Shown here: positions 1 to 33,532 of the stretch, piece after piece
Position numbering within the stretch: the stretch's first letter is position 1
Layout of the letters: the number at the start of each line of letters is the position of its first letter
Assembly (NCBI GenBank): GCA_900315195.1
Contig: OMYD01000012.1
Location: forward strand, 1 to 33,532
Length of the DNA: 33,532 bases
Direction: 5' to 3'
Source of the DNA: an uncultured Eubacteriales bacterium
Lineage (GTDB): Bacteria; Bacillota; Clostridia; Oscillospirales; Acutalibacteraceae
Translations under genes and position numbers: made by a program
The notes under the pieces: generated by a model
The model's input: only the letters and a program-made list of their open reading frames with translations
Database searches by the model: none
Told to the model about the DNA's origin: nothing

Positions 1-92
1 TTGAAAATTGAAAATGGATAATTTCGGTCGGGCAGACAGAATGGCTTGAAAACAGCGTTCGCTTCCCGACCGTATTTATATTGCAATTGTAT

Positions 93-187
93 CTGTTACA
101 TTCATAGGGGCGCACCCATGTGTGCGCCTCAAAAACGCTTCTGCTATATCAGGGCGCACACGCGGGTGCGCCCCTACGGAAATAAAC
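93..187. repeat. REP-like hairpin repeat, copy 1
   Basis: Arms at 105-128 and 153-176 are 24 bases each, match at 22 of 24 positions as an inverted repeat, and enclose a 24-base loop. A second copy with the same arms, the same loop words (CTCAAAAA, TTCTGCT, ATCAGGGCG) and the same left flank (TTACATTC) lies at 4818-4915. No U-tract follows, so it does not look like a terminator. A non-autonomous palindromic repeat is the simplest reading. Confidence 0.75.
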
Positions 188-339
188 CCAAACATTGGTA
201 ATATCGGGAGATGTTTCATTTAGCAGATAACACCTGCCGTGGGAATCCTCCGTCACGGCAGAAATCTTGCCGACAATTTAATTCCGCATTTCAAACTCCA
301 CTCTAAACTCTAAAAACTGGGTATAATTCTTTTAAGATA

Positions 340-368
340 TTGAAACCGCGCGCGTTTTTTTGTATAAT
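340..368 (+). promoter_or_regulatory. Sigma-A promoter of the purine operon
   Basis: TTGAAA at 340-345 and TATAAT at 363-368 are separated by 17 bases. The predicted start lies near 375, leaving a short leader that contains the purE ribosome binding site AAGGAAGTGAG (about 394-404). Confidence 0.7.
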
Positions 369-409
369 ATATGAGTTAAACTATATAATCAAAAAGGAAG
401 TGAGCAAAA

Positions 410-907
410 ATGAAAAAGGTAGCAATTATAATGGGCTCTGACAGCGACTTTCCCGTTGTGTCAAAGGCTGTCTTAAAACTAAAGGAATTCGGCGTACCGT
501 ATGAGGTTCACGTTATGAGCGCTCACCGCACTCCCGACGCGGCTATTGGCTTTGCTCAAAGCGCAAAGGCAAACGGCTTTGGCGTGATCATCGCGGCGGC
601 GGGCATGGCGGCTCATCTTGCGGGCGTGCTTGCGGCAAAAACCACTCTGCCTGTAATCGGTATCCCCTGCAAGTCCTCTCAGCTTGACGGCATGGACGCG
701 CTGCTTGCAACCGTTATGATGCCTACGGGCATTCCCGTCGCTACGGTAGCTGTAAACGGAGCGGCTAACGCGGCTATTCTCGCTGTTGAAATGCTGGCTC
801 TTTCCGACGATGACCTCGCGGCAAAGCTTGAAAATATGAAGGCTGACATGGAAAAGGGCGTCGCCGAAAAGGACGAGGCAATGCAGGCTAAGGTGGCTGA
901 GCTTTAA
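410..907 (+). CDS. purE: N5-carboxyaminoimidazole ribonucleotide mutase (PurE, class I)
   Basis: This enzyme converts N5-CAIR to CAIR in de novo purine synthesis, in the cytoplasm. At 165 residues it has the normal class I length. The phosphate-binding GSDSD loop is at residues 9-13 and the SAHRTP active-site motif at 37-42; a Gly/Ala-rich AAAGMAAHLAGV stretch follows, as in the family. A good ribosome binding site (AAGGAAGTGAG) supports the ATG. It is the first gene of the operon and its TAA stop overlaps the purF ATG by one base (TAATG), implying translational coupling. Class I PurE needs PurK upstream in the pathway; no purK is seen in this window. Confidence 0.97.
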   Translation: MKKVAIIMGSDSDFPVVSKAVLKLKEFGVPYEVHVMSAHRTPDAAIGFAQSAKANGFGVIIAAAGMAAHLAGVLAAKTTLPVIGIPCKSSQLDGMDALLATVMMPTGIPVATVAVNGAANAAILAVEMLALSDDDLAAKLENMKADMEKGVAEKDEAMQAKVAEL

Positions 908-2358
908 TGACGAAGTATGTAGACATCAACCCCGCCCTCGATAAAGCGATGGACGAGTGCGGTGTGTTCGGAATATATAAAAACAACGACGACCTTAACG
1001 TTGTCACCATCACTCACGATGCGCTCTACAGCCTTCAGCACAGGGGACATGTAAGCGCGGGTATCACCGTAAACGACAACCAGAAGTTCGTGACCGTCAA
1101 GGAGCTCGGCATGGTGCACGATGTCTTTCGCGGAAAGACTCTTGACAAGCTGCCTAACGGAATAATCGCCGTAGGCCATGTGCGCTATACAATGAACTCA
1201 GCCCTTGACCGCGCGGCAAACCAGCCGTTGGTGCTCAGGTATAAGGAAGGCTCGTTAGCTATTTCAAGCAACGGCTCAATCACCAACTTCCCCGAGATAC
1301 GTCAGGAGCTTGAGCGCGGCGGCTCTATCTTCCAGTCAAACTCAAACGCCGAGCTTATGGCGTATGTAATCGCCACCGAGCGAATTCATACCGACGACCT
1401 CGAAACCGCCGTTTTAAATGCCATGAAGCGCCTTAAAGGAGCCTATTCAACGGTTATCTGCGCGCCCACGCGCCTTATCGGCGTGCGCGACATCTACGGC
1501 TTCCGTCCGCTTTGTATCGGCAAGCTGAAGGACAGCTACATAATCACCTCCGAAAGCTGTGTTATCGACTCACTCGGCGGCGAGCTTATACGCGATGTGG
1601 CTCCGGGCGAGATGGTAGTTATTGACGAGAGCGGCTTCCACAGCTATTTTGCAGACCAAAAGGCCGAAAAGACCTCGCTGTGCGTTTTTGAGTATGTTTA
1701 TGTGGCGCGCCCCGACAGTGTGATCGACGGCATGAGCGTTTACTCGGCAAGGCTGAAGGCGGGCGAAATGCTCTATAAGGAGTACCCGATAGACGCCGAC
1801 ATGGTATGCGGTGTTCCCGATTCGGGAATAATAGCCGCCGAGGGTTACGCGCGCGCGTCGGGAATCCCGTACGGAATGGGCTTTATGAAGAACAAATTCC
1901 TCGGCAGAAACTCCGCCACGGGAATGGACAAGAAGAAGCGCCTGCTCCACACCAAGCTCACCGCCCTTAAAGCCAATGTCGAGGGCAAGCGCATTGTCGT
2001 AATCGACGACTCAATAGTGCGAGGTCAGACCTCTAAGCATATCGTAAACCTGCTTCGATCAGCGGGCGCAAAGGAGATTCATATGCTCATCAGCTCGCCG
2101 CCGTTTGTTTATCCCTGCTACTTCGGACTTGACATAGGAATAAGCGAGAACTTTATCGCCAACAGCATGACGATCGAGGAGATAAGGCAGGAAATCGGCG
2201 CGGATACTCTGGGGTACCTGAGCATTGAAAGCCTGAGAAAAACCGCCGAAGGGGCGAATATAGGCCTTTGCGACGGCTGCTTTACAAAGCAGTTCAGCGC
2301 CGAGGTTCCCACCACATTCTTTGTTGATAAGTACGCTAAGAAAATTAAAAATAAATAA
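907..2358 (+). CDS. purF: Amidophosphoribosyltransferase (glutamine PRPP amidotransferase)
   Basis: It catalyses the committed step of purine synthesis, PRPP plus glutamine to 5-phosphoribosylamine. The Ntn-hydrolase nucleophile is Cys18 in ECGVFGIY, so a 17-residue propeptide is expected to be removed. The PRPP loop VVIDDSIVRGQTS begins near residue 364 (Asp367-Asp368). Cys259, Cys404, Cys455 and Cys458 (CDGC) match the four ligands of the 4Fe-4S cluster in Bacillus-type PurF, so this should be the oxygen-labile iron-sulfur form, known to be stability-controlled. 483 residues is normal. The start codon shares a base with the purE stop, and purM follows 12 bases downstream behind a GGAGGA ribosome binding site. 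Confidence 0.97.
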   Translation: MTKYVDINPALDKAMDECGVFGIYKNNDDLNVVTITHDALYSLQHRGHVSAGITVNDNQKFVTVKELGMVHDVFRGKTLDKLPNGIIAVGHVRYTMNSALDRAANQPLVLRYKEGSLAISSNGSITNFPEIRQELERGGSIFQSNSNAELMAYVIATERIHTDDLETAVLNAMKRLKGAYSTVICAPTRLIGVRDIYGFRPLCIGKLKDSYIITSESCVIDSLGGELIRDVAPGEMVVIDESGFHSYFADQKAEKTSLCVFEYVYVARPDSVIDGMSVYSARLKAGEMLYKEYPIDADMVCGVPDSGIIAAEGYARASGIPYGMGFMKNKFLGRNSATGMDKKKRLLHTKLTALKANVEGKRIVVIDDSIVRGQTSKHIVNLLRSAGAKEIHMLISSPPFVYPCYFGLDIGISENFIANSMTIEEIRQEIGADTLGYLSIESLRKTAEGANIGLCDGCFTKQFSAEVPTTFFVDKYAKKIKNK

Positions 2359-2370
2359 CGGAGGATCATT

Positions 2371-3405
2371 ATGGAAAGCTTTTCTGAAAGTTACAAGGCG
2401 GCAGGCGTTGACATCACCGCGGGTTACAAGAGCGTTGAGTTGATGAAAAAGCATGTCGCGCGCACCAATATCCCGGGCGTTGTTTCGGGCATAGGCGGCT
2501 TCGGCGGTCTGTTTGCTCCCGACTTCAGGGGCATGGAGGAGCCGGTTTTGATAAGCGGCACCGACGGCGTAGGCACAAAAATCAAGCTTGCGTTTCTGCT
2601 TGATAAGCACAACACCATCGGAATCGACTCCGTTGCCATGTGCGTCAACGACGTAATCTGTTGCGGCGCGAAGCCTCTGTTTTTCCTTGACTATATCGCA
2701 ATCGGCAAAAATATTCCCGAAAAGGTAGCCTCAATCGTTGAGGGTATCGCCGAGGGCTGCGTGCAGTCGGGCTGCGCGCTTATCGGCGGCGAAACAGCCG
2801 AGCACCCCGGTCTTATGCCCGAGGACGAGTACGACGTTGCGGGCTTCTGCGTAGGCATCGCGGACAAGCCCAAGATGATCGACGGCTCAAAGCTGAAGGC
2901 GGGCGACGTGCTTATAGGACTTCGCTCATCGGGCGTTCACTCAAACGGCTTCTCGCTTGTAAGAAAGATTTTTGACATAAACGAAACCACAATCAACGAC
3001 ACTTATCCCGAGCTTGACAAACCGCTCGGCGAGGTTCTGCTCACTCCGACCAAAATCTACGTTAAGCCGATTCTCGCGCTCATGGAGCAGGTCGAGGTAA
3101 AGGCGGTATCGCACATCACGGGCGGCGGCTTCTACGAGAACATTCCCAGAATGCTCACAGACGGCCTGTCGGCTAAAATCACCAAGAGCGCCATTCCCGT
3201 GCTGCCTATCTTCAAGCTCATGCAGCGCGTAGGAAATATCAGCGAGCACGATATGTTCAACACATTCAACATGGGCGTCGGCATGGTTGCTGCCGTAGCA
3301 AAGGACGAGGCTGACAAGGCACTTGCGGTGCTTAAAGAAAACGGCGAGGACGCTGTAATACTGGGCGAAGTAATCGAAGGCAGCGAAGGAGTTGTGTTCG
3401 CGTAA
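2371..3405 (+). CDS. purM: Phosphoribosylformylglycinamidine cyclo-ligase (AIR synthetase)
   Basis: It makes AIR from FGAM using ATP. 344 residues is typical. The conserved GTDGVGTK segment is at residues 63-70, followed by [18 protein letters not shown] and [11 protein letters not shown], which build the ATP and substrate sites in the PurM/PurL fold. A GGAGGATCATT stretch gives the ribosome binding site just before the ATG. Its TAA stop overlaps the purN ATG by one base. The order purF-purM-purN is the common Firmicute order. Confidence 0.97.
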
Positions 3406-4031
3406 TGAAAAATATTGTTGTGTTGGTGTCGGGCGGCGGCACCAATCTTCAGGCGCTTATCGACGCGCAGAACAGGGGAGAGATAAATAGCGGCAAAATC
3501 ACCTGCGTTATTTCCTCAAACCCCAACGCCTACGCGCTCACCCGCGCTGAAAACAACGGCATTGAAACCGCCGTAATCCGCCGTAAGGATTATGATGAGT
3601 TTGATAAGTACGACGAGGCGCTCACTGAGCTTTTAAAAAGCAAAAACGCCGATTTGATTGTGCTTGCGGGCTTTATGACAATACTCGGCAAAGGCGTTAT
3701 CAGGGCGTTTGAAAACCGCATTATCAACATCCACCCCGCGCTTATCCCGTCCTTCTGCGGCGAAGGTTATTACGGACTTCGCGTGCACGAGGAGGCGCTT
3801 AAAAAGGGCGTTAAGGTTACCGGAGCGACTGCTCATTTCGTTAACGAGATCTGCGACGGCGGCCCCATAATCATTCAGAAGGCTGTTGAGGTAAAGGACG
3901 GCGACACCCCCGAAATTCTCCAGAAAAGGGTTATGGAGCAGGCGGAGTGGATTATCCTGCCCAGAGCCGTGGCGCTTTTCTGTGAAGATAAAATCAAAGT
4001 AATCGGCAATAAAACTGTAATTTCAGACTAG
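3405..4031 (+). CDS. purN: Phosphoribosylglycinamide formyltransferase (GART, folate-dependent)
   Basis: It transfers a formyl group from 10-formyl-THF to GAR. The phosphate loop VSGGGTNLQAL is near residues 8-18. The catalytic Asn and His are N108 and H110 in NIHPALIPSF, and the catalytic Asp is likely D151 in CDGGPII. The loop after NIHP reads CGEGYYGLRVHEEAL, with an insertion relative to the shorter E. coli loop; clostridial homologues often have it. 208 residues. Start overlaps purM; purO follows after 9 bases. Confidence 0.95.
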   Translation: MKNIVVLVSGGGTNLQALIDAQNRGEINSGKITCVISSNPNAYALTRAENNGIETAVIRRKDYDEFDKYDEALTELLKSKNADLIVLAGFMTILGKGVIRAFENRIINIHPALIPSFCGEGYYGLRVHEEALKKGVKVTGATAHFVNEICDGGPIIIQKAVEVKDGDTPEILQKRVMEQAEWIILPRAVALFCEDKIKVIGNKTVISD

Positions 4032-4040
4032 GAGGAAATC

Positions 4041-4757
4041 ATGAAAGCGGTATCACTTACAAAGGAAATCGCCTCCACCAGCTATCCCGGCAGAGGCATT
4101 GTACTCGGCAGATCCGCCGACGGCACAAAGGCGGTTATCGCCTACTTTATCATGGGAAGAAGCGAAAACAGCCGCAACCGCGTTTTTGTAGAAACTGCGG
4201 ACGGTATCAAGACCGAGGCGTTTGACCCGTCAAAGCTTGTTGACCCCTCGCTTATCATTTACGCTCCCGTGCGTGTGCTCGGCAACAAGACGATCGTAAC
4301 AAACGGCGACCAGACCGACACGGTATATGACCTTATGAACCAGCAGCTCACCTTTGAACAGGCGCTTCGCACCCGTGAGTTCGAGCCCGACGCTCCAAAC
4401 TACACACCCCGCATTTCGGGTATTGTAAAGTGCTCCGACGGCAGCATGAACTACGCCATGTCTATTCTCAAGAGCGCCGACGGCAACCCCGACTGCTGCG
4501 AGCGCTACACCTTCTCTTATGACGCTCCTTTGGCGGGTTTGGGACGTTTTATCCACACCTACATGGGCGACGGCAATCCGCTCCCCAGCTTTGAGGGCGA
4601 GCCCACTCTTGTTGAAATCGGCAACGACGATATCGACACCTTCGCTCAGAACGTTTGGGAAGCGTTAAACGATGACAACAAGGTTTCGCTGTTCGTGCGC
4701 TACATCGACGTAGCAACAGGCGAGGCCGACAGCAGAATCATCAATAAGAATAAATAA
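4041..4757 (+). CDS. purO: PurO-type IMP cyclohydrolase
   Basis: The 238-residue protein resembles the archaeal-type IMP cyclohydrolase family (PurO, IMP_cyclohyd), which closes FAICAR to IMP. Family-like features are the opening YPGRGIVLGRSADGTKAV segment, FIMGRSENSRNRVF, and a repeat of similar strands later. Context strongly supports the call: the next pur gene codes only for the AICAR transformylase half of PurH, so a separate cyclohydrolase is needed. AGGAGGAAATC directly before the ATG is a strong ribosome binding site. The protein is unrelated in sequence to the MGS-like cyclohydrolase domain of bifunctional PurH. Family recognition is from memory of motifs, not a search. Confidence 0.85.
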   Translation: MKAVSLTKEIASTSYPGRGIVLGRSADGTKAVIAYFIMGRSENSRNRVFVETADGIKTEAFDPSKLVDPSLIIYAPVRVLGNKTIVTNGDQTDTVYDLMNQQLTFEQALRTREFEPDAPNYTPRISGIVKCSDGSMNYAMSILKSADGNPDCCERYTFSYDAPLAGLGRFIHTYMGDGNPLPSFEGEPTLVEIGNDDIDTFAQNVWEALNDDNKVSLFVRYIDVATGEADSRIINKNK

Positions 4758-4817
4758 ATAGGTAAAAATGTTTGGGTTTCGGATTTGTAATGCATCGGGT
4801 TTTATATCAAACCTTTC

Positions 4818-4915
4818 CATTACATTCGTAGTGGCGCACCCATGTGTGCGCCTCAAAAAAAGTTTCTGCTAAATCAGGGCGAACACATGGGTTCGCCCCT
4901 ACACCGCGGAAACAA
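4818..4915. repeat. REP-like hairpin repeat, copy 2
   Basis: This is the second copy of the element at 93-187, in the same orientation. Arms at 4829-4852 and 4878-4901 pair as a long stem with three mismatches, around a 25-base loop. It sits in the 241-base gap between purO and the AICAR transformylase gene, inside the operon, so it should be transcribed as a hairpin. The rest of the gap is AT-rich and shows a ribosome binding site (AGAAAGGGA) for the next gene. Confidence 0.75.
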
Positions 4916-4998
4916 ACGTTACTATTGAAAAAATCTGAAATAAAAAAACTTTACTCAAAACTTAATTATTTAACAACTAAAAGAAAGGGACGATACCC

Positions 4999-6177
4999 AT
5001 GAATGAACTCGCTCTTAAATACGGCTGCAACCCCAACCAAAAGCCCTCGCGCATTTTTATGCAGGACGGCAAGGAGCTGCCTGTTGAGGTTCTCAACGGC
5101 AAGCCCGGATACATCAACTTCCTCGACGCGTTCAACTCATATCAGCTTGTACGCGAGCTGAAAGCGGCTACGGGACTTCCTGCGGCTGCAAGCTTTAAGC
5201 ATGTAAGCCCGGCAGGCGCCGCTGTTGCCACCGAGCTTTCCGACACACTCAAAAAGATTTATTTTGTAGACGACCTTGAGCTTTCACCCATAGCCTCAGC
5301 CTACGCAATGGCGCGCGGCGCCGACAGAATGTCGTCATACGGCGACTGGGTAGCGCTTTCGGACACCTGCGACGTGCAGACAGCAAAGCTGCTCCAGCGC
5401 GAGGTTTCCGACGGAATCATTGCTCCCGATTATACACCTGAAGCCCTTGAGGTCCTCAAGACAAAGAGAAAGGGCACCTACAACGTTGTAAAAATCGACC
5501 CCGACTATGTTCCCGCTCCAATCGAGCACAAGGACGTTTTCGGCGTTACCTTCGAGCAGGGCAGAAACGAGCTGAAAATCGACGAGGCTATGCTCATGCA
5601 GAATATTCCCACAAAGAATAAAGAGTTCACCGAGGAAGCAAAGCGCGACCTGCTCATAGCGCTCATCACACTCAAATACACCCAGTCAAATTCCGTCTGC
5701 TACGCAAAGGGCGGCCAGGCAATCGGCGTAGGCGCGGGTCAGCAGTCAAGAATCCACTGCACACGCCTCGCAGGAAACAAGGCAGATATCTGGTACCTCC
5801 GCCAGCATCCGAAGGTAATGAACCTTCCGTTTGTCGACAATATCCGCCGTCCCGACCGCGACAACACAATCGACGTTTACATCTCCGACGACTACGAGGA
5901 TGTACTCGCCGACGGCGTTTGGGAGCAGTTCTTCAAGACCAAGCCCGAGCCCCTCACCAAAGAGGAAAAGAAGGAATGGCTCGCGACCTTCAGCGGCGTT
6001 TCGCTCGGAAGTGACGCGTTCTTCCCGTTTGGCGACAACATCGAGCGCGCAAAGCGTTCGGGCGTTGAGTTTGTAGCCCAGCCCGGCGGCTCAATCCGCG
6101 ACGACAACGTTATCGACACCTGCGACAAGTACAACATGACAATGTGCTTCACGGGAATCCGTCTGTTCCACCATTAA
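4999..6177 (+). CDS. purH: AICAR transformylase (stand-alone C-terminal half of PurH)
   Basis: It formylates AICAR to FAICAR with 10-formyl-THF. The protein is 392 residues against about 510-530 for bifunctional PurH, and starts directly in the transformylase domain (LKYGCNPNQKPSR). The catalytic Lys-His pair is K67-H68 in SFKHVSPAGAA. The later SNSVCYAKGGQAIGVGAGQQSR segment is the conserved folate/substrate region. The MGS-like IMP cyclohydrolase domain is absent, matching the separate purO just upstream. The ribosome binding site AGAAAGGGA lies about 10 bases before the ATG. Confidence 0.93.
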   Translation: MNELALKYGCNPNQKPSRIFMQDGKELPVEVLNGKPGYINFLDAFNSYQLVRELKAATGLPAAASFKHVSPAGAAVATELSDTLKKIYFVDDLELSPIASAYAMARGADRMSSYGDWVALSDTCDVQTAKLLQREVSDGIIAPDYTPEALEVLKTKRKGTYNVVKIDPDYVPAPIEHKDVFGVTFEQGRNELKIDEAMLMQNIPTKNKEFTEEAKRDLLIALITLKYTQSNSVCYAKGGQAIGVGAGQQSRIHCTRLAGNKADIWYLRQHPKVMNLPFVDNIRRPDRDNTIDVYISDDYEDVLADGVWEQFFKTKPEPLTKEEKKEWLATFSGVSLGSDAFFPFGDNIERAKRSGVEFVAQPGGSIRDDNVIDTCDKYNMTMCFTGIRLFHH

Positions 6178-6397
6178 TGACCGCAAAGCGGTCAATTCAT
6201 GTTCGCAGAACAATTCATGCCGCAGGCAATTAATGAACCGACATGTTCAATTCATTCCCGAATAAGACTTTGCGGCAAAGCTGACGGTTTTGTCACTGTC
6301 ATGCGTCAGGCTCAGAAATGAATTGCGCTTTGCGCATGAATTGGCTTTGCCGTGAATTTTGCGGTTTAGCCGCAAATGAATTGATTTGCTATGCAAA
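6178..6397. repeat. Array of short palindromes spaced by CAATTCAT / ATGAATTG words
   Basis: The 240-base gap between purH and purD is built of small inverted repeats (for example TGACCGCAAAGCGGTCA at 6178-6194 and GTTCGCAGAAC at 6201-6211) separated by an 8-base word. CAATTCAT occurs at 6193, 6211 and 6248; its reverse complement ATGAATTG occurs at 6318, 6336 and 6376. The word therefore flips strand in the middle of the array. The hairpins differ in sequence while the spacer word is conserved. It is transcribed within the operon. Confidence 0.75.
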
Positions 6398-6417
6398 TCA
6401 TGATTGAGAGGTAAACT

Positions 6418-7683
6418 ATGAAAATATTAATGATCGGCTCAGGCGGCAGAGAGCACGCGCTCATCAAAAAGCTGCTTGAGAGCCCCAAATGCGAAAAGCT
6501 CTATTGCGCTCCCGGCAACGGCGGTATCTCGCGCGACGCCGAGATCGTTAACATCGGAGTTATGGATAAAGAGAACATGGTGAAATTCGCGCGGGACAAC
6601 GCGATTGACCTGGTGTTTGTAGCTCCCGATGATCCGCTGGCGGACGGCATGGTTGACGCGTTTCAGGCGGCGGGAATCCGCGCCTTCGGTCCCAACGCCA
6701 ACGCCGCAATTATCGAGGCTTCAAAGGTTTTCTCAAAGAACCTGATGAAAAAATACGGAATCCCCACCGCGAAGTACGAGGTTTTCGACGACCCCGAAAA
6801 GGCTATCGATTATGTAAAAGCCGAGAACACCACTCCCGTAGTAGTCAAGGCTGACGGACTTGCGCTGGGCAAGGGCGTTATCATCGCCCAGACGATCGAC
6901 GAGGCGGTAACAGCTATCAAGTCCATCATGGAGGACAAGCAGTTCGGCGATTCGGGCAACAACATCGTAATCGAGGAGTTCCTGACAGGCCCCGAGGTTT
7001 CGGTTCTTGCCTTCACCGACGGCAAGTGCGTAAAGCCGATGGTCAGCTCCAAGGACCACAAGCGCGCCTATGACAACGACGAGGGACTAAACACGGGCGG
7101 CATGGGCACAGTAAGCCCCAATCCGTACTACACCGACGAGCTTGCCGACGAGTGCATGAAAACTATCTTTGTCCCCACAATCGAGGCTATGGTCAAAGAG
7201 GGCAGACCCTTCAAGGGCTGTCTGTACTTCGGACTTATGATGACTCCGAATGGTCCCAAGGTCATCGAGTACAACGCGCGTTTCGGCGATCCCGAGGCTC
7301 AGGTTGTGCTCCCCAGACTTAAAACCGACCTGGTTGACATCTGCGAGGCCGTAATCGACGAGCGCCTTTCCGACCTCGACATCGAATGGTACGACGGCGC
7401 GGCGGCCTGCGTTGTAATGGCAAGCGGCGGCTATCCCGTAGCTTATAAAAAGGGTATCGAGATGTTCGGCCTTGACGAAAACGGTCAGGTCGACGGCGCG
7501 ATAGTTTACCACGCGGGTACTAAGTATGAGGACGGCAAATTCTACACCAACGGCGGAAGAGTTCTGGGTGTTACCGCAAAGGCAGAAACCCTTGACGAGG
7601 CGCTTGAAAAGGCGTACACCGCTGTAAAGAAAATCTCATTCGAGGGCGCTCACTACCGCACCGACATCGGAAGGACAAAATAA
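6418..7683 (+). CDS. purD: Phosphoribosylamine-glycine ligase (GAR synthetase)
   Basis: It joins phosphoribosylamine and glycine using ATP, the second step of the pathway. The N-terminal GSGGREHAL motif is at residues 7-15, the ATP-grasp core follows (VVVKADGLALGKGVII, EEFLTGPEVSVLAF), and the metal-binding EYNARFGDPEAQ segment is near residue 280. 421 residues is the normal length. AGAGG upstream of the ATG serves as ribosome binding site. It is the last recognisable purine gene; purC, purB, purK and purL are not in this window. Confidence 0.97.
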   Translation: MKILMIGSGGREHALIKKLLESPKCEKLYCAPGNGGISRDAEIVNIGVMDKENMVKFARDNAIDLVFVAPDDPLADGMVDAFQAAGIRAFGPNANAAIIEASKVFSKNLMKKYGIPTAKYEVFDDPEKAIDYVKAENTTPVVVKADGLALGKGVIIAQTIDEAVTAIKSIMEDKQFGDSGNNIVIEEFLTGPEVSVLAFTDGKCVKPMVSSKDHKRAYDNDEGLNTGGMGTVSPNPYYTDELADECMKTIFVPTIEAMVKEGRPFKGCLYFGLMMTPNGPKVIEYNARFGDPEAQVVLPRLKTDLVDICEAVIDERLSDLDIEWYDGAAACVVMASGGYPVAYKKGIEMFGLDENGQVDGAIVYHAGTKYEDGKFYTNGGRVLGVTAKAETLDEALEKAYTAVKKISFEGAHYRTDIGRTK

Positions 7684-7710
7684 TTCTACATTAGAAAAAA
7701 GAGGATATCT

Positions 7711-8151
7711 ATGAAAAAAGCAATAGCACTGTTACTCTCAATTATCTTTGCTTTTTCGCTGGCGTCATGTCAACTGTTCTCATCGGATGATAAAAAAGAA
7801 TATTCAAGCAGTTATACAGCTTTAATCACGGAGAAGAACAGTTCAAACGGCAATAACCAACCTGACGAAAGCATGTTGAATACATATATTTCGATCCTTA
7901 CCGGTGACTCTCTATGCGATGCTGTACGTAGTTATTTGGATGTAAAATATACCAAAAGCGAGATCAAGAATTCAATTCAGGCTAATATTATAGATAACTC
8001 AAAAATCATTCAGATAACAGCAACCGCCGAAACACCCGAAAATGCATATAAAATCGCAAAGGCACACACCAGCGTTGCTCCTCAGTATATAACAATGTAT
8101 TCGGAAGGAGCTTCGATGAAGATAATAGATTATCCTAAATTGTCAAAATAA
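7711..8151 (+). CDS. Lipoprotein with a Wzz/YveK-like domain
   Basis: The 146-residue protein has a signal peptide ending in a lipobox (LASC, lipid-modified Cys20), then a low-complexity Ser/Asn/Lys linker. From about residue 34 onward the pattern (YTALI... LNTYISIL... SLCDAVRSYL... IKNSIQANIIDNSKIIQITATAETPENAYKIA... MKIIDYPK) resembles the extracytoplasmic domain of Wzz-type chain-length regulators and CapA/YveK tyrosine-kinase activators. Those proteins normally have two membrane helices, and both are absent here. It follows purD by 27 bases with its own AGAGGAT ribosome binding site and precedes a terminator, so it may be read from the purine operon. The domain call is by eye and tentative; the lipoprotein call is firm. 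Confidence 0.7.
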   Translation: MKKAIALLLSIIFAFSLASCQLFSSDDKKEYSSSYTALITEKNSSNGNNQPDESMLNTYISILTGDSLCDAVRSYLDVKYTKSEIKNSIQANIIDNSKIIQITATAETPENAYKIAKAHTSVAPQYITMYSEGASMKIIDYPKLSK

Positions 8152-8153
8152 AA

Positions 8154-8190
8154 AACTGTGCATGGGAAAAACCTCATGCACAGTTCTTTT
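8154..8190. terminator. Bidirectional intrinsic terminator
   Basis: An 11-bp perfect stem (8154-8164 with 8175-8185, AACTGTGCATG arms) is followed by CTTTTATAA on the + strand, and by a T-run on the - strand. It lies between the convergent lipoprotein and spo0A genes and can end both transcripts. Confidence 0.85.
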
Positions 8191-8201
8191 ATAATACTCT
8201 T

Positions 8202-8969
8202 TTATGACGCGTTTTTAAGCTGCAATCTCAGTCTGTCCGAAATCATCGCAATAAACTCGCTGTTGGTGGGCTTGCCTCTGTCGTTGTGAATGGTGTAGCC
8301 GAAGTACGAGTTCAGCACGTCAATGTCGCCCCTGTCCCACGCAACCTCAATGGCGTGGCGGATAGCGCGTTCAACGCGGCTTGAGGTCGTTTCGTATTTT
8401 TTGGCGACAGACGGGTATAATTGCTTTGTAACAGCATTTATGATTTCGGGGTGCTCAACAGACATAATAATCGAATCGCGCAGATAGTGATAACCCTTGA
8501 TGTGAGCGGGAACGCCGATTTCGTGCAGGATTTCCGTCACTTTAAGCTCAATTCCGAATGCGTCAACGCTTATGGGCATTTTAAGCAGACGGTCGCTTTT
8601 CTTCACCATAAGGCAGACATTCTCGCACAGCTGCTCAATGTCATAGGGCTTGAGAACAAAGTAGCTCGCGCCGCCGTTCATTATCTCGCGCTCAAGCACC
8701 GCGCTGTGAAACGCCGAGAAAACAATGAACATCGGCTGTTTGCAGTTTTGGCGCTGAATGCTGCGCATAACGCCAATAGCGTCAAGTCGCGTCATAAAAG
8801 ATTCCATCAGCACAACGTCGGGCTGCTCCTGCAAAATCCGGCTGCAAAGCTCGTCACCGTCCTTTGAGCAGAAAGCGACGGAAATATTAAATTTTTGAAA
8901 TATTTCAAGGGTTTGTCTGTCAAAATCGGCGGCGTTTTCGGTCATCATCATCTTAATATTATTGTCCAT
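8202..8969 (-). CDS. spo0A: Sporulation master regulator Spo0A with a degenerate receiver site
   Basis: A receiver domain (about residues 4-125) is joined to the Spo0A DNA-binding domain (about 133-255). The DNA-binding half is well conserved: HEIGVPAHIKGYHYLR, the recognition helix region SRVERAIRHAIEVAWDRG, and KPTNSEFIAMISDRLR. In the receiver, the position of B. subtilis Asp56 is Glu56 (DVVLMESFMTRLD, codon GAA), and the acidic pair Asp10-Asp11 aligns with Glu11-Asn12. The Thr switch is Ser (FSAF) and the conserved Lys survives (VLKPYD). The upstream neighbour is spoIVB, the standard order, so this appears to be the orthologue, not a stray paralogue. GGAGA precedes the ATG. Whether it can be phosphorylated is open. 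Confidence 0.95.
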   Translation of the reverse strand: MDNNIKMMMTENAADFDRQTLEIFQKFNISVAFCSKDGDELCSRILQEQPDVVLMESFMTRLDAIGVMRSIQRQNCKQPMFIVFSAFHSAVLEREIMNGGASYFVLKPYDIEQLCENVCLMVKKSDRLLKMPISVDAFGIELKVTEILHEIGVPAHIKGYHYLRDSIIMSVEHPEIINAVTKQLYPSVAKKYETTSSRVERAIRHAIEVAWDRGDIDVLNSYFGYTIHNDRGKPTNSEFIAMISDRLRLQLKNAS

Positions 8970-9005
8970 AATTAATCTCCCATCAATATTTTTTATTGTG
9001 AGTAG

Positions 9006-9034
9006 ATTTTACCACAAAATGGCAAACTTGGCAA
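9006..9034 (-). promoter_or_regulatory. Sigma-A type promoter of spo0A
   Basis: Read on the - strand, TTGCCA (9034-9029) and TAAAAT (9011-9006) are separated by 17 bases, in the 148-base gap between spoIVB and spo0A. The predicted start is near 9000, about 30 bases before the spo0A ATG. I saw no clear 0A box (TGTCGAA) in this gap. Confidence 0.6.
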
Positions 9035-9117
9035 TAGTTTCCAAATAATTTTTTCGGAAAATTTTAAATATTTTTTTCAAAAAAATTACAGCTGACAATA
9101 AACCGCAATATATTGTG

Positions 9118-10173
9118 TTAGTCGTGGTTATTCGACGCCATATTTTGAGCTGTTATCGCATATCCCTGATCGGTGTTGTTCAGAAAAACATGGGTCACCG
9201 CTCCCGCAAGCTTACCATCCTGAACAATGGGACTGCCGCTCATGCCCTGCACGATTCCGCCGCATTCGTCAAGCAGCTTCTCATCTGTAACTTTTATTAC
9301 AAAGTTTTCATTTGAATCGGGATCGGTATTGCGTATTTGGGTTATTTCAATCTCGTAGCAGCCCACACCTTCGTCATTAATTGTAGTATAAAGCTGAGCC
9401 TTGCCCGGTTTTATTTCGCCGTTTTGAGCAAGCTCAAGCGTAACGCCATCGGGCTTTATGCCGCTGTCGATCGTTCCGAACACACCGCAGTCGGTATTCC
9501 TTGTCAGCCTGCCGAGCTTTGTATCGGTAAAATATCCGTTCAGGCTTCCGGCTTTGCCCGCCGAGCTTTTTGTCACCGAGCCGATATCCGCGCGCACGAC
9601 CTCGGCGTTTCCGAGAGGCATTAAGCTGCCTGTATCTTTATCGCAGATACCGTGTCCCAGCGCCGCAAATATGCCCGTGCTTTTGTCGTAATAGGTCACT
9701 GTGCCGATTCCGGCGCAGCTGTCGCGCACCCACGCGCCCAAAAGGTAAACCCCTACGGTATTCTTTTTCGGAATAACCGTTTTGACAAGCTCCTTGCCGC
9801 CGCGCTCAACGTTGAATTTTATCGGATCGCCGCCGCAGCCGAACGTTGCCTGCTGCAGCTCCTCGTTATTTTTTACGGGCGAGCCGTTGACCTTTTTTAT
9901 AATATCGCCTTCCTGAAGTCCGCCGACCTCAGCGGGGCATACATATTTGCCGTTGCTGTAAAAGGCTTCAAGCTCCGTTACAATAATTCCGTCGTTAAAA
10001 AACTTCACGCCGAACGACTGTCCGCCCAAGCTGACGGTTTTCGGAATGTTGTTTTCCGCCGCGGCAAAAAGCGGCGCGCCGTTAAGCAGTACCGCGGCAC
10101 AAAGGGCAACTGCCGCGTTTTTTGTTATGCCTGCAACTTTGACGCCTCGATGCGGTTTTACAAATTTTTTCAA
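9118..10173 (-). CDS. spoIVB: SpoIVB signalling serine protease
   Basis: In Bacillus, SpoIVB is secreted from the forespore and cleaves SpoIVFA, releasing SpoIVFB to process pro-sigma-K. The 351-residue protein has an N-terminal hydrophobic signal/anchor (about 17-38), a PDZ domain (about 58-135, with GLQEGDIIKKVNGSPV), and the protease domain. The catalytic triad is H174 (ALGHGICD), D297 (VTDEKLL) and S312 (GIVQGMSGSP), with the Asp-Ser spacing seen in B. subtilis. It is shorter than the ~425-residue Bacillus protein, mostly at the N terminus. The start is a TTG behind GAAGGTGA. spo0A lies 148 bases downstream on the same strand. Confidence 0.95.
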   Translation of the reverse strand: MKKFVKPHRGVKVAGITKNAAVALCAAVLLNGAPLFAAAENNIPKTVSLGGQSFGVKFFNDGIIVTELEAFYSNGKYVCPAEVGGLQEGDIIKKVNGSPVKNNEELQQATFGCGGDPIKFNVERGGKELVKTVIPKKNTVGVYLLGAWVRDSCAGIGTVTYYDKSTGIFAALGHGICDKDTGSLMPLGNAEVVRADIGSVTKSSAGKAGSLNGYFTDTKLGRLTRNTDCGVFGTIDSGIKPDGVTLELAQNGEIKPGKAQLYTTINDEGVGCYEIEITQIRNTDPDSNENFVIKVTDEKLLDECGGIVQGMSGSPIVQDGKLAGAVTHVFLNNTDQGYAITAQNMASNNHD

Positions 10174-10342
10174 AAAATCACCTTCTTTCCGTTGCCAATT
10201 CTATTATTTCCGTTTATAATAGTAAAATAGGCATTTAAAATTTATTAATTTAAAAACTGGAAGCAAAGCTTTGTTTTTCTGTGTTTTTTAAAATTAATTC
10301 AATAATTTTTCAAAAAAATCATGATTTTCAATTGAGGTAATT

Positions 10343-12706
10343 ATGGAAGAAAAAGAAAGAGAATTTCGCGGACTGACCTCTGATGAAGTTCTCGAAAGGA
10401 TGGAAAGCGGCAAATCAAACGTTGCCACAACCGTAAAAACAAAATCTATAAAGCGGATTTTTTACGACAACATCTGTACGATGTTCAACTTGATTAACGT
10501 CATATTATTTGTGGCGCTGCTTCTTGTCGGTTCGTACAAGAACATGCTGTTTATCGGTGTTGTCGTATGTAACACGGTTATCGGAATCGTGCAGGAAATC
10601 CGCTCAAAAAAGAGCGTCGACACCCTGACTATTCTCACCGAAAGCAAGCTTGATGTCCTGCGCAACGGCAAAACCGTTCAGCTTTCAAAGGAAGAGCTGG
10701 TAATCGACGATATCATCATTCTTTCAAGAGGCAGCCAGGTGCCTGCCGACTGTATTCTTGTCAAGGGAGGCTGCAAGGCTAACGAAAGCCTGCTTACGGG
10801 CGAGTCCGACCTGATTGAAAAGCTCCCGGGCGACGAATTGCTGTCGGGCAGCTTTATTTCTGCCGGAACCTGCTACTGCCGCGTAAACCGCGTAGGCGCC
10901 GACAGCTATGCCGCCAAAATCAACAACGAGGCTAAGTACATAAAGAAAAACAACTCGCAGATTCTGCATTCCTTTAAGTTTATTATTAACCTTTGCACCG
11001 CTATTATCTTTCCGCTTGGCGCGATGCTGTTTGTCAGCAAGTATTTTATTCATCACGAATCAATTCAGGATACCGTGCTTTCAACGGTAAGCGCCCTTGT
11101 CGGCATGATTCCGGGCGGCATGATTCTGCTTACAAGTACCGTTCTGGCGGTGTCTGTTATCCGCCTTTCGCGCAAAAAGGTGCTTGTAAACGAGATGTAC
11201 TGCATCGAAACCCTCGCGCGTGTTGACGTTATCTGCTTAGATAAAACCGGTACGCTGACAGCGGATTCAATGAACGTCCACAAAATTATTAACCTCAATA
11301 CAAACGACGACAAAATTCAAAAGGCGCTGGCGTCAATCGTAGCCGCAAGCGATGAAATCAACGCCACGCTTCAGGCTGTAAGCGATTACACCCAAGGAGT
11401 CGAGCCCGTTAAGTGCAAAAAGTTTATTCCGTTTTCGTCCGAAACAAAGTGGTCGGGCGGCACCTTTGAGAACGGCAAGACATATATTATGGGCGCGGCT
11501 GAATTTGTTTTTTCTGATAAAGAAAAATATCCCGAGATTTACGATAACATAAACAAGATAAACGAAACCGTAAGAATCCTTGTTCTGGGCTCCTCCGATA
11601 TGGATGTTGACGGCAGCACGCTTCCCGAGGATCTGCATCCGATGGCGCTTATTCTTATTAAGGATAAGCTTCGCGATAACGTCTGCGAAACCGTAAACTA
11701 CTTTAAGGAGCAGGGCGTTACTTTGAAGGTCATTTCGGGCGACAGTGTAAAAACCGTTAAAAATATCGCGATGGATACGGGAATCGAAGGCGCCGGGAAC
11801 GCGGTCGACATGACGACAGTCACCACCGACGAGCAGCTTGTTGAAGCGGCCGAAAGGTGCAACGTATTCGGGCGAGTCACTCCCGCTCAGAAGAAAAAGC
11901 TTGTGCTCGCGCTTAAAGCTCACGGTCATATGGTTGCCATGACGGGCGACGGCGTAAACGATGTTCTCGCCCTAAAGGAGGCTGACTGCTCGGTAGCTAT
12001 GGCGTCGGGCAGCGAGGCGGCAAGAAACGTATCACAGCTTGTGCTTGTAAACAACGACTTTGCCTCAATGCCTCATGTTGTTGCCGAGGGCAGACGGACA
12101 ATCAACAATATCGAGCGCAGCTCATCGCTTTATATTGTAAAAACGATTTACTCAATTCTGCTCTGCGTATTCTTCATGTTTTCAAGCCTTCCGTATCCGT
12201 TCCAGCCGATTCAGCTCTCGCTTGTCGGCTCGCTCACAATCGGCTTTCCGTCGTTTGTGCTCGCGCTTCAGCCGAACAAAAATATCGTCCGCGGAAACTT
12301 TACCTTCAATATTATCGCAAGGGCTTTGCCCGCGGCGATATGCGTCGTATTAAATGTAATAACCACGGCGGCGCTGTGCAGGGCGTTTGATTTCACGGAC
12401 GGCGAGATTTCGACGATTTCGGTTTATGTAACCTCGCTTATCTGCCTTATGATTATCGTCAGGCTTTCAATTCCATTCAATCTTCTCAGAAGCGCTATGC
12501 TTATTGTAAGCGTGGCGGGTCTTATACTGTCGTTTGTGTTCTTCGGATGGTTCTTTATGTTTGTTCCGCTGAGCTTCAACGCAATAATAATGCTCTGCGT
12601 ATCTTCGGCGGCAACAATAGTGCTGTTCAACGTGCTGTACAACATTGCCGACAAGCTGATTGAAAAGGATAAAAACAAACCTTATAAAGTGGGCAAAAAG
12701 AATTAG
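10343..12706 (+). CDS. P-type cation-transporting ATPase (CtpE-like)
   Basis: The 787-residue integral membrane pump has the actuator motif LTGESD (about residues 152-157), the phosphorylation site DKTGTLT with Asp300, and the hinge TGDGVND at 534-540. Membrane helices lie around 45-80, 205-270 and in a C-terminal bundle of about six. No N-terminal metal-binding domain is present. Where calcium pumps have PEGL in helix M4, this protein has PGGM (257-260). That resembles the CtpE-related group of Firmicutes, whose members I recall carrying Ser or Gly there, so the ion cannot be assigned from sequence. GAGGT before the ATG is the ribosome binding site. cca starts one base after its stop. Confidence 0.9.
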   Translation: MEEKEREFRGLTSDEVLERMESGKSNVATTVKTKSIKRIFYDNICTMFNLINVILFVALLLVGSYKNMLFIGVVVCNTVIGIVQEIRSKKSVDTLTILTESKLDVLRNGKTVQLSKEELVIDDIIILSRGSQVPADCILVKGGCKANESLLTGESDLIEKLPGDELLSGSFISAGTCYCRVNRVGADSYAAKINNEAKYIKKNNSQILHSFKFIINLCTAIIFPLGAMLFVSKYFIHHESIQDTVLSTVSALVGMIPGGMILLTSTVLAVSVIRLSRKKVLVNEMYCIETLARVDVICLDKTGTLTADSMNVHKIINLNTNDDKIQKALASIVAASDEINATLQAVSDYTQGVEPVKCKKFIPFSSETKWSGGTFENGKTYIMGAAEFVFSDKEKYPEIYDNINKINETVRILVLGSSDMDVDGSTLPEDLHPMALILIKDKLRDNVCETVNYFKEQGVTLKVISGDSVKTVKNIAMDTGIEGAGNAVDMTTVTTDEQLVEAAERCNVFGRVTPAQKKKLVLALKAHGHMVAMTGDGVNDVLALKEADCSVAMASGSEAARNVSQLVLVNNDFASMPHVVAEGRRTINNIERSSSLYIVKTIYSILLCVFFMFSSLPYPFQPIQLSLVGSLTIGFPSFVLALQPNKNIVRGNFTFNIIARALPAAICVVLNVITTAALCRAFDFTDGEISTISVYVTSLICLMIIVRLSIPFNLLRSAMLIVSVAGLILSFVFFGWFFMFVPLSFNAIIMLCVSSAATIVLFNVLYNIADKLIEKDKNKPYKVGKKN

Positions 12707-12707
12707 T

Positions 12708-14045
12708 ATGAAAATCAACATTCCCCAAAACGCGAAAACCGTTATTAACGAACTGAATAACAGCGGCTTTGAGGCATATGTGGTCGGCGGCTGTGTGCGC
12801 AACGCTATGATGGGCGTTGAGCCTCACGACTGGGACATCTGCACAAGCGCTAAACCGTCTGAGATGGAGCGTGTGTTCAAGGTTTACGAAACGCATGATT
12901 TCGGCTTAAAGCACGGCACGCTGACCGTCATGTCGGGCGGCGAGGCGTTTGAGGTTACGACCTACCGAATTGACGGCGCTTATTCAGACAACCGCCACCC
13001 CGAGCAGGTGACCTTTACCGATGATTTGACGCTCGATTTATCCCGGCGCGACTTTACCTGCAACGCTATGGCGTATAATGATAAAGACGGCGTTATAGAC
13101 CCCTTTGGCGGCGAAGATGATTTGCGCAATAATCTCTTGCGCTGTGTAGGCGACCCCGATAAACGCTTTAACGAGGACGCTCTCAGAATACTGCGCGGGC
13201 TCAGGTTCGCTTCCGTCTGCGGCTTTGATATCGAAAAAAGCACGGCACAGTCGATTTACAAAAACGCCGCTCTGCTGAATAATATCGCCAATGAGAGGAT
13301 CCGCTCGGAGCTTTCTGGGCTGCTCAGGGGAGAGGCGGTCTGCAAGATTCTTACTGAGTTCAGGGATGTAATAGCGGTTTTTATCCCCGAGCTTGCGCAG
13401 ACCTTCGATTTTCCTCAGCATACAAAGCACCATGTTTATGACGTCTGGCAGCACATTGTCCATTCAATTGCCGCAGTTGAACAAAACGATGTTTTGCGCA
13501 TGACAATGCTGCTTCACGATTCAGGCAAGCCGCAAGCCTGTACAACGGACGAAAACGGCTGCAGCCACTTTAAGGGACACCAGCAGATAAGCGCGGAGCT
13601 TGCGGAGGGTATTTTAAAGCGGCTGAGGTTTCCGAACGATTTTTCCGAAACCTGCATGAAGCTTATCCTGTGGCACGACGTGCGCTACAGCGGCTCAAAA
13701 AAGCAGATAAAGCGGCTGCTGCAAAAGCTTGGTGAGGAAAACACGCGCTTTCTGTTTAAGGTTCAGCGTGCCGACACCGCAGCTCAGTCGGAGTATCTGA
13801 GAACGGAAAAGTTCGCGTCAATTGGCTTAGCCGAGCGGCAGGCGGAGGAAATTCTGGCAGAGAATCAGTGCTTCGATTTAAAAAGCCTTAAAGTAAACGG
13901 TTCCGATATAAAAGCCCTTGGAGTTAAAGAGGGCAGAGCAATAGGCGAGCTGCTCAACAAACTGCTCGACGATGTAATTGAAGAGAGAGTTGAAAACAAT
14001 AAACCTGAATTATTAAAGAGAGCAAAAGAATATATTTCTTTATAA
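12708..14045 (+). CDS. cca: CCA tRNA nucleotidyltransferase (class II) with HD domain
   Basis: It adds or repairs the 3' CCA end of tRNAs. The class II head has GGCVRNAMMG and the metal-binding DWDIC (DxD) near residues 24-42, followed by RRDFTCNAMAY and the conserved LRILRGLRFAS segment. A C-terminal HD domain carries HHVYDVWQHIVHS and LLHDSGKP. I chose the ATG at 12708, one base after the ATPase stop, giving 445 residues; the upstream ATG at 12660 would overlap the ATPase by 47 bases, lacks a ribosome binding site and adds a basic tail not seen in the family. Translation is probably coupled to the ATPase gene. Confidence 0.93.
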   Translation: MKINIPQNAKTVINELNNSGFEAYVVGGCVRNAMMGVEPHDWDICTSAKPSEMERVFKVYETHDFGLKHGTLTVMSGGEAFEVTTYRIDGAYSDNRHPEQVTFTDDLTLDLSRRDFTCNAMAYNDKDGVIDPFGGEDDLRNNLLRCVGDPDKRFNEDALRILRGLRFASVCGFDIEKSTAQSIYKNAALLNNIANERIRSELSGLLRGEAVCKILTEFRDVIAVFIPELAQTFDFPQHTKHHVYDVWQHIVHSIAAVEQNDVLRMTMLLHDSGKPQACTTDENGCSHFKGHQQISAELAEGILKRLRFPNDFSETCMKLILWHDVRYSGSKKQIKRLLQKLGEENTRFLFKVQRADTAAQSEYLRTEKFASIGLAERQAEEILAENQCFDLKSLKVNGSDIKALGVKEGRAIGELLNKLLDDVIEERVENNKPELLKRAKEYISL

Positions 14046-14046
14046 G

Positions 14047-14081
14047 AAAAAGCGGAGCCGATTATTTCAGCTCCGTTTTTG
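14047..14081. terminator. Bidirectional terminator between cca and malic enzyme gene
   Basis: Stem CGGAGC (14053-14058) with GCTCCG (14070-14075), extended by A-run and T-run arms (14047-14052 with 14076-14081). It sits between two convergent genes and has a T-tract on both strands. Confidence 0.8.
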
Positions 14082-14100
14082 ATATATTTTCTGTTTATTA

Positions 14101-15273
14101 TCAGATTCTCGCTACGCCTGATTCAATAGCAGCCTTTTTAACAGCCTCGGCTACAGCCTTGCCTACTCTGGGGTCAAAGGCGTGGGGGAGGATGTAGTCG
14201 GCGTTAAGCTCGCTGTCGTCAATTATTGAAGCGAGAGCATATGAGGCGGCGATTTTCATTTCCTCGTTGATGTCGCTCGCGCGGCAGTCAAGAGCGCCGC
14301 GGAAGATTCCGGGGAATGCCAGAACGTTGTTTATCTGGTTGGGGAAGTCGCTTCTGCCCGTTCCCACAACAGCCGCGCCCGCCTTTTTGGCGAGGTTGGG
14401 CATGATTTCGGGAGTGGGGTTAGCCATGGCAAAAATTATAGCGTCCTTGTTCATGGACTTAACCATTTCCTCGCTGACGCAGCCGGCAGCCGAGATTCCG
14501 AGAAATACGTCGGCGCCCTTCATAGCGTCGGCAAGTTTTCCTGTTTTGTGCTCAAGGTTGGTTATTTCAGCCATCTCGCGCTTAACGGCGTTGAGCCTTT
14601 CGTCGCCCTTGCAGATAATTCCCTTGCTGTCGCACATGGTGATGTACTTGACGCCCATGTTCATAAGGTGCTTGGCAATAGCGATGCCGGCGGCTCCCGC
14701 GCCGTTCATAACGACCTTGATTTCGTCGATCTTTTTGCCAGTGATTTTAAGCGCGTTAAGCAGTCCTGCCGCAACGATAATCGCGGTGCCGTGCTGGTCG
14801 TCGTGGAAAATCGGAATATCGCATTTTTCTTTAAGTTTTCTTTCGATTTCAAAGCAGCGGGGCGCTGAAATGTCCTCGAGGTTAATGCCGCCGAAGCTGC
14901 CGCTTATCAGGTAAACGGTGTTTACAATTTCGTCTACGTCCTTGCTCTTAACGCAGAGCGGAAAAGCATCAACGTCGCCGAACGCCTTAAACAGCGCGCA
15001 TTTTCCCTCCATAACGGGCATGCCTGCCTCGGGGCCAATATCGCCCAAACCGAGAACGGCGGTGCCGTCGGTGATTACCGCGACAAGATTGTTTCTTCTT
15101 GTAAGCTCATAGCTTTTGTTGATGTCCTTCTGAACCTCAAGGCAGGGCTCCGCGACGCCGGGGGTGTAGGCGAGCGCAAGGTCCTCCGAGGAATTGATGG
15201 GAACGCGCGAGATAACCTCGATCTTACCGTTCCAGTCGTAATGCAGTTTTAATGATTCTTCTCTGATGTCCAT
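14101..15273 (-). CDS. NAD(P)-dependent malic enzyme (malate dehydrogenase, decarboxylating)
   Basis: It oxidatively decarboxylates malate to pyruvate, or runs in reverse, in the cytoplasm. At 390 residues it belongs to the short bacterial class without the phosphotransacetylase-like tail. Catalytic Tyr36 lies in YTPGVAEP and the Lys in VMEGKCALFKAF (K91 is the likely residue). The metal/substrate segment HDDQHGTAI and a Rossmann motif GAGAAGIAIA follow. The ORF starts at an ATG behind a strong AAAGGAG. Its own promoter is divergent from that of rnpB, and a shared terminator separates it from cca. Confidence 0.95.
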   Translation of the reverse strand: MDIREESLKLHYDWNGKIEVISRVPINSSEDLALAYTPGVAEPCLEVQKDINKSYELTRRNNLVAVITDGTAVLGLGDIGPEAGMPVMEGKCALFKAFGDVDAFPLCVKSKDVDEIVNTVYLISGSFGGINLEDISAPRCFEIERKLKEKCDIPIFHDDQHGTAIIVAAGLLNALKITGKKIDEIKVVMNGAGAAGIAIAKHLMNMGVKYITMCDSKGIICKGDERLNAVKREMAEITNLEHKTGKLADAMKGADVFLGISAAGCVSEEMVKSMNKDAIIFAMANPTPEIMPNLAKKAGAAVVGTGRSDFPNQINNVLAFPGIFRGALDCRASDINEEMKIAASYALASIIDDSELNADYILPHAFDPRVGKAVAEAVKKAAIESGVARI

Positions 15274-15301
15274 AAAATTACTCCTTTCTTAACCATGTAA
15301 C

Positions 15302-15330
15302 ATTATAAATCAAATTGTCGGTTATATCAA
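15302..15330 (-). promoter_or_regulatory. Promoter of the malic enzyme gene
   Basis: On the - strand, TTGATA (15330-15325) and TATAAT (15307-15302) have a 17-base spacer. The malic enzyme ATG lies about 30 bases further on. It is back to back with the rnpB promoter. Confidence 0.7.
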
Positions 15331-15337
15331 GAACTAT

Positions 15338-15366
15338 TTGACTTTTTTAGGTTTTTGTTTTAAAAT
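15338..15366 (+). promoter_or_regulatory. Promoter of rnpB
   Basis: TTGACT (15338-15343) and TAAAAT (15361-15366) are separated by exactly 17 bases, placing the transcription start at the predicted 5' end of the RNase P RNA. Confidence 0.75.
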
Positions 15367-15371
15367 AATCA

Positions 15372-15729
15372 TGCGAGTGCGCCGAACAGCCGCGAGCAGC
15401 GCCCGAAAGGGTCTGTGCGAGGAAAGTCCGGGCTTCACAGAGCGATAATAACGGCTAACGGCCGCCGGGGGCGACCCCAGGGATAGTGCAACAGAAAATA
15501 ACTTCCTGACTGCGCAAGCTGTCGGGTAAAGGTGGAAAGGTGAGGTAAGAGCTCACCGGAGGGCAGGAGACTGCTCTGCCGTGTAAACCCTATTTGAAGC
15601 AACACCGTGGAAGGACATTACGCGCTTGCTCGGCGCGTCCTGTGGAGGTGGCATTGAGCGGCTCGGGCAACCGACCGCCAAGATAGATGGCTGTTCAAGA
15701 CAGAACCCGGCTTACAGACGCAGTCGCAA
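15372..15729 (+). ncRNA. rnpB: RNase P RNA, bacterial class A
   Basis: The catalytic RNA of RNase P, which matures tRNA 5' ends. Diagnostic segments are present in order: GAGGAAAGTCCGGGCTTCA near 15419, the GGATAGTGCAACAGAAA segment near 15480, GGGTAAAGGTGGAAAGGTGAG near 15524, and the 3' core ACAGAACCCGGCTTA near 15700. The 5' end (GCGAGTGCG) pairs with the 3' end (CGCAGTCGC). The layout looks like class A, not the class B form of Bacillus, as is usual for Clostridia. It has its own promoter and terminator. Ends are accurate to a few bases. Confidence 0.96.
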
Positions 15730-15732
15730 CAC

Positions 15733-15760
15733 AAAAGCTACGCATTACGCGTAGCTTTTT
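15733..15760. terminator. rnpB terminator
   Basis: An 11-bp stem, AAAAGCTACGC (15733-15743) with GCGTAGCTTTT (15749-15759), around a 5-base loop. T-tracts on both strands let it also stop the convergent oxidoreductase transcript. Confidence 0.85.
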
Positions 15761-15777
15761 ATGCTTTATTTAAAGTG

Positions 15778-17364
15778 TCAACAGGCGCCGATTATCTTTT
15801 CGGCGCATTTAATTCCGTCTACCGCCGCCGAAATTATTCCGCCGGCGTAGCCCGCGCCCTCGCCGCAGGGATAAAGCCCCTGTACCGCTGCTGACTGAAG
15901 CGTTTCGGCGTTCCTGAGTATGCGGATAGGGGACGAGGAGCGTGTTTCGGCTCCCGTAAGAATAGCGTCGCCGTCGTCAAAGCCCCTGAGCTTTTTGCCC
16001 ATTGAGGTTATCGCCTGCTTCATACTGTCGGTTATATATGACGGAAGAAGCTTGTGCAGGTCGCTCATAGTATAATCGGGACCGATTGAGGGCGTTACCT
16101 CGCCCGGGCGTGTACTCTTTTTGCTTTGCAGAAAATCCTCAACACGCTGAACGGGCGCTGAATAATTTTCTCCGCCAAGGATAAAGGCTTTTTTCTCAAT
16201 ATCGCGCTGAAAGTACATTCCCGCCAGAGGACTGTCGCTGCCGTAGTCGTCGGGTGTTACGCTCACAAGCAGAGCGGCGTTTGAGTTTGCTTCATCACGA
16301 GAAAATTCGCTCATGCCGTTTGTGCACAGCCTGCCGCTTTCGCTTGAAGCGTTGACTACCTTGCCGCCGGGGCACATGCAGAATGTATAGGCGCCCCTGC
16401 CGTTTGAGGTCTGAACATTCATTTTATAGTAAGCTGCCCCGAGGTTTTTGTGCCCTGCGAACTTGCCGAACTGCGCGCGGTCGATTTTATCTCTAAGGTG
16501 CTCAATTCTGGCGCCTACCGAAAACGGCTTTGCTTCAATCGGCAGCTTTTTTCCATTGAGCATTTCAAAGGTGTCGCGCGCGCTGTGACCGATTGCCAGA
16601 ATAATGCTGTCGGTTTCGATTTTATCCGTTTTGCCTTGGCTCTCAATAACAGCCGAGGTTATTTTATTATCGCTTGTTTCAAAGCCCGTCAGCTTTGTTT
16701 CAAACATTACCGTGCTGCCCAGCGAGATAATCTCCTCGCGGATATTTTTGACGGTTGTTTTAAGCTTGTCGGTGCCGATATGCGGCTTTGCGTTATAAAG
16801 AATTTCATCAGGCGCTCCGTGCTTTACAAATTCCTCAAGCACCTTGCGCTGGCGGCTGTCCTTAGTGCCCGTGGTAAGCTTGCCGTCAGAAAAGGTCCCC
16901 GCGCCGCCCTCGCCGAACTGAACGTTTGATTCGGTTTTGAGCTTTCCGCTTGTCCAGAAGTGTGTAACGTCGGCTGTGCGGCTGTCAACGTCCTTTCCGC
17001 GCTCGATTACAATCGGCTTTGCGCCGCTTTGAGCAAGCACAAGCGCGGCAAACATTCCCGCGGGGCCGAAGCCGACCACAACGGGAGACGCGCCGCCGCG
17101 CCACTGAGGAACATCGTATTGATATGGGACGGCTTTAACGGCGTTTTTCGCTTTTTTTAACACGCTGTTTTCGTTAATATTGAGCTCCGCGTCAAGCGTG
17201 CATATAAAACGCAATTGGTCTTTTTTGCGCGCGTCGATCGAGCTGCGGAACAGACTTGCTTTTTCGATTGCCTTTACATCAACCCGCAGCTCTTTAGCCG
17301 CCGCTTTTTTCAGGGTGTTGTCGTCATAATCGAGTGGGATTCTGACGTTGCTGATTCTTATCAT
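15778..17364 (-). CDS. FAD-dependent dehydrogenase, COG2509-like
   Basis: The 528-residue protein has an N-terminal ~95-residue region of unknown role, then a dinucleotide-binding motif (VVVGFGPAGMFAALVLAQSG, about residues 95-114) ending in the acidic VIERG. NVQFGEGGAGTFSDGKL follows, a hallmark of this uncharacterised FAD protein group. The C terminus GLYPCGEGAGYAGGIISAA completes the FAD site. Substrate and partner are unknown. Its ATG overlaps the stop of the upstream oxidoreductase gene by 4 bases (ATGA), so the two are probably co-translated and may work together. Confidence 0.85.
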   Translation of the reverse strand: MIRISNVRIPLDYDDNTLKKAAAKELRVDVKAIEKASLFRSSIDARKKDQLRFICTLDAELNINENSVLKKAKNAVKAVPYQYDVPQWRGGASPVVVGFGPAGMFAALVLAQSGAKPIVIERGKDVDSRTADVTHFWTSGKLKTESNVQFGEGGAGTFSDGKLTTGTKDSRQRKVLEEFVKHGAPDEILYNAKPHIGTDKLKTTVKNIREEIISLGSTVMFETKLTGFETSDNKITSAVIESQGKTDKIETDSIILAIGHSARDTFEMLNGKKLPIEAKPFSVGARIEHLRDKIDRAQFGKFAGHKNLGAAYYKMNVQTSNGRGAYTFCMCPGGKVVNASSESGRLCTNGMSEFSRDEANSNAALLVSVTPDDYGSDSPLAGMYFQRDIEKKAFILGGENYSAPVQRVEDFLQSKKSTRPGEVTPSIGPDYTMSDLHKLLPSYITDSMKQAITSMGKKLRGFDDGDAILTGAETRSSSPIRILRNAETLQSAAVQGLYPCGEGAGYAGGIISAAVDGIKCAEKIIGAC

Positions 17365-18572
17365 AAATTCTCTCCCGCAATTATTCCGCAGGCAAAGGCA
17401 AAGTGCAGGTTATAGCCGCCGCATTCGCCGCATACATCAATTGCCTCGCCGCAGATATATAAGTTTTTTGTAACGTTGCTTTGCATTGTTTCGGGATTGA
17501 TTTCTTCTCCCGCAACGCCGCCTTTGCATGCCTGGGCTCTGTCAAAACCCGCGTTTTCGGTGACGGCAAAAATCATTTGTTTTGCTTTATCCGCAGCCTT
17601 TTTAAGCTCACTGTCGCTAAGCGCTGAGCATGGGCGTGAAAAGTCCTTTACATAAGCTGATTTCAGCACAGCCTGAGCCAATCGCTTTTGCAAAATTCCC
17701 GTAAAAATATTATCGGCTGTCTGCTTGGAAAAACGCTCTTTATTCGATAATAGAATATTATATAATTCTGTATTAGAAATATCAGGTAATAAATCGACGG
17801 CAATAAAGCAGTCGTGAGAGGTGAAAAGCGAGAGGTTAAACACGCAGATTCCCGAAAGATTATCCTCGTTGAATTGAATATCGCCCGCTTCGGTTCTGAC
17901 TGCTTTGTTGTTGCGCAGAAGTGTAACCGTGCCGTTCGCGCGCAGTCCTTTGAGCGATTTAAGCACATCGGAGCGCGTCTTAACGGGGCATAGCGCGGGT
18001 GAAAACGGTGTAAAGCGGTGACCGAAATTTTTCAGAATATCGGCAGCGCTGCCGTTGCCGCCAAGCTTTGGAGCAGCCTTTGAGCCTGCGGCTATTACCA
18101 GCTTGTCCGCCTCAAACTCATTTTGTTCGGTTTTGATTAAATAGCTTTTTTGTTTTCTGACGCTTTTAATCGTTTCGCCGCAGAAGATATTAACACCCTT
18201 TTCCTCGCAGTTAAAGCGGAGCACGTCGAGCACCGTTGAAGCCTGGCGCGACAGGGGATAGTAACGTCCCTTGCTGTCCTTTGAGGTCTGCAGGCCGAGG
18301 CTCTTAAAATACTCGACCAGCATTTCGGTATTGTATTTCTTCAAAACTGCCGAAAGAAGCTTGTCGGCGCTCCCGACATATCGGTTCACGCTGACGTTCT
18401 CGTTTGTCAGGTTGCACCTGCCGTTTCCCGTTGAAAGCAGCTTTTTACCGACGCGGTCATTCTTTTCGATTATAGCAATTTTAAGGGATGGATTTTTCCG
18501 TTTGGCGGCAATAGCGCACATAAGTCCCGAGGCTCCCGCGCCTATTATTACCGCGTCAAATCTGTATTTCAT
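17361..18572 (-). CDS. HI0933/YhiN-like flavoprotein (NAD(P)/FAD-dependent oxidoreductase)
   Basis: The 403-residue protein opens with the Rossmann FAD motif IIGAGASGLMCAIAA (about residues 9-23) and the family signature GKKLLSTGNGRCNLTN. An inserted middle domain is followed by AGGVAGEEINPETMQS-like and ICGEAIDVCGECGGYNL segments that close the FAD site, the standard arrangement of the HI0933 family. The biochemical role of the family is not established. A GGAGTTATT ribosome binding site precedes the ATG. It forms a two-gene unit with the downstream COG2509-like gene. Confidence 0.88.
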   Translation of the reverse strand: MKYRFDAVIIGAGASGLMCAIAAKRKNPSLKIAIIEKNDRVGKKLLSTGNGRCNLTNENVSVNRYVGSADKLLSAVLKKYNTEMLVEYFKSLGLQTSKDSKGRYYPLSRQASTVLDVLRFNCEEKGVNIFCGETIKSVRKQKSYLIKTEQNEFEADKLVIAAGSKAAPKLGGNGSAADILKNFGHRFTPFSPALCPVKTRSDVLKSLKGLRANGTVTLLRNNKAVRTEAGDIQFNEDNLSGICVFNLSLFTSHDCFIAVDLLPDISNTELYNILLSNKERFSKQTADNIFTGILQKRLAQAVLKSAYVKDFSRPCSALSDSELKKAADKAKQMIFAVTENAGFDRAQACKGGVAGEEINPETMQSNVTKNLYICGEAIDVCGECGGYNLHFAFACGIIAGENL

Positions 18573-18586
18573 AATAACTCCTAAAC

Positions 18587-18613
18587 ATACAAAACAAGGC
18601 AGCGTGACGCTGC
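18587..18613 (-). terminator. Duplicated terminator hairpin, copy 1
   Basis: A 27-base direct repeat of 18686-18712. It contains the stem GCAGCG/CGCTGC; on the - strand a CTTGTTTTGTAT tract follows, as expected of a terminator. The sequence just upstream on the - strand reads AATTCTTAA, echoing the end of the exporter-like gene. Confidence 0.65.
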
Positions 18614-18685
18614 ACCCAAGCCCGCCTTTTTAAGAATTGGCTGTTTTCAAAACATCATCAACGGCGGGGGAAAAGGTCTGATTAT

Positions 18686-18718
18686 ATACAAAACAAGGCA
18701 GCGTGACGCTGCCTTATA
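18686..18718 (-). terminator. Duplicated terminator hairpin, copy 2 (ends the exporter-like gene)
   Basis: On the - strand, GGCAGCG-TCA-CGCTGCC is followed by TTGTTTTGTAT, beginning about 13 bases after the stop codon of the 18726-19214 gene. It is identical over 27 bases to the copy 99 bases away. Confidence 0.75.
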
Positions 18719-18725
18719 GCTTTTA

Positions 18726-19214
18726 TTAAGAATTTGCCATAAGCGAGAAGATACCGCCGGCGCCCATTTTAACCATATATGTGCCGAAGCCCATGATAAT
18801 ACCCGCAATCAGCACGCCGCAGATTACGGCAATTACGCTTCTTTTGAAGCCCATGTTCAGAAAGCTTGCCGCAAGCGTTCCTGTCCACGCGCCTGTGCCG
18901 GGAAGAGGTATTCCTACAAACAGCATAAGGGCAATAAACAGACCTTTTCCGCCCTTCTTTTGCAGCTTTTCGCCGCCTTTTTCACCCTTTTTAATACACC
19001 ATGTAAAAAATTTGCCGATAAACTTTTTGTCCTGACCCCAAATAAGCACCTTTCTCGCGAAGAAGTAAATCAGGGGTACGGGCAGCATATTTCCGATGAT
19101 ACAAATCGGGAACAAAACGAAGGGGTTCAAATCGTTTGCGATACCAAAGGGAACCGCGCCCCTAAGCTCTATAATCGGTACCATGGAAATCAAAAAGCAA
19201 ACCAAATACAGCAA
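18726..19214 (-). CDS. Small multidrug export-like membrane protein (COG2426)
   Basis: The 162-residue hydrophobic protein has the opening SMVPIIELRGAVPFGIA, typical of the Sm_multidrug_ex family (COG2426), about four to five membrane helices, a basic Lys/Gly-rich cytoplasmic loop (about 73-90) and the LFVGIPLPGTGAWTGTL motif (about 98-114). The family name rests on weak experimental evidence and its substrate is unknown. The start is a TTG, about 10 bases after AAGGAG; no ATG occurs nearby in frame. A duplicated terminator follows it. Confidence 0.85.
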   Translation of the reverse strand: MLYLVCFLISMVPIIELRGAVPFGIANDLNPFVLFPICIIGNMLPVPLIYFFARKVLIWGQDKKFIGKFFTWCIKKGEKGGEKLQKKGGKGLFIALMLFVGIPLPGTGAWTGTLAASFLNMGFKRSVIAVICGVLIAGIIMGFGTYMVKMGAGGIFSLMANS

Positions 19215-19351
19215 AATACAAACTCTCCTTTTAATACTTATCTTGTTTACAAATCTATGTCAGTATAGCAGAAATAGTAATAGTTTTCAATACATAAAAA
19301 CAATGTTTCCGTAAAAATCCAACATATCGCTCAAAAAAGAGTTTATTTTCA

Positions 19352-19379
19352 TTGACTTTGCCTATATTTGATGTAAAAT
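19352..19379 (+). promoter_or_regulatory. Promoter of the vanZ-like/MATE unit
   Basis: TTGACT (19352-19357) and TAAAAT (19374-19379) have a 16-base spacer. The VanZ-like start codon lies 22 bases downstream behind GGGGTGAG. Confidence 0.6.
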
Positions 19380-19401
19380 AGATAAAGTATGGGGTGAGTA
19401 A

Positions 19402-19908
19402 ATGAAAGATAAACGCGCTTCAAAGCGATTTTCTGTGATAATTTTTGTGCTGACCGCGTGCATGGTTTTGTTCGCGTGGGTGCATTCCTGCTTTCCCGCG
19501 GATTTATCCGGGCGTGAAAGCAAGGGCGTATTCGAATTGATTTATAACTTTTTCGGAATGTTCGGTCTGGGGAAGCACCTGACCGAGCACCTTATACGCA
19601 AGCTGGCTCATTTTTCCGAGTTTACGGCAATAGGCGCGCTTATGCTCAGCTGCGCTTACTGCCGCGACCGATTCCGCCCTCAACGCTTTATCGCTTATGT
19701 GTTGGGCGCGGGGCTTATGACCACTGTTATTGACGAAACAATCCAGCTTTTTGTCGAGGGCAGAGCGGGCATGATTGTCGATGTATGGATCGACTTTGGC
19801 GGAGTTGTTTTCGGCACGCTTATAATGCTGGGCATTTACGCGATTGTTAGACGAAAAAAGAAAAAAAAGGGGGATAAAGATGGAGAAAAAAGCGCAGCAG
19901 CTGAATAA
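19402..19908 (+). CDS. VanZ-like membrane protein
   Basis: The 168-residue protein has four predicted membrane helices. The VanZ motifs RKLAHFSEFTAIGALM (about residues 66-81) and DETIQLFVEGRAGMIVDVWID (starting near residue 113; only the core is diagnostic) are both present. VanZ gives low-level teicoplanin resistance, but most chromosomal VanZ-like proteins have no known role, so no resistance is claimed. The C terminus is a basic run of Arg/Lys. Its last 29 bases overlap the start of the MATE gene. Confidence 0.85.
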   Translation: MKDKRASKRFSVIIFVLTACMVLFAWVHSCFPADLSGRESKGVFELIYNFFGMFGLGKHLTEHLIRKLAHFSEFTAIGALMLSCAYCRDRFRPQRFIAYVLGAGLMTTVIDETIQLFVEGRAGMIVDVWIDFGGVVFGTLIMLGIYAIVRRKKKKKGDKDGEKSAAAE

Positions 19909-21271
19909 AATGGGCACCATGCCCATGACAAGGCTTATTGTAACGATGTCGCTTCCCGCCATCTTCTCGATGACTATTCTGGCGATGTACAATGTGGTTG
20001 ACAGTATTTTTATCAGCCAGTATGACATGGACGGCTTCACCGCGGTTTCGGTCGCTTATCCGCTGCAAATGCTTCTTATTGCGGCGTCTGTAGGTACGGC
20101 GGTCGGCGTTAACTCGCTTGTAGCGCGAAAGCTTGGCGAGCAAAACTATAAGCAGGCAAATTCCGCCGCTACCCACGGCTTCGTGCTGTGCGGTTTTACC
20201 TACGCGTTTTTCCTGCTTTTCGGGCTGTTCGGCGTACGCCCGTTTATGACCGCGTTCAGCGGCGGCAACCAGCGCGTTGTTGAGGCAGGCGTTCAGTACT
20301 TTACCTGCGTATTGTGCCTGTCGCTGTTCTCAATTATTCAGGTTATGATTGAAAAGACATTGCAGGCTACGGGCAACATGATCTACCCGATGCTGTTTCA
20401 GCTTGTGGGCGCGGTTGTGAATATTATTTTCGACCCGCTGCTGATTTTCGGAGTAGGCTTTTTCCCTGAGATGGGTACTCTGGGCGCGGCTGTCGCGACT
20501 GTTTTCGGTCAGTTCTGCGGAATGGTGTTCGCCCTGATTGTTATGTTTAAAAAGGACCATAAGGTTAAAATTGAGCTGAAGGGCTTCCGCTTTGAAAAGA
20601 TGACCGTAAAAAATATATATGCGGTAGGTTTCCCGTCTATTATTATGCAGAGCATAAGCGCGGTTATGATGCTTTGCCTCAACGGTATCTTTCAGGCGTA
20701 TAACTCGATTGTTTCTATCGACGTTTTCGGAATATACTTTAAGCTTCAGAGCTTTGTATTTATGCCGTGCTTCGGGCTTAACCAGGGTATTATGCCGATT
20801 GTCGGATACAACTACGGAGCGCGCAATAAACAGAGAATGTACGCCGCGATAAAGCGCGGAGTCATTATAGCGGGCGGAATTATGCTTATCGGCACCGTGC
20901 TAATGTGGACGATTCCCGACGTGCTGATTTCGCTGTTCGGAAGCGAGTCCAGCTTTACAGATGTAGACCCCAAAACGCTTACCGAAACGGGCGAGTACGC
21001 TTTCCGTATAATCAGCCTTTGCTTTGTTCCCGCGTCTGTCGCGATTATTCTCATCACTGTTTTTCAGGCGGCCGGCAAGGGCTTCCGCAGCATGATGATG
21101 TCGTTTTTCCGCCAGATAATTCTTCTGGTTCCCGCGGCATTTCTGATCTCGCTGACTATTGACGTAAAGTATGTATGGTTTGCTTTTCCGATTGCCGAAT
21201 ACGGCGCGCTGATTATCGCGCTGCTGTTCTTCATTAACCTTGTCAGAAACGATTTCAGCAAAATGAAATAA
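19880..21271 (+). CDS. MATE-family efflux transporter
   Basis: The 463-residue membrane protein has twelve likely helices. The N-terminal region reads TRLIVTMSLPAIFSMTI then MYNVVDSIFIS, and the seventh-helix region repeats a similar pattern (GFPSIIMQSISAVMML), as in the two-fold MATE architecture. FGLNQGIMPIVGYNYGA is the typical family segment. MATE proteins export cationic compounds with Na+ or H+; the substrate cannot be told. I chose ATG 19880 because GGGGGATAAAG lies just before it; it overlaps the VanZ-like gene, so the two are probably coupled. Confidence 0.92.
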   Translation: MEKKAQQLNKMGTMPMTRLIVTMSLPAIFSMTILAMYNVVDSIFISQYDMDGFTAVSVAYPLQMLLIAASVGTAVGVNSLVARKLGEQNYKQANSAATHGFVLCGFTYAFFLLFGLFGVRPFMTAFSGGNQRVVEAGVQYFTCVLCLSLFSIIQVMIEKTLQATGNMIYPMLFQLVGAVVNIIFDPLLIFGVGFFPEMGTLGAAVATVFGQFCGMVFALIVMFKKDHKVKIELKGFRFEKMTVKNIYAVGFPSIIMQSISAVMMLCLNGIFQAYNSIVSIDVFGIYFKLQSFVFMPCFGLNQGIMPIVGYNYGARNKQRMYAAIKRGVIIAGGIMLIGTVLMWTIPDVLISLFGSESSFTDVDPKTLTETGEYAFRIISLCFVPASVAIILITVFQAAGKGFRSMMMSFFRQIILLVPAAFLISLTIDVKYVWFAFPIAEYGALIIALLFFINLVRNDFSKMK

Positions 21272-21279
21272 TTAATTCG

Positions 21280-21314
21280 CCTCGGTGCATATATTGCACT
21301 GAGGTGATTTTTTT
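21280..21314 (+). terminator. Terminator hairpin that overlaps the next ribosome binding site
   Basis: A 10-bp stem, CCTCGGTGCA (21280-21289) with TGCACTGAGG (21295-21304, one G-U pair), has a 5-base loop and is followed by TGA and seven Ts (21308-21314). The right arm contains the GAGG of the next gene's ribosome binding site, and the T-run leads straight into its TTG start. It can terminate the MATE transcript and, if read through, mask the ribosome binding site. Confidence 0.8.
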
Positions 21315-21657
21315 GAACGAGGAATTTAATTCAATTACATATGATGAAAACTGGCAGAATGTATGTGAGCCCGAGACGCCTGTGCTCACCGCTGTCGACG
21401 ATGAGCCTGACGATGAAGGAATCGTACTTGAAAAGCGCCCTAAATCCGCTCCAAAGCATCTTCTGCTGACTGTTCAGCTTGTGTGCTGTGTGCTTTTGGC
21501 GGTGGCGGCGTTCGCGCTCAAGGGCATCGGCGGCGAGGTGTATGAGGCGGTAAGATACTGGTATTACACTCAGCTAAACGATACCGCGATTTTTGACAGC
21601 GACAGGGAAATCGTGCCGCAGCTGATTGATAACTCTGCCACAGCGGATGAAGTTTAA
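21313..21657 (+). CDS. Small single-helix membrane protein upstream of the M50 protease
   Basis: I do not recognise a family. The protein has an acidic N-terminal half (about residues 1-46), a basic KRPKSAPK patch, one membrane helix (about 50-69), and a short outside segment of roughly 45 residues with a Tyr/Trp-rich EVYEAVRYWYYTQ stretch. The TTG at 21313 is preferred (114 residues), six bases after GAGGTGA; the in-frame GTG at 21304 lies inside that ribosome binding site. Its stop overlaps the M50 protease gene by 11 bases. That position and topology recall SpoIVFA, the partner of SpoIVFB, but the LytM/M23 domain of SpoIVFA is missing, so this is only a suggestion. Confidence 0.7.
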   Translation: MNEEFNSITYDENWQNVCEPETPVLTAVDDEPDDEGIVLEKRPKSAPKHLLLTVQLVCCVLLAVAAFALKGIGGEVYEAVRYWYYTQLNDTAIFDSDREIVPQLIDNSATADEV

Positions 21658-22252
21658 ACTTGCAGGCACCCGGTTTGAGGTGTCATATACACTGCTTTGC
21701 CTTGGAGCTATTTGTGTGATTCTGGGCATTTTTGAGAGCTTTTTGTGGTGCGCAGCCGCTATTGCCGTCCATGAGCTCGGACACCTGTCTGTAATGATAT
21801 GTTACGGATATTTCCCTGAAAGAATTAAAATAGCGCTGTTCTCAATTGACATAATTGACAGCGAAAGACAGCGCAGAAGGGTAAGGGAAAACCTGTTAAT
21901 AATTTTTTTCGGGCCTTTTGCGAATTTTATTTGTTTTCTTCCGAGTTATCTGTTATACTTAAAAGGTATTGATTGTGTTTTGCCGTTCGCGGCGGCAAAC
22001 GCTTCGGTGGGGCTGTTTAATCTTTTGCCCGTTATGTCGCTTGACGGCGGTCAGCTTGCGTATTTGCTGATGTCGGGGCGGCTTGGGCAGGACAGAGCTG
22101 AAAAAGCGGTGGACGCGCTGACTTTCGCGTTTATTTTTCCGCTTGCCGCGCTTGGGTTTTGGCTGATGCTGAAATCAAAAAATGTTTCTCTGCTTTTTGT
22201 CAGCGTTTATTTGGCTTTTTCTTTGATTTTTAAGGGGAACAGGTACTATTAA
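21647..22252 (+). CDS. SpoIVFB-like site-2 membrane metalloprotease (M50)
   Basis: The 201-residue membrane protein carries the zinc site HELGH (His42, Glu43, His46) in one helix and the third ligand region NLLPVMSLDGGQ (Asp133) in another, with about six helices in all. FFGPFANF between them is typical of SpoIVFB relatives. In Bacillus, SpoIVFB cleaves pro-sigma-K in the mother-cell membrane after SpoIVB signalling; spoIVB is also in this window. There is no CBS or PDZ domain. The ATG at 21647 overlaps the upstream gene's end; an in-frame TTG at 21626 is possible but lacks a ribosome binding site. Pro-sigma-K as substrate is inferred. Confidence 0.85.
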   Translation: MKFKLAGTRFEVSYTLLCLGAICVILGIFESFLWCAAAIAVHELGHLSVMICYGYFPERIKIALFSIDIIDSERQRRRVRENLLIIFFGPFANFICFLPSYLLYLKGIDCVLPFAAANASVGLFNLLPVMSLDGGQLAYLLMSGRLGQDRAEKAVDALTFAFIFPLAALGFWLMLKSKNVSLLFVSVYLAFSLIFKGNRYY

Positions 22253-22271
22253 GGCACCCTTGGAGGTATTT

Positions 22272-24131
22272 ATGGTTAGCAAGGAAGTTGAAAGGCTGCT
22301 GCTCAAGGTGCAGAAGCCGGGACGTTATGTGGGCGGTGAGCTCAACGAGGTTATAAAAGACAAGCGTGATGTTGAGGTTCGCTTCGCGTTTTGTTTTCCC
22401 GACACATATGAGGTGGGAATGTCGCACCTCGGCATGAAGATTCTTTACAGTCAGTTTAACAGCGTGCCGTACATCTGGTGCGAGCGGGTGTTCGCGCCGT
22501 GGATCGATATGGAGGAGGAAATGATAAAGCACAACATTCCCCTCTACGCTCTCGAAAGCGGCGACCCGCTGTCTGATTTTGATTTCATCGGCTTTACATT
22601 GCAGTATGAGCTAAGCTTTTCAAATATGCTTAATATGCTAAAGCTCGGCAAAGTTCCGATTACAACAGCCGAACGCGGCGACGAGCTGAAAAATATAGTT
22701 GTTGCGGGCGGCCCGTGCGCCTGCAACCCCGAGCCTATAGCCGAGTTTGTCGATTTGTTCTTTATCGGCGAGGGCGAGGAGGTTGACCTTGAGGTTATGG
22801 AGCTGTTCCATCAGTGCCGTGCCGAGGGCTGCAAAAAGGGCGAGTTTTTGCGCCGCTGCGCCCGGATTGAGGGCGTTTATGTGCCCTCGCTCTATGACGT
22901 TGAGTACAACTCGGACGGTACAATAAAAAGCTTTACTCCTAAGGACGGAGCGCCCGAGGTGATTCACAAGCGCGTTATGCTCGATATGGATAAGTCGTAT
23001 TATCCCGATAACTTTGTAGTGCCGCTTGTTGAGATTGTGCACGACCGCGCTGTTCAGGAGATTTTCCGAGGTTGTATACGCGGCTGCCGCTTCTGCCAGG
23101 CAGGCTTTATTTACCGTCCGGTGCGCGAAAAATCGCCCGAGACAATCAACGCCCAGTGTCGCGCGCTTTGCGACAATACGGGCTACGACGAGGTTTCGCT
23201 GTCGTCGCTGAGTTCAAGCGACTACAGCCGGATTGTCCCGCTGCTTGAAAAGCTTACCGAGTGGACGGGTGATGAAAAAGTAAGTATTTCGCTGCCCTCG
23301 CTGCGCGTTGACGGCTTTACCGACAAAATAATGAACAAGATAAAAACCGTGCGCAAAAGCGGTCTTACCTTCGCTCCCGAGGCAGGCAGCCAGCGAATGC
23401 GCGACGTAATCAATAAAAACGTGCGTCAGGACGAGCTAATGCAGACCTGTGCCACCGCTTTCGCGGGCGGCTGGACTACCGTCAAGCTGTATTTTATGAT
23501 AGGTTTGCCGACCGAAACAATGGACGACGTCGCTGACATCGCTCACCTCGGACAGGCTGTTGTCGATACCTACTACAACACCGAGAACCGCGCAAAAGGC
23601 AAGAGCGTGCGCGTAACCGTTTCCGCTTCATCGTTTGTTCCCAAGCCCTTTACGCCGTTTCAGTGGGAACCTCAGGACACTATTCCCGTGCTGCACAAAA
23701 AGCAGCAGCACATCAAAGACAGCGTTACCTCTAAGAAAATCACCTTTAATTATCACGACGCGGACACAAGCTTCCTTGAGGCGGTATTCGCGCGCGGTGA
23801 CAGAAAGCTCTGTAAAATTATGGCTCTCGCGTGTGAGCGGGGGTTCCACTTTGACGGCTGGAACGACTGCTTCAGCCTGGATAAATGGCTTGAGCTGTTT
23901 GAGGAGTGCGGGATTGACCCCGCGTTTTACGCCAACCGCAGAAGAAGCTTTGATGAAATTCTTCCGTGGGACCACATTGACTACGGTGTTACAAAAAGCT
24001 TTTTGATTAAGGAATGCAAAAAGGCTTACGAAAACGAAACAACGCCGCATTGCCGCCTTAAATGCTCGGGCTGCGGCGCGGCTAAATACGGAAAGGGTGT
24101 GTGCTTTGAAAAACGTCAGGATTTGGTTTAA
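22272..24131 (+). CDS. B12-binding/radical SAM protein (TIGR03960-like)
   Basis: The 619-residue protein has an N-terminal B12-binding-like region (about 30-240, with FCFPDTYEVGMSHLGMKIL) and a radical SAM core with the cluster motif Cys268, Cys272, Cys275 (GCIRGCRFCQAG). A C-terminal region ends in Cys-rich KCSGCGA. It matches the clostridial proteins annotated as TIGR03960, which are almost always followed by a DUF2344 gene, as here. The reaction is unknown; a link to RNA modification has been suggested from genome context only. The ATG at 22272 is chosen for the TTGGAGG ribosome binding site; the TTG at 22260 lies in it. Confidence 0.88.
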   Translation: MVSKEVERLLLKVQKPGRYVGGELNEVIKDKRDVEVRFAFCFPDTYEVGMSHLGMKILYSQFNSVPYIWCERVFAPWIDMEEEMIKHNIPLYALESGDPLSDFDFIGFTLQYELSFSNMLNMLKLGKVPITTAERGDELKNIVVAGGPCACNPEPIAEFVDLFFIGEGEEVDLEVMELFHQCRAEGCKKGEFLRRCARIEGVYVPSLYDVEYNSDGTIKSFTPKDGAPEVIHKRVMLDMDKSYYPDNFVVPLVEIVHDRAVQEIFRGCIRGCRFCQAGFIYRPVREKSPETINAQCRALCDNTGYDEVSLSSLSSSDYSRIVPLLEKLTEWTGDEKVSISLPSLRVDGFTDKIMNKIKTVRKSGLTFAPEAGSQRMRDVINKNVRQDELMQTCATAFAGGWTTVKLYFMIGLPTETMDDVADIAHLGQAVVDTYYNTENRAKGKSVRVTVSASSFVPKPFTPFQWEPQDTIPVLHKKQQHIKDSVTSKKITFNYHDADTSFLEAVFARGDRKLCKIMALACERGFHFDGWNDCFSLDKWLELFEECGIDPAFYANRRRSFDEILPWDHIDYGVTKSFLIKECKKAYENETTPHCRLKCSGCGAAKYGKGVCFEKRQDLV

Positions 24132-24765
24132 AAAGGATTTTGAGTGCCGCTATATCTCGCACCTCGACCTAAACCGCACAATGCTGCGCGCGCTCCACAA
24201 AAGCAAAATACCCATCTGGCACACCGAGGGGTTTAATCCGCACCCGTTCGCCACATTTCCGCTTCCGCTGTCGCTTGGCTTCAGAGGCGTGAACGAGTGC
24301 ATGGATGTTAAACTTGAGGAAGATGATTATTCTTTTAAAGAAATAATAGATAAACTCAACGCGTGTCTGCCCCGAGGAATCCGCGTGTTTGACGTTACCG
24401 AGGCTGTTATGAAGGCGGGCAAAATCGCCTTCGCTTCCTTTACGATTAATCTGTCAGTCTGCGGAAAACCGTCGCGGCTTGTATGCGAGCAGCTCAACGC
24501 TCTGTTTGCGCGCGAAACTATTGAAATAGAGAAAAAGAGCAAAAAGGGCTTTAAGACTGTTGATATTAAGCCCGCTGTAAAGCAGTATTCCGTTACCGAG
24601 AAATTCGATTTCGCAAGTCTTGAGATAATTCTCGCGGCGGGCAGCAGCGACAACGTCAACCCGAATCTTCTTGTTTCCGCGCTTGAGCGGATGACAGGCG
24701 AGGAATATGAGGCAGATATCACCAGAAACGATTTGTTTAATTCTGAATTAGAAAAATTCAGATAA
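24097..24765 (+). CDS. DUF2344 radical SAM-associated protein (TIGR03936-like)
   Basis: The 222-residue protein opens with VRIWFKKDFECRYISHLDL, HTEGFNPHPF and FPLPLSLGFRG, the typical start of the TIGR03936 / DUF2344 family that accompanies the B12-binding radical SAM protein. In some genomes the two are fused. The first possible start is GTG 24097; TTG at 24106, about 8 bases after AAAGGG, is equally likely. It overlaps the upstream gene by about 30 bases. Function is unknown; in many Clostridia the next genes are ribonuclease G and ribosomal protein L21, which are absent here. Confidence 0.87.
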   Translation: MCALKNVRIWFKKDFECRYISHLDLNRTMLRALHKSKIPIWHTEGFNPHPFATFPLPLSLGFRGVNECMDVKLEEDDYSFKEIIDKLNACLPRGIRVFDVTEAVMKAGKIAFASFTINLSVCGKPSRLVCEQLNALFARETIEIEKKSKKGFKTVDIKPAVKQYSVTEKFDFASLEIILAAGSSDNVNPNLLVSALERMTGEEYEADITRNDLFNSELEKFR

Positions 24766-24789
24766 GCGCGCGGCATACGCTTTCATAAA

Positions 24790-24982
24790 CATGGAAATGG
24801 AACTATTAGGAATAAATTTTTGGATTGATAAGATACTGCATAAAGGTTTTCAAAAAGCTTTTTCACAAGCTTCACAGAGCTTTGCGGTAATCTTCAAGCG
24901 GTTTTCACACATGGGCTTTATTATATAGGCACAGTAAAGATTGCTTACTCCATTTGTTTTTTCATATATGTTCCTTTTCAGA
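24790..24982 (+). ncRNA. Candidate structured RNA (6S-like shape)
   Basis: The 273-base gap between the DUF2344 gene and the next radical SAM gene is AT-rich and non-coding. The segment 24792-24803 (TGGAAATGGAAC) can pair with 24970-24980 (GTTCCTTTTCA) with one bulge, closing a region of about 190 bases. An inner pairing of GTAATCTT with AAGATTGC is also possible, and a strong terminator follows at once. Size and layout recall 6S RNA, but I do not recognise conserved 6S sequence and found no clear promoter. A long leader of the next gene is the alternative. Confidence 0.3.
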
Positions 24983-24985
24983 TAG

Positions 24986-25019
24986 AGGCCGACCGCGCAG
25001 GTTGGTCTTTATTATTTTT
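24986..25019 (+). terminator. Intrinsic terminator upstream of the YhcC-like gene
   Basis: A 9-bp stem (24986-24994 with 25000-25008, two G-U pairs) around the loop GCGCA is followed by TTATTATTTTT. It lies 20 bases before the next start codon, so it either ends the upstream RNA or acts as an attenuator. Confidence 0.75.
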
Positions 25020-25038
25020 GGGGAAAATTTATATTAAA

Positions 25039-25938
25039 ATGTATTATTATTCTTTAAACGAATATTTACTAAAGACCTTCGGCGAAAAGGTTTATAAAAT
25101 CTCACTTGACGGCGGGATGACCTGCCCAAACCGTGACGGCACACTTGGAAACCGAGGCTGTGTTTTTTGCAGCAGAGGCGGCTCGGGTGAGTTTGCGGCG
25201 CAAAGGTCTCTCCCGGTGAGCGAGCAGATTGAGCAGGCTAAGCGGCGCATATCAAAAAAGAGCGACTGCAAAAAATTTATCGCGTATTTTCAGCCGTTTA
25301 CAAATACATACGCGCCCATTGATTATCTGCGCAAGATTTTTGAGGAGGCAATTGCTCCCGAAGAAATAGCAGCGCTTTCGATTGCTACACGCCCCGACTG
25401 CCTGGGCGACAAGGTTCTCAAGCTGCTCGATGAGCTTAACATGAGAAAGCCCGTATGGGTAGAGCTCGGCTTGCAGACGATCCACGAAAAAAGCGCTGAT
25501 TACATTCGACGCGGCTATGATTTACAAGTGTATGATGAGTCTGTAAAAAAGCTTCACGAAATCGGAATAAACGTTATTACCCATATTATTCTCGGATTGC
25601 CTAACGAATCGAGGAGTGAAATTCTTGAAAGTGTGCGGTACGCGGGGGAGAGAAGCGACGGAATAAAGCTGCAGCTCCTTCATGTATTAAAGGGAACCGA
25701 CCTGCTCGGGGGTTACGAAAAAGGATCATTTCAAACCCTTTCGTTGGAAGAGTATGTCGACTTGCTTTGTGAATGTATCGAGGCTTTGCCGTCAAATGTT
25801 GTCATTCACAGGCTTACGGGCGACGGCGACAAAAAGCTGCTTGTTGCGCCGCTGTGGAGCGCCGACAAAAAGCGGGTTCTCAACACAATACAAAAAGCCC
25901 TGCATGACCGAAATGTCACACAGGGCAGAAATTATTAA
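25039..25938 (+). CDS. YhcC-like radical SAM protein (TIGR01212)
   Basis: About 299 residues from the chosen ATG. The cluster cysteines are C29, C41 and C44 in CPNRDGTLGNRGCVFC, a spacing characteristic of the TIGR01212/YhcC family and not of the common CxxxCxxC type. Later segments YFQPFTNTYAP, SIATRPDCL and HIILGLPNES are also family-like. The C-terminal VIHRLTGDG segment is standard. The role is not known with certainty. The ATG at 25039 gives the usual N terminus (MYYYSLNEYL); GGGGAAAA lies upstream. The TTG at 25018 is inside the terminator T-tract and is rejected. Its stop overlaps the convergent cohesin gene's end by 4 bases. Confidence 0.87.
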   Translation: MYYYSLNEYLLKTFGEKVYKISLDGGMTCPNRDGTLGNRGCVFCSRGGSGEFAAQRSLPVSEQIEQAKRRISKKSDCKKFIAYFQPFTNTYAPIDYLRKIFEEAIAPEEIAALSIATRPDCLGDKVLKLLDELNMRKPVWVELGLQTIHEKSADYIRRGYDLQVYDESVKKLHEIGINVITHIILGLPNESRSEILESVRYAGERSDGIKLQLLHVLKGTDLLGGYEKGSFQTLSLEEYVDLLCECIEALPSNVVIHRLTGDGDKKLLVAPLWSADKKRVLNTIQKALHDRNVTQGRNY

Positions 25939-26708
25939 TCGTCTTTTCTTTTTTGGGCTTTGCGGATAACATGTATTCGGAAAACAATAAATCCGATAAA
26001 GGTCACGCAAATAACAGCAGACGCGCATAGTACAATAATGGGAGTTGCCTTGTCAAAATCGCGCTGAATGACGCTGTCGAAGGTGCCCGAATCTTTTGAT
26101 TCGGATTCGGAGCGCGTCGTTTTGCCGGCGTCTGACGATGAGCTTGTTTTTGCCGATTTTGAAGTTTTTGAAGACTTTGAGTAGTTTTTGGTGCTTTTGG
26201 AGGGCTTTGCGGACGATGAGCCCGACTTATCCTCGGTTCCGATATTGTCAGGTGCTTTGGAAGTTACCGTGACCTTTCCCGAGGTGCAATTGCCTATTGT
26301 CATCTGCCCGATGTCAGAGTCTGCGCAGTCAAAAACGGAATAAGTAATATCTGAAAAACCCTCGCTGATTGTTTTGAATTTAAGCGTAAAAACCGCAGCC
26401 TTTGAAGAAATATCGGCGCCGTCTTTGCACAGATAGGAAAGCTTAACCGAGTTGCTTTTTTCGTTATACTCAACCAAGGTTCCCTTTGGCTTGCCGACGC
26501 CCCTGAATTCGAGGATCGTTTTATCAAAACCGAATTCAAAAGTGGCGGCGCTTAGCTTTTTATCACACTTAGCATATAGATTTACTTCAATAAGGCGGTT
26601 GTTTTTGCATTCGATATTGTCGGCTGAAAATGAAACCGTGTCGGCGGCTGATACATGAACTATCGGCAGCAACAACATCATTAAAATAATTAACAGCAAT
26701 TTTTTCAT
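25935..26708 (-). CDS. Membrane-anchored cohesin-domain protein
   Basis: The 257-residue protein has a signal peptide (cleavage near residue 21, VSA-AD), a cohesin-like beta domain (about 24-150: VSFSADNIECKNNRLIEVNL, LSAATFEFGFDKTILEF, AAVFTLKFKTISEG, and a closing GKVTV strand), a Ser/Lys/Thr-rich spacer (about 151-208), one membrane helix (about 222-243) and a basic tail RKAQKRKDD. The layout is that of a surface cohesin that displays a partner outside the cell, but held by a C-terminal helix and not by LPXTG sorting. M7 of the longer frame (26708) is used because MKKLLLIILMM is a typical signal start. The dockerin gene just upstream on the same strand is an obvious candidate partner. Confidence 0.82.
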   Translation of the reverse strand: MKKLLLIILMMLLLPIVHVSAADTVSFSADNIECKNNRLIEVNLYAKCDKKLSAATFEFGFDKTILEFRGVGKPKGTLVEYNEKSNSVKLSYLCKDGADISSKAAVFTLKFKTISEGFSDITYSVFDCADSDIGQMTIGNCTSGKVTVTSKAPDNIGTEDKSGSSSAKPSKSTKNYSKSSKTSKSAKTSSSSDAGKTTRSESESKDSGTFDSVIQRDFDKATPIIVLCASAVICVTFIGFIVFRIHVIRKAQKRKDD

Positions 26709-26838
26709 AACACACCGCCCAAACATTTCTACAGTTTATATTATCATATTATCTTGCTTATTTCAAGTGGGATAAAATGATTGTAATAAGGTATGTTAAG
26801 TTTTTATGTAACATGCCGGCACATAACATCGGTGTATC

Positions 26839-26872
26839 AAAAGCGCAGTAGTTGTAAAACCACTGCGCTTTT
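26839..26872 (-). terminator. Terminator of the dockerin-RCC1 gene
   Basis: An 11-bp perfect stem, AAAAGCGCAGT (26839-26849) with ACTGCGCTTTT (26862-26872). It ends the - strand transcript and leaves the cohesin gene with separate transcription or read-through. Confidence 0.8.
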
Positions 26873-26907
26873 AAAGTTGAGTCCTGCTTTTTGGTGTTAC
26901 GTCTATA

Positions 26908-28236
26908 TCATTTTCTCTCAACGGGAAAGCGGTCAATCATTTCCGCAAGGAAACGCTGAATTTCCGTCGCGTCATCAATATTAGTAATCCCGTCGCCGTT
27001 AACGTCGCCCGCAAGCAAGCCTTCATAGTCGGGCTCGCCAAGCTCAGCTGCATATTGCTGTATTGCCGTGACGTCGTTTATGTTTACCGAGCCGTCATTA
27101 TCAACGTCGCCCCAAAACCTTTGGGAAAGAAAGCTAAGCGGCTGAGGAATAGAGCTGTCGAAGGTGCCGCCGTTGCCTAAGCTGCCGCTGCCGTTGTTAT
27201 CCCAAATCAGCATAGTCCCGTTTTCGTCAATTGCCGCGCAGTGGTTAAAGCCAGTGCGCACCAAATCCGCTCCGTTCATTATTTCGGTTGGCTCTGTTTG
27301 CCCGATGGTGCTTCCGCAGCCAAGCTGACCGTAGGTGTTTCTTCCGAAGGTGTACAGCGTTTTGCCGGTTGTTATGTAGGCGCTGTAGTACTGACCTGCG
27401 GCTGCCTGAGCAACTTCACCCGAAAGCAGCTTGGGGCTAAGGACATCGCCGTTTGGCGGAAAGCCAAGCTGACCGCTGCTGTTTTTGCCGCATACATACA
27501 GCTCGTTGTTATTTGTGACGATAAGGGTGTGGTACCAGCCTAAGCTGACCTGTCTTACATTGTAAAATACAGGATGAGGGGTAAAGCTTGCGTCAGTGTT
27601 GCCGCTGCCAAGCTGGCCGTATTCATTGGCTCCGAAGGTGTACAGCGTTCCGTCGCTGCCTACTGCTGCCGAGCTTGCGCATGAGGTCGCGCATACATGC
27701 TCGATGCCGCTCATTATCTTTTTTGGAAGGTTGCGCTGAAACGTGGTGCCGTCGCCGAGCTGACCGCTATCGTTGCAGCCCCAGCAATAAAGCGCGCCGT
27801 CAGCGGTAACGGCAGCCGTAAAGTAGTGTCCGCAGGAAACCTCCTTAACGTTATCCATCACTTTTTTCGGAGTTAATGACGCCGAGGTAGTACCGTCGCC
27901 GAGCTGACCTTGAGTATTGTCGCCCCAGGTGTAAAGGGAGCCGTCCTTTGCTACGGCGGCAACATGATCGTAGCCCGCGGAAACGGTTTTGATATTATCG
28001 AGCAGCTTGTGGGGGATAAGCGCGTTTTGCGTATCTCCGTTGCCTTGCTGTCCCTTGCTGCCGTCTCCCCAGCAATAAAGCTCGCCCGTGTCCGTAACCG
28101 CGGCGCTTACAAGGTACCCCATGCTGTATTCGGAAAAGCGGTAAGGCCTGAAGCCTGCAGCCTGAGCCTTGCCCGAAAAGGCAAGCAGCGAAAGAATCAG
28201 GCTGAGAACCATAATGGTTGAAACCGATTTTTTCAT
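26908..28236 (-). CDS. Secreted RCC1-repeat protein with C-terminal type I dockerin
   Basis: From ATG 28236 the protein has 442 residues, with a signal peptide (cleavage near AQA-AG, residue 26). Seven RCC1-type repeats of about 48 residues follow (each with LYxWG, GQLGxGxT and a V(S/A)xG turn), enough for a seven-bladed propeller. The C terminus is a dockerin with two calcium loops, DVDNDGSVNIND and DVNGDGITNIDD, each followed by a helix. No catalytic domain is visible, so it is a binding or structural component docked to a cohesin. GGGAGTGA precedes the ATG; the GTG at 28245 is part of that site. The adjacent cohesin gene suggests a matched pair. Confidence 0.88.
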   Translation of the reverse strand: MKKSVSTIMVLSLILSLLAFSGKAQAAGFRPYRFSEYSMGYLVSAAVTDTGELYCWGDGSKGQQGNGDTQNALIPHKLLDNIKTVSAGYDHVAAVAKDGSLYTWGDNTQGQLGDGTTSASLTPKKVMDNVKEVSCGHYFTAAVTADGALYCWGCNDSGQLGDGTTFQRNLPKKIMSGIEHVCATSCASSAAVGSDGTLYTFGANEYGQLGSGNTDASFTPHPVFYNVRQVSLGWYHTLIVTNNNELYVCGKNSSGQLGFPPNGDVLSPKLLSGEVAQAAAGQYYSAYITTGKTLYTFGRNTYGQLGCGSTIGQTEPTEIMNGADLVRTGFNHCAAIDENGTMLIWDNNGSGSLGNGGTFDSSIPQPLSFLSQRFWGDVDNDGSVNINDVTAIQQYAAELGEPDYEGLLAGDVNGDGITNIDDATEIQRFLAEMIDRFPVERK

Positions 28237-28351
28237 AAATATCACTCCCGGTTGATTATGCTTTTTATTTTATCATAAAAATACTCATTTAGCAACAAGA
28301 AAATGTCAATTTAACCAAAATAAAACGATTGTATATGTATAATATGTAGGA

Positions 28352-28381
28352 TTGACCTAAACTGATAAAATGTAGTATACT
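28352..28381 (+). promoter_or_regulatory. Promoter of the secreted protein (pseudo)gene
   Basis: TTGACC (28352-28357) and TATACT (28376-28381) have an 18-base spacer. An AAAGGAGGA ribosome binding site and ATG at 28428 follow. Confidence 0.6.
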
Positions 28382-28427
28382 TATAATGAGTAAAAATATT
28401 TTTCGCTTTATAAAGGAGGAATGTTTA

Positions 28428-30325
28428 ATGAGAAAAGTAAAAAAGTGCTTTAAGGCGCTGCGGCTTCCAGGCTCACTGCTGGCGCTTGTTTTGGCGTCAA
28501 GTATGTTGTTCAACGTGTTTGCCGTAACCGTACAGCAGCCCTTAAACGCCAATTCCGCGGAGCAAACGGAAGTCAAGGCTTCAAGTGACGAAGCTGCGCA
28601 GAAAAACAATGTGGCAATTGACTCGAACTCCGAAAAGGAAGACCTTGAGCCTGTGGGCGCCGAAGCGGGAACGCGATATAAGGTGACTTTCACCGCGGGC
28701 TATGACACCACCGCGCAGGATGCCGAGTACGCCCAGAGCATCACATTCAGCGGCGTTACTTACGACAGCGAAACAAGCGACACGCCTGTTACCGACTACA
28801 CCGCGCAGGTTCCGCTTGAGGGCGCTAACATCATCCGCTGGGTCGATAAGTCGGAGCCTGTGCACAGCTATAATCTGAAGAGCAACAGCAAAGTAAAGGT
28901 TACCGACTTCAATGCGTATGTATACAGCGGTACCAGCAAGTCCGGCCGCCTTGACAGCAAATACATTACAGATTACAGCTCAAGTTATTTCGGCAACCTT
29001 TCCCATACTCCGGCGACTAATATTCCGTTCTCAACGACGCGAATCTGAGCAGCAATGTGCAGGTGCTGCAGTTTGCCAACGACGCAAAAAAGGATATTAC
29101 CTTTGAAGTTAACTTTGTTCGCGCCTACAAGGAAATAACGCTGGGCTTTAATATGCTCAACACCTGTTCGGAAACAGGCAGAGTTCATTATCCGAAAATC
29201 GCAACAGCAAACGGTTCCTTTATTTATAACGGCGGAGGCAGAACAGCCAGCGACTATTTTTACAACGACAGAACCGTCGCACTCAGAAAAGAGCTGGACA
29301 GCTTTACCGCCACCTTCAACAGCGGCTGGGATTTTGACCTTGATACCCTCAAGCTGCTTGACAGCAGCGGCGCTGAGGTAAGCGGCGTGGAGTTTTCAGC
29401 CGCCACGCGCACCGCGGCAAACCAGAACCGTGTGCTGACCGTTACCGGGCTTCCCGACAGCACCGAAAAATACACGCTGACGGGCGACTTTGCGCATATT
29501 CATTCAAATATTCGCCTTGTAGCCATGAACGCGCACCCTGGAACCGTGACCGTTAAGGGCACCGGCGCGTTTGATTATCCTAAAAGCGCGACTCTCGGAA
29601 ACGGTTCTGCAGTCTCCAACCTCTCTGCAATAAGGGGAAGCAACCTTACCGCGACCTATGCCGACGCCACTTACGGCACTACGCTCACTTCCGCAAAGTT
29701 TATTTATGTTGACACGGAAGGCAACACTCACACAGAGGATCTGACTGTTGCCGACAATTCGTTCAGCTTTACGGTGCCGATGATTTACGACGCCAACAAT
29801 GCAAAAGATGATAACAGTATTTTCCCCAACCGCATCGAGCTTACCTTTGACCAGCCATTTACAGCAGCTCCGGTCAAATTTGAAGCGCAGTACAAGGGCA
29901 GAATAAAGCTGACGGATACCGTGAACACCACCTCCTCGAAAGGAACCATAGCAGAGGTAACTCCTTCGGACGGAGGAGTTTGGGTATCAACAACCAACAC
30001 CAGAACCTTCAGCGAAACCAATAATAAGATTCAGCTTAAGCCGGGCGTTACCTATAAGCTTGAGAACCTTTACGACGCCTACAACCCGTATACTCGCCTT
30101 GAGTTCCTGGAATTTGAGGTGCTGGACGAGAACAATCAGCAGGTTACAGGTGATGAGAACGCCGGGAATAAAACCTTCACCTTTGTTATGCCTGACGGGC
30201 CTGTAACTATTCGCCCACGGTACAAGGACCACATGCGCACCGTTAATGTAGTTGTAAACGACTCCACCAGAGGCAGCGCAACACTTGCGGGCGCGGATGA
30301 AGCCAAGCTGTTTTATCAAGACTAG
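28428..30325 (+). pseudogene. Large secreted surface protein, frameshifted and truncated
   Basis: An ATG behind AAAGGAGGA opens a protein with a basic N terminus and a signal peptide (hydrophobic about 14-33), followed by an acidic Glu/Asp/Asn linker and beta-rich sequence. The frame stops at 29046-29048, but the next frame continues the protein at once: restoring one T near 29027-29032 gives a continuous reading ...IPFLNDANLSSN... The second part (to 30325) has repeated extracellular beta modules, including VNVVVNDSTRGSATLAG near the end, which resembles the start of a Listeria-Bacteroides type repeat. It ends in mid-repeat at a TAG where recombinase sequence begins. I know no function for it. 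A sequencing error could explain the frameshift. Confidence 0.75.
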
Positions 30326-30977
30326 AAGATCTGTAGGAAAGACATATAGCGCCAGAACAAAATTATCATCCAAGTTGATTTGTGAGGATTGCGGCGGATT
30401 TTTTGGGGTTAAGATATGGCACGCTACTGACAAGTATCGCAGTATTGTTTATCGCTGCAACAACAAATATGAAAAGAAAAAATACTGTAAGACCGGTCAC
30501 TTTACTGAGACGGAAATACAGTATAAATTCTTATTGGCTTATAACGAATACATTGGTGATCGCAAGTGCGTTATTCGCGGCGCTGAAAAAATGTGCCGTG
30601 TTCTGTCGGATACTACCGCCCTGACACAGAGGCTCAAACAGAAAACGGCAGTACGGGATGAAAAAGCCGAGTTGTATCAGATTTGGATATCTCGGGGAAA
30701 AGAAGAATCCCCGGAAGTATTCCGGCAACGTGAAAAGAAGTTGTACGATGATTATGCAGTTGCGGAAAGGGAGGTTGGAGCGATCGCCAAAAAAATCTCG
30801 AAAATCAACAATAGGCGCATCAAACTTATGAGCTATATAAATGACCTTCGGGAAAAGACGCTGATTCTGGAGCAATGGGATACATCGCTTTGGATCACCA
30901 TGATTAAACATTGCGTTGTTCACCGCGACGATTCTATAACATTTGTATTTCGTGACGGTGAAGAGATAACAGTATGA
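30318..30977 (+). pseudogene. Large serine recombinase, C-terminal fragment
   Basis: About 219 residues resemble the C-terminal half of large serine recombinases: GKTYSARTKLSSKLICEDCG leads into a recombinase zinc beta-ribbon (CEDC ... CNNKYEKKKYC), then a Lys/Glu-rich coiled coil (about 30610-30860) and the usual C-terminal strand segment ending FRDGEEITV. The N-terminal resolvase domain with the catalytic Ser and the recombinase domain, about 300 residues, are missing. The fragment begins within about 10 bases of the end of the broken surface-protein reading frame. It cannot be an active recombinase alone. It is the remnant of a mobile element, or else an assembly join. Confidence 0.82.
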
Positions 30978-31024
30978 AACTCTATCTGTTTATTTTATCA
31001 CTAATATCCTTGTCAAAGTATTGC

Positions 31025-31061
31025 ATGACTGTTTGTTGCTTTTCGGCTATAATACGATTGC
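31025..31061 (+). promoter_or_regulatory. Promoter-like repeat, upstream copy
   Basis: 37 bases align without gaps to 31358-31394; the block CGGCTATAATACGATTG is identical in both. The -10 TATAAT is at 31048-31053. The -35 region is weaker (ATGACT) than in the second copy. No gene follows at once, so it may drive a small RNA or be a leftover. Confidence 0.5.
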
Positions 31062-31208
31062 GTCTCGTTTCAGGCATTGTGGATTTGAAGTAACATTCAC
31101 TTTTGCATACAAGCAGATTAGCAACAGAGAAAATTGTACTTGCTATTTTCTGAATATCATGTATAATATATTATGAATTGCGGCGGACGTCTTCGGACCA
31201 CGCTTAGA

Positions 31209-31237
31209 GGAGTCGGATGCGTCCGGCTTCTTTTCCT
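31209..31237 (+). terminator. Hairpin terminator of a short transcript
   Basis: Stem AGTCGGA (31211-31217) with TCCGGCT (31222-31228) around the tetraloop TGCG, extended by two more pairs, followed by a T-rich run (TTTTCCTTTT). With a promoter at 31140-31167 it would end an RNA of about 65 bases; with the one at 31048, about 180 bases. Confidence 0.6.
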
Positions 31238-31358
31238 TTTCCGGAGGGACAACAATACCGTTTGTCGAGTGGAGGTTTTTTCGGACAATTATTTCTGTTC
31301 CAACCGACTCTTGCTGTCGTCGATTGGAGACATAACTAACTGTATTTACAGTTACTGC

Positions 31359-31387
31359 TTGACTTTTTGAAACACTTCGGCTATAAT
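31359..31387 (+). promoter_or_regulatory. Strong promoter of the AAA ATPase gene
   Basis: TTGACT (31359-31364), a 17-base spacer and a perfect TATAAT (31382-31387). The ATPase ATG is at 31419, about 25 bases after the predicted start. Confidence 0.75.
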
Positions 31388-31418
31388 ACGATTGTATCTT
31401 ATTTTAGACGGTGATGAT

Positions 31419-32645
31419 ATGAAATACATTAAGCGAACGCTTGAAAAGAAAATAATTGAAATCAGCAAAGAGTATAGCTGTCTGCTGTTGATCGGTCCGC
31501 GTCAGGTTGGTAAATCGACTATGCTGGAGCATTTGATGGAAGGAACAAACCGTTCAAAGGTCAGCCTTGATGATATGCAGGAGCGCAAGCTTGCGCAGTC
31601 TGATCCGGCGCTGTTTTTGGAGCTGCATCCCGCGCCTGTGTTGATCGACGAGGTACAATATGCGCCCGAGCTGTTTTCATATATCAAAATCAAGGTTGAC
31701 AGCGGTGCGGCGCCCGGTTCCTACTGGTTGACCGGCTCGCAATCCTTTCGTTTGATGGACTTGGCGCAGGAATCGTTGGCTGGCAGAACCGCAATCCTTC
31801 ATTTGTCCGCATTATCGCAGAGTGAGCTTTACGGCAGCGGTGAGACTACTCCTTTTGCTGTTGACCTCCAATCGCTGAACAACAGAAAAAGGGGGCTTGC
31901 GAAGGCGTCGGCAACCGAAATGTATGAGCGGATCTGGCACGGCGCTATGCCCGGTCACCGTAGCGGCAGATATACCGATCGGGATGTTTTCTACAGCTCC
32001 TATGTCCAGAGCTACATCGATCGCGATGTTTCGGATATGATCCCCGGAATAGACAAACTGCTTTACGCGGATTTTATTCGTGCGGCGGCGTGCAGAGCCG
32101 GACAAATGCTGAATGTTCATGACATCGCTATGGATGTCGGCGTCAGCGACGATACAGCAAAGCGCTGGCTGATGGTACTTGAGAAGTCAGAGGTTATCTT
32201 CTATCTGCGTCCGTATTCTAACAATCTGCTGAGTAGGACGATCAAAACGCCTAAGATGTATTTCTTTGATACGGGGTTGGTCGCCTATCTGACAAAGTAC
32301 AGCAGTCCCGAGATATTGATGAACGGCGCTATCAACGGCGCGATCCTCGAAAACTATACCGTTGCGGAAATTCGCAAGACTTACTATAACTGTGCGAAGG
32401 ATTTCATAATGCACTACTACCGCGACAAAGATTCCAACGAGATCGATATGGTGATAGAGAGCGACGGCGAGCTGCACCCGCTCGAAATAAAAAAGAGCAC
32501 TTCTCCGAGCGAGAAGCTGATCTCGGCATTCAAGGTGCTTGACAAAGCCTCCACGCCGCGCGGCACCGGAGCGATCCTCTGCCTGCGAGACGAACTTTCG
32601 GCCATCAACAGGCAATGCTTTATGATACCCATATGGATGATTTGA
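31419..32645 (+). CDS. AAA-family ATPase with C-terminal DUF4143
   Basis: The 408-residue protein has Walker A GPRQVGKS (residues 26-33), Walker B PVLIDEVQ (about 73-80) and a sensor LTGSQSF, then a winged-helix-like middle (DIAMDVGVSDDTAKRWL) and a DUF4143 tail. The tail contains NEIDMVIE followed by LHPLEIKKS, the Asp...GluxLys pattern of the restriction-endonuclease fold seen in this family. Such ATPases are common in Bacteria and Archaea, often near mobile DNA, with unknown function. ATG 31419 is preferred over the TTG-like start at 31392, which lies at the predicted transcription start. It lies in the mobile-looking tail of the window. Confidence 0.88.
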   Translation: MKYIKRTLEKKIIEISKEYSCLLLIGPRQVGKSTMLEHLMEGTNRSKVSLDDMQERKLAQSDPALFLELHPAPVLIDEVQYAPELFSYIKIKVDSGAAPGSYWLTGSQSFRLMDLAQESLAGRTAILHLSALSQSELYGSGETTPFAVDLQSLNNRKRGLAKASATEMYERIWHGAMPGHRSGRYTDRDVFYSSYVQSYIDRDVSDMIPGIDKLLYADFIRAAACRAGQMLNVHDIAMDVGVSDDTAKRWLMVLEKSEVIFYLRPYSNNLLSRTIKTPKMYFFDTGLVAYLTKYSSPEILMNGAINGAILENYTVAEIRKTYYNCAKDFIMHYYRDKDSNEIDMVIESDGELHPLEIKKSTSPSEKLISAFKVLDKASTPRGTGAILCLRDELSAINRQCFMIPIWMI

Positions 32646-32743
32646 TCTTCACCCATATTATAATCGACTTCGGGTCTTTGTAAAGGAATTTTTACCGGAC
32701 AGTTTTCGCTTTTTCCTATATCGCCTCACTGTCGCGATACGTT

Positions 32744-32760
32744 GCGCCACGGCGCGTTTT
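32744..32760 (+). terminator. Weak terminator-like hairpin
   Basis: GCGCC-AC-GGCGC core followed by GTTTTC in the 294-base gap after the ATPase gene. The loop is tight and the T-run short. The remainder of this gap shows no gene. Confidence 0.35.
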
Positions 32761-32875
32761 CATAGTTGAATCGAGAATTTATCCGAGAAAGAATATAACG
32801 CGACACAGGGCAAACGTGGCGGCGTTTTGAAAAGAAAAAAGGCAAGACTGCAAATCTATTTGTTTTCAGATTATA

Positions 32876-32904
32876 TTGAATAACCATGAAGAATGATGTA
32901 TAAT
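32876..32904 (+). promoter_or_regulatory. Promoter of the XRE-type regulator pseudogene
   Basis: TTGAAT (32876-32881) and TATAAT (32899-32904), spacer 17 bases. The original ATG at 32940 follows about 30 bases after the predicted start, behind TGGGAGATCG. Confidence 0.65.
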
Positions 32905-32939
32905 ATAGACATATCTATTTTGGGAGATCGCTGATCGCT

Positions 32940-33497
32940 ATGGCAAATAACGAGTCGAAATAACCGCTTTGTGCTAAAAACATTAAGTATTTGCGTAAGA
33001 AAAGCGGTCTCACACAAGTTCAACTTGGTATTAAACTTAATATTGCCAATAATACGATAGGTCAATATGAGAAAGGTCGTAGAAGGACAGTTAGTGTTAA
33101 GCCAGTCGTTTGTATCGTAAATGTTAAGGCCGCTATTTCTGAAAATAAAAATTTAAAACTTGCTATACGAGATATAAATAAACGTTTTGATAAAATGCGG
33201 CTCTATGAAATACATAAGCAGTTTCTACAATATTCAAAACAATTGGATCAAGACTGGGGTTATGTTCCTTTTGTAAATGTACACTTAAAATCAGCATTTC
33301 TTGCGCAAAATATTGAAGACCAAGTAACAGCGGAATCTCTGTATAATTTAAGTCGAATGGAAAATCTAAAAAAACGAATTGTTGATTTGGTTCGGAATAA
33401 GGGAGAGTTTTACAGAGTAAAAACATTTATTGATATAGTTTTATGGGAATCACTTCAAAAGATCAAGAAGAAACCTGTGTGTTCGCATGTATTATGA
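32940..33497 (+). pseudogene. XRE-family HTH regulator with a stop at codon 8
   Basis: ATG 32940 opens MANNESK, then TAA at 32961-32963, and the same frame continues PLCAKNIKYLRKKSGLTQVQLGIKLNIANN..., a clear XRE helix-turn-helix (about 32967-33090: LTQVQLG turn, IGQYEKGRR end). The stop is one base change from a sense codon. Translation could restart at TTG 32991 but would lose the first helix. The rest (to 33497) is a Lys-rich helical region of about 130 residues that I cannot place. Base composition here is clearly more AT-rich than in the core genome upstream, consistent with acquired DNA. Confidence 0.7.
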
Positions 33498-33532
33498 AAG
33501 CATATTCTGATGCAACTAATCAAGGTGCGTAG

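Follow-up and report, generated by a model that had tools for sequence, protein, structure and literature searches.

The spo0A gene lies on the reverse strand at positions 8202 to 8969 of the window, by which we mean the whole 33,532-nucleotide stretch of DNA that was analyzed, and is an intact open reading frame with an ATG start that encodes 255 amino acids. Profile matches and a structural model divide the protein into a receiver (residues 4 to 122), a linker (residues 123 to 139), and a Spo0A_C DNA-binding domain (residues 140 to 252). The protein scored 268.8 bits against the curated family TIGR02875 (cutoff, 200), and in Pfam it matched Spo0A_C (PF08769) with 157.4 bits (cutoff, 25) and Response_reg with 41.1 bits. 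The predicted structure (mean pLDDT, 84.8; pTM, 0.52; pLDDT below 50 at residues 127 to 137) matched PDB entries 1fc3 and 1lq1 in the DNA-binding domain, at 55 to 61% identity, and 1qmp in the receiver, at 22 to 27% identity. Both folds were thereby confirmed, and the monomer model does not resolve the active from the inactive state. The recognition region appears conserved at the level of sequence. The upstream neighbor of spo0A is spoIVB (9118 to 10173, reverse strand), the product of which matched PF05580 with 247.8 bits and TIGR02860 with 302.4 bits, just below the cutoff of 305.25. A likely spo0A promoter was predicted from sequence alignment at positions 9006 to 9034 on the reverse strand, with TTGCCA (9034 to 9029) and TAAAAT (9011 to 9006) separated by 17 bases, and alignment indicated that the promoter core is alike in relatives with Glu and with Asp at residue 56. 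Downstream of purD, a small open reading frame on the forward strand (7711 to 8151) matched polysaccharide chain-length proteins weakly (44.1 bits; cutoff, 296) and matched no Pfam family.

Textbooks present Spo0A phosphorylation as the gate through which endospore formation commonly passes. In the window protein, codon 56 is GAA (8802 to 8804, reverse strand) and places Glu where the Spo0A receivers in the PDB have the phosphoacceptor Asp56; the same alignment put no alternative Asp at the site. The acidic pair Asp10-Asp11 is replaced by Glu-Asn at codons 11 and 12 (8934 to 8939, reverse strand), as determined by multiple alignment since the HMMER alignment begins further on. Glu is the commonest residue at the first position of the pair in the family (121 of 206 sequences). 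The remaining pocket residues were located by alignment to the PDB receivers: Ser85 (8715 to 8717, reverse strand) stands at the place of Bacillus subtilis Thr86, and Lys107 (8649 to 8651, reverse strand) stands at the place of Lys108. Thus, the sequence-only reading, which had claimed Glu at residue 56, Glu11-Asn12 at the acidic pair, a retained Lys, and the usual spoIVB-spo0A order, was borne out on each point, the last by the open reading frames and profile matches at the locus. The window genome (2.11 Mb in 125 contigs, 96% complete, 6.34% contamination) gave a single match in a Spo0A_C profile search, and the next three protein matches scored at most 24 bits, two of them being regulators that adjoin kinases. 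Having a receiver fold with Glu in place of the phosphorylatable Asp56, the protein is an aspartate-less receiver. We conclude that the protein descends as a Spo0A orthologue but is missing the acceptor on which the canonical mechanism depends.

Glu56 was found in all 16 genomes of one clade within the genus of Ruminococcus bromii, which we take to be Ruminococcus_E of the Acutalibacteraceae in GTDB. Six members of the clade are RUG isolates, presumably rumen assemblies. On the R. bromii side, 31 relatives had Asp at residue 56, among them the nearest sister genome, G444; R. bromii itself has Asp56 (L078 and L080). Of 161 genus genomes, the 26 with the most similar Spo0A were all read at this residue, giving 16 Glu and 10 Asp, as was part of the rest of the genus, where there was one Asn56 (L091, assigned to the genus solely from its tree position); there may be Glu56 members beyond the 16. 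The codon was GAG in 11 genomes and GAA in 5, and because 16 genomes carry Glu56 with two kinds of codon, the sequencing error against which a check had been advised does not account for it. The lineage without a Spo0A phosphoacceptor that had been proposed from the window is therefore real and extends to the whole clade.

Three trees bear on the origin of the substitution. A Spo0A tree of 275 sequences, built with the pocket columns left out, recovered the Glu56 sequences as one group of 16 (SH-aLRT, 93), a SpoIIGA tree placed 14 Glu56 sequences on one branch (support, 94/88), and a SpoIVB tree placed all 16 on one branch with weak support (69/27); in the latter two, the Asp56 genome G444 was nearest. 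Since the trees agree, Glu56 was most likely fixed once and inherited vertically. The absence of reversion adds little, as Asp and Glu are mixed at only 4 of the 27 all-acidic sites of the clade, and site 56 is one of the 23 unmixed.

The rest of the pocket is constant within the clade, with Lys107, Ser85, Phe104, and Glu11 each present in 16 of 16 sequences; the acidic pair reads Glu-Asp in 12 of them. Compared with the 31 Asp56 relatives, eight sites were clearly shifted (17, 22, 35, 56, 76, 127, 128, and 131), and only at sites 22 and 56 did the two groups have no residue in common. Codon 17 (8919 to 8921, reverse strand), just ahead of helix alpha 1, encodes Asp in 15 of 16 clade members and Ser, Thr, Leu, or Pro in the relatives. 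Codon 22 (8904 to 8906, reverse strand), within alpha 1 (residues 18 to 26 in the model), encodes Glu in 15 members and Asp in 1 and encodes Lys, Gln, or Asn in the relatives. The sister G444 has Ser17, Lys22, Asp56, and Ala131, and sites 17 and 22 turned acidic on the branch that gained Glu56, where the linker also came to be more conserved. Glu22 is not special to the clade, as it also occurs in 19 other family sequences and in 31 of 69 sequences from outside the family. Alpha 1 is a receiver face on which histidine kinases dock. A study of the Spo0 system mentions seven specificity residues (PMC6136694).

The linker (codons 123 to 139; 8553 to 8603, reverse strand) was more constrained in the clade, with a pN/pS of 0.276 versus 0.487 in Asp56 sisters. 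At matched synonymous divergence (0.42 to 0.50), the values were 0.251 for the clade, 0.630 for the sisters, and 0.626 for all relatives; the difference is seen above a synonymous divergence of 0.35 and disappears in the closest pairs, which are few in number (3 among the sisters). For the receiver, pN/pS was 0.219 in the clade and 0.213 in the sisters. Other measures were somewhat looser in the clade, namely, the median dN/dS (0.136 versus 0.088, the latter from 14 unsaturated sister pairs), the receiver-to-DNA-binding-domain divergence (5.47 versus 3.94), and the closest matched pairs (0.194 versus 0.104, the latter from 3 sister pairs), and matched pairs in two bins were mixed (0.214 versus 0.150 and 0.222 versus 0.268). 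The DNA-binding domain was the most conserved part in both groups (pN/pS, 0.056 in the clade and 0.062 in the sisters). We conclude that the Glu56 receiver is still under purifying selection but that selection equal to that in Asp56 sisters cannot be claimed.

The spoIIG promoter and, in most genomes, the two sporulation proteins searched for were retained. SpoIIGA was found in 14 of 16 Glu56 genomes and 13 of 14 Asp56 genomes, and SpoIVA was found in 15 of the 16 Glu56 genomes, as a partial sequence in two of them, and in all 14 Asp56 genomes, as a partial sequence in one. The spoIIG promoter had TGACA and ATAAT blocks 22 bases apart (21 between full hexamers) in all 27 loci, 14 of them from Glu56 genomes, a long spacing reminiscent of the spoIIG promoter that Spo0A activates in B. 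subtilis. With the promoter, SpoIIGA, and SpoIVA kept, the target side looks unchanged in the Glu56 clade, and the change would lie in how Spo0A becomes active. In the window genome, a histidine kinase and response regulator pair lies directly upstream of spoIIGA (L367, G000:C23, 4033 to 6052, reverse strand). A HisKA match is also near spoIIGA on contig C11 of G075, but G061 and G013 carry a pair of similar size on a contig other than that of spoIIGA.

Upstream of spo0A, a 0A box matching exactly and lying between −112 and −126 was present in 15 of 30 Asp56 relatives and in none of the 16 Glu56 genomes (L157, which has too little upstream DNA, was left out). The same box was also missing in 7 of the 15 nearest Asp56 sisters, G444 included, and a loss of spo0A autoregulation in the Glu56 clade was set aside on that ground. 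When 0A boxes were counted over the whole 180 bases upstream, there was little difference (12 of 16 Glu56 and 20 of 30 Asp56 genomes), because one box sits inside the end of spoIVB.

HisKA kinases numbered 102 in the 16 Glu56 genomes, 90 in 14 Asp56 genomes, and 10 in R. bromii, and kinase loss as the cause was rejected on these like counts. The window genome gave 17 HATPase matches, with C66 and C71 left out of the kinase survey, and ten kinases were identified (eight HisKA and two LytS type), nine of which adjoin a regulator. The sole HisKA kinase without an adjacent regulator (G000:C57:6224-7915) is patchy, with occurrence in 5 of 16 Glu56 genomes and 11 of 25 other genus genomes (16 of 41 in all), and a lost orphan kinase was rejected as an explanation since the patchiness holds in both groups. 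The HisKA kinases viewed in G444 (Asp56; 6 of 6) and G013 (Glu56; 5 of 5) were regulator adjacent or hybrids, with G444 kinase L429 counted as paired, judged from its neighbor; those viewed in G002 (Asp56; 6 of 7) and G061 (Glu56; 3 of 7) were all regulator adjacent. The hybrids, of 845 to 973 amino acids with a receiver in the same chain, were L427 (3040 to 5865) and L430 (401 to 2935) in G444 and L432 (2677 to 5595) and L434 (1958 to 4651) in G013. No Spo0E-like phosphatase scored above the cutoff in 49 family genomes (one weak match, of 18.2 bits, in G016), in a search that short proteins can escape and for which the B. subtilis control was positive; Spo0E therefore cannot separate the Glu56 from the Asp56 group.

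A second, divergent Spo0A_C regulator was detected in two clade members, G061 (76.9 bits) and G451 (83.6 bits, versus about 159 for Spo0A), with a different recognition helix, and the Spo0A_C search found none in the other 14. Regulators of this kind, which combine a receiver with a divergent Spo0A_C domain, occurred in 3 of 20 genus genomes searched (L446, 3686 to 4480, in G061; L447, 3779 to 4591, in G451; and L448, 2975 to 3943, in G087) and read SVERAMQNA where Spo0A has RVERAIRHA. A 111-amino-acid protein that consists of a Spo0A-like DNA-binding domain alone (L449, 2025 to 2357, on the 9.7-kb contig G193:C6) could be a Spo0A mimic of a mobile element.

To place the clade in a wider context, residue 56 was read in 206 distinct Spo0As of the family, a nonrandom sample in which it was Asp in 177, Glu in 23, Asn in 3, Pro in 2, and Trp in 1. 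The sequences were the distinct ones among 246 loci. These loci were drawn from 100 genus genomes, from 300 family genomes, for which 100 of the rows listed were taken by their place in the list, and from 80 best matches with names, and the genus is over-represented as a result of that sampling. The conserved Lys was kept in 162 of the 206 and absent in 44, and the alignment at that position is safe because the Pro that follows it was kept in all 206. Outside the family but within the same class, Asp56 was kept in 65 of 69 sequences and Lys in 64 of 69 (29 best-scoring loci and 40 hand-picked from the same list). The Asp56-less Spo0As outside the family were L313 (Glu; G500, a very small genome of about 0.8 Mb), L282 and L294 (Gly), and L312 (Asn). 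Divergence of the receiver relative to the DNA-binding domain was 3.6 to 5.5 in family groups and 1.69 outside. The DNA-binding domain itself was far more conserved within the family (pairwise difference, 0.04 to 0.16) than outside (0.33).

Within the family, the tree requires 7 or more changes at site 56 and 10 or more at the Lys, counts that are lower bounds on a quick 275-row tree with long branches. Apart from the 16 Glu56 sequences and L091, all 12 Asp-less sequences fell in one 34-member group that includes Clostridium sporosphaeroides, Caproiciproducens, and isolate HV4-5-B5C. The Lys was absent in 34 of 34 members of this group and the acidic Asp-Asp pair in 30 of 34; Asp56 was still present in 22 of 34. 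Some of the Asp-less Spo0As came from genomes of few contigs (G271, 1 contig, Trp; G320, 9 contigs, Glu). Like the window clade, the Asp-less members (HV4-5-B5C and G310, Asn; G271, Trp; G347, Pro; and G320, G193, G299, and others, Glu) keep the DNA-binding domain and SpoIVA, the latter being full length in 10 of 10 genomes searched. Unlike the window clade, they also lack the pocket Lys, and their pockets therefore look degenerate rather than mimic-like. We conclude that the Spo0A pocket erodes repeatedly in the family, by two different routes, a pattern absent from the sequence-only reading.

The window protein shares with canonical Spo0A of B. subtilis and Clostridia (TIGR02875; PDB 1qmp, 1dz3, 1fc3, and 1lq1) its domain order, the spoIVB-spo0A gene order, and the pocket Lys and Ser/Thr, and it differs in having Glu for Asp56, Glu-Asn for Asp10-Asp11, and Thr for Pro60. 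Aspartate-less receivers such as CmrT of Clostridioides difficile (Glu53), AtvR, and ChxR likewise have Glu at the phosphoacceptor place, and CmrT and AtvR keep the Lys and Thr/Ser with one residue of the acidic pair altered (PMC4395418 and PMC12548384). The pocket signature of CmrT, Glu with a kept Lys, Ser/Thr, and first acidic residue, is present in all 16 clade members. In the CmrT crystal structure (2QZJ), pocket contacts form without phosphate, Thr and Lys are kept, constitutive activity was inferred, and the single E53A change had a small effect (PMC12548384). Whereas those receivers belong to regulators of OmpR or NarL type, the window protein is a sporulation master regulator with an Asp56 sister lineage for comparison. 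Full-text searches, mostly of open papers and in part by title, abstract, or passages, found no report of a natural Spo0A without Asp56 among the papers listed, and a comparison across Firmicutes locates the change in the kinases and regards the specificity of Spo0A as conserved (PMC6136694). Aspartate-less receivers are a known kind, whereas the existence of one that is the master regulator of sporulation is, to the extent of these searches, new.

We favor, with a probability of about one-half, the reading that Asp phosphorylation is not the switch in the Glu56 clade, that Glu56 and Lys107 together with compensating changes hold the receiver in an active-like state, and that activity is set by the amount of Spo0A or by a partner. 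Asp phosphorylation would no longer switch Spo0A in the clade; Glu56, held by Lys107, Ser85, and Glu11, may mimic or replace the phosphoryl contacts; and the receiver would rest in an active-like, dimer-prone state, as proposed for CmrT with its Glu53, the nearest analogue. The new acidic residues at alpha 1 would be in keeping with freedom from a kinase, and the linker's new conservation would fit an altered coupling of receiver and DNA-binding domain. The timing of sporulation would then depend on the amount of Spo0A produced or retained, or on a partner protein, rather than on a kinase signal at residue 56. Against this reading stand the like HisKA numbers, the occurrence of Glu22 beyond the clade, and the measures by which the receiver is somewhat looser. 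The sequence-only reading had suggested such control without phosphorylation: its premise, a missing phosphoacceptor, stands clade-wide, and the control itself is our best reading of the sequences.

The main rival, more so for the 34-member group, is that Glu56 is no phosphomimic and that the receiver, like other aspartate-less receivers, is phosphorylation independent, with its state set by another input such as a partner protein, ligand, redox, or pH. A review cites Green 1991 for the finding that a lone Asp-to-Glu change leaves Spo0A short of constitutive activity, which weakens the phosphomimic reading (PMC4395418). The rival is supported by the loss of the Lys and, mostly, of the acidic pair in the 34-member group, where 5 of the 12 Asp-less members have Pro, Trp, or Asn, residues unable to mimic a phosphoryl group, and SpoIVA is nonetheless full length. 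The same review states that in some receivers Glu is able to stand in for the phosphorylated form and that, among aspartate-less receivers, it is the most frequent substitute, at 26% (PMC4395418). The kept Lys, Ser, and Glu11 in the window clade fit Glu56 phosphomimicry better, and the partner or ligand is hypothetical; we consider this rival possible but unlikely for the clade.

It is improbable that phosphorylation persists at another acceptor in the window protein (Ser57, Asp51, Asp63, or the Glu at residue 56) with kinases still controlling sporulation. The like kinase numbers in Glu56 and Asp56 genomes would accord with such an arrangement, as would the conservation of Asp51 and Asp63 in 16 of 16 members and of Ser57 in 14 of 16, and Glu is phosphorylatable in principle according to the review (PMC4395418). 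Ser57 is unmarked as a new site, however, because 20 of 31 Asp56 relatives have it too and 2 of 16 clade members have Ala instead, and the lone orphan kinase was found in only 5 of 16.

Decay, in which control of sporulation is on its way out of the lineage and Glu56 marks a weakened allele that is tolerated, seems quite improbable. Six clade members are uncultured assemblies, hence their spores are unseen, the exact 0A box upstream of spo0A is absent across the clade, and dN/dS and relative divergence point to a somewhat looser receiver. The 0A box is also missing in many of the nearest Asp56 sisters, however, the pN/pS values of the DNA-binding domain and receiver are low, and most clade genomes retain SpoIIGA and SpoIVA along with the spoIIG promoter. 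Finally, an artefact or a second real Spo0A elsewhere is hardly credible: despite the 125 contigs and 6.34% contamination of the window genome, two Glu codons in 16 genomes refute the former, and for the latter, which a copy in an assembly gap could still provide, there is one Spo0A_C protein in the window genome, and the extra regulators of G061 and G451 are divergent and absent in 14 of 16 members.

Returning to the favored reading, in which phosphorylation is no longer the switch, an extension to the family stands at roughly even odds: Spo0A would have escaped phosphorylation of its Asp on several occasions and along two routes, one with Glu in a pocket otherwise intact and the other with Lys loss followed by Asp loss, and sporulation would be started by control that bypasses Spo0A phosphorylation. 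The Glu56 clade, its Asp56 sister, and the group with Pro, Trp, Asn, or Glu form a natural series for a direct test of the need for phosphorylation. R. bromii sporulates and plays a keystone role in starch degradation in the human gut (PMC5814915), and since it belongs to the same genus, the timing of sporulation in its relatives bears on the survival and spread of gut anaerobes. Having kept the switch and, for the most part, the spore genes examined and lost the residue that is phosphorylated, the uncultured gut bacteria of the Glu56 clade probably decide on sporulation by other means.
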